A program made the translations under genes and the position numbers. The notes below the pieces were generated by a model. That model saw only the letters and a program-made list of their open reading frames with translations. It made no database searches and was not told the origin of the DNA. From NCBI GenBank assembly GCA_024330185.1, contig JANDLV010000024.1:1-59406 (forward strand): a stretch of DNA of 59,406 bases, in the 5' to 3' direction. This document shows positions 1-59,406 of the stretch, piece after piece; positions within the stretch are counted from its first letter, which is position 1; every line of letters starts with the position of its first letter. This DNA comes from Candidatus Siliceabacter maunaloa. GTDB lineage: Bacteria > Actinomycetota > Thermoleophilia > Solirubrobacterales > Solirubrobacteraceae.

Positions 1-15
1 CCACCATCCCCTCCA

Positions 16-49
16 GCGAGCCCGCCCGGCCCCGGTCCGGCGGGCTCGC
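16..49. terminator. Hairpin terminator at left edge
   Basis: A perfect 11-bp stem (bases 16-26 pair with 39-49) closes a 12-base loop and is followed by a short T-containing stretch (GCGTTTCG). No gene is visible before cadC, so it probably ends a transcript entering from the left and insulates cadC from it. Seen directly; termination itself is inferred. Confidence 0.6.
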
Positions 50-112
50 TGCGTTTCGACCCCTGCATAGCGCGTCCAGACCAAACGTCCGCGTGGGTAT
101 TAGGATGTCGCC

Positions 113-472
113 ATGTCTGAAGACCACTGTGAGCTGCTCTGCCTGGATCTGCCCAGGGCGGAGGCCCTGCGGCGCTCCCGCCTGGATGTCGGTGCAGCCG
201 CGATCGCTGCTGAGCGTCAGGCGGCACTCGCCGATCCCACCCGCCTGACGGTGACCGTCGCGCTGCGCGACGGGGGCGAGTTGTGCGTGTGCGACCTGGC
301 GTGGGTGGTGGAGCGCTCGGACAAGCTGGTCTCCCATCACATGCGGCGTCTGCGTACGGCCGGCCTAGTGCGCGCGCGGCGGGAGGGAAAGATGGTCATG
401 TACTCGTTGACGGCGGCCGGTGAGCGGCTTCTGGCGGCGGCTCTCGGCGACCCGCAGGAGGCGCGGCCATGA
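113..472 (+). CDS. cadC: CadC-like ArsR-family metal sensor/repressor
   Basis: A 119-aa winged-helix repressor expected to release DNA on binding Cd/Pb/Zn. It carries both halves of the CadC thiolate site: Cys6 and Cys10 in an N-terminal arm (HCELLC) and Cys58/Cys60 in ELCVCD, nearly the same numbering as plasmid pI258 CadC as I recall it. The recognition helix region is SDKLVSHHMRRLR and the wing contains REGKMVMYSL. The ATG is the only good start. Its stop overlaps the next ATG (ATGA, 469-472), so it is co-translated with the metal-transporting ATPase and probably represses its own operon. The exact inducing metal is inferred from the cysteine set. Confidence 0.9.
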   Translation: MSEDHCELLCLDLPRAEALRRSRLDVGAAAIAAERQAALADPTRLTVTVALRDGGELCVCDLAWVVERSDKLVSHHMRRLRTAGLVRARREGKMVMYSLTAAGERLLAAALGDPQEARP

Positions 473-2535
473 GCGACGTGTGCTGCGCCGCCGACGACAA
501 GCGTCCCCGTCGACCCGCGCCGGCTGACCCCTGTTGTGGCGGCGACCTGCCCTCCGAGGGCCCACCCGAGCGGTTGCGCGACGTAGGTGAGGTGCGCCTG
601 GCGGTGATCGCCGGGCTGCTGCTGGCAGCCGGCCTGGTCGCCGGGCTCATGGACGGTCGCGTCGTCGCCACGGTCGCCTACGCGGGCGCGCTGGTGGCGG
701 GTGGGTTGACCTTCATCCCCCAGGCGGCACGGGCGCTGCTGCGTGGGCGGTTGTCGGTCGGGACGTTGATGGCGATCGCGGCGATCGGCGCCGTGATCCT
801 CGGGGAGTTGGGCGAGGCGGCGACGCTCGCCTTCCTGTTCTCGATCTCGGAGGCACTGGAGAGCTATGCGCTGACGCGGACCCGTCAGGGGCTGCGGGCG
901 CTGCTGGACCTCGTGCCCGAGCGGGCCACCGTCCTGCGCGACGGGGGGGAGACGGTGCTGGCCCCGCAGGATTTGGTGGTCGGCGACACGCTGATCGTGC
1001 GTCCGGGGGAGCGGGTGGCCACCGACGGACGGATCGTCACCGGGCGCTCGGCGCTGGACTTCTCGGCCATCACCGGCGAGTCGCTGCCTGTCGAGACCGG
1101 CCCCGGCGATCTGGTGCACGCAGCGGCCATCAACGGCTCCGGAGCATTGGAGGTCGAGGTCACCGCCCGCAGTGAGGACAACTCGCTGGCGCGCATCGTG
1201 GAGATCGTCGAGGAGGCCCAGGAGCGCAAGGGGCGCAGCCAGCGCCTGGCCGAGCGCATCGCGCGACCGCTGGTGCCGGGTGTGATGGCGGTGGCCCTGC
1301 TGGTCGCGGTGGCGGGCAGCCTGCTGGGCGATCCCGGCACGTGGATCGAGCGCTCGCTGGTGGTGCTGGTCGCCGCGGCGCCGTGCGCGTTTGCGATCTC
1401 GGTGCCGGTGACGGTCGTCGCCGCCGTCGGCGCGGCGACGCGGTCGGGCGTGCTCATCAAGGGCGGCGCGGCGCTGGAGGCATTGGGCGGCGTGCGTACG
1501 GTGGCCTTCGACAAGACCGGCACGCTGACGCGCAACGAGCCCGCGGTGGTCGACGTCGTGGCGGCCGCCGGGCTGGGGGAGGATGAGCTACTGGCCCTGG
1601 CCGCGGCGCTGGAGGCGCGCAGCGAGCACCCGCTCGCGCAGGCGATCCTGGCCGCCGCTCCCGACGAGACGGCGGCGGCGAACGAGGTGGAGGCGCTGCC
1701 CGGCAGCGGCCTGAGCGGCACCGTCGCCGGCGTCCGGGTTCGCCTCGGACGCCCGGGCTTCATCGAGGCGGGGCCGTTGACCCCTGACGTCGAGCGGATG
1801 CAGGAGGCGGGCCAGACGGTCGTCCTGGTCGAGCACGACGGGCTGACCGTCGGGGCGATCGGCGTGCGCGACGAGCTGCGCCCCGAGGCGGCGGAGGCCG
1901 TGCGACTCCTGCACGAGGCGGGGTTCGCGGAGTTGACGATGGTCTCGGGCGACAACCACGCCACCGCGCAGGCCATCGGCACGGAGGCCGGCGTGGATCG
2001 CGTGCACGCCGAGCTGCTGCCCACCGAGAAGGTGGCGGTGGTGGAGCGCCTGCAGCGCGAGCACCCGGTCGCGATGATCGGCGACGGGGTCAACGACGCG
2101 CCCGCGCTGGCCAGCGCCGACGTGGGCGTCGCCATGGCGGCCATGGGCACCGACGTGGCCATCGAGGCCGCCGACGTGGCGCTCATGGGCGCCGACCTGC
2201 GCGTGCTGCCCGACGCGCTGGACCACGCGCGGCGCGCCAGGCGCATCATGCGCCAGAACCTCGGCCTCTCGGGCGTCATCATTTTCACGCTCGTGCCCCT
2301 GGCCGCCACCGGCGTGCTCGGCCTGGCCGCCGTGGTCGCCGCCCATGAGCTGGCCGAGGTCGTGGTCATCGCCAACGGCATCCGTGCCGGGCGTCGCGGC
2401 GCCTTCCGCGAGCGCACGCCGGTGCAGGGTCGAGCGCAGCGGTCTCAGCCGCGCTCGAGGCCCGCGTCAGCAGCCGCCGCCCGCGCGGCGCCGATCCAGC
2501 CGCCCCCGCCCCTCAGGAGCCCTGCCAGGCCGTGA
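469..2535 (+). CDS. P1B-type heavy-metal transporting ATPase (CtpG/CadA-like)
   Basis: A 688-aa membrane ATPase expected to export divalent heavy metals. Motifs in order: Cys pairs in the N-terminal tail (VCC, PCC) instead of an HMA domain; TGES near residue 202; the transmembrane metal-site motif reads APC (about 304-306) rather than CPC; DKTGT with the phosphorylated Asp near 348; SEHP near 387; GDGVND near 538; and a His-Glu pair in the last membrane segment (HELAEV, near 626). APC/SPC plus HE is the P1B-4-like pattern, as in mycobacterial CtpG, which pairs with CmtR. The Pro/Ala/Arg-rich tail overlaps the 3' end of convergent znuA by 23 bp. Substrate Cd/Zn/Co/Pb is inferred from cadC. Confidence 0.9.
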   Translation: MSDVCCAADDKRPRRPAPADPCCGGDLPSEGPPERLRDVGEVRLAVIAGLLLAAGLVAGLMDGRVVATVAYAGALVAGGLTFIPQAARALLRGRLSVGTLMAIAAIGAVILGELGEAATLAFLFSISEALESYALTRTRQGLRALLDLVPERATVLRDGGETVLAPQDLVVGDTLIVRPGERVATDGRIVTGRSALDFSAITGESLPVETGPGDLVHAAAINGSGALEVEVTARSEDNSLARIVEIVEEAQERKGRSQRLAERIARPLVPGVMAVALLVAVAGSLLGDPGTWIERSLVVLVAAAPCAFAISVPVTVVAAVGAATRSGVLIKGGAALEALGGVRTVAFDKTGTLTRNEPAVVDVVAAAGLGEDELLALAAALEARSEHPLAQAILAAAPDETAAANEVEALPGSGLSGTVAGVRVRLGRPGFIEAGPLTPDVERMQEAGQTVVLVEHDGLTVGAIGVRDELRPEAAEAVRLLHEAGFAELTMVSGDNHATAQAIGTEAGVDRVHAELLPTEKVAVVERLQREHPVAMIGDGVNDAPALASADVGVAMAAMGTDVAIEAADVALMGADLRVLPDALDHARRARRIMRQNLGLSGVIIFTLVPLAATGVLGLAAVVAAHELAEVVVIANGIRAGRRGAFRERTPVQGRAQRSQPRSRPASAAAARAAPIQPPPPLRSPARP

Positions 2536-3472
2536 CCATGGCCTGGGCGTTGGCGAGCTCGGCGGCGATGAAGGTCTCCGCCCCCGAGTCGGGGCCGCCG
2601 AGCACGTCGGCGTAGAGAGAGCTCGAGACCTCGGCGCCAGCCTCCTCGGCGATCTGGCGCTCGAGGCTGGGGTCGACCGCCTCCTCGGTGAAGATGGCCT
2701 CGACCTCCTGCTCGCGGATCTCGCGTACGAGCTGTTGCACCTGCTGGCCCGAGGGCTCGGACTCGGTGGTCACCGTGGGCAGGACGGTGCCCACCTGCTC
2801 GAGGTCGTAGGCCCGCACGAAGTACCCGAACGCGTCGTGGGTGGTGATCAGCTTGCGCTCCTGCGGCGGGATCGGCTCGAAGGTCTCGCGGATCTGGGTC
2901 GCCATCTCGTCGAGGTCCTGCTTGTAGGCCGTCGCGTTGCGCTCGTAGGTCTCCGCGTTCTCGGGATCGGCGGCCGAGAGGCCCGCCGCGATGTTGTCCA
3001 CCATCTGCTTGGCCGCCTCGGGGTCGTGCCAGATGTGAGGATCGCCGGGGAAGCCCTCCTCCTCTGTGGGCAGCAGCTCGATGCCCTCGGCAGCGGTCAC
3101 GCGCTGAGCGTCGCCTCCGGCGTTCGCCAGGAGGTCCTCGAGCCAGTCGTCGAGGTTCGCCCCGTTCTCGAGAACGACATCCGCGGCGGCGAGCGCCTCG
3201 GCGTCCGAGGGCGTGGGCTCGTACTCGTGGGGCTCGTTGTCGGCGCCGAGGATGCCGCTGACGTTCACCTGCTCGCCGCCCACCTGGCGCGCGAAGTCCT
3301 GCAGCTGCATCGTCGTGGCCACGACCTCGAGAGGCTCCCCGCCGCCGGCGGCCGGTTGTCCGCCGCCGTCCGCGTCATCGTCGCTGCCGCACCCGGCGGC
3401 ACCGAGGGTCAGTGTCGCCGCCCCGAGGAGGGCCACCCGTGTGATCTGATCTGTAATGAGGCTCATTCTCAT
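2513..3472 (-). CDS. znuA: Zinc ABC transporter substrate-binding lipoprotein ZnuA
   Basis: A 319-aa TroA-family binding protein with a lipobox (GAAGC) after a short signal peptide, so it is membrane-anchored outside the cell. Metal-ligand segments are visible: His in PHEYEP, His in DPHIWHDP, a third His in TTHDAFGYF and an Asp in LYADVLG. His rather than Glu at the third position favours zinc over manganese. It has no long His-rich loop. It is the last gene of the importer operon, 5 bp after znuB. ATG at 3472 or 3466 are both possible and both lie in a dyad. Confidence 0.88.
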   Translation of the reverse strand: MRMSLITDQITRVALLGAATLTLGAAGCGSDDDADGGGQPAAGGGEPLEVVATTMQLQDFARQVGGEQVNVSGILGADNEPHEYEPTPSDAEALAAADVVLENGANLDDWLEDLLANAGGDAQRVTAAEGIELLPTEEEGFPGDPHIWHDPEAAKQMVDNIAAGLSAADPENAETYERNATAYKQDLDEMATQIRETFEPIPPQERKLITTHDAFGYFVRAYDLEQVGTVLPTVTTESEPSGQQVQQLVREIREQEVEAIFTEEAVDPSLERQIAEEAGAEVSSSLYADVLGGPDSGAETFIAAELANAQAMVTAWQGS

Positions 3473-3473
3473 T
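3455..3473. promoter_or_regulatory. Fur/Zur-like dyad over the znuA start
   Basis: AATGAG (3455-3460) and CTCATT (3468-3473) form an inverted repeat with 7 central bases. Read toward znuA it resembles a 7-1-7 Fur-family box (TGAGAATGAGCCTCA). It overlaps the znuA start codons inside the operon, where an operator would be unusual, so it may act on an internal promoter or be fortuitous. Confidence 0.35.
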
Positions 3474-3477
3474 GAGA

Positions 3478-4341
3478 CTAGCGACCGGCTCCCCCGCCCG
3501 CAACCGGGGCAGGGGTACGCGGGCGCACTGCGCTGGAGAGGGCGTGCGCGCTCGCGATCACCGCAAAGAGGGCGGCGACGACCAGGACGATGGCCGCGCC
3601 GCCGCCCACGTTGCTCGACCACGACCAGTACAGCCCCACGACGCCTGCGAACGCCCCCAGACCGGCCGCCGTGGCCGCCATCGACCAGAACGTCCGCGTG
3701 AGCAGGCGCGCGCTCAGCGCCGGCCCCAGCAGCATGGCGGTGAGCAGGACGTTGCCCACCGCGCGCAGGGCGACGACCGCGGCCAGGGTGACGAGCGCGA
3801 AGAGCAGCAGGTCGAGCAGGCCCAGGCGGTAGCCCATGGCACGCGCCATGGGGCGGTCGAAGGTCGCGAGGACCAGCTCCTTGCCGGCGCACGCCAGCGT
3901 CAGCGCCACCAGCAACGCGACGGCGCCGGCCAGCGCCAGGTCGACGTCGGTGACCTCGAGGATCGCGCCGAAGAGGGTGTCCTCCAACTTGGTCCGGTAG
4001 CCGTCGGTGAGCGCGATGAGGGTCACACCGAGGCCGAAGAAGGTCGGCAGCAGGACGCCCATCGAGACGTCGACCGAGAAGCGCCGGTCGGAGGCCAGGG
4101 CGCTGGAGAGCGCGACCGTGAGGGCCGCAGCGCCCGCCGCCCCCAGGAGGATGGGGCCACCCAGCAGGAAGGCGATCACGACCCCGAAGATCAGCGTGTG
4201 CGCGACCGACTCGCCCAGGAAGGCCAGGCCGCGCTGGAGGACGAAGCACCCCAGGCCGCCGGCCACGGCCCCCATCAGGATGGCCTCGGCGAAGGCCCGG
4301 CGCATGATCCCCGAGGTCCACGGGTCGATCAGCCAGTCCAT
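3478..4341 (-). CDS. znuB: Zinc ABC transporter permease (ABC-3 family), second subunit
   Basis: A 287-aa polytopic protein of the ZnuB/TroC/MntB (ABC-3) family with about eight hydrophobic segments and the family-typical stretch AVGNVLLTAMLLGPALSARLL. It would form the membrane channel with the other permease in this operon (5105-5926) and the ATPase. Its start overlaps the znuC 3' end by 13 bp and znuA follows after 5 bp. The two permeases are clearly diverged, so a heterodimeric channel, as in some Mn/Zn importers, is more likely than recent duplication. Confidence 0.85.
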   Translation of the reverse strand: MDWLIDPWTSGIMRRAFAEAILMGAVAGGLGCFVLQRGLAFLGESVAHTLIFGVVIAFLLGGPILLGAAGAAALTVALSSALASDRRFSVDVSMGVLLPTFFGLGVTLIALTDGYRTKLEDTLFGAILEVTDVDLALAGAVALLVALTLACAGKELVLATFDRPMARAMGYRLGLLDLLLFALVTLAAVVALRAVGNVLLTAMLLGPALSARLLTRTFWSMAATAAGLGAFAGVVGLYWSWSSNVGGGAAIVLVVAALFAVIASAHALSSAVRPRTPAPVAGGGAGR

Positions 4342-5108
4342 GGCAGGCGCTCCGCGGGTACGTGGTGATGGTGATGGGGGTCGTCGAGCACCACCGTGCG
4401 TCCGTCGAGCAGCAGCGCACCTGCTCCGTAGGCACGGCGCAGGACATCCTCGGTGAAGATGTCCTGCGTGGCGCCTTCGGCGACGAGGCTGCGGTTGAGG
4501 ATCAGCATGCGGTCACAGACCCGTGCCGCCTCGGCCAGGTCGTGGGTGGTCATCAGCACCGCGGCCCCGTCGCGTGCCTGCTCGCTGACCACCTCGAGCA
4601 TCAGCTCCCGCGATCGCACGTCGATGCCCGAGAGCGGCTCGTCGAGGAGCATCACCCGGCCCTCCTGGGCCAGCGCGCGGGCCAGCAGCACCCGCTGGCG
4701 CTGGCCGCCGGACAGCTCGTCGAACGGGGACCGGGCGCGGTCGGCCAACCCGACGCGGTCCAGCAGCGCCCGGGCGTGGTCGCGCTCCCTGCGCCCGGGC
4801 CGCCGCCACCAGCCCAGCCGTGGGTAGCAGCCCATCAGCACCACGCCGAGCGCGTCGATGGGGAAGGCGGCCTGCACCTCGGTGAGCTGGGGTACGTAGG
4901 CGACCGGCCGCTCGAGCTCCACGTGCCCGGCGACGGCCACGTCGCCCAGCAGCGCGCGCAGGAGCGTGGTCTTGCCCGCCCCGTTGGGTCCCAGGATCCC
5001 CACGAAGGTGCCGCGGGGCAGGGAGAACGAGATGTCCTCCAGGACGAGCCGGGCGCCGAAGCTCACGCGCAGGTCGTCGACCGCGACCGCGACACCGCCC
5101 GCGCTCAC
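4329..5108 (-). CDS. znuC: Zinc ABC transporter ATP-binding protein
   Basis: A 259-aa ATPase. Walker A is GPNGAGKTT, Q-loop VAYVPQ, signature LSGGQRQRV, Walker B VMLLDEP with the catalytic Glu, and the switch His is in TTHDL. It powers the two ABC-3 permeases. The start is a GTG overlapping the upstream permease stop (GTGA, 5105-5108). Unusual: the C-terminus ends in a DDP segment followed by five consecutive histidines, a possible metal-sensing or metal-buffering tail. It overlaps the downstream permease by 13 bp. Confidence 0.88.
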   Translation of the reverse strand: MSAGGVAVAVDDLRVSFGARLVLEDISFSLPRGTFVGILGPNGAGKTTLLRALLGDVAVAGHVELERPVAYVPQLTEVQAAFPIDALGVVLMGCYPRLGWWRRPGRRERDHARALLDRVGLADRARSPFDELSGGQRQRVLLARALAQEGRVMLLDEPLSGIDVRSRELMLEVVSEQARDGAAVLMTTHDLAEAARVCDRMLILNRSLVAEGATQDIFTEDVLRRAYGAGALLLDGRTVVLDDPHHHHHVPAERLPWTG

Positions 5109-5926
5109 GTGGAGACACTCCTTCTGCGAAGACGGTCCGTGAGCACCGCGACCGCGAAGCCGAGCCCGGAGACCGCGCAGATCACGGACCCCGGGGGCGC
5201 ATCGAGCTCGCGGGCGACGGCGAGGCCCACCACGATCTCGACTGCGCTCAGCGCCGCGGCCAGCGGGAGCATCGTGAAGACGCCGGCGGTGAGCACGCGC
5301 GCGGTGGCCGCCGGCAGGATGAGCAGCCCCGACACCAGCAGCGATCCCACCACCGGCAGCGCCACGACGACCGTCGCCGCGATGAGCATGAGCAGCGCGA
5401 GATCGGCCAGTCCGGGGCGAGCCCCGGCCGGCCGCGACCACCGCCGGTCGAAGGCCACGCTCTGCATCCGCCGCGCACCGATCCCGACGACGACGATCGC
5501 GACCAGCGCGACGGCGAGGCAACGCACCACGTCGGCCTGCGTGATCGCGAGGAGGGATCCGAAGAGCACCGCCTCCACCGGCGTCGACAACCCGAAGGCC
5601 GTGGTGAGCAGGACCGCTCCGAGCGCCATGGCGGTGGAGAGCACCAGACCCGTCACCGCGCCGCCCTGCATGCGCTCGTCGCGCTCGAGCCCGACCACCG
5701 CCGCGGTCAGGATTCCCGCGGCCGCCGCGGCGCCCAGGAACGGTCCGACCGCCGGCACGCCCAGGCCGACCACCACCCCCGGGAACGTGCCGACCCCCAC
5801 GGCGTGGCTGAAGAACGCGAGCGCTCGCAGGACCACCCAGGTGCCGACGAGCCCGAGCGGCACCGCCAGGACGAGGCCAGCGAAGAGGGCACGCTGCATG
5901 AACGGCACGTCGAAGGCGTCGAGCAT
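5105..5926 (-). CDS. znuB: Zinc ABC transporter permease (ABC-3 family), first subunit
   Basis: A 273-aa ABC-3 family permease, first gene of the minus-strand importer operon. Multiple hydrophobic helices are visible, and the segment LPVVGSLLVSGLLILPAATA is the family hallmark. The ATG at 5926 is the first start after the upstream palindrome at 5940. The next gene, znuC, starts inside its stop codon. With 3478-4341 it gives the operon two different permeases, one ATPase and one binding protein. Confidence 0.85.
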   Translation of the reverse strand: MLDAFDVPFMQRALFAGLVLAVPLGLVGTWVVLRALAFFSHAVGVGTFPGVVVGLGVPAVGPFLGAAAAAGILTAAVVGLERDERMQGGAVTGLVLSTAMALGAVLLTTAFGLSTPVEAVLFGSLLAITQADVVRCLAVALVAIVVVGIGARRMQSVAFDRRWSRPAGARPGLADLALLMLIAATVVVALPVVGSLLVSGLLILPAATARVLTAGVFTMLPLAAALSAVEIVVGLAVARELDAPPGSVICAVSGLGFAVAVLTDRLRRRSVST

Positions 5927-5939
5927 CCGGGCACAAGAT

Positions 5940-5952
5940 ACTGAGACTCAGT
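5940..5952. promoter_or_regulatory. Perfect 13-bp palindrome upstream of zinc importer operon
   Basis: ACTGAGACTCAGT is a perfect odd palindrome 13 bp upstream of the first importer start codon. Its TGAG...CTCA arms resemble the arms of the dyad at 3455-3473. Its position suits a repressor operator (Zur or similar) over a short-leader promoter; the regulator is inferred. Confidence 0.5.
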
Positions 5953-6018
5953 CGCGCCCTCGCGCTGGTACCTTCGCCCCCGCCCCGCGTCAGCCCTCGC
6001 CTGAGCGGCTCCGCCCGG

Positions 6019-7227
6019 TCAGGCGGTGACCAGCAGGCCGGTGGTGTACATGATCGCGATGCCGGTCAGGATTCCGCCGACGCTGAGGGGTTGGAGGATG
6101 CGGCCGAGGCTGTCGCGCAAGGTGGGGGCGATCTGCTGGATGACCTGGACGATGGCGCCGACGCCGACGCCTATGAGCAGGGCGGCCAGCTCGGCGTTGA
6201 AGGCGGCGGCGCCGATGACCGCGCCGAGGATGGCCGGCGCGCCGGCGATGAGGCCCAGCAGCGCGAGGCGGCCAAGGGAGGGGCGGTCGTCGGTGAGGGG
6301 GGCGACGATGGCCAGGCCCTCGGTGGTGTTGTGCAACGCGAAGCCGATGACCAGGAAGGCCCCGAGGGCCAGTGAGCCGATGGCGTAGGCCGAGCCGATG
6401 GCCAGGCCCTCGCCCAGGTTGTGCAGGCCGATGCCGATGGCGATCATCAGCGAGAGGCGGAAGGCCGAGGCACCCGCGCTGGCTGCGCGTTCGCGCTTGG
6501 CGGCCATGAAGCGATCCAGGGCCGTGAGCAGCAGGTAGGCCAGGCCGGCGCCCAGCAGCACCAGGCCGGCGCCGCCGAAGGCGCCCGCCGATCCCTGGCC
6601 GATCTCGAGGCCCTCGAGCAGGCCGTCGAGGGCGAGGTAGCCCAGCAGCCCGACGGTCAGCGCGAGGAAGAAGCGCACCCAGCCGGGGTCGATGCGCCGC
6701 AGGAAGGGCAGTAGCAGCATGCCCAGGGCGACGGGGATGACGCCCACGTAGACCCCGAGCAGCGCCATGAGGCCATAGAAGCCGCCGTCGGGCTCGGGGG
6801 TCGCCACCGCGAGGGGGATCTCGTGCTCGATGGTCCCGCCCGCGGAGGTCAGCAGCGAGACGTTGTAGGGCGAGCCCTCCTGCCATGGGTAGTCGAGGGT
6901 GAGCGTCTGGGCCTCCAGGCGACCGATCTCGCGAGCGCCGGCGGCGAAGTCGACGAACTGGTCGTTGACGGCGACCTGGGCGACCTCGACGGCGTCGGGG
7001 CCGGTGTTGCGCACGGCGATCTCGATCGAGCCGGGGCGGAGGATCGTCTGCTCGACGGCGAGCTCCTCCAGTGGCGGGCCGGTGCGCTCGGGCAGTGTCT
7101 GGTCGCCCAGCAGCGCGAAGGCGCCCAGAGCCACCACGATGAGGGCGAGGGGAAGGCCGCCCAGCAGCCAGGTGGGTAGCCGTTTCGAGCCCAGCGCCGG
7201 GCGGGAGGTCGCGCTGTGGGACTCCAT
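6019..7227 (-). CDS. ZIP-family metal transporter with extracytoplasmic N-terminal domain
   Basis: A 402-aa protein. After one N-terminal membrane segment comes an extracytoplasmic beta-rich domain of about 120 residues (with the run TILRPGSIEIAVRNTGPDAV), then a ZIP core. The ZIP metal-site helices are visible: IGIGLHNLGEGLAIGSA (HNxGEG) and GFALHNTTEGLAI (HNxxEG). The ATG (7227) shares one base with the stop of the upstream multicopper oxidase (TGATG), so the two are translationally coupled. An oxidase-coupled metal permease, in the sense of fungal Fet3-Ftr1, is a reasonable inference. The metal is unknown. Confidence 0.85.
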   Translation of the reverse strand: MESHSATSRPALGSKRLPTWLLGGLPLALIVVALGAFALLGDQTLPERTGPPLEELAVEQTILRPGSIEIAVRNTGPDAVEVAQVAVNDQFVDFAAGAREIGRLEAQTLTLDYPWQEGSPYNVSLLTSAGGTIEHEIPLAVATPEPDGGFYGLMALLGVYVGVIPVALGMLLLPFLRRIDPGWVRFFLALTVGLLGYLALDGLLEGLEIGQGSAGAFGGAGLVLLGAGLAYLLLTALDRFMAAKRERAASAGASAFRLSLMIAIGIGLHNLGEGLAIGSAYAIGSLALGAFLVIGFALHNTTEGLAIVAPLTDDRPSLGRLALLGLIAGAPAILGAVIGAAAFNAELAALLIGVGVGAIVQVIQQIAPTLRDSLGRILQPLSVGGILTGIAIMYTTGLLVTA

Positions 7228-8255
7228 CACGTGACCTCGAAGAAGCCCATCCAGCCCAGGTCGGCGAACTCCGACTTGTGGGCGTGGAACATGTGCAGGC
7301 CGGGGGTCTTGAAGCGCATCTCGAGCACCGCCCGCTGACCCTGCCCGAACATCACCGTGTCGGTGAACTCGATCGGCTCCAGCCGGGTGCCGGTCGGGAA
7401 GAAGTCGAAGAAGTTGCCGTGCAGGTGGAACGAGTTGATCGGGTCGTACTCGAGGATGTTGACCAGGTAGACGCGCACCAGCTCGTCGCGACGGATCCGC
7501 ACCGGCTCGTTCATGTGGTGGAAGGCCACCGTGTTGACGGCGTAGACCTGGTTGCCCTCGGCGTCGAAGTTGGTGTTGAAGCCGTTCATCATCATCATCA
7601 GCTCGTCGGCCTCCTCGCGGCCGTCCTTCGGATCGATGATGAACGTGCCGTACATGCCCCGGGCGATGTGCTCGGCCAGCGGGCCGGCATGACAGTGGTA
7701 GAGGTGCAGCCCGAACGGCTCGGCGTCGAACTCGTAGGTGAAGCTGTCGCCCGGCTGGATGAGCCCCGCCCCCACGTCCGGCACGCCGTCCATCGCCGCG
7801 GTGTGGATGCCGTGGAAGTGCATCGTGTGCGGGTGCTCCGACGCGTTGACGAAGCGCACCCGCAGCGCGTCGCCCTCGCGGCAGCGCAGCGTGGGCCCGG
7901 GGACGCGCCCGTTGAACGTCCACGCCGGGAAGCGGACCCCCGGCGACACCTCGATCTCCTTGTCCTGAGCGACGATCTCCCACTCGCGCAGCACCCGCCC
8001 GCCAGGCAGGCGACTCGTGCGCCCCCAGTCGAAGTCGCGCAGGATCTCGGTCGGGTCGAAGCCGTTGGCCGTGTGATCCACGCGCCGCCCGGCCTGGAAC
8101 ATCGCCCCCGACGCTCCCCCGCCATGGGCCATGCCGCCCCCAGACGTGCCGCCCTCCGCCCCCTGTCCGAACGCACGGCTGCCGCCCAGGAGCGAGAGAC
8201 CTGCAAGTCCGGCGCCGCCACCGGCCAGCATCGATCGTCGAGAAATCGTGCTCAT
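7227..8255 (-). CDS. Two-domain multicopper oxidase (Tat substrate)
   Basis: A 342-aa exported copper enzyme. A twin-arginine signal (SRRSMLAGG) is followed by a Gly/Met/His-rich linker. Domain 1 has HTMHFHGIH and HLYHCHAGPLAEHIARGM, which includes a type 1 copper Cys flanked by histidines. Domain 2 has NSFHLHGNFF and LHMFHAHKSEF without a Cys. The type 1 site in domain 1 only, with HxH pairs in both domains for a trinuclear centre, is a two-domain laccase-like arrangement. A run of four Met precedes NGFN. It is coupled to the ZIP gene, so it probably changes the redox state of the imported metal; metallo-oxidase activity is inferred. Confidence 0.85.
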   Translation of the reverse strand: MSTISRRSMLAGGGAGLAGLSLLGGSRAFGQGAEGGTSGGGMAHGGGASGAMFQAGRRVDHTANGFDPTEILRDFDWGRTSRLPGGRVLREWEIVAQDKEIEVSPGVRFPAWTFNGRVPGPTLRCREGDALRVRFVNASEHPHTMHFHGIHTAAMDGVPDVGAGLIQPGDSFTYEFDAEPFGLHLYHCHAGPLAEHIARGMYGTFIIDPKDGREEADELMMMMNGFNTNFDAEGNQVYAVNTVAFHHMNEPVRIRRDELVRVYLVNILEYDPINSFHLHGNFFDFFPTGTRLEPIEFTDTVMFGQGQRAVLEMRFKTPGLHMFHAHKSEFADLGWMGFFEVT

Positions 8256-8430
8256 GGGACCATCCTAACCAAATCTTTCGTGTCACCTCAACTCTTTTCG
8301 CTTCCGACCAGAATTGCCAGGTTGAGAACCCACGATCACCGGCCGGCGGGCGGGCGTTGTGTGTCGGGCGAGGGTCCGTGCACCACGTGGCAGCTCGGCG
8401 GCGACCGACCATCGACCGAGCCGGCGGGCG

Positions 8431-8826
8431 CTACTCGCCCCGTGCGAGGTCACGCAGTGCGCGTCGTCGATCGGGGTCGAGCTCCTCGATGTGGCGGGCG
8501 AAGTGCGCGAGGGCCTGCTCGCCGAACTGGTCGACGAGCGCGACAACCTCAGCACGCGTGCGGGCCTCGAGGTAGGCGTCGCGCGTCACGGCCGGGGAAT
8601 AGAGGTCCGCCTTGCCCCTCCGGCGGCGGCTGAGCAGGCCCTTCTGGGCGAGGCGATGCACCGTGGTCAGAAAGGTGGTGTAGGCGCGTTGCTTGGTCGT
8701 GCGGGCGTTGACGGCTCGCATGAGGTCGCGTACCGAGATCTCGCCAGCCGTCCACAGCTCCTCCATGAGTTCCGCCTCGAGTCCCTGCACGGCAGGCGGC
8801 GGAGAGACGGATCGACCTCTGGCCAC
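8431..8826 (-). CDS. BlaI/MecI/CopY-family repressor
   Basis: A 131-aa winged-helix repressor of the penicillinase-repressor family: LEAELMEELW at the N-terminus, then RAYTTFLTTVHRLAQKGLL as recognition helix and wing start, and a C-terminal dimerisation helix. The GTG at 8826 is the only start consistent with the family N-terminus. It lies 11 bp after the CDF exporter on the same strand, and the operon start carries the GCTACTACA-like box. There is no M56 sensor protease beside this copy. It is closely similar to the second copy at 27556-27948. Confidence 0.87.
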   Translation of the reverse strand: MARGRSVSPPPAVQGLEAELMEELWTAGEISVRDLMRAVNARTTKQRAYTTFLTTVHRLAQKGLLSRRRRGKADLYSPAVTRDAYLEARTRAEVVALVDQFGEQALAHFARHIEELDPDRRRALRDLARGE

Positions 8827-8837
8827 GACGCTGGAGC

Positions 8838-9803
8838 CTAGAGGCGCCGGATCACCGCAGGCGTGCCCCTCGGCCGGGTTCGGGGGGCCTGACGCTGCTG
8901 TGGCATCGCGAGCTCGATGAGCCCGCCGTTGCCCGCGTGATCGACCTGCAACGTCGTGTGGTCGATCCCGAAGTCGTCGTGCAGCATCGCCTCCAGCCGT
9001 CGGCGCACCGCGTGGCAGTCGTCGTCGCGTCCGACGAGCACGTGCGCGGCCAGGGCCGGGAAGCCCGAGGTGATCGTCCAGATGTGAAGGTCGTGGACCT
9101 CTGCCACGCCGGGCTCCTGCGCCAGGCGCCGGCCCACCTGGTCGGCGTCCAGGCCGGGCGGGGCCTCCTCGAGCAGGATGCGGGTGGCGTCGCGCAGGAT
9201 GCTCCACGAGCTGCCCACGACCAGCAGCCCGATCCCGACGCTGATGAGGGGATCCACATAGCGCCAGCCCGTGAGCAGGATGACCACGGCGCTGATGATG
9301 ACCCCGACGGAGCCGGCCAGGTCGGCGAGCACGTGGCGGAAGGCAGCCGACTTGTTGAGGCTCTCGCCCTCGGAGCGCATCAGGATGGCGGCGGCGGCGA
9401 GGTTGACCAGCAGACCGAGTACCGCCACCACGAGCAGCCAGCCCCCCAGCACCTCCGGCGGATCCTGCAGTCGCCGGTAGGCCTCGATGAAGATCCACAC
9501 CGAGATCGCCACCAGCGTGACCCCGTTGAACAGGGCGGCCAGGATCTCCGCGCGCTTGAGCCCGAACGTGCGCACGGCGGTGGCGGGACGCCCGGCGAGC
9601 CACATGGCGCCCAGCGCCAGGGCGAGCGAGAGGGAGTCCGACAGCATGTGCCCGGCGTCGGCCAGCAGGGCGAGGCTGCCGGTGAGGAGCCCACCCACCA
9701 CCTCCGCGCCGGCGAAGCCGGTCGTGAGGATCAGCGCCAGGCCGAGCGCGCGCCTATCGGCGGAGCGGCCCTCCGGGTGGCTGTGATCGTGAGCATGTCC
9801 CAT
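8838..9803 (-). CDS. CDF-family cation efflux protein (CzcD/ZitB-like)
   Basis: A cation-diffusion-facilitator antiporter of about 321 aa from the ATG at 9803, giving the His-rich N-terminus MGHAHDHSHPEG. Six membrane helices are visible with the zinc-site motifs HxxxD-type LLADAGHMLSDS (helix 2) and RHVLADLAGSVG (helix 5), then a cytoplasmic ferredoxin-like domain with EVHDLHIWTI. It exports Zn/Co/Cd or similar. It is the first gene of an operon with a BlaI-type repressor, and its start sits 4 bp from the regulatory box. A further in-frame ATG at 9848 would read through that box and is less likely. Confidence 0.9.
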   Translation of the reverse strand: MGHAHDHSHPEGRSADRRALGLALILTTGFAGAEVVGGLLTGSLALLADAGHMLSDSLSLALALGAMWLAGRPATAVRTFGLKRAEILAALFNGVTLVAISVWIFIEAYRRLQDPPEVLGGWLLVVAVLGLLVNLAAAAILMRSEGESLNKSAAFRHVLADLAGSVGVIISAVVILLTGWRYVDPLISVGIGLLVVGSSWSILRDATRILLEEAPPGLDADQVGRRLAQEPGVAEVHDLHIWTITSGFPALAAHVLVGRDDDCHAVRRRLEAMLHDDFGIDHTTLQVDHAGNGGLIELAMPQQRQAPRTRPRGTPAVIRRL

Positions 9804-9807
9804 CGGC

Positions 9808-9815
9808 TGTAGTAG
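9808..9815 (-). promoter_or_regulatory. CTACTACA box at CDF exporter start
   Basis: Reads TCTACTACAGCC toward the CDF gene, ending 4 bp before its ATG, so the transcript is probably leaderless. One of six boxes of this form in the window, all in the same orientation relative to the downstream gene. A BlaI-family target is inferred from the neighbouring repressor and the resemblance to TACTACA half-sites. Confidence 0.55.
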
Positions 9816-9846
9816 ATTAGCCGCCTGCCCCTTCGGCGATCGAAGC

Positions 9847-10527
9847 ATGACTCGATCATCGGTGGAGCGCGTAACCGTTCTACCCCGCCTCAGGGAAGTG
9901 TGGGACGCTCGCGCGATGCCGCTCGTTGCGCTGGCGCTGTGCCTCGTCTACCTCCTGCTGGTCTTCGGCCTGCGCAGCCTGCTGCGTTGGCGGAGCACCG
10001 GATCGAGCGGCCTGACGCCGCCGGGTGGGCGCCGCTACGAGGAGGGCGCGGCCGACGCGCTCTTCCTGGTCGGCCTGCTGCTCGACCTGGGCGCGCCGTT
10101 GCTGGTCATCGCGGGGGCACTACCGGTGCTCGAGGGACTGGCCGGGGTGACGGCGACCGTGATCGGCAGCCTTCTGTTCGCGGGCGCCATCGCGCTCGCG
10201 CTCATGGCCCAGCACGAGATGGGTGCGGCCTGGCGCACGGGCGTCGTCTCGGAGTCCGACGATCCGCTGGTCGTCTCCGGCCCCTTCGCCCTGGTGCGCC
10301 ACCCTGTCTACACCGCGACGCTCGTGGCCTCGCTCGCCGTGGCCCTAATCGTGCCCACCGCCCTCGCCGTCCTGGCCCTCGCGGCGTGCGTCGCCGGGCT
10401 CGAGCTGCAGACCCGCGCCGTCGAGGAGCCCCACCTGCTCAGCCGTCACGGCGAGGCCTACCGCGCCTACGCGCGGCGCACGGGTCGCTTCGCCCCCCTG
10501 CTCGGCCGCCTGCGCGTCCCCCGCTGA
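9847..10527 (+). CDS. Isoprenylcysteine carboxyl methyltransferase (ICMT)-like membrane protein
   Basis: A 226-aa membrane protein. The C-terminal half shows the ICMT/PEMT-type fold: GPFALVRHPVYTA (RHPxY motif) followed by ELQTRAVEEPHLLSRHGEAYRAYARR, with the EEP and YxxY residues that bind SAM in this family. About five hydrophobic helices. Its true substrate cannot be told; bacterial members often sit beside metal-resistance genes. It is divergent from the CDF gene. ATG 9847 and ATG 9916 are both possible starts; the second removes a non-hydrophobic N-terminus. A strong bidirectional terminator follows. Confidence 0.75.
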   Translation: MTRSSVERVTVLPRLREVWDARAMPLVALALCLVYLLLVFGLRSLLRWRSTGSSGLTPPGGRRYEEGAADALFLVGLLLDLGAPLLVIAGALPVLEGLAGVTATVIGSLLFAGAIALALMAQHEMGAAWRTGVVSESDDPLVVSGPFALVRHPVYTATLVASLAVALIVPTALAVLALAACVAGLELQTRAVEEPHLLSRHGEAYRAYARRTGRFAPLLGRLRVPR

Positions 10528-10541
10528 CGCCCGGCTTGCCG

Positions 10542-10574
10542 GCGCCGGCGGTCGCGCGTGGCGACCGCCGGCGC
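10542..10574. terminator. Strong bidirectional hairpin terminator
   Basis: A perfect 14-bp GC-rich stem (10542-10555 with 10561-10574) and a 5-base loop lie between the convergent ICMT-like gene and the DUF305 lipoprotein gene. There is no long T-run, which is common in very GC-rich genomes. Confidence 0.75.
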
Positions 10575-10589
10575 TTCGGTCTGCCGACC

Positions 10590-11150
10590 TCAGGCTGCTG
10601 CTCGCTCGCGCAGGATCATGGTCATCTCCATGATCTCCTGGCGCTGCGTGGTCTTGATCTCCTGAGCGAGCTCCCGTGCGGGCCCGAAGCTGCCCTTCAT
10701 GATCTCCATCTGCGACATCGGGACGGCCGCGGAGTGGTGAGGGATCATGTTCGTGAGGAAGACCGTCTCGAGCTCTCGGGGCGTCTCGGCTGCGCGCTCA
10801 GCGGCGACGTTCATGTCCCAGACCTGCTGCTGGTCGGGCGGAGCGGGCATCTCGGGCGCCTCGAAGCGGCGCAGGAACCCCTGCATCTCGGCGATCTCAC
10901 TCTGTTGCGCCTCGACGATCTCGCGGGCGATCTGCAGGATCTGCGGATCCTCCCCGCGCTCGAGCAGGACCTCCGAGGTGCGTAGTGCCTGCATGTGGTG
11001 TGGAAGCATGTTCTGCACGAAGCTGACGTCGGTCGCGTTGAACGGTCGATCGCTCGTCTCCGCGTTCTCTGCGTCGCCGCCACAAGCAGCGATGACCAGG
11101 CTGGCGGTCACCAGCAGGGCTCCCAGGAGGGCAGTGCGTGGACGTGGCAT
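10590..11150 (-). CDS. DUF305-domain lipoprotein
   Basis: A 186-aa exported lipoprotein: signal peptide with lipobox VIAAC, then two DUF305-type helical halves marked by NMLPHHMQA and NMIPHHSAA (MxPHHxxA). The His/Met pairs make metal, probably copper, binding plausible, but the biochemical role of DUF305 is not established. The ATG has a strong ribosome site (AAGGAG, about 6 bp upstream). It is divergent from copCD across a 119-bp region that holds a CTACTAC box. A second, larger DUF305 protein lies at 18863-19570. Confidence 0.87.
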   Translation of the reverse strand: MPRPRTALLGALLVTASLVIAACGGDAENAETSDRPFNATDVSFVQNMLPHHMQALRTSEVLLERGEDPQILQIAREIVEAQQSEIAEMQGFLRRFEAPEMPAPPDQQQVWDMNVAAERAAETPRELETVFLTNMIPHHSAAVPMSQMEIMKGSFGPARELAQEIKTTQRQEIMEMTMILRERAAA

Positions 11151-11248
11151 GAAGGATCTCCTTGTCTTGGAACCTAGGCGCTCCCTGGGGTGCGCAGCGA
11201 GGCGCCTCCGTGGATGCTCTGTCGAGGGCTACCCGTGCGAGCGCCCTG

Positions 11249-11256
11249 CTACTACG
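11249..11256 (+). promoter_or_regulatory. CTACTACG box before copCD
   Basis: Reads TGCTACTACGCTCC toward copCD, 13 bp before its ATG. It lies in a GCTAC...GTAGC inverted repeat (11249-11253 and 11263-11267). It is nearly identical to the box before the SHOCT gene (GGCTACTACACTCC). Confidence 0.55.
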
Positions 11257-11269
11257 CTCCACGTAGCTG

Positions 11270-13464
11270 ATGCGTCGCCTGCTCCTCGCCGTCCCGGCCG
11301 TCGCGCTCGCGGGGCTCGTCCTCGCACCCGCTGCGTGGGGCCACGCCGCCTTCGTCGGGTCCACGCCCGAGCCCGGCCAGCGTCTCGAGGCCTCGCCGCA
11401 GGAGCTGTCGCTGAGGTTCACCGAGCCGCTCATCGAGGATCTCTCCCGTGCCACGCTGGTGGCCGAGGCGGGCGACCGCGAGGTGCCCGCACGCGTCGAG
11501 ATCACGGCGCAGCGCAGGATGACGGTGACCCCCGTCGACCCGCTCGCCCGTGGTGCCTACCGCGTGCAGTGGCGCTCGGTCTCGCCGCTGGACGGCCATG
11601 CGCTCGAGGGGAGGGTGTCCTTCGGCGTGCGCGCGGCCGCGGTGAGGGGCGCAGGCTCGCTGGAGCAGAGCCCGCTGGCCCGGCAGGGCTGGATCCGCGT
11701 GGTCATGCGCCTGGCGCTGTACGCCTTCGGGCTGACCTTCGCCGCCGCCCTGCTCCTCGCGCTCGTGCTCGGCGGTCGCGGGTGGCTGGCGCCCCGCCAG
11801 GTCGACGGGGCCGTCGACGGGCCGGCGGTGCGCGCCCGCCAGCAGCGCCTGACCGGCGACCTGGCCTGGCTGACCGTCGGGGCCGCTGTGGGCATCGTGC
11901 TCGCCGAGGCCATCGACGCGGCGGACGGGCTCGATCCCGCGCGGATGAGCGTCTACCTGCTGGACAGCCCCGCGGGCGCCGCCCGGACCGGGTTGGTGCT
12001 GCTGGCCCTCGCGGCGGCGCTGGCGTGGCGGCAGCGTCCGCGCACGGGGGCCGCCCTGATCGTCCTGGCCCTGGGGGCGATCGCGGCGTCGGGGCACGCC
12101 GCCTCGGCGACGCCGCGCCTGGCCGCGATCGCCAACGACTGGCTGCACCTGCTGGGCGGTGCGCTGTGGCTGGGCGGGATGGCCTTCCTCGCCGCCGTCT
12201 GGGGGCCGAGCCTGCGCCGCGGCGGGGATGGCGCGCGCCGCGCGGTCGCGCGCCACGTGCTTCCCGCCTTCGGACGCGTCGCCCTGCCCGCCTTCGTGCT
12301 GGTGGCGGGTACGGGCCTGGTGAGCCTGATCCTGCAGCTCGGTTCGCCCAGCGCCCTGTGGACGACCGACTACGGCCGGCTCCTCGCTGTGAAGATCGTC
12401 GTGGTGGGACTGATCGCGCTGGCCAGCGCCGTGCACGCCCTGCGCCTGCGCCCGCGCCTGCTGGCCGTCCATCCGCCTCCGCGCGAGCGAGACGTGCGGC
12501 GCCACTGGCGCCTGGTGCGCGCCGAGCCCGCGATGGCCCTGGCGTCGTGGCCGCCGTCGCGCTCCTGGTGGCCTTCCCGTTGTCGCCCAGCCAGCTCGGC
12601 GAGGCCCGTGACGCCCAGGCCGCGTCGCCCTGCGACCCCTGCCCGCTGCCCCGCCCGGCGGCCGACCAGCTCCCGGTGGCCGCCGACGCGGGCATGCAGC
12701 TCGTCGGCGCGTGGATCGGCCGCGACGGCGACCGGCTGAGCGGCGAGGTACGGGTGCTCGGACCTGACGGCGGGCCCTCCCGGGCCCCGTTTCGGGTGCT
12801 CGGGGCACGCACCGAGCCGTGCGGACCCGCCTGCCTGCGCTTCTCGACGCGCGCCGCGGCGGACGCCCTGGCGGTGGCGGTGCGCGAGCCCGGGCGCAGC
12901 CACCGCATCGAGCTGCCCACCCGCTGGGAGCAGGGCGCCGACGACCGGGCCCGGCGCATGCTCGAACGCGCGCAGCGGGCCATGCGCGACCTCGACACCG
13001 CGGTCGAGCGCGAGCGCGCGACCAGCGGGATCGGGCCGGGCGCACGCACGACCTATCGCATCCAGGCACCCGACCGCATGGCCTGGAGCACCGATCGCGG
13101 GATCCAGACGGTCGTGATCGGCGATCGCCAGTGGCGGCGCGCCCCCGGCCTGGGCCCGGGCTGGCACGAGGGCTCCTACGGGGGCGGCCTGGCCTTCCGC
13201 ACGCGCACCTGGTTTCGCTGGACCCCATTCGCGCGGTCCGTCCGCCTGCTGGGGATCGAGCGCGTCGACGGACGACGCCTCGCCCGTCTCGCCCTCTTCG
13301 ACGAGGGAACGCCGGTGTGGATGGGCATGGCCGTCGATCTAGAGACCTACCGGGTCCTTCGCGTCCGCTCGCTGACGCCGTCGACCTTCACCACCACCAG
13401 GACGTCCGACTTCGATGAGCCCATGGACATCGTCACCCCCGAGGAGGCCAGTGATGGACGTTGA
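11270..13464 (+). CDS. CopC-CopD fusion with C-terminal extracytoplasmic domain (single-base frameshift)
   Basis: After a signal peptide, a CopC domain begins at GHAAFVGSTPEPG (the His next to the signal site is a Cu ligand) and ends with SPLDGHALEGRVSFGV. A CopD domain of about eight membrane helices follows (HAASA; NDWLHLLGGALWLGGM). The frame then breaks near base 12541: the first frame runs out at 12739, while the natural continuation (VVAAVALLVAFPLSPSQL) is in another frame and runs to 13464. One missing G at the GG of 12541-12542 would restore about 731 codons. The final 230 residues resemble a LolA-like lipid/protein-carrier domain. Copper import/delivery to exported enzymes is inferred. 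Sequencing error or real mutation cannot be separated here. Confidence 0.8.
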
Positions 13465-14116
13465 GCAGGAACGAGGCGGACCGTTGAGGTTGCTGGGCCG
13501 CGGCTTGGCCGTCGTCCTGGCCGTCGCCTTCCTCGCACTGCTGGTCTACGGCGTGCTCACGCAGGCGCCCGACCCGGCGATCGACGACGCCCTCGCGAAC
13601 GGACGCGCCGCCCCCGCGCCGGGCTTCAGCCTCGAGGTCCTCGAGCGCGGTGAGCCCGGCGAGCGGCTGGAGGCGGCCTGGCGCCGCGCCGCGCAGGACG
13701 GCACGGTGGACCTCCGCGAGCTGCGCGGCACCCCGGTGATGATCAACTTCTGGGCGTCGTGGTGCCCACCCTGTCGCGAGGAGGCCCCGCTCCTGCAGCG
13801 CGGCTGGGAGCAGGCCCGCGAGCGGGGGGTGCTCTTCGTGGGGATCGACATGCAGGACGTGCGTGAGGACGCCCGCGACTTCATCGCGCAGTTCGGGCTG
13901 ACCTTTCCCCATGTCCGCGACCTCAACGACGACACGGCCCGTGCCTGGGGGGCCGCCGGCATTCCCGAGACCTTCTTCCTGGACGCCGGGGGCCGGGTGG
14001 TCAGCCACGTGGTGGGCGCGATCAACCCCCAGCAGATGCGCACGGGCATCGAGGCGGCGGCGACGGGCCGTGTGGTGGGCGCCGTGCGTGGCGGGGAGCA
14101 GCGGCCGCCACGGTAG
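13454..14116 (+). CDS. TlpA/ResA-like membrane-anchored thioredoxin
   Basis: A 220-aa protein: one N-terminal membrane anchor, then a thioredoxin fold with active site WASWCPPC and cis-Pro segment AGIPETFFLD. Such proteins reduce apocytochromes or copper-site cysteines outside the membrane. The ATG at 13454 has GAGGAGG 6-7 bp upstream; an earlier ATG at 13415 would lie deep in the previous gene. It overlaps copCD by 11 bp, so it may serve cuproprotein maturation. Confidence 0.85.
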   Translation: MDVEQERGGPLRLLGRGLAVVLAVAFLALLVYGVLTQAPDPAIDDALANGRAAPAPGFSLEVLERGEPGERLEAAWRRAAQDGTVDLRELRGTPVMINFWASWCPPCREEAPLLQRGWEQARERGVLFVGIDMQDVREDARDFIAQFGLTFPHVRDLNDDTARAWGAAGIPETFFLDAGGRVVSHVVGAINPQQMRTGIEAAATGRVVGAVRGGEQRPPR

Positions 14117-14159
14117 GCATGTGCTGGATCTTGCTCCGACCGAAGGAGTCCGCAGTCGG

Positions 14160-14765
14160 TCAAGCCTCCGCATGGCCTGAGCCGCCCGCGCCGTGGAGGA
14201 CGTCGCGCTGGTCGATGATGTCCTGTGCGATGGCGCCGAGGCTGAGGTTGCGGTTGCGTGCGGCGCGCTGGAGGCGTGCGTGCGCATCGGCTTCGGAGAG
14301 GCTGAATGCGTCCATGAGCAGGCCCTTGGCGCGTTCGACGAGCTTGCGGTCGGCCAGCAACCGGCGTGCCCGCTCTACCTCGGCCTCGAGGGCCAGCAGA
14401 TCCTCGTGGCGCGCGGCCGCGACGCGGATGGCCGCGTCGAGTTGGCGGTCGTCGATGGGCTTGGTCAGGTAGGCAGCCGCACCGCTGGCCACGGAGCGGT
14501 CCACGAGCTGAGGATCATCCACGCCGGTGAGGATCACGACAGGCCGCCGGCGCCCTTCGGCGGCCAGCGCCGCGGCGGCAGCGAGACCGTCGAGGCGCGG
14601 CATGTCGATGTCGAAGAGATACAGGTCGGGTGTGTCGACCCGGGCGACGTTGACGGCTTCGACGCCGTCGTGGGCGGGTCCGATCGGTTGGTGGCCGAGC
14701 CGACGCAGGCGCTCGGCGAGCCCAAGCGCGATGATCGGCTCGTCCTCGGCGATCAGGATGCGCAT
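14160..14765 (-). CDS. ANTAR-domain response regulator (PdtaR-like)
   Basis: A 201-aa regulator. The receiver domain has the acidic pair in IAEDEP, the phosphorylated Asp in LFDIDMP, Thr in VILTG and Lys in YLTKP. The C-terminus is an ANTAR domain (LADRKLVERAKGLLMD, then the Leu/Ala-rich helices to DIIDQR), which binds paired hairpins in nascent RNA and stops transcription termination. The gene overlaps the partner kinase by 13 bp. Confidence 0.9.
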   Translation of the reverse strand: MRILIAEDEPIIALGLAERLRRLGHQPIGPAHDGVEAVNVARVDTPDLYLFDIDMPRLDGLAAAAALAAEGRRRPVVILTGVDDPQLVDRSVASGAAAYLTKPIDDRQLDAAIRVAAARHEDLLALEAEVERARRLLADRKLVERAKGLLMDAFSLSEADAHARLQRAARNRNLSLGAIAQDIIDQRDVLHGAGGSGHAEA

Positions 14766-15865
14766 CGGTCGGCGTCGAAGCGGACTTCCGCGCGCGTGCC
14801 GGCGGGAGTCGTGGAGGACAGGGTGAAGCTGCCCTGCAGGCCTCGTCCGACGATCTGGCGCACGAGTTGCAGTCCGAGGTGCTCGGTGTGGTGGCGTGGC
14901 GTATTGCCGGCATCGAGCACCTCGAGCACCATGGGATCTCGACCGTGCAGAAGCACCCGGATCGGCGGACTGCCGTGGCGCGCCGCGTTGGCGATCAGCT
15001 CGTTCGCGACGATGCCGAGCTGTTGCGCGCAGGTTGGGCCGAGGTCGCGCTCCTCCGCCACGATCTGAGCGTCCACCGCCGCCGCAGCGGTGATGGCTTC
15101 GAGCAGCGCAGGCGCGCTGACCGCTGCTCCGCGGCGCTCGGCCAGGAGTTGGTGCACGGCGGCGATCGACCGGATCCGCTCGGCCGTCTCGTCGAAGGTC
15201 TCGGCGCCGGCGCCGGCGTCCGCCGGTCGGCCGAGCAGCAGGATGTCGGCCACCGTCTGCAGGCTGTTCTTCACGCGGTGATGGGACTCGGCGAGCAGCG
15301 TGTGCTCGAGGTCCGCGCGAGCGCTCGCTCGAGCGCGGGCCGCCGCTTCGCGCTTGACCATCCGGGCCAGTGCGAGCGCGAGCGTCGTCGCGGCCGCCAG
15401 CAGCGCCACGCGCATTGCCAACGCACCCGCCTCCAGGGCACCGGGCGCCAGCGCCATGACGGCGAGGTACGCGATCCCGGCTACGGCGAGCCACACTGCG
15501 CGGCGCCGGCCGCTATGCACGGTGGCCAGGAACGGTGCGACCAGGAACAGCAGCAGATCGAAGCCGGCGTGCGCTCCCGCCGTGAGGACCAACGCGCTGA
15601 CGAACGCGAGCAGGCCGCCCGACCACGCGTCGAGCAGCAGGTGGCCGCGGCTCGCCGTCAGCCGGCGCTCCCACGGCACGAGCATCATCGCGGCGTTGAT
15701 CGCGGCGGCCGCGCCCGTCAGGGCGAGCGGCGGCGCCAGGCTGTGGGTCGGCAGTCCGAGGGCAAGCCCCGCCAACACCGCGGTGATCGACAGCCAGCCG
15801 AGCCAGAAGCCGGCGCGCAGCGCCGCCAGGCGGGTCTCGAGCTCGGCGGGGCGCTCTTCATGCAT
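14753..15865 (-). CDS. HisKA_2-type sensor histidine kinase (PdtaS-like)
   Basis: A 370-aa kinase: about six N-terminal membrane helices, a short coiled segment, then the phosphoacceptor motif ESHHRVKNSLQTVADIL of the HisKA_2/HWE-like group and an ATPase domain with IVANELIANAARHG (N box) and HLGLQLVRQIV. It should phosphorylate the ANTAR regulator encoded next. The membrane sensor region has no known ligand domain. The first gene of the pair starts at an ATG (15865); no operator was recognised. Confidence 0.88.
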   Translation of the reverse strand: MHEERPAELETRLAALRAGFWLGWLSITAVLAGLALGLPTHSLAPPLALTGAAAAINAAMMLVPWERRLTASRGHLLLDAWSGGLLAFVSALVLTAGAHAGFDLLLFLVAPFLATVHSGRRRAVWLAVAGIAYLAVMALAPGALEAGALAMRVALLAAATTLALALARMVKREAAARARASARADLEHTLLAESHHRVKNSLQTVADILLLGRPADAGAGAETFDETAERIRSIAAVHQLLAERRGAAVSAPALLEAITAAAAVDAQIVAEERDLGPTCAQQLGIVANELIANAARHGSPPIRVLLHGRDPMVLEVLDAGNTPRHHTEHLGLQLVRQIVGRGLQGSFTLSSTTPAGTRAEVRFDADRCAS

Positions 15866-15971
15866 GGGCCCAGCGTACGACCGTGCTAGCGTCCGGCACG
15901 GCGTCCACGACCGGCGCCGCCGAGGTCACGGCTGCCTCTCCTTTCCTTGACGTGCCCGAAAGGAGATCGCC

Positions 15972-16034
15972 GTGTTGGCCACCGAACTTGAGCTGGGCGA
16001 GACCGCGCCCGACGCCCGCCTCGCCCGCTGCTGA
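15972..16034 (+). CDS. 20-codon leader ORF before the Myb-repeat gene
   Basis: A GTG-started 20-codon frame with a strong ribosome site (AAAGGAG at 15959-15965) ends in TGA one base before the ATG of the next gene (TGAGATG). The next gene has no ribosome site of its own, so ribosomes leaving this frame could reinitiate there. The peptide starts MLATELELGETAPD, a little like redoxin N-termini, so it could also be a gene remnant. Function unproven. Confidence 0.4.
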   Translation: MLATELELGETAPDARLARC

Positions 16035-16035
16035 G

Positions 16036-17103
16036 ATGGCGCCCCGCTGGATGCCAGAGGAGGATCGTCTCCTGCGCACTCTCTACGCGGAGGGCACGCC
16101 GGTCCGGGCGATCGCCCGGCAGGCCGGCCGCTCCGAGGACGCGGTCAGTGAGCGACGGCGGACGCTGGGGATCGCACCCCGTCCGCGTAGTCGGGCGTGG
16201 ACCATGGCCGAGGACGAGTTCATCCGAGCCGGCGCAGCGATCGACCTGCCGGCGCCCGTGATCGCCGTGCGTCTGAGGCGTTCGCCGGAGGATGTTCGAC
16301 GGCGCCGGGGTGCGCTGGTTGGCGTCGCCCGGCTCGGGGCCCTCTACTCCGCCGGCGACGACGACGCGATCCGACGGTGTTGGGCGGATGGTGGGGACGT
16401 ACCTGCGCTGGCGCAGCGACTCGGTCGCTCCGCGGGCGCGATCCGGCTGCACGCGACGAAGCTCGGCCTGCACGATCCACCGTCCCGCCGGCGCTGGAGC
16501 CCAGCCGAGGACGCCGCTGTGCGCGACGGCTACGAGCTCGGGCTGACCTGTGAGCAGATCGTCCGGGAGCTGTCTGGACGGACGGCGCCCGCGGTCGCGG
16601 CGCGGGCCGCCAAGCTCGGCCTGGCGACCTACGCACGAGCCTGGACGCCCTCCGACGACCGAGCGCTTCGCCGGCTCAACCGTGACGGGGTGGGGCTCGT
16701 ACGCGCCGCACGGCTCCTCGCACGCACCCCGGAAGCGCTGCGCGCGCGCACGCGAAAACTGGGACTCGCGCCGCTGTACGCGCCGCCCCCCAAACGCCAG
16801 GGGCGGCCTTGGACGATCGACGAGGACGACCTGCTGGCGCTGCACGCCGGGCTCAACCCGGCCGCGCTGGCCGAGCTGGTCGAGCGCTCTCCCGAGGCGG
16901 TGACCCAGCGCCTGCGACGCCTCGGCCTGCGCCGGGGCGCCGAGCGTTCACCACATCACCCCGTGGCTGCCCGTAAGGGTCTCACTCCCGGCGAGCTGAC
17001 CATGGTCACTCGCGAGCTGCGAGTCGGCGGACCGCGACGGCGCCTCGCACTCGCTCAGAGACTTCACGTGCCACCCGCTGACCTCCGCCGCGTCACCGTA
17101 TGA
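16036..17103 (+). CDS. Protein of six to seven tandem Myb/SANT-like HTH repeats
   Basis: A 355-aa protein made almost entirely of repeats of about 42-50 residues, each beginning W-(T/S)-x-x-(E/D)-D and ending in a recognition-type helix with ...RR-x-LGL. Repeat starts are MPEEDRLLR, WTMAEDEFI, YSAGDDDAI, WSPAEDAAV, WTPSDDRAL, WTIDEDDLL and a weaker LTPGELTMV. Single Myb-like helices occur in phage and bacterial regulators, but an all-repeat array is uncommon. Sequence-specific DNA binding or DNA-coating is inferred; no enzymatic domain is present. Its stop overlaps the next start (ATGA). ATG 16036 is the start consistent with the first repeat. Confidence 0.75.
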   Translation: MAPRWMPEEDRLLRTLYAEGTPVRAIARQAGRSEDAVSERRRTLGIAPRPRSRAWTMAEDEFIRAGAAIDLPAPVIAVRLRRSPEDVRRRRGALVGVARLGALYSAGDDDAIRRCWADGGDVPALAQRLGRSAGAIRLHATKLGLHDPPSRRRWSPAEDAAVRDGYELGLTCEQIVRELSGRTAPAVAARAAKLGLATYARAWTPSDDRALRRLNRDGVGLVRAARLLARTPEALRARTRKLGLAPLYAPPPKRQGRPWTIDEDDLLALHAGLNPAALAELVERSPEAVTQRLRRLGLRRGAERSPHHPVAARKGLTPGELTMVTRELRVGGPRRRLALAQRLHVPPADLRRVTV

Positions 17104-17396
17104 ACTCGTTGACCCGTCTGCGTTACGTCGCACTCGCCGAAGCAACCAGTTTCCTGGCGCTCCTGGTCGCCGCGTACCTGAAGCGCCAGGACCAAGGCGA
17201 GCTCGGCGTCCAGATCCTCGGCCCGATCCATGGGGCGCTCTTCCTCGCGTATGTGCTGATAGCGATGAACATCCGCGCGCAGGCTCGCTGGAGTGCCCGG
17301 GCCACCGCCGGCATCCTCCTGGGTGCGGTCGTCCCCTTCGGAGGCTACGTCGTCGACCGCTGGCTCGCGAAGCTCCCGGCCTCCGACGACCTGTAG
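17100..17396 (+). CDS. DUF3817-family small membrane protein
   Basis: A 98-aa membrane protein with three hydrophobic segments. The sequence YVALAEATSFLALL...PIHGALFLAYVL...PFGGYVVDRWL is typical of DUF3817, small actinobacterial membrane proteins of unknown role. Its ATG overlaps the stop of the Myb-repeat gene. Confidence 0.8.
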   Translation: MNSLTRLRYVALAEATSFLALLVAAYLKRQDQGELGVQILGPIHGALFLAYVLIAMNIRAQARWSARATAGILLGAVVPFGGYVVDRWLAKLPASDDL

Positions 17397-17419
17397 GAGC
17401 CGCTGGTACGGTTCCGGAA

Positions 17420-17932
17420 ATGGCTGCGAGCCCATCGTCTGCTTCGAGGCTCCTCGCGCCGCGCGTCGCTGTGGCGAGCATGGGGTCCTGGTCGGCGCGA
17501 CGCTGGCTGGTGGCAGCGCTCGCGGGAGGTGTGGCAGCGCTCGCCATGGGGATTCCGACGGGGATCGTGGAGACGAGCTTCTATACCCGCATGCTCCCCG
17601 TGACATGGTGGAACTATCCAGTGTGGGGAATCTCGGCGGTGCTCGTGGGGCTTACGGCTGCAACCTACGTCCGGGGTGGCGGCGCGCCGACCGCAGGCCC
17701 TGACCGCTCGTCGAGGACGATGGCCGCCACGGTGCTGTCGATATTCGCGGTCGGCTGCCCGATCTGCAACAAGCTCGTGGTGTCGCTGATCGGCGTCAGC
17801 GGCGCGCTGAGCTACTGGGCCCCACTTCAGCCGGTCCTGGGCGTCCTGAGCATCGCGATCCTCGCGGCCGGGCTGGCAGTGCGGTTGCGTGGCTCCGTCG
17901 CCTGTCCGGGGCTGCGACCTGGACTGCGATGA
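17420..17932 (+). CDS. Four-helix membrane protein with conserved GCPICNK motif
   Basis: A 170-aa protein (110 or so residues if the ATG at 17480 is used) with about four membrane helices. The only distinctive feature is GCPICNKLVVSLIG at the start of a helix: a CxxC pair at the membrane face. I have seen similar actinobacterial proteins of unknown function; redox or metal handling is possible but not shown. A late Cys (SVACPG) is near the C-terminus. It follows the DUF3817 gene by 23 bp. Confidence 0.55.
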   Translation: MAASPSSASRLLAPRVAVASMGSWSARRWLVAALAGGVAALAMGIPTGIVETSFYTRMLPVTWWNYPVWGISAVLVGLTAATYVRGGGAPTAGPDRSSRTMAATVLSIFAVGCPICNKLVVSLIGVSGALSYWAPLQPVLGVLSIAILAAGLAVRLRGSVACPGLRPGLR

Positions 17933-18034
17933 CCCACGCGAGAAGGCCGTCGCCGTGGCGAGTACCGCTGCCGAGTCGGGGCGAGGGGGTCGCGGTGGGT
18001 GTCGGGCCATGGCGCGCACTCCACCAGCGCCCGG

Positions 18035-18832
18035 TCAGGTCGACGGCGCCGGGCGTGCCGCGCCCCGTCGCCGCTGGCCGGTGATCGCGGCGCCCGCGAT
18101 CGCGACGATCAGCAGGACGATGCTCGTCCACTGCGCGCTGTTGAGGCCCAGCGCGAGCTCGTCGCTGTCCAGGCGAAAGAAGAAGATCACGAAGCGCCCG
18201 ACCGCGAAGAGGGCGAGGACCAGCCATACGGGCGTGGTGACGTGCGCGAAGCGGTGGCGCAGCGGCCACACCACGGCGAAGATGGCCGCGGCCAGCAGCA
18301 CCTCGTACAGCCCGCCGGAGTGGTAGGCCAGGGCGGGGCTGGGCACGTCGGCGTCGGGGTGGGTGTTGCGCACGGCAAGGAAGAAGTCGGTGGCCGGGCC
18401 GTAGTGTTCGCCGTTGATCACGTCGCCGATGCGCCCGATGGCCACGCCGAGCGGGAGCCCGAGCGCGCCGGCGGTCAGGTAGCGCGGCGAGAGGTCGCGC
18501 CCGCGGACGTACACGGCGATCGCCACGGCGGCGAGGATGACCCCGCCTGCGAACGTGAACCCGCGGCCGCTGAAGAGCTGCGCCGGGTCCACGAGGCCCG
18601 CCGGGTCGTTCTCCAGCAGATAGAAGATGCGCCCTCCGACGATCCCGGCGAGCGCCGCGATGCTCCCGACGGTGTAGAGCGGATCGACGTCGAGGCCGTG
18701 CTCGCGGGCGTGGCGACCGGCGGCCACGCCGCCGATCATGATGCCCAGGGCGATGGTGATCCCGTGCCAGGCCAGCGTGACGGGGCCGAGCTCGATGGTC
18801 GGATCAATGCCGATGGTGATGGCGGCGATCAT
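18035..18832 (-). CDS. lgt: Prolipoprotein diacylglyceryl transferase family protein
   Basis: A 265-aa polytopic protein of the Lgt family, which transfers diacylglycerol to the lipobox Cys. The Lgt signature is present as GRIGDVINGEHYG, with Asp where the family usually has Asn (GRxGNF). AYHSGGLYE and GRFVIFFFR are also family segments. It sits beside DUF305 genes in a region with several lipoproteins, so it may be an accessory paralogue. ATG 18832 gives a normal N-terminus. Confidence 0.83.
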   Translation of the reverse strand: MIAAITIGIDPTIELGPVTLAWHGITIALGIMIGGVAAGRHAREHGLDVDPLYTVGSIAALAGIVGGRIFYLLENDPAGLVDPAQLFSGRGFTFAGGVILAAVAIAVYVRGRDLSPRYLTAGALGLPLGVAIGRIGDVINGEHYGPATDFFLAVRNTHPDADVPSPALAYHSGGLYEVLLAAAIFAVVWPLRHRFAHVTTPVWLVLALFAVGRFVIFFFRLDSDELALGLNSAQWTSIVLLIVAIAGAAITGQRRRGAARPAPST

Positions 18833-18862
18833 CGACTAGCCGGGCGACGTAGGCGAAGCGCC

Positions 18863-19570
18863 TCAGCGGCCGAGCATGCGCTGCATCATGTCGCGCATGG
18901 GCCCGGCGGTGTCGCGGGTGCTGGCCTCGTCGTACCACTCGCGCAGGTAGCCCTCCATCTCGACGATCTCGCGCATCTGGCCCTGCTCGATCTCGCGCGC
19001 GAGGCCCTTCAACGGCTCGTGGTCGGCGCGCTCCTGGGCGTCCTGGGCCATGTCGACCGCGAGCTGGTGGTGGGGGATCATCATGCGCAGGAACATGCGG
19101 TCGGTAGTGTCGCCGCCCATCATGTCGCGGGGCATCATGCCGCCCATGTCGCCGCCGCCCATAGAGTCGCCACCCATGTCGCCCATCGAGTCGCCGCCCA
19201 TCCCCGTCATGCCGCCGCCCATCATCATGCCGCCGCCCATGGTGGCGGGCGGGGCGTCGGGGTACCACTCCTTGCGCCAGCGCTCCATGCGGTCGATCTG
19301 CTCGGACTGGCTTTCGGCGATCCGTCGCGCGAGGTCGCGCAGCTCGGGCCGCTCGGAGTCGGCGATCATCATGTGTGCGGACATGACCGCTCCGCGGTGG
19401 TGCATGACCATCTCGTCGATGAAGCGCAGGTCGTAGGGCGCGTCCCGGGGGGCGATGCCCATGAACGCCGAGTCGTCGTCGCCCGCGGCCATCGCGATCG
19501 CGCCGGCGGCCACCGCCGAGACCGCGAGGATCGACAGCAGGCCGAGTGTGAGTCGCCGTGTTCGTCGCAT
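18863..19570 (-). CDS. Large DUF305 protein with Met/Gly-rich linker
   Basis: A 235-aa exported protein with an N-terminal signal/anchor. Two DUF305 halves carry MVMHHRGAV and MMIPHHQLAV. They are joined by a low-complexity linker of about 45 residues made of Met, Gly and Asp (GGGMMMGGGMTGMGG and similar), an obvious candidate for Cu(I) binding, as Met-rich segments do in copper proteins. The linker is coded by short tandem repeats at about 19120-19245. Its start is directly downstream of a GGTAGC-TACTAC-GCTACC dyad, so it is probably leaderless and part of the same regulon as copCD. Confidence 0.87.
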   Translation of the reverse strand: MRRTRRLTLGLLSILAVSAVAAGAIAMAAGDDDSAFMGIAPRDAPYDLRFIDEMVMHHRGAVMSAHMMIADSERPELRDLARRIAESQSEQIDRMERWRKEWYPDAPPATMGGGMMMGGGMTGMGGDSMGDMGGDSMGGGDMGGMMPRDMMGGDTTDRMFLRMMIPHHQLAVDMAQDAQERADHEPLKGLAREIEQGQMREIVEMEGYLREWYDEASTRDTAGPMRDMMQRMLGR

Positions 19571-19574
19571 ACTA

Positions 19575-19592
19575 GGTAGCGTAGTAGCTACC
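19575..19592 (-). promoter_or_regulatory. CTACTACG box inside a perfect dyad before DUF305 gene
   Basis: GGTAGC (19575-19580) and GCTACC (19587-19592) are perfect inverted arms around GTAGTA. Read toward the DUF305 gene it contains GCTACTACGCTACC, ending 4 bp before the ATG. It is the most symmetrical of the six boxes. Confidence 0.6.
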
Positions 19593-19663
19593 GGGCGCTA
19601 CCCCCGCCGGCACGACGGACGGCCCAGTTACATTGGCCCGGTGTCCGCACCGGCCGACTCCTC

Positions 19664-20233
19664 GTGATGCTTGCGGGAGGTGACGGTCGGCCGGGCCCGG
19701 GTGCCCGCCCGCCGCTGTCCATGTGGGCGCCGGTGGGCGGCTGGGTGGCGGGCGCCGCAGTCCTCGTCGTCGTGCTGCTGGCGGTGGTGCCCCAACCGGG
19801 CCCGCTCGACGACCCCGACGAGGCGGCGCAGCGCTCGGGGGTGCTGATGAAGAGCCCGCCGGTCGGGGACCTGAGCCTGCCCGGCGACCCGGTCGGGCGC
19901 CGCCCCGTCGTGCTGGTCTTCGACCGCCGGCTGCCCGACCCCGACGCCCTGGAACGCTTCGTGGACGGCGTCGCGGACGGCGCTCTGGTCGTCCTGGCCG
20001 TGCCCGAGCCCGCGTCGGCCGCCGCGCCCGAGCTTCCGCCGCGCACCCGGCTGCTGTCCACGGGGGCGGGCCGGCTGGCGGCCGCCACGGGCATGCCCGA
20101 GCCGCGCGACGGGGGCTTCCCTGTGGGCTACGCGATCGTCGGCCCGCAAGGCCGGCTGCGCTACGCGACGCTCGACCCCACCTACCTGCGCCGCCCCCAC
20201 GAGATCGCGGTGCTCACACAGGCGCTGCGGTGA
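19664..20233 (+). CDS. Membrane-anchored protein with redoxin-like fold, no cysteines
   Basis: A protein of about 189 aa: one N-terminal membrane helix, then an extracytoplasmic domain whose order (RRPVVLVFDRRLPDP..., ...GFPVGYAIVGPQGRLRYATLDP) resembles thioredoxin-like/peroxiredoxin folds, but it has no Cys and so no redox active site. Role unknown. Start GTG 19664 or ATG 19667 or 19721. Its stop overlaps the GTG start of the hydrolase gene (GTGA), so the two form a unit. Confidence 0.55.
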   Translation: MMLAGGDGRPGPGARPPLSMWAPVGGWVAGAAVLVVVLLAVVPQPGPLDDPDEAAQRSGVLMKSPPVGDLSLPGDPVGRRPVVLVFDRRLPDPDALERFVDGVADGALVVLAVPEPASAAAPELPPRTRLLSTGAGRLAAATGMPEPRDGGFPVGYAIVGPQGRLRYATLDPTYLRRPHEIAVLTQALR

Positions 20234-21519
20234 CCGCCGGCTACCGGCCGCTGCGCCCCCGCGGGCTGGCCGTTCAGGCGGTCCTGCTGCTCGGGGTGGA
20301 GGCGGTGCTTCTGGCCTCCTACCTGGGCCAGGACGCCGGCTTCCACTGGTCGACGCACTTCCTGGTGGGCGTCCTGGCCGCTGTCGTGTGGAATCTGGCG
20401 TGGCTGCTCGTCGCCGCGGCGCCGGGGCCCGGACAGCTCGCCGTCGTCGTGGCCTTCCACCTGTTCGCGATGGTGCCCGATCTGCTCTTCCGCGCCGTCG
20501 TCGCTCCCCACGAGGCGTGGATGGACGTGTTCCTCGGGCATGTCTCCGCCCACGAGATCCCCGGCGGGGACGAGACCTGGCTCCTCCTGGCCCTCGTGGG
20601 CAGCGGTGTGTACGCCGCCGTCCTGGCCGCCTGGGTGCGCGCGCGGCGCCTCGAGGCCGACGCCGGCATGGCCCCGGGCGTGGGTATCGGCGGGGGAGGT
20701 GTGGTGCGCCCTCAGCACGACCCCGTCTCCACGCCGTTGGCCCACTGGCTGCACGGGACGCGGCTGCCGCCCGACGTGCTGCTCCTCCACGGGCTGGCGG
20801 CGTCGGCGCGCGTCTGGGACAGGGTCGCACCAGGCCTCGCGGACGACGGACGGGGCGTGCTGACCTGCGACCTGCTGGGCTTCGGCCGCTCGCGACGCAC
20901 GGGCACGCGCTTCGGCCTCGACGAGCAGGTCGACGCCCTCCTGGGCCTGCTCGACCGCCACGGCGCGCCGCGGCTCCTGGTCGTCGGGCACTCCTGGGGC
21001 TGCGCGGTAGCGGCACGGTTGGCCGAGCGCGCGCCGGCACGGGTGAGCGGCCTGGTGCTGGTCTCGCCGCCGGTCTTCCACGACGGCGAGCAGGCCCGCG
21101 AGCGCCTGCGCGGCCGGGGCCGCCTTGCCGGCCAGGTGGTCGACCGGTCGCCGGTCGCGAGCATCACCTGCGGGCTCATGTGCCTGATGCGCGCGCCGCT
21201 GGCGCGGTTGGCACCGCGCTGGGCCGGCGACCTGCCCCCCGAGGTGGTGCGCGACAGCTTCGAGCACTCCTGGCCCGCCTACCGCGACGCGCTGGGCTCC
21301 CTGTTCGCCGACAACCCGCTGCCCGACGCGCTCGCGCGGCCGCGCGCGACCACCGTGGTCGTCGTCGGCGAGGACGACACCGAGGCACCGGCCGCCGACG
21401 TGCTCGACCACCCGCACGACCGCGTCGAGGTCCGCGTCGTGGCCACCGACCATCTGCTGCCCCTGCGCCGCCCCGACGTGGTGCAGGCGGCCGTCGCCGA
21501 CGCGGCCCGCCCGCGGTGA
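20230..21519 (+). CDS. Membrane domain fused to alpha/beta hydrolase
   Basis: A 429-aa fusion. Residues 1-150 hold about four membrane helices. From about residue 175 an alpha/beta hydrolase begins: oxyanion segment LLLHGLAASARVWD, nucleophile elbow VGHSWG (Ser), acid in VVVGEDDTEAP, and His in ATDHLLPL. Substrate unknown. The GTG start overlaps the upstream stop. Fusions of a small membrane domain to a hydrolase are uncommon; an esterase or haloperoxidase-like activity at the membrane is inferred only from the catalytic triad. Confidence 0.7.
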   Translation: MTAGYRPLRPRGLAVQAVLLLGVEAVLLASYLGQDAGFHWSTHFLVGVLAAVVWNLAWLLVAAAPGPGQLAVVVAFHLFAMVPDLLFRAVVAPHEAWMDVFLGHVSAHEIPGGDETWLLLALVGSGVYAAVLAAWVRARRLEADAGMAPGVGIGGGGVVRPQHDPVSTPLAHWLHGTRLPPDVLLLHGLAASARVWDRVAPGLADDGRGVLTCDLLGFGRSRRTGTRFGLDEQVDALLGLLDRHGAPRLLVVGHSWGCAVAARLAERAPARVSGLVLVSPPVFHDGEQARERLRGRGRLAGQVVDRSPVASITCGLMCLMRAPLARLAPRWAGDLPPEVVRDSFEHSWPAYRDALGSLFADNPLPDALARPRATTVVVVGEDDTEAPAADVLDHPHDRVEVRVVATDHLLPLRRPDVVQAAVADAARPR

Positions 21520-21595
21520 GCCGCCGCATGGCGTAGTCCGCACAGTCGATGGCTCGCCGCCGCCCCGGGTGCCTTTAGTTAGAGGGGTGGGGCGC

Positions 21596-22036
21596 TTACC
21601 CCGACTCGCGACGCAGCGCCGGCAGCCCGCGGCGGATCTGCGCCGGCAGGACCCGGTCGATGGACGCGGCGTCGTCAGGGCTGCAGACGGCCATCTCGGC
21701 GCGCAGGACCAGCAGAGCCGAGAGCATGGAGCCCGACTCGTCGTCGATCGTCAGGCGGAACCGATCGGCCGGGTAGCGGCGGTAGAGCTCGATGAACCGG
21801 GCGGTCGTGCGCTTGAGCGTCGGCTTGTCGGCCCGATCGCGACCGCAGGATTGCGGCAGGCGGTGGAATACCTCGTGCACGTCGCGCTGTGTCTCCGCGG
21901 GCATCTCCGCACGCCGGTCGGGCGGTTGCTGGGTCACCGGCGCTGCGTCGGAGGCACCACCGCACGCAGCAATCACCCCCGCGGTGGCGGCGAGTGCGCC
22001 ACCCAGCGCCACCCGCAGTCGCCCGTGGTGGATCAT
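21596..22036 (-). CDS. Small lipoprotein of unknown function
   Basis: A 146-aa lipoprotein: signal peptide with lipobox VIAAC, then a mostly helical domain with two cysteines (PQSCGRD and MAVCSPDD) that could form a disulfide. I do not recognise the family. It lies downstream of the SHOCT gene on the same strand, 29 bp after it, at the end of the copZ-copA region. Confidence 0.65.
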   Translation of the reverse strand: MIHHGRLRVALGGALAATAGVIAACGGASDAAPVTQQPPDRRAEMPAETQRDVHEVFHRLPQSCGRDRADKPTLKRTTARFIELYRRYPADRFRLTIDDESGSMLSALLVLRAEMAVCSPDDAASIDRVLPAQIRRGLPALRRESG

Positions 22037-22065
22037 GGCCGGTCCACTTCGCCTGAGCTGCTGCG

Positions 22066-22302
22066 CTACCGGCCGAAGCGGCCGACCTGGGTGCTGCGCA
22101 GCGCGGCCAGTCGGTCGTGGTACTCGTCGCCGTCGATCTCGCCGGCGGCGAAGCGGCGCTCGAGGGTCTGCTGCGGACCGTCCTCGCGCCGCCGGTGGCC
22201 CAGGCCCGCCCGGACCCCGAGGTAGACGGCGCCGGCCAGCAGGACGAGGAGCGCGACCACTACGACCAGCATCCCGAGACCCATCCCGTCCATCATCTCC
22301 AT
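22066..22302 (-). CDS. SHOCT-domain small membrane protein
   Basis: A 78-aa protein: Met-rich start ([12 protein letters not shown]), one membrane helix, then a SHOCT-type C-terminal motif ([22 protein letters not shown]). SHOCT segments are thought to support oligomerisation. The ATG at 22302 has AAGGAG about 9 bp upstream and overlaps the 3' end of copA by 10 bp. A CTACTACA box 38 bp upstream, inside copA's 3' end, suggests an extra promoter. Confidence 0.8.
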
Positions 22303-24671
22303 ATCCGCCAGCTCCTTCGCATCGATGACCTGCGATGGAGTGTAGTAGCCGGAGCAGGCGGAGCGGTCAGCGTGCGAAGCGGTGCAGCGGCCGGTCGCCC
22401 GATGGTGGGGGTTGGACCGGCTGGGTCCCGCTGGGCCTTGAAGGTGCGCAGGCGCAGCGAGTTGGTGACCACGAAGACGCTCGAGAAGGCCATCGCCGCC
22501 CCGGCGAACAGCGGGTTGAGGAAGCCGAGCATGGCCACGGGGATGAGCGTGACGTTGTAGGCGAAGGCCCAGAACAGGTTGCCCTTGATCGTGCCCAACG
22601 TCCTGCGCGAGAGGCGGATGGCGTCCGCCGCGGCGCGCAGGTCGCCGGAGACCAGCGTCAGGTCCGAGGCCTCGATTGCCACGTCGGTGCCCGTGCCGAT
22701 GGCCAGGCCCAGGTCGGCCCGGGCCAGCGCCGGCGCGTCGTTGACGCCGTCGCCGACCATCGCCACGGTGCGTCCTTCGGCCTGCAGGCGCTTGACGACG
22801 TCGGCCTTCCCGGAGGGCAGCACCTCGGCTATGACCTCGTCGATGCCCAGTTGATCTGCGACCGCGCGTGCCGTGGCCTCGTGGTCGCCGGTCAGCAGCA
22901 CCGTGCGCAGGCCAAGGCCCCGCAGCCGCTCGATCGCCTCCGCGCTGCTGGGCTTGACCGTGTCGGCCACCACCAGCACCGCGCGCGCCCGGCCGTCCCA
23001 GCCGGCGGCGATGGCCGTCTGGCCGCGGCCCTGCGCAGCCTCCAGCGCGGCCTCGAGCCCGGGTGGCAGGTGCAGGCCCGGCCAGGAAGAGTTCAGCAGC
23101 GCGGGGCGGCCGACGATCAGGCGGTGGCCGTCGACGACTCCCTCCACGCCGAGGCCCTCGCGGTTGGTGAAGCCCTCGACGGCGGGCAGCGCGCCGACCT
23201 GCTCGCGGGCACCGCGGGCGATGGCCTGCGCGATCGGGTGCTCGGAGGCGTCCTCCAGCGCGCCCACCAGGCGCAGCGCCTCGTCGCGCTCCACGCCATC
23301 GGCCACGGCGACCTCGACCAGGCTCATCTGCCCGGTGGTCACCGTGCCCGTCTTGTCGAGCACGACGGTGTCGATGCGCCGGGTGGACTCCAGCACCTCG
23401 GGACCCCTGATGAGGATCCCGAGCTGGGCGCCGCGGCCTGTGCCCACCAGCAGCGCGGTCGGCGTGGCCAGGCCCAGGGCGCACGGGCAGGCGATGATCA
23501 GGACGGCCACCGCGGCGGCGAAGGCGAAGGCCGCCGAGGCGCCCAGCGCCAACCAGGTGCCGAGGGTGGCCAGCGCCAGCACGATGACGATCGGCACGAA
23601 GATCCCCGAGATGCGGTCGGCCAGGCGCTGCACGGGTGCCTTGCCGGTCTGCGCGTCGGTGACCAGGCGGCCGATCTGGGCCAGCGCGGTGTCCGCGCCG
23701 ACCTTCGTGGCGCGCACGACCAGCCGCCCGCCGGCGTTGACCGTTCCCCCCACCACCTCGTCGCCGGGCTGCTTCTCCACCGGCACCGACTCGCCGGTCA
23801 GCAGCGACTGGTCGACCGCCGACGCGCCCTCCTCGACGACGCCGTCGGTGGCCACCTTCTCGCCCGGGCGCACCACGAAGCGGTCGCCGGCTTGGAGCCG
23901 GTCGACCGCCACACGGCGCTCGGTGCCGTCGGCGTCGAGGATCGCGACCTCCTTGGCGCCCAGCTCCAGCAGCGCCGACAGCGCCGCGCCGGCACGGCGC
24001 TTGGCCCGCGCCTCGAAGTAGCGCCCGGCCAGGATCAGCGTGATGATCACGCCGGCCGCCTCCAGGTAGATGTGGTCGCTGGTGGCGGAGCGGTCGAGCA
24101 CCAGATCCATGCTCATCTCCATGCCGGGCACCCCTGCGCCCAGGAAGAACAGGGCCACGACCGACCAGCCCCACGCCGCCACGGTGCCGACGCTGATCAG
24201 CGTGTCCATGGTCGCCGTGGCGTGGCGGAGGTTCTGCCACGCCGCCCGGTGGAACGGCCAGCCGGCCCAGAAGACGACCGGGGTGGCGAGCTGGAGGGCC
24301 AGCCACTGCCAGTACTCGAACTGCAGCGCCGGGATCATCGAGATGAGCAGCAGCGGGACGGAGAGCGCCGTCGCCCCGATCAGCCGCTGGCGCAGCGAGC
24401 GCAGGTCGCGCTCGTCGGCGTCCTCCTGCGGTCCGGCACCGCTTGCCGAGGGAAGCGCGGCGTGGTAGCCGGCGGCCTCGACGGCGCCGATCAGGTCGCC
24501 GGTATCGACCTGATCGGAGTCGAACTCGACGGCCGCCTTCTCGGTGGCGTAGTTGACGGTGGCGGTCACGCCCTCGAGCTTGTTGAGCCTGCGCTCGATG
24601 CGATTGGCGCACGACGCGCACGTCATGCCCTGGACCGGTAGCTCGAGTCTCTGAGGGGCCTGCGTGCTCAT
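22293..24671 (-). CDS. copA: Copper-exporting P1B-type ATPase
   Basis: A 792-aa Cu(I) exporter. N-terminal HMA domain with GMTCASC; membrane region with a Met-rich loop (GMEMSMD); TGES; CPC in the metal-site helix ([16 protein letters not shown]); DKTGT; SEHP; GDGVND; final helix motifs YN and NSLRLR (with SSVFVVTNS). This is the P1B-1 pattern, specific for Cu(I)/Ag(I). ATG 24671 has GGAGGTGAGACG before it. The protein runs about 45 residues past the usual end, as a Pro/Ala/Arg-rich tail that overlaps the SHOCT gene and its putative promoter. Operon with copZ under CsoR-type dyads. Confidence 0.93.
22341..22348 (-). promoter_or_regulatory. CTACTACA box inside 3' end of copA, before SHOCT gene
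   Basis: Reads GGCTACTACACTCC toward the SHOCT gene, 38 bp before its ATG. It lies in copA's unusual C-terminal extension. The spacing matches the box before 26328-26576, which also has a leader with a ribosome site. Confidence 0.45.
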
Positions 24672-24732
24672 CGTCTCACCTCCATGGTGTAGCCGCCCGT
24701 CCTGACCCGGTCGTCCTCGCGCGGCGCAACCT

Positions 24733-24939
24733 TCATGACGCGACCTCGTATCCGGCCTGCGCGACGGCCGCACGCACGACGGCGTCGTCGACCTCGCTCC
24801 CGCGGACGACGACTTGCCCCGTGGTGTGGTCGGCCTGCGCCGACTCGACGCCGGCCAGCTCCTCGATCTCCTCGCGCACGGAGAGCTCGCAGTGGCCGCA
24901 GCTCATGCCGGTCACGGTGTAGGTCTTCTCGCTGGTCAT
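24733..24939 (-). CDS. copZ: Copper chaperone CopZ (HMA domain)
   Basis: A 68-aa HMA-fold protein with the Cu(I)-binding loop GMSCGHC. It delivers Cu(I) to CopA and possibly to CsoR. The ATG has a good ribosome site (GGAAGGAG). It is the first gene of the copZ-copA operon, divergent from csoR across a region with CsoR-type sites. Confidence 0.92.
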
Positions 24940-24962
24940 CGCGGTGCTCCTTCCGGGTACGG

Positions 24963-25007
24963 CTAGGGGGTATATGAGGACCGTACCACAATAAACCCCG
25001 AGGGGGT
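24963..25007. promoter_or_regulatory. CsoR-type operators between copZ and csoR
   Basis: Two G/C-run sites: CTAGGGGGTATA at 24963-24974 (facing copZ) and AACCCCGAGGGGGTA at 24994-25008, ending about 18 bp before the csoR ATG. The ACCCC/GGGGT arms are the known CsoR operator style. Together they would let CsoR repress both copZ-copA and itself. Confidence 0.7.
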
Positions 25008-25025
25008 AGTGGTACCATCGGTCTC

Positions 25026-25319
25026 ATGCCCCCAACCCCGACGCGTGGATACACCGCCACCAAGGACCAGCTCAACAGCCGCCTCTCCCGCATCGAGGGC
25101 CAGGTGCGCGGCATCCAGCGCATGGTCGACGAGGACCGCTACTGCATCGACGTCCTCACGCAGATCTCCGCCGTCCAGGCCGCGCTGGACAAGGTCGCCC
25201 TCGGGCTGCTCGACGACCACGCCCGCTCGTGCGTGCTGGGAGCCGCCAGCGAGGAGCTCCAGGCCGACCGCACCCAGGAGATGATGGCCGCCGTCGGGCG
25301 CCTCATGCGCCGCGGTTGA
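25026..25319 (+). CDS. csoR: Copper-sensing repressor CsoR
   Basis: A 97-aa all-helical repressor that leaves DNA on Cu(I) binding. The Cu(I) triad is intact: Cys in DRYCID, then His and Cys in DDHARSC, spaced as in mycobacterial CsoR. The N-terminal arm contains RLSRIEGQVRGIQRMV, the family hallmark. The short distance between operator and ATG suggests a leaderless transcript. Confidence 0.93.
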   Translation: MPPTPTRGYTATKDQLNSRLSRIEGQVRGIQRMVDEDRYCIDVLTQISAVQAALDKVALGLLDDHARSCVLGAASEELQADRTQEMMAAVGRLMRRG

Positions 25320-25327
25320 CCGCGCGC

Positions 25328-26308
25328 TCACACCTGCGCGATGGCGGTCCACGAGGCGCCCTCGTCCACCGAGCGCAGCACGCTGCCGTCGGCCAGGGCG
25401 GCGTACAGCGCGCCCTGCGCTGCCATGAACGTGACCGGGAGCTCGGGCAGGGCGCCGCGGCGCGAGAGCGGACCGTCCGGCGCGCCGCTGAGGACCTGGG
25501 CCTGTTCGTCGACCACGAACAGCCGCCCGGAGGGCGCCCAGGCGACGAGCCCGGTGGCGTCGTCGGCCGGCCGCCAGCTTCCCCCGGCGTCGTTGGACGC
25601 GAACAGCCCCTCCTCGGTGGCCGCGATCAGGCGCTGCGGATCGTCGGGAGCGATGGCCAGGTCGAACATCGGGGCGGGAAGCTCGCGCTCCTGCCATGTC
25701 CCCCCGCCGTCCGCGCTGGCCAGGAAGCGCCCGCCGGCCCCGTCGAAGCCGTAGACCCGCTCACCTGCCGCGCGCAGGACGTGGAAGTCCGCCTCGCCCA
25801 GCAGCGAGACCGGCTGCCAGGTTCGTCCACCGTCGCGAGACTCGATCAGGCCCAGTGCCGCCGGGAGATCCTGCCCCGCGGCGGGATGGCCCGAAGCCAG
25901 CAGCCGATCGGGAGCCGCGACCGTGAAGCCCATGAAGTCCTGCTGCTCGGCGCTGACCTGCACCGGCGCGCTGCCGTCGCCCGCGGCGCTGTACAGCCCG
26001 TCGTGGGTCGCGATGAGCACGCCGTCGCCCGCGAGAGCCACGCCGAGCCCGTGCACGTGCCCGCCGGACTCCGCGCCCGAGGAGGGTGCGCCGGCGACTG
26101 GTGGCGCGTCGGCAGCAGAGGGCTCCTCGCCGCCACCGGAGTCGGTCGCGAGGATGACCGCCCCCAGGGCGGCCAGGACGACGAGCAGCGCTGCCGCTCC
26201 GGCGTAGGACCACAGCCTGCGCCGGCGCTCCGCCGCCCTGGCGGTGCGCTCGCGCTCCAGCCGCTCCTGGCGCCTGCGCTCCTTCTTGTCGGACTGTGTG
26301 GTGGCCAT
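25328..26308 (-). CDS. BNR-repeat beta-propeller protein (F510_1955-like)
   Basis: A 326-aa membrane-anchored protein: a basic cytoplasmic N-terminus, one membrane helix, then a beta-propeller with BNR/Asp-box repeats (SRDGGRTWQ, SADGGGTWQ, SNDAGGSWR, SVDEGASWT). GGHVHGLGV after the linker is typical of the F510_1955 group often found with copper genes. No catalytic residues of a true sialidase can be assigned. It is the last gene of the BlaI-M56 cluster, 19 bp after the small membrane protein. Confidence 0.78.
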   Translation of the reverse strand: MATTQSDKKERRRQERLERERTARAAERRRRLWSYAGAAALLVVLAALGAVILATDSGGGEEPSAADAPPVAGAPSSGAESGGHVHGLGVALAGDGVLIATHDGLYSAAGDGSAPVQVSAEQQDFMGFTVAAPDRLLASGHPAAGQDLPAALGLIESRDGGRTWQPVSLLGEADFHVLRAAGERVYGFDGAGGRFLASADGGGTWQERELPAPMFDLAIAPDDPQRLIAATEEGLFASNDAGGSWRPADDATGLVAWAPSGRLFVVDEQAQVLSGAPDGPLSRRGALPELPVTFMAAQGALYAALADGSVLRSVDEGASWTAIAQV

Positions 26309-26327
26309 AGACGAAGGTCTCGCCGGC

Positions 26328-26576
26328 TCAGCGCTTCGCGGCCGGCTGGGGCTCGCGGACGGACGCGTCGTGCTCCTCCCGGCGCGCGATGTCGGCGGCC
26401 AGCCTGTGCTGTCGCTCGCGCAGTTCCTCAAGCGAGTCGCCCTGCGCGCGGGAGACCTCTTGGTCCCCGGTGGCCTTCTGCTTGTCGCCGCCCCTCATGC
26501 CCTTGGACATGAACCACATCATGGCCCCCATGCCCAGCGGGCAGGCGAGCAGCGCGAGTCCGTAGAGCCACTCCAT
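26328..26576 (-). CDS. Small single-helix membrane protein (DUF2933-like)
   Basis: An 82-aa protein with one Met-rich membrane helix (LLACPLGMGAMMWFM) and a charged cytoplasmic helix (LEELRERQHRLAADI). Similar small CxxGM-helix proteins accompany copper genes. The ATG has AAGGAGGAG just upstream, and a CTACTACA box lies 35 bp upstream of it. Confidence 0.7.
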   Translation of the reverse strand: MEWLYGLALLACPLGMGAMMWFMSKGMRGGDKQKATGDQEVSRAQGDSLEELRERQHRLAADIARREEHDASVREPQPAAKR

Positions 26577-26611
26577 CGTTCTCCTCCTTCGTGACGTTGC
26601 CTGCTAGGCAT

Positions 26612-26619
26612 TGTAGTAG
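26612..26619 (-). promoter_or_regulatory. CTACTACA box before small membrane protein gene
   Basis: Reads TATCTACTACAATG toward the 26328-26576 gene, in the 51-bp gap after the M56 gene. The TCTACTACA core is identical to the CDF box. It may give an internal promoter to the last two genes of the cluster. Confidence 0.5.
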
Positions 26620-26627
26620 ATAGAGGC

Positions 26628-27563
26628 CTACCGCCCGAGGCGACGAGCCAGCGAGCTTCGCGCGCGCAGCACCGTCGCCGCGCCGACGACCAGCGGGAGG
26701 CCGGCCATCGCCAGCATGCAGGATTGGGCGGCGAGCAACGGCACGTTGAGCTCGACCCCCGCGCCCGTGGCCTCGACGCGCAACGCCACGACGAGCACGG
26801 CGGTCAGGGCGAGCAGCGCCCACGCCAGCAGGGCCGCCGGAAGCTGCCACGGGGCGCGTTCGCCCATCAGGTGGTCGACGCGCTCGGGCGCGATGCCGAC
26901 CACCGCGGGGTCGGCGGCCTCGAAGGAGAGCAGTGCGCAGGCCAGCGGCGCGGCGTCGTTCCGGCTGGCCCGGACGGCCTCGCGGTCGGCGGCCAGCTCG
27001 GCCAGCTCCGCGTAGCGCTCGCTCAGCCGGCGCAGCGCGGGCAGGAAGAACAGGCCGTCGGCCAGCGCCCGTGAGAGGACGGCGCGCAGTGGATCGTGAA
27101 GGCGGGCGTGGTGTCGCTCGTGGGCGACGACGGCGGCGAGCTCGAGACGATCCAGGGTCGCCAGCGTCCCGGTCGAGATGTAGATGCGCGGGCGCAGCAC
27201 CCCGGCGCAGAAGGCGATCGGCCTGTCGCCGCCGATGACCGTCACCCGCTGCCCATCAATGGTGCGGTTCTCCACCACGTGCAGGGCGCGCAGCACCCGT
27301 CGGGAGGCGCGAAGCTGACGAACGGCCGACCACAGCGTGCGTCCGAGCACGGCGAAGGCCAGAACACCCAGTAGGAGGCTCACGATTCCCGCCAGGCTCG
27401 CATCGGGCAGCAGCACCCGCTGGCATGCCTCGAGCAGCGTCGCTGTCGACGGAGGCGTGAGCGAGAGCTGCCCGGCCGCGGCGAGCGAGGCGTAGCCCAC
27501 GGCGCCAAGGCCCAGCGCCGCCAGCAGAAGCTGCAGGCCCAGGATGGTGCGAGGCTTAGTCAC
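26628..27563 (-). CDS. M56-family (BlaR1-like) membrane metallopeptidase
   Basis: A 311-aa membrane protease: zinc motif VVAHERHHARLHDP (HExxH) and downstream ELAADREA giving the third ligand, between membrane helices. It lacks the penicillin-sensor domain of BlaR1, so it must respond to another signal. It overlaps the BlaI-type gene by 8 bp. Cleavage of that repressor on sensing metal or envelope stress is the natural inference. Confidence 0.87.
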   Translation of the reverse strand: MTKPRTILGLQLLLAALGLGAVGYASLAAAGQLSLTPPSTATLLEACQRVLLPDASLAGIVSLLLGVLAFAVLGRTLWSAVRQLRASRRVLRALHVVENRTIDGQRVTVIGGDRPIAFCAGVLRPRIYISTGTLATLDRLELAAVVAHERHHARLHDPLRAVLSRALADGLFFLPALRRLSERYAELAELAADREAVRASRNDAAPLACALLSFEAADPAVVGIAPERVDHLMGERAPWQLPAALLAWALLALTAVLVVALRVEATGAGVELNVPLLAAQSCMLAMAGLPLVVGAATVLRARSSLARRLGR

Positions 27564-27948
27564 GACGCGCCAGCCGGGTGAGCTTGCGGCGCTGCTCGGG
27601 GTCCAGCGAGGCCATCTGCCGCGCGAAGTGCACGAACGCGACCTCGCCGTACTGCTCGACGACCGCGTCGACCTCCGCTTGGGCGCGCGCCTGCAAGTAG
27701 TCCTCGCGCGACAGGCACGGCTTGTAGATGTCGGTTCGTCCGCTGCGCCGGCGGCGCAGCAGACCCTTGGTGTCCAGGCGCTGCATGATGGTCATCACCG
27801 TCGTGTAGGCCCGCTGCTTGGGGCCCTGGCCGTTCAGCGCATGCAGCACCTCGCGAACGTTCGCCTCGCCCACACGCCATATCTCCTCCATGACCTCGGA
27901 CTCGAGCTCATGCAGCGGCGGCGGGACGGGACGATCTGCGGCGGTCAT
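27556..27948 (-). CDS. BlaI/MecI/CopY-family repressor (M56-linked)
   Basis: A 130-aa winged-helix repressor: LESEVMEEIWRVGEANVREVL, then RAYTTVMTIMQRLDTKGLL and a C-terminal dimerisation helix. About half identical by eye to the copy at 8431-8826. Start ATG 27948; a GTG just before (27951) is possible. Its own promoter carries the CATAGTAG variant of the shared box, which supports autoregulation. It is co-translated with the M56 protease. Confidence 0.9.
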   Translation of the reverse strand: MTAADRPVPPPLHELESEVMEEIWRVGEANVREVLHALNGQGPKQRAYTTVMTIMQRLDTKGLLRRRRSGRTDIYKPCLSREDYLQARAQAEVDAVVEQYGEVAFVHFARQMASLDPEQRRKLTRLARRD

Positions 27949-27961
27949 CACTACGCCCTGT

Positions 27962-27969
27962 CATAGTAG
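27962..27969 (-). promoter_or_regulatory. CTACTATG box before BlaI-M56 operon
   Basis: Reads GGCTACTATGACAGGGCG toward blaI, 13 bp before the ATG. One mismatch to the consensus box. CACTACG on the plus strand nearby (27949-27955) could form a second, opposed half-site. Confidence 0.5.
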
Positions 27970-27999
27970 CCGCAGCCCGCCGGGAACCAGGGAGCCATC

Positions 28000-28647
28000 G
28001 TGACCCAGACACCGCCAAGCGAGCTCGACCATCCCTTCTTCGCGCGGTTCTACCGCCGCAACCGCCAGACGGCCGACGAGCGCGGCGAGCGCGAGCACCG
28101 CCGCCGGGTGCTCGAGGGCCTGCACGGCCGGGTGGTCGAGGTCGGCGCCGGCGACGGCGGGAACTTCGCGCTCTATCCCGCGTCGGTCGAGGAGGTCCTC
28201 GCCGTCGAGCCCGAGCGCCACCTGCGCGGCGACGCGGAGCGAGCAGCGGCGCAGGCCCCGGTGCCCATCAAGGTGATCTGCGCCTTCGCCGAGAACCTCC
28301 CTCTGGAGGACGGGTCGGTCGACGCCGTCGTGGCCTCACTGGTGCTGTGCACCGTGCCCGACCAGGCGGCCGCGCTGAACGAGGCACGCAGGGTGCTGCG
28401 CCCCGGCGGCGAGCTTCGCTTCTACGAGCATGTGCACGCCGATCGTCAGCCCCTTCGGGCGGTGCTCGAGCTCGCCGACCGCACGATCTGGCCGCGCGTC
28501 GCCGGCGGCTGCCACCCCACCCGCGACACCGAGGCGGCGATCGAGGCCGCCGGCTTTGACATCGAGCACTGCGACCGCTTCTCCTTCAGCCCCAGCCTCG
28601 TCTCTCCCAAGATCCCCCACCGCCTGGGCACAGCCCGGCGTCCCTGA
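28000..28647 (+). CDS. Class I SAM-dependent methyltransferase
   Basis: A 215-aa methyltransferase with motif [17 protein letters not shown], acidic residue in VEPERHLR, and the typical late segments [12 protein letters not shown] and [16 protein letters not shown]. It resembles UbiE/Mettl7-like methyltransferases; the substrate is unknown. GTG start with an AGGGAG-type site upstream. Divergent from the BlaI operon. Confidence 0.82.
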
Positions 28648-28680
28648 GCAGGCCGCGCCAGCCCCGCAGACGCCGCGACT

Positions 28681-29019
28681 TCAGCTCGAAGTGCGCAGGG
28701 CGGCGAGGATCCAGGCGTCGAGCGGCAGGCCCGACAGCCCCTGCGGGGTGGGGTAGAGGCGGCACTTGAGGCCGAAGTCGGTCCGTTCGTCGGCGCCCGG
28801 CTCGACGTCGCTGCCGTCGACGCGCATGGTCGGTGAGCCGAGGAACCGCTGCGCGCGGGCTTCGTCGTCGGAGGTGACCGGCACAAGCTGCACGTCCGCC
28901 GGTGACGCGGCCCGGCCGAGCAGCTCGTGCAAGTGGGCCACCAGCCGGTCGTGATTCGGGCACCCAGCGAAGAACAGCAGCTCGATCGTCGGTTCCCCCT
29001 CGGCCGTGGCGAACCTCAG
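28681..29019 (-). CDS. Small thioredoxin-fold protein, probable CTG start
   Basis: A 112-aa protein: IELLFFAGCPNHDRLVAHL (strand, then Cys at the start of a helix), VRVDG-type strand FLGSPTMRVDGSDVEPG with a cis-Pro, and FGLKCRLYPTPQGLSG. It looks like the small thioredoxin-like proteins found next to mercury and copper genes. No ATG, GTG or TTG occurs in frame near the natural N-terminus; a CTG at 29019 overlaps the upstream stop as CTGA. It is the second gene after the multicopper oxidase. Confidence 0.65.
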   Translation of the reverse strand: MRFATAEGEPTIELLFFAGCPNHDRLVAHLHELLGRAASPADVQLVPVTSDDEARAQRFLGSPTMRVDGSDVEPGADERTDFGLKCRLYPTPQGLSGLPLDAWILAALRTSS

Positions 29020-30533
29020 GCGACTTTGATGTGGCGCATCATGCCTGCCTCGTGGTGGTAGCCGTTGTGGCAGTGCAGCGCCCAGTCGCCGGGGTTGTCG
29101 GCTGTCCAGTCGACGGCCACCGTCTCCATCGGGGTCACGAGAATGGTGTCCTTGAGCGGGGCCAGTCCCTCGCCCCGCCGCACGGGCCGGAAGGAGTGGC
29201 CGTGCAGGTGCATGGGGTGGGGCATCATGGTCCGGTTGGCGAAGACGAAGCGCACCGGCTCGTCGCGGGCGATCTGGACCTCGTCGGATCCTTCCATGGT
29301 CTGGCCTCCGATGGACCACAGGTAGGGCTCGCTCATGTCCATGGCCAGGCTCATGTCGATGGTGCGCCGCTCGCCGCGGGGCGTGGCCTCCTCCATCTCG
29401 GCTCCGGTCAGGTCGGCGTGGGTGAGCAGGCGCCGTGGCGGTCGCACCGGCGCGTCGGGCGCGGGCGTGCGGGCGCGCGAGTCGGCGAGGCGCAGGTTGG
29501 CCACCGCCCGGCCCTCTTTGCCCAGCGGCACGGCGATGATGCGCGCCCCGCCTTCGCCCCGCGGCTCGATCAGCGCGTCGAAGCGCTCGGCCATGCCCAT
29601 GAGCAGCGCGTCGGTGGTCACCGGTTCCACGGCCAGCCCGTCGGCGTGGGTGACGCGCAGCTCGTGCCCCTCCACGAAGACGGCGTAGATCGTGTCGGCT
29701 GCGGCGTTGACGAAGCGCAGGCGCACGCGCTCCCCGCGGCGCACGTCGACCTGGAAGGGCGCCTCGGGCGGACGGCCGTTGACCAGGTGCAGCGGGTGGT
29801 CGACGTCGCCGGCGTCCACGCCTCCGGCCAGCGCCAGGTTGGCCATGGCAACGCCGGAGCTCGCCCGTCCGCCGCCCACGGCGCCGAACGGCTCTCCCGG
29901 TGCGGGGGACGGACTCCCCATCCCGTGGGCCATCCCCTCGCTGCGCAGCGTCTCGAGCTGCTCGTCGGGCGTTCCGCGCACGCCGTCCAGCCAGTCGTCG
30001 AGGACCAGGACCGCCTCGCGGTCGTAGTCCAGCGTCTCGTTGGCCGCCTCGACGATCAGCGGTGCGTAGAGGCCGCGGTCGAGCTGCATCCCCGCGTGGG
30101 AGTGGAAGAAGAACGTCCCGGCGTCCGGCGGCGTGAACTCGTACAGGTAGCTGCCACCCGGCTCGATGGCCTCCTGCGTGAGGCCGGGCACGCCGTCGGC
30201 GTCGTTCTCGCGCAGGCGGATGCCGTGCCAGTGGACCGTCGTGGGCTCGGGGAGGTCGTTGTCCACGCGGATGCGCACGGGACGGCCCTGGCGCAGTCGG
30301 ACCTCGGGGCCGGGCAGTCCGCCGTCGTAGGTCCAGGTCGCGACCCGCCGGCCGCCGATCTCCACCTCGGAGGGCCGGGGGCGCAGGACCAGATCGGCCC
30401 GCGTGGGCTCCGAGCTGGCCGTCGCCCTCCCCAGCGCCCAGCCGCCGATCGCCAACCCGGCCGCTCCGGCCCCACCCGCGGCGATGAACCGCCGGCGGGT
30501 GAGGTTGCCCTCTGTCCGCTCGTTGCTCTGCAT
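29016..30533 (-). CDS. Three-domain multicopper oxidase (CueO/CopA-like)
   Basis: A 505-aa Tat-exported oxidase (signal LTRRRFIAAGG). Copper motifs in order: TVHWHGIRL, TFFFHSHAGMQLDRGLYAPL, MHLHGHSF and WALHCHNGYHHEAGMM, with the type 1 Cys in HCH. The middle contains a Met-rich segment (MAHGMGSPSPAPGE, DMSLAMDMSE) typical of copper-resistance oxidases that oxidise Cu(I). ATG 30533 has GGAGGGCG upstream. Its promoter region holds a CsoR-type dyad shared with nuoA. Confidence 0.9.
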   Translation of the reverse strand: MQSNERTEGNLTRRRFIAAGGAGAAGLAIGGWALGRATASSEPTRADLVLRPRPSEVEIGGRRVATWTYDGGLPGPEVRLRQGRPVRIRVDNDLPEPTTVHWHGIRLRENDADGVPGLTQEAIEPGGSYLYEFTPPDAGTFFFHSHAGMQLDRGLYAPLIVEAANETLDYDREAVLVLDDWLDGVRGTPDEQLETLRSEGMAHGMGSPSPAPGEPFGAVGGGRASSGVAMANLALAGGVDAGDVDHPLHLVNGRPPEAPFQVDVRRGERVRLRFVNAAADTIYAVFVEGHELRVTHADGLAVEPVTTDALLMGMAERFDALIEPRGEGGARIIAVPLGKEGRAVANLRLADSRARTPAPDAPVRPPRRLLTHADLTGAEMEEATPRGERRTIDMSLAMDMSEPYLWSIGGQTMEGSDEVQIARDEPVRFVFANRTMMPHPMHLHGHSFRPVRRGEGLAPLKDTILVTPMETVAVDWTADNPGDWALHCHNGYHHEAGMMRHIKVA

Positions 30534-30614
30534 GGTTTCGCCCTCCAGGATTAGACGTACTGTAGGAGGCTGGTCACCCGTGCGTGGCAGCGCCGGATGC
30601 CCGCGTTGTCCCAC

Positions 30615-30633
30615 TATACCCTGACGGGGTATA
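30615..30633. promoter_or_regulatory. CsoR-type dyad between multicopper oxidase and nuoA
   Basis: TATACCC (30615-30621) and GGGGTATA (30626-30633) form an inverted repeat around TGAC. It matches the csoR promoter site (ACCCC...GGGGTA). It lies 82 bp upstream of the oxidase ATG and 23 bp before the nuoA ATG, so it could control both. Confidence 0.65.
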
Positions 30634-30656
30634 AGTACTATTCTCGACACGGACCC

Positions 30657-30980
30657 ATGGGCGCGATCACCCTCTTCTTCATCCTGCTCGCCCTGGTGAC
30701 CGGGCTGGTCGGCGCGCTCTATGCGGTGGCGCTCGCTCGCCGGCGGGTCCGCCGCGTGGCCGCCGGGGAGCAGCCCGCGTGGCCGCGCTACCACGTGCGC
30801 TACTACACGTTCGCGCTGCTCTTCATCGCCTTCGACATGGAGATGGCCTACATGTATCCGTGGGCGGCCGTCTTCAAGGGACTGGGCTGGTTCGCCTTCG
30901 CGGAGATCGGCTTCTTCCTGACCGTGCTGGGCCTGGGGATCGTCTACGCGTGGCGTGAGGGCGCGCTCGAATGGTCGTAG
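30657..30980 (+). CDS. nuoA: NADH-quinone oxidoreductase subunit A-like
   Basis: A 107-aa membrane protein with three helices and the NuoA hallmark YYTFALLFIAFDMEMAYMYPWA (the family has FDxExxFLYPWA). It would help form the quinone-channel end of a complex I membrane arm. ATG 30657 is chosen; an upstream frame start at 30597 would run through the CsoR-type dyad. The next gene starts inside its 3' end. Confidence 0.88.
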   Translation: MGAITLFFILLALVTGLVGALYAVALARRRVRRVAAGEQPAWPRYHVRYYTFALLFIAFDMEMAYMYPWAAVFKGLGWFAFAEIGFFLTVLGLGIVYAWREGALEWS

Positions 30981-32251
30981 GCCGCCCGGCCCTCGTCGTC
31001 CCCGACGACCTCGCCTGGACGCTGTGGGGCGTCGATCCCTACGCCGACGGGCTGCGCCCCGTGAGCGACGCCGGCTCGGCCCGACGCGTGCTGCTCCCCG
31101 ACCGCCTGCCCGGCCCGCTGGGCGACGCACTGCGCCGCCTCGTCGAGGATCTTCCGGCCGACCGTCGGGTGGAGGTGCGCGCGGCCCCCGCGCTGGGCGG
31201 CCGGCGCCTCGAGCGGGTGCTCGCCGCGCGGACGGTGGACGAGGACGACGACGAGGAGGAGGGCGGCGGCCACGACGGAGATCACCACGGCGACATGATG
31301 GCCATCACCGGTTCCCCCGGTTCGGACGGGTTGGTCATGGAGCCGATCGACACCGTCCTCGGCCCGCTGGCGGGCCCCCTGCCCGGCGGCTTGGCGATCA
31401 GCGTGCGTCTGGCCGGCGACGTCGTCGAGGACTGCCGGGTCGATGCGCTGCTGGAGGCGGAGGAGATCGCGCTCGACCGGCCGCCCGACGCCCTCGCACC
31501 GTCGGCCTGGGGCGCCGTGCTGAGCGCCGCCTCCGACGAGCGGCCGGAGCGCCCGTGGGCCGCCGTCGCGGCCGTAGAGCTCGAGCGGGCGGTCAGCCAC
31601 GTGGCCTGGCTGCGCACGCTCGCGCGGCTGCTGGGCTGGGCGATGCTGGTCGACGGGTGCACCGCCGCCCTGGCTGCGCTGGCCGCGGCGCGGCGCGAGC
31701 CGGACGCGGACGACCTTAACCGCAGCCTCGATGCACTGGCCTCCCTGCGCGGAGTGGTGCGAGGGCGGCGGATGGGCGCGCGCACCCGTGGGCGCGCGGT
31801 GGTCGACGTGGCGACCGTGGCGGCGCATGGCCTCACCGGCCCGGTGGCCCGGGCGGCGGGACACGCGGAGGACGCGCGGAGCAACGACGCCGCCTACGCC
31901 GCGCTGGGCTTCACACCGGTCGTCGAGGGCGACGGCGACGCCCGGGCCCGCACAGTCCTGCGCCACGCCGAGGCGATCGCCGCCGTTGAGCTGGCCGCAG
32001 CGGCGCTCGTGCGCAGAGAGGCCGGAGCGCACCCGCTCCCGGCCCCCTTCGCCGACGCAGGCGGATGGGTCGTCGAGGGACCGCGAGGCCCGTTGCGTGC
32101 CTGGCACGAGAACGGTGCCGTCCTGTGCTCGGCCGCGGGCGCCGACGCCGCGCGCACGGTCGCCGCGCGCAGCGCGATCGGCCAGGAGTGGGGTGGCGCG
32201 CTGGTGTGCCTCGCCTCCTTCGACCTCTCGCCCTGGCGGGTCGGCGCATGA
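30971..32251 (+). CDS. Degenerate NuoD-like (49-kDa) subunit with acidic/His-rich N-domain
   Basis: A 426-aa soluble protein. From about residue 125 it aligns by eye with NuoD/hydrogenase large subunit: PIDTVLGPLAGPLPGGL at the HPxxHG position, ELERAVSHVAWLRTLARLLG for the ERxxSHL helix, and RTRGRAVVDVATVAAHGLTGPVARAAG for the TRGVG...GLTGP segment. The HPxxHG histidines are absent. Residues 1-120 are novel and end in an Asp/Glu/His tract (DEDDDEEEGGGHDGDHHGD), then MMAITGSPGSDGLVMEP. It overlaps nuoA by 10 bp and nuoH by 4 bp. Not a functional quinone reductase subunit in the usual sense, I infer. Confidence 0.75.
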   Translation: MVVGRPALVVPDDLAWTLWGVDPYADGLRPVSDAGSARRVLLPDRLPGPLGDALRRLVEDLPADRRVEVRAAPALGGRRLERVLAARTVDEDDDEEEGGGHDGDHHGDMMAITGSPGSDGLVMEPIDTVLGPLAGPLPGGLAISVRLAGDVVEDCRVDALLEAEEIALDRPPDALAPSAWGAVLSAASDERPERPWAAVAAVELERAVSHVAWLRTLARLLGWAMLVDGCTAALAALAAARREPDADDLNRSLDALASLRGVVRGRRMGARTRGRAVVDVATVAAHGLTGPVARAAGHAEDARSNDAAYAALGFTPVVEGDGDARARTVLRHAEAIAAVELAAAALVRREAGAHPLPAPFADAGGWVVEGPRGPLRAWHENGAVLCSAAGADAARTVAARSAIGQEWGGALVCLASFDLSPWRVGA

Positions 32252-33156
32252 GCGCCGCGACCCCCTTCGCGATCCTCCTCGTCGCCCTCGCCGGGGCCGG
32301 CCTGGTGGCTTTGCTCGAGCAGGCGGTCGCGGGGGCGCGGCTCGCCCCCGCGGCCATCGGCGCCGCCGCCGCCCGGCGGCTGCGCGAGCCCCTCACGCTC
32401 CCGGCCTCCTACGACGGGTGGCTGTACCACGGCGCGCCGCTGCTCCTGCTGCTGGCCGCCGTCGCCGCACTGGCCACCGTTCCCTGGACGCCGGGCTTTC
32501 GGGGCATCGACCTCGACTCGGGCGCGATCCTCTTCGCCGCCGCGCTGGCCTACGTCACCCCGGCGGTGTTCATGGCCGGTTGGGGGAGCGGTCACCCGCT
32601 GGCCGTGGTCGGCGGGTTTCGCTTCGTCGCGCTGATGCTCGGCTTCGCCATGCCGCTGGCCATGGTGATCACCGCGGTCGCGGCGCCCGCCGAGTCGCTG
32701 CGCCCCGCGGACATCGTCGCGATCCAGGCCGGGGTCCCCATGGCCCTGGTGCAGCCCTACTCGCTGGCGCTGTGGCTCCCGGCCGTCATGGCTGTCGCCC
32801 TCATGCCGCCCTTCGACACCGCGACGGCGTCCGAGGAACTGGCCGGCGGCGCCTTCGCGCGCTACACCGGGCCGGAGGCCGCGATCGTCGCGCTGGCCCA
32901 GCGCGTCCTCGTGCTGGCCGTCTCGGGCATGACCGCCGCCCTCTTCCTGGGCGGCTGGCACGGGCCGCTGCTGCCCGACGCGCTGTGGATGGTCCTCAAG
33001 ACGCTCGCCGTGGCGGCGTTGCTGCTGTGGGCCGGTCGCCGGCTACCGCGGCTGGAGACCGACCGCCTGCTCATCCTGGCCTGGAAGGTGGCCATCCCCG
33101 GCTCCATCGCCGCGATCGTCCTGGCCGCCCTCACGACGCTGCTCTTCTACCGATGA
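32248..33156 (+). CDS. nuoH: NADH-quinone oxidoreductase subunit H-like
   Basis: A 302-aa polytopic protein. Family segments: GWGSGHPLAVVGGFRFVALMLGFAMPL for the NuoH quinone loop (GWASNSKYALLGGLR in E. coli, as I recall) and MPPFDTATASEELAGGAFARYTG for the PFDxxEAxxELVxGxxxEYSG loop. Several normally acidic residues are changed. ATG overlaps the previous stop (ATGA). With NuoA and NuoJ it forms the proximal membrane arm. Confidence 0.87.
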   Translation: MSAATPFAILLVALAGAGLVALLEQAVAGARLAPAAIGAAAARRLREPLTLPASYDGWLYHGAPLLLLLAAVAALATVPWTPGFRGIDLDSGAILFAAALAYVTPAVFMAGWGSGHPLAVVGGFRFVALMLGFAMPLAMVITAVAAPAESLRPADIVAIQAGVPMALVQPYSLALWLPAVMAVALMPPFDTATASEELAGGAFARYTGPEAAIVALAQRVLVLAVSGMTAALFLGGWHGPLLPDALWMVLKTLAVAALLLWAGRRLPRLETDRLLILAWKVAIPGSIAAIVLAALTTLLFYR

Positions 33157-33707
33157 GCGCCCTGGGCACCGCCCTGGTCTTCTGGCCCGCGGCGATCCTG
33201 ATGCTGGTGTGGGGCCTGTACGTGTTCCGTACCGCGTCCATGGCCCGCGCGGGCCTGCTGCTGCTGGGCGCGCTGGGGCTGGAGGGCCTGCTCTTCCTGG
33301 CCCTGGCCAGCCAGTTCCTGGGCGTCCTGATGATCCTGATGATGAGCGGCGAGATGATCATCATGGTCTTCTTCATGGTCATGTTCATGTCCGACCCCGG
33401 CGGGCTGATGGGCATGGACATGACCCACGACAAGCGGCGCTCGGCCGCGCTGGCGGCGGCGATCGGCATCGGGCTGGCGGTGCTCGCCGTGGCCACCGAC
33501 TGGCCGGGCGCCGTCGTCTCGCCCGACGCGCCCGACGTGCAGGCCATCGGCTACGAGGTCATGGGGCGCTCGATGTTCTCGTTCCTCTTCGCGGGAGTCA
33601 CGATCCTCTTCGCGATGGTCGGCGGGGTCCTGCTGGCCAAGGAGGGCGGGCGGCTGGGCCTGGCCGAGCCGGGCGACGGGACCTCGCGACGGGACGAGCG
33701 CACGTGA
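33153..33707 (+). CDS. nuoJ: NADH-quinone oxidoreductase subunit J-like
   Basis: A 184-aa membrane protein with five hydrophobic helices. The third helix is strikingly Met-rich (LMILMMSGEMIIMVFFMVMFM), with a Glu near the position of the conserved one in NuoJ. It starts at an ATG overlapping nuoH's stop. Confidence 0.83.
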   Translation: MSALGTALVFWPAAILMLVWGLYVFRTASMARAGLLLLGALGLEGLLFLALASQFLGVLMILMMSGEMIIMVFFMVMFMSDPGGLMGMDMTHDKRRSAALAAAIGIGLAVLAVATDWPGAVVSPDAPDVQAIGYEVMGRSMFSFLFAGVTILFAMVGGVLLAKEGGRLGLAEPGDGTSRRDERT

Positions 33708-34012
33708 TCAGCCTGCCCGTCGTGCTCGTCGTCGCCGGCCTTATGTTCGCCATCGGCCTCTACGGCGTGCTGGGCCAGACCAACGCGATAATGGTGATCA
33801 TGGGCGTCGAGCTGATGCTCGGCGCGGCCATGCTCAACGTCGTCGGGTTCGTCGCCTACGCGCACCCCGACGCCGCGAGCGGCGCGTTCCTGGTGCTCAT
33901 CACCATGACCCTCATGGCCGTGGAGGCGGCGGTGGGCTTCGCCCTCGTGGTCGCCGCCTTCCGCCACAGCCGCACGGCGGAGATCGACGACCTCACGGAG
34001 CTGGAGGGCTAG
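33704..34012 (+). CDS. nuoK: NADH-quinone oxidoreductase subunit K-like
   Basis: A 102-aa three-helix protein of the NuoK/MrpC family: IMVIMGVELMLGAAMLN in helix 2 includes the conserved Glu, and LMAVEAAVGFALVVAAF in helix 3 includes the second. GTG start at 33704 overlaps nuoJ's stop (GTGA). Confidence 0.88.
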   Translation: MISLPVVLVVAGLMFAIGLYGVLGQTNAIMVIMGVELMLGAAMLNVVGFVAYAHPDAASGAFLVLITMTLMAVEAAVGFALVVAAFRHSRTAEIDDLTELEG

Positions 34013-34058
34013 TGGCCGCCCCCGCAACCATGGCACGCGCTTCCGGAGACGACCACTG

Positions 34059-36011
34059 ATGGCCGCGTGGCTGTGGCTGACCGTGGCCCTGCCCGCGGCC
34101 GCGGCGGCGCTGGTCGCGCTCGCGCCGCGTGCCGCCGTCCGGCCCCTCGCGGCGGCCGGCGCCGCGCTGGCCGCGCTCCCCGCCGTGGTGCTGCTGGTCG
34201 GCGCGGCGGGCGGCGAGCGCGCGGTCACGAACGTACGCTGGCTGGACGACGGAGCGCTCGCCGTCGGGCTGCGCCTCGACGGCCTGTCGGCGGCCATGGC
34301 CGCGACGGTGGCGCTCGCCGGGCTGGCCGTCGTCGTCTACGCGACGGGGTACTTCGCGCAGGAGCCGCGCGCCCGCTCGGCGCTCGCCGGCCTGCTGGCC
34401 TTCCTGGCCGCCATGCAGGGCCTCGTCCTGGCCGACGGGCTGCTCACGCTGCTGGTCTTCTGGGAGGCCGTGGGCGCGCTGTCCGCGCGGCTCATCGCCT
34501 TCAACCGTGACGACGCCGCCGCGCCGGGCGGCGCGGTGCGCGCCTTCCTCACCACGCGGGCCGCCGATGTCGGGCTGTACCTCGCGGTGCTGGCGCTGTT
34601 CGCCGCCTCGGGAAGCCTGGCCTTCGAGCAGGAGCGCCCGGAGGGAGCGCTGGGCGCGCTGGTCGGCCTGGGCCTGGTGCTGGCGGCCATGGGCAAGAGC
34701 GCGCAGGCGCCGCTGCAGACGTGGCTGACCGGCGCGATGGCCGGCCCGACCCCCGTGTCGGCGCTGCTGCACTCGGCCACGATGGTCGCGGCCGGCGTGT
34801 ACCTGCTGGTGCGCAGCGACGCGCTGCTGGCCGGCTGGCCGCTGGAGATCGCCGGCTGGGTGGGCGGGCTGACCGCCGTCGCCGGCGCGGCGATCGCCCT
34901 GGCCCAGGACGACCTCAAGCGGGTGCTGGCCGGCTCGACCTCCAGCCAGCTCGGGCTGATGTTCGTCGGCGCCGCGGTGGGCGGGCCGGCGGTGGCGGTC
35001 TTCCACTTGATCGCCCACGCGGCGGGCAAGGCGTGCCTGTTCCTCGCCGCGGGCCTCTTCCAGCACGAGCGGGGCACGACGGCGCTGGACGGGCTGGCCG
35101 GCGCGGGCCGCGAGGACCGCTCCACGATGGCCGCGTTCGTCGTCGGCGCCGCCTCCATCGCCGCCGTTCCGCCGCTGGCCGCCTTCTGGAGCAAGGAGTC
35201 GATCCTGGTCGCCGCCGAGGGTCACGCCGCGTGGCTCGCGCTCGCCCTCGTCGCCTCGGCGGGCAGCGCCGCGTACCTGCTGCGCCCCGCGCTCGTGCTG
35301 TGGGGGCGAGGCCCGCGAGCGGACGGCACACGCGCCGCCCCGATCGCCGGCGTGCGCCCCGGAGAACCCGCTGCGTCCGCCCGCCGCTCGTCGGGTCGCC
35401 CCGCAATGCTCGCCGGCGCCGGCGCCCTCGCTGCGCTCTCCCTGGTGCTCGGCGCGACCGGCGGGCCGCTGGCCGACCTGCTGGGCGCACCCGCGCCCGA
35501 GGCCTCGCTGCTCACCGCCCTCCTCTCGCTGGCGATGCTCGCCCTCGGCATCGGCGCCGTACTCGTCGGCCCGCGCGTCCCGCAGGCGCTGTGCACCGCG
35601 GCCGCGCAGCAGCTCTACACGAACGACGCCCTCCGGCGGCTCGTACAGCGTCCCGTCCTCGTACTGGCCGCGGTGGCCGACACCGGTGACCGGCGCGGAC
35701 TGGACGCGGCCGTCGACGGCGCGGCGCGGGGCGGCTTGGCGTTCGCCCGTGTGATGGACGCCGGCGACCGGCGGGGGCTGGAGACCGCCGTCGACGGCGC
35801 CGCGCGCGGCGGCCTGGCTCTCGCCCGAGCGAGCGACGTGGTCGAGCGCCGCGGCGTCGACGCGCTGGTCGACGGGCTCGCACGCGCCACCGGGCGCGGT
35901 GGGGCCCGCCTGCGCCGCCTGCAGACCGGGCGCATGTACGAGTACCTGCGCGACACCATGCTCGGCGCGACAGCGGTGGGCTTCATCCTCGTCCTCACGG
36001 CGCTGACGTGA
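34059..36011 (+). CDS. nuoL: NADH-quinone oxidoreductase subunit L-like
   Basis: A 650-aa antiporter-like subunit with many membrane helices. The functional Glu (VFWEAVGALSARLI) and Lys (LAAMGKSAQAPLQTWL) are present, then GPTPVSALLHSATMVAAGVYL. The C-terminal lateral helix contains three tandem 26-residue units (541-618). It ends RRLQTGRMYEYLRDTMLGA, the usual NuoL anchor helix. A 46-bp gap before it is the longest in the operon. Confidence 0.9.
   Translation: MAAWLWLTVALPAAAAALVALAPRAAVRPLAAAGAALAALPAVVLLVGAAGGERAVTNVRWLDDGALAVGLRLDGLSAAMAATVALAGLAVVVYATGYFAQEPRARSALAGLLAFLAAMQGLVLADGLLTLLVFWEAVGALSARLIAFNRDDAAAPGGAVRAFLTTRAADVGLYLAVLALFAASGSLAFEQERPEGALGALVGLGLVLAAMGKSAQAPLQTWLTGAMAGPTPVSALLHSATMVAAGVYLLVRSDALLAGWPLEIAGWVGGLTAVAGAAIALAQDDLKRVLAGSTSSQLGLMFVGAAVGGPAVAVFHLIAHAAGKACLFLAAGLFQHERGTTALDGLAGAGREDRSTMAAFVVGAASIAAVPPLAAFWSKESILVAAEGHAAWLALALVASAGSAAYLLRPALVLWGRGPRADGTRAAPIAGVRPGEPAASARRSSGRPAMLAGAGALAALSLVLGATGGPLADLLGAPAPEASLLTALLSLAMLALGIGAVLVGPRVPQALCTAAAQQLYTNDALRRLVQRPVLVLAAVADTGDRRGLDAAVDGAARGGLAFARVMDAGDRRGLETAVDGAARGGLALARASDVVERRGVDALVDGLARATGRGGARLRRLQTGRMYEYLRDTMLGATAVGFILVLTALT
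35679..35912 (+). repeat. Three tandem 78-bp units in nuoL
   Basis: Units begin at 35679, 35757 and 35835, each 26 codons. The first two are nearly identical in protein (DTGDRRGLDAAVDGAARGG and DAGDRRGLETAVDGAARGG); the third (DVVERRGVDALVDGLAR) is diverged and leads into the ordinary NuoL sequence. The two extra units lengthen the lateral amphipathic helix. Confidence 0.85.
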
Positions 36012-37498
36012 CCGTGCCCTGGCTGAGCGTCGCCGTCGCCGTCCCGCTCCTGGGCGCCGCCCTGGCCGCCCTCCTGCCCGCGCGCCTGACCGCCGCCCCG
36101 CGGCTGATCGCCCTGGGCTGCGCCGCCGTGTCGGCGCTGGCCGTCGCGGCGACCTGGGTGCGCTTCGACGGCGGTCAGGGCATGCAGCTCGTCGAGGAGG
36201 TCGAGTGGATCCCCGCCCTGGACGTCGCCTGGCGCCTGGGCGTGGACGGCATGTCGCTGGCCATGGCCGCGCTCACCGTGGTCCTCTTCGCCGTGACCAT
36301 CGCCTACGGCGTGGGCCCGCGCCCGATGACCCGCGCCGCCGCGGCCCTGCTGCTCCTGCTGGAGGCCGCGTGCCTGGCCTTCTTCCTGGCCCAGGACTTC
36401 ATCCTCTTCTACGTCGCCTTCGACCTGACGCTCGTGGCCATGTACTTCCTCATCGCGCTGTGGGGGGAGGCCAACCGCCGCTATGCCGCGCTCAAGTTCT
36501 TCCTCTACACGCTGATCGGCTCGCTGCCGGTGCTGCTGGGGATCATCGCCCTTTACCTGACCAGCGAGCCCAACACGTTCGACATGACCGTGCTGGCCGC
36601 CGACCCGGCGGTGCGCGGCGCGGGTACCGGTGCCACGCTGATCTGGCTGGCCTTCTTCGTCGGCTTCGCCATCAAGACGCCGATCGTCCCCTTCCACACC
36701 TGGCTGCCCGCGGCGCACGTCGAGGCGCCCACCGCCGGCTCGGTGCTGCTGGCTGGCGTGCTGCTCAAGCTCGGCACCTACGGCCTGGTGCGCGTGAACC
36801 TCCAGATGCTGCCCGACGCCTTCGCGCGCTACGCGCTCCCGGTCGCGCTGCTGGGGCTGGTGAGCGTTGTGTTCGGCGCGCTCGTCGCCCTGGCCCAGCG
36901 TGACCTCAAGCGCCTGGTGGCCTACACCTCGATCAACCACATGGGCTACGTGGTCATCGGCGTTGCGGCGGCAGCGGCGGCCGGCGGAGCGAGCCGCGCT
37001 GGAGAGCTGGCCGTCGACGGCGCGGTGTTCCAGATGGTCGCCCACGGCGTGGTCACCGCCGCGCTGTTCTTCCTGGCCGGCTTCATCGCGAGCCGCGCGG
37101 GCACCCGCGACCTCGACGAGCTCTCTGGCCTGATGCGCCCGATGCCCGTCTACGGCACGCTGGCCGCGCTGGCCTTCTTCGCCTCCCTGGGCCTGCCCGG
37201 GCTGGCGCAGTTCCCGGGCGAACTGCAGATCTTCCTCGGCGCGTTCGCGGTCTGGCCCGCCGTGGCGGCGCTCGCGGTGCTGGGCCTCGTGGTCAGCGCC
37301 GCGCTGTTCCTGCGCGCCCTCCAGCGTGCGTTCCTGGGGGAGCCCGCCGAGCGCTGGGCCCGCCTTCCTGATCTTCACGCGCGCGAGCTGGTCGCGCTCG
37401 TGCCGCTCATGGTCCTCACGGTCGCGCTGGGCGTCTACCCACCGCTGGTGCTCGACCTGATCGACAGCACCGCATGGCTGGCCGGGGCGGGTCCGTGA
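36008..37498 (+). CDS. nuoM: NADH-quinone oxidoreductase subunit M-like
   Basis: A 496-aa antiporter-like subunit: FDLTLVAMYFLIALWG (Asp where the usual helix-5 residue is Glu), the segment GFAIKTPIVPFHTWLPAAHVEAPTAGSV with its Lys, and INHMGYVVIG. GTG start overlaps nuoL's stop (GTGA). About 14 membrane helices. Family assignment is secure; pumping competence with the Glu-to-Asp change is uncertain. Confidence 0.9.
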   Translation: MTVPWLSVAVAVPLLGAALAALLPARLTAAPRLIALGCAAVSALAVAATWVRFDGGQGMQLVEEVEWIPALDVAWRLGVDGMSLAMAALTVVLFAVTIAYGVGPRPMTRAAAALLLLLEAACLAFFLAQDFILFYVAFDLTLVAMYFLIALWGEANRRYAALKFFLYTLIGSLPVLLGIIALYLTSEPNTFDMTVLAADPAVRGAGTGATLIWLAFFVGFAIKTPIVPFHTWLPAAHVEAPTAGSVLLAGVLLKLGTYGLVRVNLQMLPDAFARYALPVALLGLVSVVFGALVALAQRDLKRLVAYTSINHMGYVVIGVAAAAAAGGASRAGELAVDGAVFQMVAHGVVTAALFFLAGFIASRAGTRDLDELSGLMRPMPVYGTLAALAFFASLGLPGLAQFPGELQIFLGAFAVWPAVAALAVLGLVVSAALFLRALQRAFLGEPAERWARLPDLHARELVALVPLMVLTVALGVYPPLVLDLIDSTAWLAGAGP

Positions 37499-38994
37499 GG
37501 TCGGCGGAAGCCCAGCGCATGCTGGCCGAGACGAAGGCGATGGAGGAGCGCATGCTCGCCGAGCTCCCCTGGCTGGCGCCCATCGGCGCCCTGGTCCTGG
37601 CCGCGGTGATCGGTGTCGTGCTGGCGCTCGCGCTTCCGCGCGGGCGCCAGGGGCTGGCCGGGGCCTGGGTGGCGGGCAGCCACCTGGCCGCCGCCGCGCT
37701 GGCCGCTGCCGTATGGCTGGATCGCGGGCTGATGCGCGTGATGGAGGGCACCGTGGTGGTGGACGGCCTGGCCCTGGCCACCACCGGCCTGCTCGGGGTG
37801 GCCGGCGCCGTGTGCGTGGCCATGGCCCGCCCGGTCGTCGCGGGGACCGACCGCGAAGGCGAGTTCTACGCCGTCCTGGCCGCGACCACCCTGGCCGCCG
37901 CCGTACTGGCCCACGCCGCCGACGTCGCGCTGATCGCCATCGCGCTGGGCCTGCTCAGCCTCGGCTCCTTCATCCTCACCGGCTACCTGCGCGGCGCGCG
38001 GCGGGCCAACGAGGCCTCGCTGAAGTACTACATCTACGGCACCGTCGCGGGGGCCACGATGGTCTACGGCTTCTCGTGGTGGTTCGGGCTGGCCGGCGGC
38101 ACCGGCCTGCGCACGATCGGAGAGGGCCTCGCGCAGGCGCCGACCGGCGCGGTCGTGGCCTCCACCGCACTGGTGGTCGTGGGCCTGGGCTACAAGGCCG
38201 CGCTGGTGCCCTTCCACTTCTGGACGCCCGACGTCTACGACGGCGCCCCGGTGCCCGTGGCCGCCTACCTGTCCGTCCTGCCCAAGATCGCCGGGCTTGT
38301 CGCGCTCGCGCGGGTGCTGCCGGCCGCGCTGCCCGGCGACCTCGCCGGCTGGACGACGGCCATGGCCGTCGTGGCGGCGATCACGATGACCGTGGGCACG
38401 CTGGCGGCCATCGGACAGACCAGCGTGGTGCGCCTGCTGGCCTACTCCTCCATCGCCCAGTCGGGCTTCCTGCTCATGGGCGTCGCGGCGCTCGAGGGCT
38501 CCGACCGCGCCCTCCCGGCGCTGCTCTTCTACGCCGTCGCGTACGCCGCGGCCAACCTCGCCGCCTTCGCCGTCGTGCTGGCCGTCCAGCGCGAGCGCGG
38601 CTCGGTCGACGTCAGCGCCTTCGCCGGCCTCGGGCGCTCCCACCCGTGGTGGACCGCCGCCCTCGTCCTCTCCCTGCTCAGCCTCTTCGGCCTCCCGCCG
38701 CTGGCCGGCTTCGTGGCCAAGCTCGAGGTCTTCAGCGCCGCCATCGACGCCGGCCAGGCCTGGCTCGCGGTCGTCGGCATCGCCATGACGGTCGTCTCGC
38801 TGTATCCCTACCTACGGGTGATCGCGCCCGCCGTGCTCGCGCCCGCGGGCGGGCCTGCGCAGGCGCCGCGCACGCCGCGCCCGGGCCTCGCGCTGGCCGC
38901 TGCGCTGGGCGTCACCGCCGTGGCCACCGTCGTCGTGGGCGTCGGCGCCGAGCCGTTCCTCAGCCTCGCCGACGAGGCGCGGGCGATGCGCTGA
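37495..38994 (+). CDS. nuoN: NADH-quinone oxidoreductase subunit N-like
   Basis: A 499-aa antiporter-like subunit, last gene of the operon. Family segments: SLKYYIYGTVAGATMVYG, GLGYKAALVPFHFWTPDVYDG and SSIAQSGFLLMG. By eye, the helix-5 Glu expected in antiporter-like subunits is not at the aligned spot (IALGLLSLGSF), although the Lys is present. GTG start overlaps nuoM's stop. A piece of this gene recurs as a relic at 39949-40034. Confidence 0.88.
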   Translation: MRSAEAQRMLAETKAMEERMLAELPWLAPIGALVLAAVIGVVLALALPRGRQGLAGAWVAGSHLAAAALAAAVWLDRGLMRVMEGTVVVDGLALATTGLLGVAGAVCVAMARPVVAGTDREGEFYAVLAATTLAAAVLAHAADVALIAIALGLLSLGSFILTGYLRGARRANEASLKYYIYGTVAGATMVYGFSWWFGLAGGTGLRTIGEGLAQAPTGAVVASTALVVVGLGYKAALVPFHFWTPDVYDGAPVPVAAYLSVLPKIAGLVALARVLPAALPGDLAGWTTAMAVVAAITMTVGTLAAIGQTSVVRLLAYSSIAQSGFLLMGVAALEGSDRALPALLFYAVAYAAANLAAFAVVLAVQRERGSVDVSAFAGLGRSHPWWTAALVLSLLSLFGLPPLAGFVAKLEVFSAAIDAGQAWLAVVGIAMTVVSLYPYLRVIAPAVLAPAGGPAQAPRTPRPGLALAAALGVTAVATVVVGVGAEPFLSLADEARAMR

Positions 38995-39030
38995 GCGGCG
39001 TGCGCGGGCGATCCGGGCGCCACCGCCCGA

Positions 39031-39075
39031 CGTTCGAAGGATTCGACACGCTCAGAGGGGTCGATGCTTCGAACG
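39031..39075. terminator. Hairpin after nuo operon
   Basis: CGTTCGAAG (39031-39039) pairs perfectly with CTTCGAACG (39067-39075) around a 27-base loop, 37 bp after nuoN. Probably ends the nuo transcript, and faces the convergent gene at 39118. Confidence 0.5.
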
Positions 39076-39117
39076 CGGCCCGGCTCCGAAGGATGTCGCC
39101 GCCGAGTGCCTGCTGAT

Positions 39118-39621
39118 CTACGAGCGCGTCTCCGCGAGGATCATCCCCCAGTCGTCGCGAATCGGCTCCACGCTGAGCTCCTCGAAAGCGAGCAGCAGGA
39201 TGTCCTGAAGCGCAATGACGCCGGTCGGGACGTGGACCTTGGGCAGCCAGCGTTCGCCCACGCGAACCTCGACGCCGACATGGAGATGCGGTGTCCGTAC
39301 GGGGCTAGGACCAACCGGGTGCCAGTGGAAGGACAGGAGCTCGGTGTCTTCCTGAGCGAGGACGTAGAAGTAAGCCAAGACGCGGGGTGTCCATCCCTTT
39401 GCCTCCTCGACGACCGTGAACTGCCCGGCAACCGAGATGGCGAGGGGCGTTGGTCCACGGAGCGAGACGGCGTTGCCGTCGTTGAGAACGACCGCCCGTG
39501 GCTGGGTTGCCGCCAGATGCGCGCCTCCGCTGACGACGTGCGAGCGGGCGACGCACGAGAGCGCCCGCGCGACCATCGCCCGGTGACGCTCGGCTGCTTC
39601 ATCCGGGCTACTGGCCGGCAA
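39118..39621 (-). CDS. Hypothetical protein, paired with a 65-aa protein
   Basis: A protein of up to 167 aa (TTG at 39621; 152 aa from ATG 39576). Mixed alpha/beta composition with TPHLHVGVEVRVG, then LPKVHVPTGVIALQDILLLAFEEL. The repeated His-x-His pattern is noticeable. I do not recognise the family. It overlaps the upstream 65-aa gene by 14 bp, a toxin-antitoxin-like arrangement, though nothing proves that role. GC content is lower than in the nuo genes. Confidence 0.55.
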   Translation of the reverse strand: MPASSPDEAAERHRAMVARALSCVARSHVVSGGAHLAATQPRAVVLNDGNAVSLRGPTPLAISVAGQFTVVEEAKGWTPRVLAYFYVLAQEDTELLSFHWHPVGPSPVRTPHLHVGVEVRVGERWLPKVHVPTGVIALQDILLLAFEELSVEPIRDDWGMILAETRS

Positions 39622-39805
39622 GGGGCAGCAGCATGGCCACGCGCATCACGTCCGGACGGGCGTCTGGGTCAAGCTCGCCCGCCACCCAGCGTCCCGCGAA
39701 CTCGGCCCCGCTCATCTGCAGATAGCGGCGCGCTTGCTCGTCTAGGAGTTGTCGCCCCTCTTCGACTGAGAGGGCGCGGTCGTCGACGTCTGGTTCGGTG
39801 GCCAC
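39608..39805 (-). CDS. Small hypothetical protein, first gene of a pair
   Basis: A 65-aa acidic/helical protein, GTG start: SVEEGRQLLDEQARRYLQMSGAEFAGRWVAGELD. The segment resembles small antitoxin-like or hypothetical proteins in actinobacteria. It is encoded immediately before and overlapping the 39118-39621 gene. Function unknown. Confidence 0.55.
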   Translation of the reverse strand: MATEPDVDDRALSVEEGRQLLDEQARRYLQMSGAEFAGRWVAGELDPDARPDVMRVAMLLPLAGQ

Positions 39806-39948
39806 GTCTCCGGCAATGTTACCCAGGAGACGTCGTTGTCTTGGGGCGAGCGCCCCGGGGGTTCTTGCGCAGATGGAACGCGGCGGAGAAGTCGCTCATC
39901 GCCGGTGCTGCGGCGGTGCATGTACTGCATCGTTGTCTGGAGGTCGGC

Positions 39949-40034
39949 GGCCTGGGGCGCGCGCACCCGTGGTGGACCGCCGCCGCTGGCCGGCTTCGTC
40001 GCCAGGCTCGAGGTCTTCAGCGCCGCGATCGCCG
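39949..40034 (+). pseudogene. Relic of nuoN with internal 38-bp deletion
   Basis: Bases 39949-40034 match nuoN 38626-38749 closely (GTGGTGGACCGCC and GAGGTCTTCAGCGCCG are identical) except that about 38 bp are missing at a GCCGCC/GCCGCTG microhomology. The frame is broken and no start or stop belongs to it. It is a duplication remnant just upstream of the MurG-like gene. Confidence 0.8.
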
Positions 40035-40080
40035 CACGAGCGGGGGCGCCCGCGTGCGCCCGCCGCCGCGAGGCCGGCCT

Positions 40081-41145
40081 ATGGTGTCCGCGATGACGGA
40101 CGCGGACCACCTGACGCGAGTCATCGTCACCGGCGGGGGCAGCGGGGGCCACGCGATGCCTGCACTCGCAGCCATCACGCGCTTGCTGGCCGAGCCGGCG
40201 GTCGAGGTTGAGTACATCGGAAGCACGACCGGCATCGAGCGGGCGGTCGCACGCGGCGCAGGCGTTCCTTTCCACGCGGTGCGCACCGGGAAGCTGCGAC
40301 GGGCGCGGCGGTGGTACGGCGTGCTCTCACGGCGCAACGCGGCCGACGTGCTGGAGGTGGTGCGCGGGACCGTTGAGAGCTTCGCGCTTCTGGGCCGCCT
40401 GCGACCGTCGGTCGTCCTCGCCACGGGCGGGTTCGTGACGGTTCCCGTGGCGTGGGCCGCGTGCTTGCGACGGATTCCTGTGGTGATCCACGAGCAGACG
40501 CTCCGGCTCGGTCTCGCGAATCGTCTGTGTGCCCCCGCGGCGACGGGTATCGTCCTGTCGACGCCGCTGTCGTATGACGCGCTACGCCCGCGATGGCGCA
40601 GCAAAGCGACGGTGACCGGCAACCCGGTACGAACCGGCGTGCTGAAGGGCGTGCGGTCGCGCGCGGTTGACCGGTTCGCCTTGGCGCCCGATCTGCCAAC
40701 CATCCTCGTCACCGGGGGAGCGCTCGGAGCCATGGGCGATGCGTACGCGATCGCCTCCCTCGTCGTCAGCCGCAGTGGTGCTGGTACCACCAACGAGCTC
40801 GCCGCGACCGGACGACCGGCGCTGCTGGTTCCGCTCGTCCCCACGGGCGGCGACGAGCAATGCCGGATCGCGCGCAGCTTCGCGGCGGCGGGTGCGGCGC
40901 TCGTCGTCCAAGACGACGCCTTCAGCGGCACGCGGCTGGTCGCGGAGACGCGGCAGCTGCTCGCCGCCCCTGACCGCCTCGCCGCGATGGGGACTGCCGC
41001 AGCGTCGCTTGCCCCCGGCGACGCAGCCGGCGCGCTGGCGGATCTGGTGCTGAGGACTGCGCGCCGCACGCAAGCTGTCCACTCGCCCGGGGATGACGAG
41101 CGCCGAACCCTGTCGGCGCCACAGTCGAGGTGCTATGGCGATTGA
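40081..41145 (+). CDS. MurG-like UDP-GlcNAc transferase, internally shortened
   Basis: A glycosyltransferase of the MurG type, 354 aa from ATG 40081 (350 from 40093). N-domain: VTGGGSGGHAMPAL, VLATGGFVTVPVAWA, HEQTLRLGLANRL. C-domain: VTGNPVRTG, TILVTGGALGA, then directly MGDAYAIASLVVSRSGAGTTNELAATGRPALLVPL. Ordinary MurG has some 55-65 residues between the last two motifs, so part of the C-domain is missing in frame. The last 30 residues (after LVLRTARR) are atypical. It stands alone, outside a mur cluster. Probably a decaying or diverged paralogue. Confidence 0.7.
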   Translation: MVSAMTDADHLTRVIVTGGGSGGHAMPALAAITRLLAEPAVEVEYIGSTTGIERAVARGAGVPFHAVRTGKLRRARRWYGVLSRRNAADVLEVVRGTVESFALLGRLRPSVVLATGGFVTVPVAWAACLRRIPVVIHEQTLRLGLANRLCAPAATGIVLSTPLSYDALRPRWRSKATVTGNPVRTGVLKGVRSRAVDRFALAPDLPTILVTGGALGAMGDAYAIASLVVSRSGAGTTNELAATGRPALLVPLVPTGGDEQCRIARSFAAAGAALVVQDDAFSGTRLVAETRQLLAAPDRLAAMGTAAASLAPGDAAGALADLVLRTARRTQAVHSPGDDERRTLSAPQSRCYGD

Positions 41146-41307
41146 CGTGATCGAGGATACGAGCTTCGCGATCATCAGGGACTCGATGCTCTGGCCGCTC
41201 CAAGGAAACCCAGCTCGGGTGGGGGCTCATCGGCCGTCCCATAGAGGCATACGTACAGGTCGCGCCGCCGGTGCCCGAACCTGCCGAGACCACCGCTAGA
41301 TGGGCCA

Positions 41308-41745
41308 CTAGGTTTCTGGGTCTGCGGTGAGAAGCTCGAGTCGTGGAGCCGCGATGAAGACGCCGTCGTGAGAGACGAGCGGCAGGCCGAGCCGGATCGC
41401 GGCCGCCGCGATCCACCGGTCGCCGTCGTGAGCCTTGCTCCCCAGCGGGTGTCCGATCTGCTGGCACCCGTGGCGGAGCTCGGCGCACACGCTGACCATC
41501 TCGTCGTCGGGCTGGATGACGGCCAGTGCGGCGAGCCGCCGTTCCAGTCGCTGGCGTCGGAGCTCGCCCCAACCAGCACGCAGCGCGCCGTAGCGCAGCT
41601 CCATCACGGTCTGGAAAGCGAGCAGCACCGGTCTGGAGTCGATTAGGGCCCGGTAACGGTCAGCAACTGGATTGGCGCGCTCGTCGAACAGCCAGCTGAT
41701 CACCATCGTGTCGACGACCACGCCCACGGGGCGGGCGCCGGTCAT
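41308..41745 (-). CDS. PIN-domain ribonuclease toxin (VapC-like)
   Basis: A 145-aa PIN nuclease. Acidic residues at the expected places: VVDTMVISWLF near the N-terminus, TVMELRYGAL in the middle and HDGDRWIAAAAIRLGLPLVSHD at the end. It should cleave RNA unless bound by its antitoxin, encoded just upstream with an ATGA overlap. Confidence 0.85.
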   Translation of the reverse strand: MTGARPVGVVVDTMVISWLFDERANPVADRYRALIDSRPVLLAFQTVMELRYGALRAGWGELRRQRLERRLAALAVIQPDDEMVSVCAELRHGCQQIGHPLGSKAHDGDRWIAAAAIRLGLPLVSHDGVFIAAPRLELLTADPET

Positions 41746-41903
41746 GCCTCGGCCAGCGCCTCCTGAAACGCCGTCCAGTCATCGTGCGTCAGGTCCTCGA
41801 TGACAAGACGCTCACGGGGTGGAAGCGGCTGGGCGCGCCGCAGAGCCTCATCGGGCGGATAGACCCGCACCGTCGGCTCATCCGGCTGCTCAGCGATAGA
41901 CAC
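41742..41903 (-). CDS. Antitoxin partner of PIN toxin
   Basis: A 53-aa protein from the GTG at 41903: acidic, Pro-rich start (QPDEPTVRVYPPDEALRRAQPLPPRERL) and a C-terminal WTAFQEALAEA helix. No DNA-binding ribbon is obvious, so it is classed by position only: same strand, overlapping the toxin start by 4 bp. Confidence 0.65.
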   Translation of the reverse strand: MSIAEQPDEPTVRVYPPDEALRRAQPLPPRERLVIEDLTHDDWTAFQEALAEA

Positions 41904-41932
41904 GCTCTCAGTCTATGCACTGCCGCACAGGT

Positions 41933-42499
41933 TCAACGGTGGCGGGCCCTGCGCCGTCCTGCGGGCGCTTCGAGCAGCTGGCTCATGGTGAACACCGGGC
42001 GTAGTTCCAGTCCCCGGGCGGCCAGGTTGTCGCCGCCCCCTGTCTCTCGGTCGATGACACACAGCACCGCCATGATGTCCGCTCCGCCCTCGCGCAAGGC
42101 GGCGCATGACTGGATGAGCTGGCCGCCGGAGCTCACCACGTCCTCGACGACGGCCAGGCGACGGCCCGCCACCTCGCCGCCCTCGGCCAGCCGACAGGTC
42201 CCGTAGGTCTTGGCCTCCTTGCGCACAAACAGGGTCGGAAGACCGCTGAGCTGGGAGGCCATCGTCGCCAACGGCACTCCACCCAGCTCCAGCCCCGCCA
42301 CCGCGTCCACGCCCTGGGGTAGCAAGGCGACGAGTGCCTCGGCGACCTCGCGCAGCAGGGCCGGGTCTGCCTCGAACAGGTACTTGTCGAAGTACTCGCC
42401 GCTCGCGACACCTGACCGCAAGCGAAACTCGCCAGTGAGGTGCGCTCGGTCGTAGATGCGCCGAGCGAGCGTTGCGTCGGTCAGAGGTGGCGGACCCAC
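41933..42499 (-). CDS. pyrE: Orotate phosphoribosyltransferase
   Basis: A 188-aa enzyme for pyrimidine synthesis: orotate plus PRPP to orotidine monophosphate. The PRPP-binding motif is RLAVVEDVVSSGGQL; substrate-site segments are SGVASGEYFDKYLFE (K of the family SGxxSxxYFD), GLELGGVPLAT and VRKEAKTYGT. Length is slightly short but all motifs are present. It stands alone, not with other pyr genes. Confidence 0.9.
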   Translation of the reverse strand: MGPPPLTDATLARRIYDRAHLTGEFRLRSGVASGEYFDKYLFEADPALLREVAEALVALLPQGVDAVAGLELGGVPLATMASQLSGLPTLFVRKEAKTYGTCRLAEGGEVAGRRLAVVEDVVSSGGQLIQSCAALREGGADIMAVLCVIDRETGGGDNLAARGLELRPVFTMSQLLEAPAGRRRARHR

Positions 42500-42802
42500 G
42501 GCCCCAGGCTACGTCGACAGCCGGATTGCGGCGCCGCGTTCATGCTCCGTCAGCGACCTCGGGCTGCGCCGGCCGGGACGTCTTTGACAGGCACCGTCAC
42601 GTGCGCTTACCCTCTCGTGGCCGATGCGCTTTTCCAACGGGAACCCCTTCATGTGCCGCCTGATCGGTTGGCCGGTTCTCATTATGCGCGTCCTCGTGCG
42701 CTAGTCGGCGCTTGGCCTCAGGGCTTTCGCGTCGCCGGCTAGTAAGGCGGCAAGCCTGCAGCGAAAGCCGCTCGTTCCGACGATCGAAGAGGTGCGTACG
42801 CG
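42500..42802. other. 303-bp intergenic region with a nested inverted repeat
   Basis: No gene recognised. GGCTTTCGC (42722-42730) pairs with GCGAAAGCC (42761-42769), and inside it CGCC (42733-42736) can pair with GGCG (42746-42749). The structure ends 33 bp before the methyltransferase ATG at 42803 and could be a 5' leader element. I could not match it to a known riboswitch. Confidence 0.35.
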
Positions 42803-43564
42803 ATGCACGAGCAAGCAGGGAAGGCACCGCCTGCCTGGTATGACGGGTTCTTCGAGTCAGAGTGGCTCGACTACCTCGCGCTGGGCCGGCCCGAGCAGAC
42901 ACGCCAGCAGGCGGAGTTCATCGTCGAGAAGCTCGCGCTCGAGCCGGGCGCGGCGATCCTCGACCTCGCGTGCGGCCGCGGGCGCGTCGCGGTGGAGCTC
43001 GCCCGCCTGGGGTTCGGCGTGACCGGGCTCGACCTGAGCCCACGCTCGCTGGAGCTGCCCCGCGAGACCGCGCATGACGCCGGCCTCGACATCCAGTTCG
43101 TCCGGCGCGACATGCGCCAGCTCGACGCAGAGGAGGCCTTTGACGCGGTGATCAACGTATGGACGTCCTTCGGGTACTTCGAGCGTGAGGAGGACCACGG
43201 GCTGGTGCTCGACACAGTCGCGCGTGCGCTTGTGCCGGGCGGCCGGTTCCTGATCGACACGATCAACCCGATGGCGGTGGCCCGCCGCTTTCAGGAACGC
43301 GACTGGCGCGAGTTCGACGATGGGACGATCATGCTCGAACAGCGCTCCTACGATCACCTGACCGGCAGCACCGGCGCGACGTGGACGTTCGTGCGTACCG
43401 ACGGCTCCCGCACCGAGCTGCGCCATGTGCTCCGGGCGTACACGGCCGCCGAGCTGGTGGCGCTGCTCGAGCGCGCCGGCCTCCATGTCGAGGGGGCGTG
43501 GGGCGGCTTCAAGGATGTCGCGCTGGGCGAAGGACCGAGGACCATTCTGCTTGCGCGGAAGTGA
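42803..43564 (+). CDS. Class I SAM-dependent methyltransferase
   Basis: A 253-aa methyltransferase: ILDLACGRGRVAVELARLG (motif I), VTGLDLSPRSLEL (acidic residue), RRDMRQLDAEEAFDAVINVWTSFGYF and LVPGGRFLIDTINP. The C-terminal part carries a beta-rich cap (LEQRSYDHLTGST). Similar enzymes act on diverse small molecules; the substrate is unknown. A structured 5' region precedes it. Confidence 0.8.
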   Translation: MHEQAGKAPPAWYDGFFESEWLDYLALGRPEQTRQQAEFIVEKLALEPGAAILDLACGRGRVAVELARLGFGVTGLDLSPRSLELPRETAHDAGLDIQFVRRDMRQLDAEEAFDAVINVWTSFGYFEREEDHGLVLDTVARALVPGGRFLIDTINPMAVARRFQERDWREFDDGTIMLEQRSYDHLTGSTGATWTFVRTDGSRTELRHVLRAYTAAELVALLERAGLHVEGAWGGFKDVALGEGPRTILLARK

Positions 43565-43844
43565 CAGCCTCGTCCTCATCGGCGACCGGTGCGCCTCCCG
43601 CGGACGGCACCGGCTAGGGGTTGAGGCGCCAGCCGCGGGCGACCAGGTGACAAGCCTCCCGACCGCGGCGGGGTCGGTCCTCGGCCAGAGATCTGCCGCC
43701 GATGCGACGGCCACCCCCGTGCCTTTCCGGGGTCCGCCAGAGATGATCGGTCGATCACCGACGCTGAGCGACGGGGATCGACCGATCGTCTACCGACAAC
43801 CCGACACCAGCGTGCGGCAGCCCTCGACGCCGTCGCGGGCGGGG

Positions 43845-44630
43845 TCACGCCGGGCGCCGCGCCCGCACGATCGCCGCGCCGGCGCTCTCGTGGACGCGGT
43901 GGGTCTCCTGGATCTCGACCTCCTCGAGTCCGGCGGCGGCCAGCAGGCGCTCGTACTCGGCGCGGGTCAGGGCCCCGGCAATGCAGCCGGTCCACTGCGC
44001 CATGTCGGCGCGCACCGCTGGATCGAGGCCGGGATCGGCGATCACGTCGCTGATGGCCACCCGCCCGCCGGGCCGCAGCACGCGCGCGATCTCACGCAGC
44101 ACCTGCGCCTTGTCGGCCGAGAGGTTGATCACGCAGTTGGAGATGACCACGTCGACCGACGCCTCGGGCAGCGGGATGGACTCGATGGTGCCCTGGAGCC
44201 ACTCGACGTTGTCCACGCCGGCCTCGCGCTGGTTGGCGCGCGCGAGCTCGAGCATCTCCTCGGTCATGTCCAGGCCGTAGGCCCGACCGGTCGGTCCCAC
44301 CCGCCGGGCGGAGATCAGCACGTCCGCGCCGGCACCCGAGCCCAGGTCGAGCACCGCCTCGCCCTCGCTGAGCTGCGCGACCGCGGTGGGCACCCCGCAG
44401 CCCAGCGAGGAGGCGACCGCCGAGCCGGTTGCGCCGGCGGTCTGTGCCTCGGAGTAGAGCTCGCCTCCGAACACGCCGGTGGCATCCCCGGAGCCGCAGC
44501 AGCCTCCCGCCGTGGCTTCGGCCTCGCGCATCTCGGGGTAGGCGCCGCGCGCCGAGCGACCGGCCGCGTCGGCATAGCGACGCCGGACGGCCTCGCGGAT
44601 CTCGTCTGTCGAGGTCAGAGGCTCAGCCAT
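43845..44630 (-). CDS. arsM: Arsenite S-adenosylmethionine methyltransferase
   Basis: A 261-aa enzyme that methylates As(III). SAM site: [15 protein letters not shown]. Arsenic-binding cysteines are visible in the ArsM pattern: GGCCGSG in the N-terminus, [16 protein letters not shown] and [10 protein letters not shown]. The gene overlaps the arsR 3' end by 16 bp, giving an arsR-arsM operon. ATG 44630. Confidence 0.92.
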
Positions 44631-44971
44631 GCGGACAGCTCCTTCAGCGCGTCGGGACGGACGTAGTAGTAGGCCCACAGCCCCTGGCGCTCGGAGTCGA
44701 CGATGCCGGCGTCGCGCAGGCGCTTGAGGTGGTGGGACAGCGTGGGCTGGGAGACGTCGAAGAGCGGCACCAGCTCGCAGACGCACACCTTGCCCGCGTG
44801 CTTGCGCAGGACGTCGACGAGCTGCAGGCGGATCGGGTCGCCCAGCGCCTTGGCCACCACGGCCATCTGCTCGGCGGCACGGCGTTCGACGTCCGGATAG
44901 ACGACCGGCTCGCAGCACCGCTCGCCAGCCGGGCGCTTCTGCTTGGGGGTGAGCTGCATATCGATTGCCAT
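44615..44971 (-). CDS. arsR: ArsR-family arsenic repressor
   Basis: A 118-aa repressor (ATG 44971; ATG 44959 also possible). A CC pair is in the N-terminal arm (GERCCEPV) and KVCVCELVPLF provides two Cys in the DNA-binding domain; the recognition helix is SQPTLSHHLKRLR. Cysteine placement differs from E. coli ArsR and suits an actinobacterial As(III) site. Divergence of two arsR copies (the other at 49137) suggests each controls its own half of the island. Confidence 0.9.
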   Translation of the reverse strand: MAIDMQLTPKQKRPAGERCCEPVVYPDVERRAAEQMAVVAKALGDPIRLQLVDVLRKHAGKVCVCELVPLFDVSQPTLSHHLKRLRDAGIVDSERQGLWAYYYVRPDALKELSAWLSL

Positions 44972-44986
44972 CCGTCGATGTATACC

Positions 44987-45014
44987 GACTAGAGTGATGA
45001 GAGTCAATCTAGTC
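44987..45014. promoter_or_regulatory. Inverted repeat upstream of arsR
   Basis: GACTAGA (44987-44993) and TCTAGTC (45008-45014) form a perfect 7-bp inverted repeat with 14 bp between, directly upstream of arsR. Candidate ArsR operator by position. Confidence 0.5.
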
Positions 45015-45032
45015 TGCGGGTCGCCACGCTCC

Positions 45033-46277
45033 TCAGGCCGGCACCAGATCCTGCGGCGCGGCGCGCGGGGTGGGCGGGGTGCTGCTGGGCAGCAACCGCG
45101 ACAGCACCCCGGCGGCGAGGACGAAGGCGGCCGAGGTCCACAGGCACGCTTCGAGGCCCGCCACCTGGTAGAGCACGCCGGAGAGCACGGTGCCGGCCAG
45201 CCGGCCGCCTGCGTTGGCCATGTAGTAGAAGCCGACGTTCATGGCGACCCTGTCGCCGTCGGCGTAGGCGAGGATGAGGTAGCTGTGGACCGCGGAGTTC
45301 ATGGCGAACACGACGCCGAAGACGATCAGCCCGGCCACGAGCACGACGCCGGGATCGATGTCGGTGACCAGCGCGGCGGCGATGGCGGCCGGGAAGGCCG
45401 CGAGGACGAAGGCCAGCCAGGTCGCCGTGCGGCCGTCAGGGCCGCGAATGTAACGGGGCGCGGTGGCCTGCACGACGCCGTAGCCGATGACCCACACGGC
45501 CAGGAAGATCCCGACCTGCCAGAAGCTCCACCCCAGCTCGTCGCGCAGGTACACCGGCAGGGCGACGACGAACCAGACGTCGCGCGAGGCGAAGAGGAAG
45601 ATGCGCGCGCCGGCCAGCACGTTGACCGAGCGGTTGTTGGAGAACATGCCGCGGAACTTCGCTCCCGGGTCGGGCCGGCCGAGGTCGCCGCGCATGAGGA
45701 CGACCACGGCGACGAGGGCCGTGGCGACAAGGCCCATCAGTACCACCAGCCCAGTGCGAAACCCGACGGTCGTCAGCAGCAGGCCGCCGACGAAGAAGCC
45801 GACGCCCTTCAGCGCGTTCTTCGACCCGGTGAGGATCGACACCCAGCGGTAGAGCTGCCCCGAGGCGTCCTCGGGCACTACGAGCTTGATGGCGCTCTTG
45901 GAGCTCATCTTCGTGAGGTCCTTGGCGATGCCCGACAGCGCCTGGGCGACCATGACGTAGGCCACGACGAGCAGCGACGCAGGCGCCACGGCCAGCATCC
46001 CCAGCGCCACGAGCTGGACTCCCAGGCCGCCGAACAGGGTGGACTTCAGCCCCAAGCGGGCGGCCAGCCAGCCCCCGACGAGGTTGGTGACCACGCCGAA
46101 GAGCTCGTAGAAGAGGAACAGCGAGGCGACCTCGATCGGGGTGTAGCCGCGCTCGTAGAAGAAGAACAGGACCAGCACCCGGATCGCGCCGTCGGTGATC
46201 GTGTCGGCCCAGTAGGCCCCGGTGACCAGGACGTAGTTGCGCAGGTCGGCCGAGCGCTGCCCCGCGTCCGCTCCCAC
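45033..46277 (-). CDS. arsJ: Organoarsenical efflux MFS permease
   Basis: A 414-aa major-facilitator protein with 12 membrane helices. Gene context is decisive: it lies 3 bp after a GAPDH gene, the ArsJ-GAPDH pair in which GAPDH makes 1-arseno-3-phosphoglycerate from arsenate and ArsJ exports it. Segments such as YRWVSILTGSKNALKGVGFF and FFFYERGYTPIEVASLFLFYE agree with the ArsJ family as I know it. GTG start at 46277. Confidence 0.88.
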   Translation of the reverse strand: MGADAGQRSADLRNYVLVTGAYWADTITDGAIRVLVLFFFYERGYTPIEVASLFLFYELFGVVTNLVGGWLAARLGLKSTLFGGLGVQLVALGMLAVAPASLLVVAYVMVAQALSGIAKDLTKMSSKSAIKLVVPEDASGQLYRWVSILTGSKNALKGVGFFVGGLLLTTVGFRTGLVVLMGLVATALVAVVVLMRGDLGRPDPGAKFRGMFSNNRSVNVLAGARIFLFASRDVWFVVALPVYLRDELGWSFWQVGIFLAVWVIGYGVVQATAPRYIRGPDGRTATWLAFVLAAFPAAIAAALVTDIDPGVVLVAGLIVFGVVFAMNSAVHSYLILAYADGDRVAMNVGFYYMANAGGRLAGTVLSGVLYQVAGLEACLWTSAAFVLAAGVLSRLLPSSTPPTPRAAPQDLVPA

Positions 46278-46280
46278 GGC

Positions 46281-47290
<1,010 letters not shown>

Positions 47291-47294
<4 letters not shown>

Positions 47295-48418
47295 GACCGC
47301 GCGCCCTCCGGGCTCGCCACAGCGGCGATCGGATGCTCTGCGACCTCGTCCTCGCCGAACCAGCGCCGCCCGAGCCAGAGGGCCACGTAGACCAGGCCGA
47401 CGAGGACGGGCACCTCGACGAGTGGACCAACGACGCCGGCCAGCGCCTGCCCGGACGTGGCGCCGAACACGCCCACGGCGACGGCGATGGCCAGCTCGAA
47501 GTTGTTCGAGGCGGCCGTGAAGGCCAGTGTCGCGGTGCGCGGGTAGCCGAGGCCCATGACCCGGCCCAGCGCGAACGAGGCGAAGAACATCACGAAGAAG
47601 TAGACGAGCAGCGGGATGGCGATCAGCACCACGTCGAGCGGCTCGCCGGTGATGGCGTCACCCTGCAGGGCGAACAGCATCACGATGGTGAACAGCAGCC
47701 CGTACAGGGCGATCGGGCCGATCCGCGGGAGGAACCGCTCCGTGTACCACTGCTCGCCACGGCGCCGGATGCCCTCCACGCGCGTGAACCAGGCGGCCAG
47801 CAGCGGGATGCCCAGGAAGATCAGCACGGTCCGCGCGACCTCCCACAGCGAGACCTCGAAGCCCTGGGTGTCCAGGCCCAGGAGGGCCGGCAGGCCCGTG
47901 AGGTAGAGCCAGCCCAGCAGGCTGTAGGCGACGATCTGGAACAGGGAGTTGATCGCCACCAGCAGCGCGGTGGCCTGGTTGTCCGCGCGGGCCAGGTCGG
48001 ACCAGATGAGGACCATCGCGATGCACCGTGCCAGCCCCACGATGATCAGGCCGGTGCGGAACTCGGGCTGATCGGCGAGGAACAGCCAGGCCAGGGCGAA
48101 CATCAGCAGCGGCCCGAAGACCCAGTTGAGCGCCAGCGAAGCGCCCATGAGGCGCCGTTCGCCGGCCAGGCCGCCCATCTCCTCGTAGCGGACCTTGGCC
48201 AGGACCGGGTACATCATCGCCAGCAGCCCGACCGCGATCGGCAGCGAGACCGTGCCGATGGACAGCGTGTCCAGGGCGTCGTCCAGGCCGGGGACCAGCG
48301 TGCCCAGGCCCAGGCCTGCGGCCATGGCGAGGCCGATCCACAGCGGCAGGTAGCGGTCCAGGGTGGACAGCCGGCCGACCACGCCGGCCGGCTGCGTGGT
48401 CAGCGGGCCCGGGCTCAC
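47291..48418 (-). CDS. acr3: Arsenite efflux permease Acr3
   Basis: A 375-aa ACR3-family antiporter with ten membrane helices. Hallmarks: the conserved Cys in [21 protein letters not shown] and the late Glu in [14 protein letters not shown]. It exports As(III) made by ArsC. GTG start (48418) overlaps the arsC stop (GTGA). Confidence 0.92.
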
Positions 48419-49031
48419 ACCGGGAGGGCGTCGCAGTGCTCCGCGCGCAGGCACTCGCGCGCCTTGCGGTGCGCGATCGTCATGACGTGGCTGCGCACCG
48501 GCGCGTCGGCGTACTGGTCCAGGATCGCGTCGGCGCAAGCGCGGATCTCGCCGTCGGACCGCTTTCCCGCGAACTCCTCGGCCAGCAAGGGCAGCAGCTT
48601 TTCGAGGCGCAGCTCGTGGTCAGTGCGGTCGGCCCGGATGTCGTCGAGGCGGTGCTCGATCAGGTCCGCGACGCGAGCCTCGATCTCGTCGCGGATGGCC
48701 CGGACCTCCTCGAGCGGCCTGCCCGCCGGGTCGGGATGTCCCAGTCCTCGACGGTCGCCGGGACGTACGGGCACGGGGCGCCGCAGGCCAGCGTGACGGC
48801 CCAGTCGGCGTGGAGCTGCATCTCGACCGAGAGCTTCTTGGGCCGGCGGCCCGAGAGGTCGATGCCGACCTCGGCCATGGCCTCGACGACGGCCGGCCAG
48901 ACGCCCTCGCGACGGGGCTCGCCGCCGGCCGACTCCGCGCGCATGTCGGCGGGGGCGTCGCGCTCGAAGAAGGCCTGGGCCATCTGGGAGCGACTGGCGT
49001 TGTGGGTGCAGACGAACAGGACGTACTTCAC
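48415..49031 (-). CDS. arsC: Arsenate reductase (LMW-PTP type) with C-terminal three-helix domain, frameshifted
   Basis: The N-terminal part reads VLFVCTHNASRSQMAQAF (active-site CxxNxxRS loop) to VEDWDIP. There the frame breaks: the natural continuation DPAGRPLEEVRAIRDEIEARV is in another frame. One missing G in the GGG of 48733-48735 would restore about 205 aa. The restored C-terminus adds a helical domain (LRLEKLLPLLAEEFAGKRSDG...) like the three-helix dimerisation domain found on actinobacterial ArsC. Start GTG 49031 with GGGAGG upstream. First gene of the arsC-acr3-gapdh-arsJ operon. Confidence 0.8.
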
Positions 49032-49081
49032 GGGACCTCCCTCTCGACGCTGGGTAGAGGCAGCCTCTGGACGGTGGCGTA

Positions 49082-49099
49082 TTGCATCGACATATGCAA
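49082..49099. promoter_or_regulatory. Dyad between arsC and arsR
   Basis: TTGCAT (49082-49087) and ATGCAA (49094-49099) form a perfect inverted repeat with 6 bp between, in the divergent region. Candidate operator for the downstream ArsR, controlling both directions. Confidence 0.5.
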
Positions 49100-49136
49100 A
49101 TAGAAATCGGTCGAAGTACTGGCTACGCTGACCGTC

Positions 49137-49490
49137 ATGAGCACGGAGCTCGAGCTGACGCCCAAGATCAAGCGCCGCAAGGGCGAGCCCTGCTGCGAGC
49201 CCGTCGTCTACCCCGACGTCGACCGCGCGCACGCCCTGCGCATGGCCGACGCTGCCAAGGCCCTGGGCGATCCGATCCGCCTGCAGCTCGTCGACGTGCT
49301 GCGCCGTCACGCCGGCAAGGTCTGCGTGGCCGAGCTCATCCCGCTGTTCGACGTCACCCAGCCGACGCTCAGCCACCACCTCAAGAAGCTGCGCGACGCC
49401 GGGATCGTGGGCGTCGAGCGCCCCGGCCTGTGGGCCTACTACTACGTCAACGAGGGCGCGCTCGACGAGCTCGCGGCCTGGCTGTCCTGA
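49137..49490 (+). CDS. arsR: ArsR-family arsenic repressor
   Basis: A 117-aa repressor very similar to the copy at 44615-44971: PCCEPVVYPDVD in the arm, GKVCVAELIPLF (one Cys fewer than the other copy's VCVCEL), and recognition helix TQPTLSHHLKKLR. Divergent from the arsC operon. The Cys difference may change metal preference or affinity. Confidence 0.9.
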   Translation: MSTELELTPKIKRRKGEPCCEPVVYPDVDRAHALRMADAAKALGDPIRLQLVDVLRRHAGKVCVAELIPLFDVTQPTLSHHLKKLRDAGIVGVERPGLWAYYYVNEGALDELAAWLS

Positions 49491-49534
49491 CCGACGCCAT
49501 CCGGGTCGCTTATCACATGCGATAACCTGGCGCT

Positions 49535-50227
49535 ATGTCCGACGCTCGTCGTGAGGAGCTGACACGGGTCCTGGAGTCCGCTGCGCGACTGCAGGAGCTG
49601 GTGCCGGATGCCGTCCTCGTCGGCGGCTCGGCCGCGGCTCTGCACGCCGAGCACCGCACGTCGTTCGACCATGACCACGTGTTGGGCGACCTCGCCGAGC
49701 GCTTCGACACGGTGCTCGACGCACTCGAGTCCGACGGCGAATGGGTCACCAACCGGGTGACGCCGGGCAAGATCATCCTGGGTGAGTTGGGCGGGATCGA
49801 GACCGGCGTGCGTCAGCTCATCCGCCGGCGCCCACTCGAGACGATGAGGGTAGAGCTGCCTTCGGGCGCGAAGCTCACCGCTCCGACCGCGGAGGAGACC
49901 CTTCGCGTGAAGGCGTTCCTCCTGGTGCGGCGCAACCGCACGCGGGACTACCTGGACGTCGTGGCCCTGGCCGATCGGGTCGGCGACCGCGTGGCCGCGG
50001 GCACGCTGGCGGAGATCGACGACTTCTACGCCGATCAGCACGGTGAAGGCGACGGGGTCGCGTCGCAGGTGGCCCGCCAGCTCGCCGATCCCCGGCCCGC
50101 CGACCCTTCGACCACGCGTGAGCTGGCGCGGTACAAGAGCCTCGACCGGCGCTGGCACGAGTGGCAGACGGTCACGGCGGCGTGCCGGCGGTTAGCCGTC
50201 GCGATGGTACGGCGAGAGCAGCCATGA
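49535..50227 (+). CDS. Nucleotidyltransferase-type toxin (AbiEii/MenT-like)
   Basis: A 230-aa protein with the nucleotidyltransferase signature VLVGGSAAALHAEHRTSFDHDHV (GS, then D-x-D), and a later basic helix set (KAFLLVRRNRTRDYLDVVALADRVG) typical of AbiEii-like proteins. These block growth or phage by modifying tRNA or proteins; target unknown. It precedes and overlaps an HTH gene by 4 bp. Confidence 0.75.
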   Translation: MSDARREELTRVLESAARLQELVPDAVLVGGSAAALHAEHRTSFDHDHVLGDLAERFDTVLDALESDGEWVTNRVTPGKIILGELGGIETGVRQLIRRRPLETMRVELPSGAKLTAPTAEETLRVKAFLLVRRNRTRDYLDVVALADRVGDRVAAGTLAEIDDFYADQHGEGDGVASQVARQLADPRPADPSTTRELARYKSLDRRWHEWQTVTAACRRLAVAMVRREQP

Positions 50228-50658
50228 TGGCCCTGGCGTTTCGCAACGTCGGCGTGTCGGTGTCCGACCCGATCGAGACCTGGCCGTCCGAGGCGGTGCA
50301 CACCGCCCTCGAGCGCGGCGGCATCGCGCACTGGCGGCGTCTGTCCGCGGCCATCGACGCCGATCCCTGGGGTCCTGTCGCACGACGGGTGGAGGAGGCC
50401 GTCGCCGACCCACCGTACGGCGTGGGCTCGCTGATGGCCGAGATCATCGCCACCGCGCGCGACCGGGTAGAGCGCTCGGAGCGGGCCGACGTGGCCGCGG
50501 AGATCGCGCGCCTCGTCGCCGACTCCGGTCTGACCGGAGCGCAGTTCGCACACGGGATCGGCACCTCGGGTCCGCGGCTCTCGACGTACCTGGCAGGGAC
50601 GGTGACCCCGTCGGCGGCTCTGCTGGTCCGCATGCGCCGGCTGGCTGCACGGGGCTAG
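50224..50658 (+). CDS. HTH antitoxin-like partner
   Basis: A 144-aa protein: helical N-terminal half and a C-terminal HTH (GLTGAQFAHGIGTSGPRLSTYLAGTVTPS), with a long middle helix (ARDRVERSERADVAAEIARLVAD). ATG overlaps the nucleotidyltransferase stop (ATGA). Antitoxin/regulator role is inferred from the pairing. Confidence 0.7.
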   Translation: MMALAFRNVGVSVSDPIETWPSEAVHTALERGGIAHWRRLSAAIDADPWGPVARRVEEAVADPPYGVGSLMAEIIATARDRVERSERADVAAEIARLVADSGLTGAQFAHGIGTSGPRLSTYLAGTVTPSAALLVRMRRLAARG

Positions 50659-50671
50659 TGGCCCATCCTGC

Positions 50672-50694
50672 AAGGACGGACCACTCGTGGTCGT
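50672..50694. terminator. Hairpin between TA pair and DUF47 gene
   Basis: GGACGGACCAC (50672-50682) pairs with GTGGTCGTCC (50685-50694) with one bulged base and a 2-base gap in the loop. Convergent genes lie on both sides, consistent with a shared terminator. Confidence 0.45.
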
Positions 50695-50701
50695 CCACTG
50701 G

Positions 50702-51328
50702 TCACCCGCGGCGCAGCTCGATGCCCTCTATCAGGTGCGCCACGTGCTCGCACGCGTCGGCGGCGTCCTCGAGCGTGTCGAAGATGTCCTTCCAGCGGAT
50801 GACCACCATCGGGTCGATGCGCTCTATGAAAAGCGAGGCGACGGCCGCGCGGCTGAGACGGTCGGCCTCGTTCTCGAGGCGGTGCACCTCGGCCAGGTGT
50901 GCGGCCGGGTCGCCTCCGCCGCCCAGCTTGCGCAGCGCCCCGGCCACCTCGACGGCGGCACCCACCAGCACGTCGCCCAGCGCGATGGCCTGCTCCATCG
51001 TGGCCTCGACCGCGTAGAGCCCGAGCATGTCGGCGGCCTGCTCGAGGTGGTCGATGATGTCGTCCACGGCTGTGGCCAGGCGCAGCCCCTCCCGCGCGTC
51101 GAAGGGCAGGTCGGCGCCGGCGCCGCGGCCCAGGCCGTGGATCAGCTCTCGGGCGATGCGGTCGCCCTCGTGCTCGCTGTCCTTGATGTCCCTGGCGAGC
51201 TCGGGCCGCTCGGGGAAGCTGGCCAGCAGCTCGCGGGTCAGCCGCGCGCAGCGCTCCACCTCGCTGCCGAACGCGTCGAGCAACTGGGGAACGGTGGACT
51301 GCACGGCGGGGACGAGGCGGGGCACCAT
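50702..51328 (-). CDS. DUF47/PhoU-like protein
   Basis: A 208-aa all-helical protein of the DUF47 family, usually linked to Pit phosphate transporters. Typical segments: DIKDSEHEGDRIARELI and RWKDIFDTLEDAADACEHVAHLI, with the ExxxD metal-binding spacing. No pit gene is nearby; instead it faces the pst operon across a PHO box. ATG 51328. Confidence 0.82.
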   Translation of the reverse strand: MVPRLVPAVQSTVPQLLDAFGSEVERCARLTRELLASFPERPELARDIKDSEHEGDRIARELIHGLGRGAGADLPFDAREGLRLATAVDDIIDHLEQAADMLGLYAVEATMEQAIALGDVLVGAAVEVAGALRKLGGGGDPAAHLAEVHRLENEADRLSRAAVASLFIERIDPMVVIRWKDIFDTLEDAADACEHVAHLIEGIELRRG

Positions 51329-51372
51329 CTGACTGGCGACCGTACCTTCGCCCGCTGGGCGCGGAAGGCCGC

Positions 51373-51402
51373 TTCACCGCTCTTTCACCGGCCGTTCACG
51401 AC
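51373..51402 (+). promoter_or_regulatory. PHO box upstream of winged-helix gene
   Basis: Three direct repeats of TTCAC start at 51373, 51384 and 51395, exactly 11 bp apart, in the PhoP/RegX3-type format. It faces the orphan winged-helix gene and the pst operon. Confidence 0.75.
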
Positions 51403-51449
51403 CGGGTAACGGCACCGGGCGCCGGAGCGGTCATCTTCACGCTCGCATC

Positions 51450-51824
51450 ATGGAGACAATGCGCCAGGGCGAGGCGCTGCGCACGGCGCAGCTTGAGATC
51501 CGACCCGACGAGGGCCTGGTCCTCGCTGACGGCCGGGCGCTGGCGCTCTCGGTGCGTGAGCTCCACCTCCTCACAGCGTTGGCTCGGCGCGAGGGACGCA
51601 TCGTCTCCCGCGCCGAGCTGTACGCGCTGGCCTGGGAGGGCGTGCTGCGCAACGGCGACCGCTCGGTGGACGTCTACGTGCGGCGCCTGCGCGTGAAGCT
51701 CGAGAAGGCCCAGCCCGCTTGGTGCTTCATCCATACCCACGTGGGCTTCGGCTACCGCTTCGCGCCCGAGCCCGTACGCCACGCTCGTTCACACGACTTT
51801 CACATCACCGCCACCGCTCGGTAA
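51450..51824 (+). CDS. Orphan OmpR/PhoB-type winged-helix DNA-binding protein
   Basis: A 124-aa protein consisting of the C-terminal effector domain of a PhoB-type regulator, with no receiver: LSVRELHLLTALARREGRIVSR, then RNGDRSVDVYVRRLRVKLEK and HTHVGFGYRFAPEP. It is a close paralogue of the C-terminal half of the response regulator at 56969-57802. Lacking the phosphorylation domain, it may compete for or constitutively bind PHO boxes. Its 3' end covers a second PHO box for pstS. Confidence 0.82.
   Translation: METMRQGEALRTAQLEIRPDEGLVLADGRALALSVRELHLLTALARREGRIVSRAELYALAWEGVLRNGDRSVDVYVRRLRVKLEKAQPAWCFIHTHVGFGYRFAPEPVRHARSHDFHITATAR
51788..51803 (+). promoter_or_regulatory. PHO box upstream of pstS
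   Basis: TTCAC at 51788 and 51799 are 11 bp apart; a degenerate third unit may follow. The box overlaps the last codons of the orphan winged-helix gene, 91 bp before pstS. Confidence 0.65.
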
Positions 51825-51893
51825 CAGACTGGCGGGCGAGCCCTGGTTGGGTTGCGCCCGGCAGTGGGACGCAACTACCCCGAAGGAGCTTCT

Positions 51894-52994
51894 ATGAGGT
51901 CATTCCGTACATCAGCCGTACTTTCGTGCCTGGCTCTCGCACTGGGCGTCGCTGCGTGCGGCGGCGACGACGAGGCGGGTGGCGGCTCGGCCGGCGGCGG
52001 CGGTGAGCCGGCGGAGGAGCTGGAGGGCACGCTCGCCGGGGCGGGCTCGAGCGCGCAGGCCGCCGCGATGGAGGCGTGGATCGTCGGCTTCCAGGATCAG
52101 AACCCCGGCGTCACGATCTCCTACGACCCGGTCGGGTCGGGCGGGGGCCGCGAGCAGTTCGAGGCCGGCGGCACCGACTTCGGCGGCTCCGACGCCGCGC
52201 TCGAGGAGGAGGAGCTCGCGGGCACCCGGGAGCGTTGCGGCGAGGTCATCCAGCTCCCCGCCTACGTCTCGCCGATCGCCGTCGCATACAACCTCCCGGG
52301 CGTCGAGAACCTGCAGCTCAACGGGGAGACCGTCGCGGGGATCTTCAACCAGGACATCACCAACTGGAACGACCCGGCGATCGCCGAGACCAACCCCGAC
52401 GCGCAGCTCCCCGACCTGGCGATCACCCCGGTGAACCGCTCCGACGAGTCAGGCACGACGGAGAACTTCGTCGAGTACCTGTCCGTCGTGGCGCCGGAGA
52501 TCTGGGACTATGAGGTCACCGGCGACTGGCCGGTCCCGGGTGGCGAGGCCGGCGACGGCACCTCGGGCGTGGTCGACGCCATCGAGGCCGGCGAGGGCGC
52601 GATCGGCTACTCCGACGCCAGCCAGGTCGGCGACCTCGGCGTCGCCAACGTCCAGGTCGGCGAGGAGTTCGTCGGTCCGACGCCGGAGGCCGCGGCCGAG
52701 ATCCTGGGGACGTCCGAGCGCGACGACACGGGCGGCGAGTTCTCGTTCGTCTACGACCTGGAGCGCGACACGACGGAGTCGGGCACCTATCCGATCACCC
52801 TGGTCTCCTACCAGCTCGCGTGCACGCAGTACGACGATCCGCAGAAGGCCGAGCTCGTCAAGGCGTTCTTCACCTACGCCATCAGCCCGGAGGGTCAGGA
52901 GGCCGCGGCGGAGAACGCGGGCTCGGCCCCGATCACCGATGAGTTCCGCGAGCTGATCACGCCGGCCGTCGAGGCCATCGGCGGCGCCGGCTAG
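51894..52994 (+). CDS. pstS: Phosphate ABC transporter binding lipoprotein PstS
   Basis: A 366-aa phosphate-binding protein: signal with lipobox GVAAC, a Gly/Ser-rich linker, then the PstS fold: AGSSAQAAAMEAWI, SGGGREQFEAGGTDFGGSDAAL and NRSDESGTTENFVEYL (phosphate-site loops). ATG 51894 with GAAGGAG upstream. It is the first gene of pstSCAB-phoU. Confidence 0.92.
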   Translation: MRSFRTSAVLSCLALALGVAACGGDDEAGGGSAGGGGEPAEELEGTLAGAGSSAQAAAMEAWIVGFQDQNPGVTISYDPVGSGGGREQFEAGGTDFGGSDAALEEEELAGTRERCGEVIQLPAYVSPIAVAYNLPGVENLQLNGETVAGIFNQDITNWNDPAIAETNPDAQLPDLAITPVNRSDESGTTENFVEYLSVVAPEIWDYEVTGDWPVPGGEAGDGTSGVVDAIEAGEGAIGYSDASQVGDLGVANVQVGEEFVGPTPEAAAEILGTSERDDTGGEFSFVYDLERDTTESGTYPITLVSYQLACTQYDDPQKAELVKAFFTYAISPEGQEAAAENAGSAPITDEFRELITPAVEAIGGAG

Positions 52995-53026
52995 TGCAGC
53001 AGCGCCGTCCCGCCGGAACGCGGATC

Positions 53027-53058
53027 CGGGAGGTCGTCGCTACGGTGGCGGCCTCCCG
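53027..53058 (+). other. Intercistronic hairpin between pstS and pstC
   Basis: CGGGAGG (53027-53033) and CCTCCCG (53052-53058) pair across an 18-base loop in the 124-bp gap. Such hairpins can make pstS more abundant than the downstream permease genes. Confidence 0.4.
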
Positions 53059-53118
53059 AAGCTCTGCTCCGGGCCTCTGGCCGCCCGCCGCGCGCCCTGC
53101 CGTCCGAGAGATCTCGCT

Positions 53119-54078
53119 GTGAGCACGACCACCGACACCACAGCCGCGGTCTCGCATCCCCGCGGCCGGCAGCGCTTGGGCGACCGCATCTTCTCTGGCG
53201 GGGCAACAGCGGCGGGCATCACGATCCTGGTCCTGCTCGCAGGCGTAGCGACCTTCCTGCTCATCGAGGCCTGGCCGGCCATCACCGCGCCCGCAGAGGA
53301 CATTCCCGGCGGCGAGGGGCTGTTTCGGTTCATCCTGCCGCTGGCCTTCGCCACCGTGGTTTCCGCCCTGATCGGGCTCGTGGTGGCCGTCCCGTTCGCG
53401 ATCGCCATCGCCCTGTTCATCACGCACTACGCGCCGCGGCGGCTGGCCCAGAGCATGGGCTACCTGATCGACCTGCTCGCCGCGGTGCCGAGTATCGTCT
53501 ACGGGCTGTGGGGTGTCTCCGTCCTCGCGCCGGCCTCGCTCGGGGTCCTGCAGTGGCTCGAGGGGAACGTCGGCTTCCTTCCGTTCTTCGAAGGGCCCGT
53601 GTCGTCCACCGGCAGGACGATGCTGGTCGCCGGCGTGGTGCTCGCCGTGATGATCCTGCCGATCATCACGGCCATCACGCGCGAGGTCTTTCTGCAGACG
53701 CCGAAGGCGCACAAGGAGGCCGCCTACGCGCTCGGGGCGACCCGGTGGGAGATGATCCGCATGGCTGTGCTCCCCTTCGGCCGCTCGGCCATGATCAGCG
53801 GCTCGATGCTGGGGCTAGGCCGGGCCCTGGGGGAGACGATGGCGGTGACCATCATCCTCTCGGCGTCCGGCGCGAGCATCTTCAACCTGGGCTTGATCAG
53901 CTCGGCCAGCAACCCGACGATCGCCGCCAACATCGCTCTCGACTTCCCGGAGTTGTCGGGGATCTCTGTCAACGCCCTCATCGCGTCGGGACTCGTGCTC
54001 TTCGCCATCACCCTGGCGGTCAACATGGCGGCGCGCGTGGTCATCAACCGCCGCCGCGAGTTCACCGGGGCCGCCTGA
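53119..54078 (+). CDS. pstC: Phosphate ABC transporter permease PstC
   Basis: A 319-aa permease with about six membrane helices and the binding-protein-dependent loop AYALGATRWEMIRMAVLPFGRSAMISG. It pairs with PstA to form the phosphate channel. GTG start at 53119; the stop TGA shares one base with the pstA ATG (TGATG). Confidence 0.9.
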   Translation: MSTTTDTTAAVSHPRGRQRLGDRIFSGGATAAGITILVLLAGVATFLLIEAWPAITAPAEDIPGGEGLFRFILPLAFATVVSALIGLVVAVPFAIAIALFITHYAPRRLAQSMGYLIDLLAAVPSIVYGLWGVSVLAPASLGVLQWLEGNVGFLPFFEGPVSSTGRTMLVAGVVLAVMILPIITAITREVFLQTPKAHKEAAYALGATRWEMIRMAVLPFGRSAMISGSMLGLGRALGETMAVTIILSASGASIFNLGLISSASNPTIAANIALDFPELSGISVNALIASGLVLFAITLAVNMAARVVINRRREFTGAA

Positions 54079-55265
54079 TGAGCACACCGCCCCGTGACCG
54101 GGAGCGACAGGCCGAGCAGGAGGTAGGGCAGAGCATGCGCGAGCGTGCGACCGAGCGCGAACGGCGCTACGAGGTCGAGCGCGACGGACGCGAGCCCGAG
54201 GACGAACGCGGGCGCGAGGCCGGCACGACCGACGCGAGGACTCCGCTCGTCGGCGGCTCGCTGCCGCGCTGGGGACCGTGGGCCGTGTTCAGCGGCGTCA
54301 CCGCCGCCGTCGCCGGTGTGCTCTCCGTCCTCGGCTTCAACGTGGCGCTCCTGGCGGTGGCCTCGGTCGTGCTGACGGGTGCCATCATCTACGGCTGGGC
54401 GCGAGCGGTGGAGGGGCGGCGCAAGGCGACCGACCGGGCCATCACCATCGCGGTCTCCTCGGCCTTCGCGCTCGCGCTCACGCCGCTGATCTCGCTGCTG
54501 TTCACCGTCACCTCGCGGGGTTTGGCGCGCTTCGACGTCCAGCTCTTCACGGAGTCCATGCGGGGCGTCCTGGGCGAGGGCGGCGGCATCCAACACGCCA
54601 TCGTCGGCACGCTGGTGATCACCGGCGTCGCGACGGCCGCCTCGGTGCCCATCGGCATCATGGCCGCCATCTACCTGCACGAGTACGGCCGGGGCCGACT
54701 GAAGCGGGCGCTCACCTTCTTTGTGGACGTCATGACGGGCATCCCCTCCATCGTCGCGGGCCTGTTCGCCTACGCCCTCTTCGTGCTCATTTACGGCCCT
54801 GGGATCCGGCTGGGCGTGATGGGTGCGGTCGCCCTCTCGGTGCTGATGATCCCGATCGTGGTCCGGTCGACCGAGGAGATGCTCCGGGTGGTGCCCAACG
54901 GGCTGCGCGAGGCCTCCTACGCCTTGGGCGTGCCCAAGTGGCGGACGATCGTCAAGGTCGTGCTGCCGACCTCATTCGCGGGCATCGTGAGCGGGGCGAT
55001 GATCGCCGTCGCGCGGATCATCGGCGAGACGGCGCCGCTGCTGATCACCACCGGAGTCTTCAACTCGGTCAACTTCAACCCGTTCGATGGACGGATGGAG
55101 AATCTCGCGGTCTTCGCCTACAACGAGTACGCGACGCCCGGCATCCCCAACGAGCCCTACATCGACCGGGCCTGGGCCGCAGCGCTCACGCTGCTGCTCA
55201 TCGTGATGATCCTGTTCTTCGTCGCCCGCCTGATCTCCGCTCGCTTCGGGGTCAAGACCCGCTAG
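54078..55265 (+). CDS. pstA: Phosphate ABC transporter permease PstA
   Basis: A 395-aa permease, longer than usual because of a very charged N-terminal segment of about 60 residues (repeated Glu/Arg, e.g. [19 protein letters not shown]). The core has the EAA loop [25 protein letters not shown]. The N-terminal segment may be a cytoplasmic coiled region; its role is unknown. Confidence 0.88.
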
Positions 55266-55267
55266 CC

Positions 55268-56131
55268 ATGGCCGGTTCCCGACGCGCATCCACGGCCCCA
55301 CGCCAGGAAGAGAGCAGTGAAAACGTGACGACCGCGACCGCGAGCGCAACCGAGGCGAAGCGCGTCGAGGTCTCCGACCTCGACATCTACTACGGGTCCT
55401 TCCACGCCGTGAAGAGCGTCACGATGACGATCCAGCCCAACAAGGTGACCGCCATCATCGGGTCGTCGGGGTGTGGCAAGTCGACGTTCCTGCGCTCGCT
55501 CAACCGCATGCACGAACTGGTGGAGGGCGCTCGGGTCGAAGGCAGCGTCATCCTGGACGGCCAGGACATCTACGCGGCCGACGTGGACTCCGTGATGGTC
55601 CGTCGGCAGGTTGGGATGGTCTTCCAGAACCCCAACCCGTTCCCCACCATGTCGATCGGCGACAACGTCGCCGCTGGACTGCGCCTCAACAGCCGCAAGG
55701 CCAAGAAGGACGAGCTGGACGAGATCGTCGAGCGCTCGCTGCGGGGCGCGAACCTCTGGGAGGAGGTCAAGGAGCGCCTCGACCGGCCCGGCTCAAGCCT
55801 GTCCGGTGGCCAGCAGCAGCGCCTGTGCATCGCGCGGGCCATCGCCGTGCAGCCCGAGGTCCTGTTGATGGACGAGCCCTGCTCGGCGCTCGACCCCGTC
55901 GCCACGCTCGCCATCGAGGACCTCATCGGCGACCTGAAGAACAACTACACCATCGTGATCGTGACCCACAACATGCAGCAGGCGGCTCGCGCGAGCGATT
56001 TCACGGCGTTCTTCAACCTCGAGAACAGCGGCGATCCGGGGCAGCTCGTGGAGCTCGACCGGACCGACACGATCTTCTCCAACCCGGAGAACAAGGCGAC
56101 CGAGGACTATGTCAGCGGGCGCTTCGGCTGA
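55268..56131 (+). CDS. pstB: Phosphate ABC transporter ATPase PstB
   Basis: A 287-aa ATPase (268 aa from the GTG at 55325): [17 protein letters not shown] (Walker A), [26 protein letters not shown] (signature), [15 protein letters not shown] (Walker B) and VTHNMQQA (switch His). The FQxPNPFP motif is typical of PstB. Two bp after pstA. Confidence 0.9.
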
Positions 56132-56177
56132 GCCGGGCGCCGGGGTGCCGATCCCCGGTTCCGGGTAACGCCTCGAA

Positions 56178-56873
56178 ATGGCTTCCGTCACCCGCGCGCA
56201 GTATCGCGAGGAGCTCGCGGGCCTGGAGACCAAGACCCTTGAGGGCCTCGACCTGGTCGTGACCCAGATCGACCGGGTGGTGGAGGCGGCCGAGCAGCAG
56301 GACATCGAGCTGGCCGAGTGGGTCATCGGCGACGACGACCGCATCGACGGCCGCTATCTCGAGGTCCACCAGCACATCTTGTCCATGCTGGCCCTGCAGG
56401 CCCCGGTGGCGGGGGACCTGAGGGTGATCGCCGCCCTGCTGCACACGATCAAGCACATCGAGCGCATGGGCGACCAGTGCGTCAACGTGGCCAAGCTGCT
56501 CCCGCTGGCCGGCCACGAGCCGCCGCGCCACCCGGAACTGCTGGCCAAGCTCGTCCAGATGGGCCGCCTCGCCCGCGCCGAGGTCATCCAGAGCAAGCAG
56601 GCCTTCGTCATGCGCGACGCGACGCTGGCCGAGGATCTCGTCCTGCAGGACCGGGAGATCAACCGGCTCAACCGCGAGATCTTCCGCCACGCCATCGACA
56701 TCGGTGACGACCCCGATGTGCGCGAATGGGCCATGACCGCGACCATGATGGCCCGCGCCTTCGAGCGCATCGGCGACAATGCGGTGGACATCGGCGAGCA
56801 GGTGGCCTTCGTGGTCACCGGCCTGTTTCGGGAGTTCTCGGACTCCTCAACGCCGCCGCCCCAGACCGAGTAG
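56178..56873 (+). CDS. phoU: Phosphate transport accessory/regulatory protein PhoU
   Basis: A 231-aa helical protein with two PhoU repeats; the metal-binding signatures are [15 protein letters not shown] and [17 protein letters not shown]. It couples Pst activity to the sensor kinase and lowers PHO expression when phosphate is ample. It ends the pstSCAB-phoU run. Confidence 0.92.
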
Positions 56874-56908
56874 CCCCGGGGGTTTCCGCTCCTAGCGGGG
56901 TTTGTGTT

Positions 56909-56935
56909 GTGAAGAACCGGTGAACCGCCCGTCAC
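56909..56935 (-). promoter_or_regulatory. PHO box (reverse orientation) before response regulator
   Basis: GTGAA, the reverse of TTCAC, starts at 56909 and 56920, and a degenerate GTCAC at 56931, all 11 bp apart. It lies in the promoter region of the response regulator gene, indicating feedback control. Confidence 0.65.
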
Positions 56936-56968
56936 CCGGGGTGCCTTCCGTCGGTAGGTGGAACTAGA

Positions 56969-57802
56969 GTGCTGAGCGACATGACCGAGAACTCAACGGT
57001 CGGCGCGGAGGTCGAGCGCAGGCCAGCCACAGGCGCCGAGCCCTTTCCGCGCCTCGCCGTCATCGATACCGACTCGGGCTTCCTGCAGGTCCTGACGCGA
57101 CGCCTGGACCGCCTGGGCTGGGAGCACCGGGTCCTGGGTGCCGCCGTGCCCGAGCGCGACCTGGTCACCATGCGCCTCGGCGCGCTCGTGGTCGACCTGG
57201 GCATCCTTGGCCCGGGCGGCTGGGACTACCTGGAGCGCCTGACCGGCGCGCTGCCGGGCCTGGGCATCGTCGTGTGCACGGGGCGCTCCACCGTGGCCCA
57301 GCGCGTCCGCGGCCTGCGCATGGGCGCCGACGACTGGGTCACCAAGCCCTGCCACCCCGAGGAGCTCATCGCGCGGGTGGAGGCGGTGCTGCGCCGCCGC
57401 CGGCGTGCCGAGGCCCCGGCCGCACGCGGGCCGATGCTCACGGGGGAGCTCGAGGTGCGCTCCGACCAGTTCCAGGCCTTCGCCGCCGGGCGCACGTGCG
57501 AGCTGACGCGGCGCGAGTTCGAGCTGCTCGCCCTGCTGGCCGACGCCGAGGGCCGGGTGCTGGAGCGCGAGGAGGTCTATCAGCGCGTGTGGGGCTACGC
57601 GATGGCCCGCGGCGACCGCTCGGTCGACGTGTTCGTGCGCAAGCTGCGCCAGAAGCTCGAGAAGGCCTCGCCCACCTGGCGCTACATCCACACGCACTTT
57701 GGCGTGGGCTACCGCTTCGCGCCCGAGCCGGCGGTGGTCGAGGAGGCCGTCTCCGCTGGATCGGTCGAAGGCCCGACGGCGCCCCAGCGCGCCTACGTGT
57801 AG
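56969..57802 (+). CDS. OmpR/PhoB-family response regulator
   Basis: A 277-aa regulator. Receiver: acidic pair in VIDTDSG, phosphorylated Asp in LVVDLGI, Thr/Ser in VVCTGRS and Lys in WVTKPCHP. The winged-helix domain ends in HTHFGVGYRFAPEP. Location after phoU and PHO boxes makes it the likely PhoP/RegX3-type phosphate regulator. No kinase gene is next to it in this window. GTG 56969 has AGGTGG upstream; ATG 56981 is an alternative. Confidence 0.87.
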   Translation: MLSDMTENSTVGAEVERRPATGAEPFPRLAVIDTDSGFLQVLTRRLDRLGWEHRVLGAAVPERDLVTMRLGALVVDLGILGPGGWDYLERLTGALPGLGIVVCTGRSTVAQRVRGLRMGADDWVTKPCHPEELIARVEAVLRRRRRAEAPAARGPMLTGELEVRSDQFQAFAAGRTCELTRREFELLALLADAEGRVLEREEVYQRVWGYAMARGDRSVDVFVRKLRQKLEKASPTWRYIHTHFGVGYRFAPEPAVVEEAVSAGSVEGPTAPQRAYV

Positions 57803-57861
57803 CGGGCCCCGGCGCCGCGCGGCACCAGTGGGCGTCCTCGCCGAGCACTAGGCTGTGCGGC

Positions 57862-58224
57862 GTGAGCGCGGCGACCGCCCGGAACATCGCCATCGTCGTC
57901 GGCCTGGCCCTCGTGGTCTGGCTCGTGCCCGGCGGCGGAACGACGGCCGGCATCGTCGAGGGGCTGCTGGGCGCGGCCTTCATGGCGCTGATCGGCCTCT
58001 TCGGCGCGCGGCTGTACAGCCGCTACCGGGCGGAGATCTTCGGGTTGGGCGACCAGCACCGCGCCATGCTCTACGGGGCGGTCGCGGTGCTCCTCGTGAC
58101 GCTGGCCGCGTCGAGCCTGCTGTTCTCGACGGGCCCGACGACCCTCATCTGGCTCGCGCTCATCGGCGCGTGCGTCTGGACGCTCGTGCTCGTCTGGCGC
58201 CACTGGCGCGAGTACGCGATCTAG
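57862..58224 (+). CDS. Small membrane protein of unknown function
   Basis: A 120-aa protein with four hydrophobic segments (IVVGLALVVWLVPGG, GLLGAAFMALIGLFGARLYSRY, AMLYGAVAVLLVTLAASSLLF, LIWLALIGACVWTLVLVWRHW). GTG start at 57862. I do not recognise the family; similar tiny membrane proteins are common in this lineage. Confidence 0.7.
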   Translation: MSAATARNIAIVVGLALVVWLVPGGGTTAGIVEGLLGAAFMALIGLFGARLYSRYRAEIFGLGDQHRAMLYGAVAVLLVTLAASSLLFSTGPTTLIWLALIGACVWTLVLVWRHWREYAI

Positions 58225-58294
58225 CGCGCGTTCCGCGTCTTTTTCGTCACCTCCGGGTGTAGTTGTGTGACACGGTCAGCGGGAGCCTTGTGCT

Positions 58295-58636
58295 GTGTCC
58301 GGGATTCGGGACCAGCGCGGCCAGGCGGCCGTCGAGACAGTGGCCATCCTCCCTCTGGTGGCCATCGTGGCTGCGATCGCCTGGCAGGTCGTCGTGGCCG
58401 GCCAGGCGATCTGGATGGCCGGCGGAGCGGCGCGCGCGGCGGCGCGCGCGGAGGCCATCGGGGCCGACCGGGAGACCGCCGTCCGCCGCGCGCTGCCGCC
58501 GCGCCTGGAGCAGGGCCTGCGGGTCCTCGCCGAGGACGACGGGGTCGTCGTGCGCGTGCGTATCCCCGCGGTGCTCTCCGGGGTGCGCCTGGGCACGGCC
58601 ACCGCCCGCGCCCACCTGCGCGACCAGGACGGATGA
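58295..58636 (+). CDS. TadE-like pilus minor protein
   Basis: A 113-aa protein with the TadE-type N-terminus RGQAAVETVAILPLVAIVAAIAWQV, a single membrane helix after a cleavable-type QxAxVE motif, then an exported beta/alpha tail. GTG start at 58295. It belongs to a Flp/Tad pilus or secretion cluster that probably continues to the right. Confidence 0.78.
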   Translation: MSGIRDQRGQAAVETVAILPLVAIVAAIAWQVVVAGQAIWMAGGAARAAARAEAIGADRETAVRRALPPRLEQGLRVLAEDDGVVVRVRIPAVLSGVRLGTATARAHLRDQDG

Positions 58637-58971
58637 TGGGGCGCCAGGACGGCCAGGCCACGGTGGAGCTCCTGGCCTGGTTTCCGCTCGTCGTCGCCGT
58701 GGTGCTCGCGGTGGGCTCGCTGCTGGCCGCTGGCGCCGCCCGCGAGCTGGCAGGTCACGCGGCCCAGGCGGGCGCCGTGGCCGTGCTGCAGGGAGACGAC
58801 CCCGCGCAGGCCGCACGCGAAGCCCTGCCCGGGTGGTCGCGCAAGCGCGTGGTGGTGCGCGTCCGCGGCCGCGTCGTGGCGGTTCGCGTCGCCCCACCCG
58901 TCCCCGTCCGCCGCCTCGCCGATGTCCTGACGACGACGGCCACCGCCGACGCCGGTCCCGCGCCGCGATGA
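58633..58971 (+). CDS. TadE-like pilus minor protein
   Basis: A 112-aa protein: DGQATVELLAWFPLVVAVVLAVGSLLAAGAA, again a TadE-like helix with the conserved Glu, followed by a tail. ATG 58633 overlaps the previous stop (ATGA); a second ATG follows at 58636. Paralogue of the preceding gene. Confidence 0.75.
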   Translation: MMGRQDGQATVELLAWFPLVVAVVLAVGSLLAAGAARELAGHAAQAGAVAVLQGDDPAQAAREALPGWSRKRVVVRVRGRVVAVRVAPPVPVRRLADVLTTTATADAGPAPR

Positions 58972-59406
58972 GCGGCGGTCTCGACCGGCTCGTTCGGGTC
59001 TTTGTCGCGCCTGCGCACGGCGACGCCACTGCCCCCGCGCCGCCGCATGACGCGGCGCCTCGCGCGCCGAGACGGTCGCGGGCGATCGGGGCCTCGCTGC
59101 TGCGGTGGCGGCCACCGGCTGAGCAGGTGCCCCTCATGCGCGAAGCCCGAAGGATCGCCCCCGCTGAGAGCGGGGGATCCTTCGTTCCCGGCGACTCGTG
59201 CGTCGGGGTCCTGTGCCGCCCGGGCGACGCGGCGGCGCTGGGCGCCGTGGTTGCGCTTGCACTGCTTCGCGGCTCGTCTGCCCGGTCGGGCCTGGTCTGC
59301 ATCTGGCCGGCGACCGCGCTGTCGTCGCGCCGACCGTGCGCTCCCGTGCGCCCCGCGGCCCGGGCGCGGAGCTCGCGCGCCGCAAGGGCCGACTGCAGCC
59401 GCCGCG
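58968..59406 (+). CDS. Partial hypothetical protein, runs off the window
   Basis: An open frame from ATG 58968 (ATGA overlap with the previous gene) with no stop before the end of the window, so at least 146 residues. Arg/Ala-rich start, then a more ordinary stretch (SCVGVLCRPGDAAALGAVVALALLR) that looks like the third gene of many actinobacterial tad clusters. Function unknown. A hairpin falls inside it, so the gene call is only moderately safe. Confidence 0.45.
   Translation, partial: MSGGLDRLVRVFVAPAHGDATAPAPPHDAAPRAPRRSRAIGASLLRWRPPAEQVPLMREARRIAPAESGGSFVPGDSCVGVLCRPGDAAALGAVVALALLRGSSARSGLVCIWPATALSSRRPCAPVRPAARARSSRAARADCSRR
59148..59184. other. Long hairpin within the partial gene
   Basis: CGAAGGATC (59148-59156) pairs with GATCCTTCG (59176-59184), extended inward by CCCCGCT/AGCGGGG around a 3-base loop. 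It could be a terminator without T-run, or a structure inside the coding sequence of the partial gene. Confidence 0.5.

What the first reader, a model, noticed from the sequence alone, without database searches (positions are those of the whole stretch)
16036..17103. Protein built of six or seven Myb/SANT-like repeats
The repeats cover practically the whole protein with a strict W-x(2)-(E/D)-D start and LGL end, more like a eukaryotic multi-repeat Myb than the usual single bacterial domain. It may read a long DNA site or coat DNA. No partner domain gives a hint of its job.
Basis: partly seen in the sequence, partly recalled or inferred. Interest (0 to 1): 0.65.

Follow-up and report, generated by a model that had tools for sequence, protein, structure and literature searches.

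The report
Bacterial six-repeat Myb DNA-binding protein
A soil-type actinobacterium carries, in a block of metal-resistance genes, a real but rare mobile gene for a protein made almost only of six Myb DNA-binding units plus a seventh helical unit; it most likely reads one long DNA site, an architecture best known from eukaryotes.

Summary
The ORF at 16036-17103 (355 aa) is six Myb/GcrA-type three-helix repeats plus a seventh, divergent three-helix unit, and nothing else. Pfam Myb and GcrA models pass their cut-offs, AlphaFold2 gives seven three-helix units, and the best structural matches are the GcrA DNA-binding domain, c-Myb R1-R3, SNAPc and Reb1. The gene is under purifying selection. I found it only in its own order (Solirubrobacterales and relatives): 6 full copies and 2 decayed remnants, scattered; one copy lies 0.8 kb from a TrwC relaxase. 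Three copies sit divergently from the same HisKA_2 kinase/ANTAR-regulator pair, with a shared hairpin element between them. In nearly all of 16 other genomes that pair faces cydA instead. Exposed recognition-helix residues are conserved repeat by repeat across orthologues (0.54 versus 0.29, p=4e-5). This favours reading of one long specific site over non-specific coating. Best guess: a mobile, signal-linked, site-specific regulator of the metal/mobile island. Target and effect are unproven. Phage T5 D5 and sphingomonad-plasmid proteins have similar architecture, but repeat order does not correspond to the plasmid proteins, so arrays seem to have arisen more than once. New variant of a known kind.

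The parts
16036..17103 (+). multi-Myb protein gene, 355 aa
16042..16176 (+). Myb repeat 1 (residues 3-47)
16192..16326 (+). Myb repeat 2 (residues 53-97)
16339..16473 (+). Myb repeat 3 (residues 102-146), Y in place of the first W
16489..16629 (+). Myb repeat 4 (residues 152-198), most conserved recognition helix; best structural match is the GcrA DNA-binding domain
16636..16770 (+). Myb repeat 5 (residues 201-245)
16804..16935 (+). Myb repeat 6 (residues 257-300)
16948..17100 (+). conserved C-terminal unit: RSPHHP arm and a three-helix, homeodomain-like unit (seventh, divergent); missing in one orthologue
15972..16034 (+). 20-codon ORF (GTG to TGA) with its own Shine-Dalgarno, ending 1 base before the Myb ATG; remnant of a 72-aa ORF that is complete in G040
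15898..15939 (+). conserved noncoding block with hairpin element GGCGYYCACGR-N3/4-RCGCC (15900-15918), shared with G040 (two copies) and G535; candidate operator or RNA element
15937..15966 (+). 9-bp hairpin that would cover the Shine-Dalgarno of the 20-codon ORF (TCTCCTTTC...GAAAGGAGA)
14753..15865 (-). divergent histidine kinase (HisKA_2/HWE type), membrane N-terminus by inspection
14160..14765 (-). response regulator with ANTAR RNA-binding output domain
17100..17396 (+). DUF3817 membrane protein whose ATG overlaps the Myb stop codon (ATGA); this neighbour is not conserved in the other loci

Best explanation
It is a sequence-specific double-stranded-DNA-binding regulator built as beads on a string. 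Six Myb/GcrA-type three-helix units, each with its own conserved recognition helix, dock in successive major-groove steps of one long site (inferred: roughly 20 bp or more, by analogy with c-Myb, SNAPc and Reb1). The seventh unit and RSPHHP arm add contacts or a partner-binding surface (inferred). The gene is carried by mobile or exchanged DNA in metal-resistance neighbourhoods of Solirubrobacterales. In three of six known cases it is paired with a divergent HisKA_2 kinase and ANTAR regulator, which probably set its expression (inferred from co-inheritance only). With no catalytic or sensor domain, it most likely acts by occupying promoters or other control sites of the island, possibly including the hairpin element upstream of itself, and thereby switching or silencing transcription. 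Shown: gene, repeats, predicted fold, selection, repeat-specific conservation, scattered distribution, linkage. Inferred: DNA binding itself, site length, target, direction of regulation.
For: Pfam GcrA (34.3 bits, cut-off 26.9), Myb_DNA-bind_6 (31.4/22.9) and Myb_DNA-binding (30.4/24.4) all pass. The AlphaFold2 model has seven three-helix units, pLDDT 78; Foldseek top hits are SNAPc-DNA 7xur, Reb1-Ter 5eyb and c-Myb-DNA 1h88; repeat 4 matches GcrA DBD 5yiu, Z 8.6, rmsd 1.4 over 49 residues. pI about 11.5. Exposed recognition-helix positions agree between orthologues at 0.54 versus 0.29 for other exposed positions, p=4e-5; same-index repeats score 98-139 against 38-70 between indices. dN/dS 0.26-0.37 in three pairs. 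Six full copies in 232 genomes of the order, two remnants, absent from the sister genome G001; TrwC relaxase and ArdC near the G040 copy. The same kinase/ANTAR pair is divergent in three loci, and the two other Myb-linked kinases are the closest to the window's (72%, 61% versus 58% or less elsewhere). The hairpin element occurs in all three loci, twice in one.
Against: No binding experiment. The helix-3 test used positions chosen from general Myb knowledge, and some may be conserved for packing. PF13921 alone, searched in six frames, did not reach E 1e-3 on this gene, so single repeats are weak Pfam matches. The hairpin element is absent near the other three copies (L018-L020), so it may not be this protein's site. 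In SNAPc three Myb repeats make only two base-specific contacts (PMC9652321), so many repeats need not mean a long specific readout.
Confidence: 0.55

Rival explanations
1. A DNA-coating or architectural protein, like phage T5 D5: many weak arginine-rich repeats bind any double-stranded DNA cooperatively and compact or silence foreign or mobile DNA.
For: PHROG 323 (D5-like) matches at 2e-38 and up to 1e-59 in orthologues. T5 D5 is annotated as a DNA-binding protein required for replication and late transcription, and a T5-like phage carries D5 among major virion-associated proteins (PMC8624392). High pI with 67 R+K of 355; only a low pTM for the relative placement of units.
Against: Repeat-specific, orthologue-conserved recognition helices are not expected of a non-specific coat. 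PHROG 323 is matched repeatedly by its Myb part (profile about 95-196), and T5 D5 gives no significant single-domain hit with the repeat HMM. D5's cooperative coating is recalled from older literature, not read here.
Confidence: 0.25
2. A mobile-element maintenance or transfer factor that binds an origin or partition site of an integrative or plasmid element, like the sphingomonad-plasmid arrays encoded next to a HerA/TraD-like ATPase.
For: Sphingomonad plasmids and a Caulobacteraceae element encode seven-repeat arrays directly after a DUF87/T4CP-like ATPase gene. The G040 copy is 0.8 kb from a TrwC relaxase gene.
Against: No such ATPase or relaxase is next to the window gene or the other Solirubrobacterales copies. 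The repeat order does not correspond between the two groups.
Confidence: 0.13
3. A decaying passenger of no present function.
For: Patchy distribution, two degraded copies, low codon score in the window, truncated upstream ORF.
Against: Open frame in six genomes and dN/dS of 0.26-0.37.
Confidence: 0.07

Closest known systems
GcrA DNA-binding domain (Caulobacter; PF07750, 5yiu/5yiv)
   Same: Best structural match to a single repeat (Z 8.6, rmsd 1.4 over 49 aa, 26% identity); Pfam cut-off passed
   Different: GcrA has one DBD plus a C-terminal part; here the DBD-like unit is repeated six times and only profile positions 3-60 of 155 match in the best stretch
Eukaryotic multi-repeat Myb proteins: SNAP190 (SNAPC4), Reb1, c-Myb
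   Same: Tandem three-helix Myb units; top whole-model Foldseek hits
   Different: c-Myb has 3 and SNAP190 4.5 repeats (the latter called a notable exception, PMC9652321); here six plus one, short linkers, no other domain, bacterial. Overall arrangement is not predicted with confidence
Phage T5 D5 and PHROG 323
   Same: Array of helix-turn-helix units in a DNA-binding regulator; PHROG match 2e-38
   Different: D5 is 255 aa, near-neutral pI 6.3, and its units barely match the repeat HMM
Seven-unit Myb arrays on sphingomonad plasmids and a Caulobacteraceae element
   Same: Same repeat type and about the same length, on mobile DNA
   Different: One unit is a divergent form, repeat order does not correspond, gene follows a DUF87/T4CP-like ATPase gene
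PdtaS/PdtaR (mycobacterial kinase/ANTAR pair that senses copper and NO, PMC8131098)
   Same: The neighbouring kinase and regulator have the same general make-up: HisKA_2 kinase and receiver-ANTAR regulator, here in a copper-rich gene neighbourhood
   Different: No GAF or PAS match in this kinase at E 0.01; signal unknown; applies to the neighbour, not to the Myb protein

Membership tests
Myb/SANT repeat proteins | Profile match above curated cut-off | tested here: met
   PF13921 31.4 bits (22.9) and PF00249 30.4 (24.4) for the whole protein; six-frame search with PF13921 alone did not reach E 1e-3
Myb/SANT repeat proteins | Three-helix repeats with conserved aromatic and acidic positions | tested here: met
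   three helices per unit; W/Y/F, (E/D)-D, R columns
Myb/SANT repeat proteins | Binding to DNA | not testable with these tools
   No experiment; inferred from fold and conservation
GcrA | Full-length GcrA profile including the part after the DNA-binding domain | tested here: not met
   Best stretch matches profile positions 3-60 of 155 (two stretches in all)
T5 D5 / PHROG 323 | Match along the family profile in one colinear pass | tested here: not met
   T5 D5 itself matches 3-270 of 319 in one stretch; the window protein gives four separate stretches, best at 115-190
Sphingomonad-plasmid multi-Myb arrays | Corresponding order of repeats (orthology) | tested here: not met
   Identity pairing ranks 1980 of 5040 orderings
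Sphingomonad-plasmid multi-Myb arrays | Adjacent DUF87/T4CP-like ATPase gene | tested here: not met
SNAP190/Reb1-type eukaryotic multi-repeat Myb | Common descent as a multi-repeat protein | tested here: inconclusive
   Foldseek best E 2.4e-3, 16% identity, no significant PDB sequence relative among them

The most novel reading that the evidence does not exclude
A bacterial, mobile, signal-linked modular DNA reader: six Myb units each reading its own few base pairs of one long site, so that repeat order encodes site sequence. Such arrays would have been assembled independently at least twice in bacteria (Solirubrobacterales islands, sphingomonad plasmids).
Probability: 0.3. Interest if true: 0.7.

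Novelty: new variant of a known kind. Interest (0 to 1): 0.45.

Why it matters
Bacterial Myb/GcrA domains are usually single (general knowledge, not surveyed here). A protein that is nothing but six such units, with each recognition helix separately conserved, would be a natural modular DNA reader in a small bacterial protein, and would make it testable how many Myb units can act on one site. Similar but not colinear arrays on plasmids and in phages suggest that mobile elements favour this design repeatedly.

Tried and rejected
ANTAR-target RNA in the leader: no dual hexaloop (A1/G4) hairpins in the window or G535 leaders, and no excess in G040; Rfam found nothing in the window. So control of the Myb gene by the ANTAR regulator rests on linkage alone. 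Hairpin element as a general operator: relaxed matches near the other kinase loci and the other three Myb copies are at chance level by a rough count. Orthology with sphingomonad-plasmid arrays: rejected by the register test. Collection scans with the single protein in genome contigs found nothing; with the alignment only the known relatives and one Caulobacteraceae array. Matches in viral contigs were partial and not pursued. PDB sequence search gave only one marginal HTH protein (2lvs). A tidy empty-site comparison with sister genome G001 was not possible: metal genes there are rearranged over two contigs.

Full report
Observation. The ORF 16036-17103 (+) encodes 355 aa. Pfam assigns GcrA, Myb_DNA-bind_6 and Myb_DNA-binding above their cut-offs; PHROGs gives 'transcriptional regulator, D5-like' at 2e-38. 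Six repeats of about 45 residues, each W/Y/F-x(3)-(E/D)-D ... R-S/T ... R ... L-G, fill residues 3-300; a conserved C-terminal part (RSPHHP..., LTPGE...RELR.GGPGR) follows. AlphaFold2 on six orthologues gives three helices in each of seven units with good local but poor global confidence (pLDDT 78, pTM 0.27), that is, well-formed beads with undefined relative placement. The C-terminal unit alone is a low-confidence three-helix unit whose hits are mostly homeodomain-like but not significant.

Structure comparison. The whole model's best Foldseek hits are SNAPc on its promoter element, Reb1 on its terminator site and c-Myb R1R2R3 on DNA (E 2.4e-3 to 2.8e-2). With VIA-align the best single-unit match is the GcrA DNA-binding domain (Z 8.6) and then c-Myb and R2R3 proteins; Z values of this size are modest, but the top rows are consistently Myb-type DNA-binding proteins.

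Distribution. In 232 genomes of the order, six have a full copy (window, G040 70%, G535 61%, G493 54%, G492 50%, G542 41-43%) and others only fragments; G526 and G060 hold decayed pieces. A profile search of 399 genomes of the class found no further full copies, and 396 genomes of the phylum only short matches. Named carriers are Solirubrobacterales/Solirubrobacteraceae MAGs and Conexibacter sp. DBS9H8. The sister genome G001 lacks it. Codon-wise comparison gives dN/dS of 0.32, 0.37 and 0.26 for three pairs.

Neighbourhood. The window is rich in metal genes: P-type ATPases, multicopper oxidase, zinc-type ABC permease, cation efflux, CopC-CopD, DUF305, TlpA-like thioredoxin, and BlaI/M56 pairs. 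Immediately upstream and divergent are a HisKA_2 histidine kinase and a receiver-ANTAR regulator. The same pair is divergent from the Myb gene in G040 and G535. Sixteen other genomes of the order have the kinase, and in nearly all the gene on its other side resembles cydA (cytochrome bd oxidase subunit I; my reading of the sequences, no profile run), never the Myb gene. The two other Myb-linked kinases are the closest to the window's, so kinase, regulator and Myb gene appear to have travelled together. In G040 the cassette lies next to TrwC relaxase and ArdC genes. In G493 and G492 the Myb gene instead adjoins a BlaI/M56 pair; in G542 it lies near ArsR, rhodanese, sigma factor and thioredoxin genes.

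Control region. Between kinase and Myb gene, window, G535 and G040 share a block of about 40 bp (25/30 and 29/30 matches in the best 30-base windows; shuffles reach 17-23) centred on GGCGYYCACGR-N3/4-RCGCC, a hairpin with a conserved loop; G040 has a second copy. Such sites are rare: 2 in the window's genome and 4 in G040, against 1 and 0 for the reversed pattern. In the window a 9-bp hairpin also covers the Shine-Dalgarno of a 20-codon ORF that ends one base before the Myb ATG, so translation coupling is possible. In G040 this ORF is a complete 72-aa ORF with a 76-aa paralogue. Whether the Myb protein, the ANTAR regulator or neither binds the element is unknown; a search for ANTAR-type paired hexaloops (criteria from PMC8164766) was negative.

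Mechanism. If the array were a non-specific coat, exposed recognition-helix residues should drift. They do not: mean pairwise agreement among orthologues is 0.54 there against 0.29 at other exposed positions (Mann-Whitney p=4e-5), each repeat with its own residues, and same-index repeats score far above different-index ones. Positions were picked from general knowledge of Myb repeats, so some of the signal may be packing. I therefore favour, at about 0.55, a site-specific regulator reading one long site; a D5-like coat is the main rival at 0.25.

Relation to known systems. T5 D5 belongs to PHROG 323 in one colinear match, the window protein only through repeated use of its Myb part. Sphingomonad plasmids and a Caulobacteraceae element encode comparable seven-unit arrays directly after a DUF87/T4CP-like ATPase gene, but repeat order shows no correspondence, which suggests independent amplification. 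It is thus a new variant of the Myb/GcrA kind, unusual in repeat number (SNAP190's 4.5 repeats are called the notable exception among eukaryotic Mybs, PMC9652321), not a new kind of domain.

Noticed in passing
L041-L056 (kinase loci in 16 other genomes of the order): The HisKA_2 kinase/ANTAR pair stands divergently from a gene that reads like cydA in nearly all; in three genomes the multi-Myb gene takes that place. Suggests the pair normally serves cytochrome bd oxidase.
   Followed up: partly
L022 6688-9107, L023, L025, L026, L027 and L034 4633-7121: A conserved overlapping or adjacent gene pair on sphingomonad plasmids and a Caulobacteraceae element: DUF87/T4CP-like ATPase followed by a seven-unit Myb array, annotated as hypothetical protein. 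May be a DNA-handling pair of its own.
   Followed up: partly
L007 9949-10705 (-): Two paralogous small ORFs (76 and 72 aa, 39% identical) without Pfam match between kinase and Myb gene, each behind a copy of the hairpin element; a 20-codon remnant of the second is in the window at 15972-16034.
   Followed up: partly
L021 and L008 about 12019-12228: Decayed copies of the multi-Myb gene with stops or only the C-terminal part.
   Followed up: no
window 8431-8790 and 26628-27948 (-): BlaI-type repressor genes, one with an M56 peptidase partner, in the same metal-rich region; a BlaI/M56 pair also adjoins the Myb gene in L018 and L019.
   Followed up: partly
phage records MT835519.1 36406-37293 and MT836346.1 4186-5058: Unannotated phages from human faecal samples hold stretches 27-29% alike to most of the array.
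   Followed up: no
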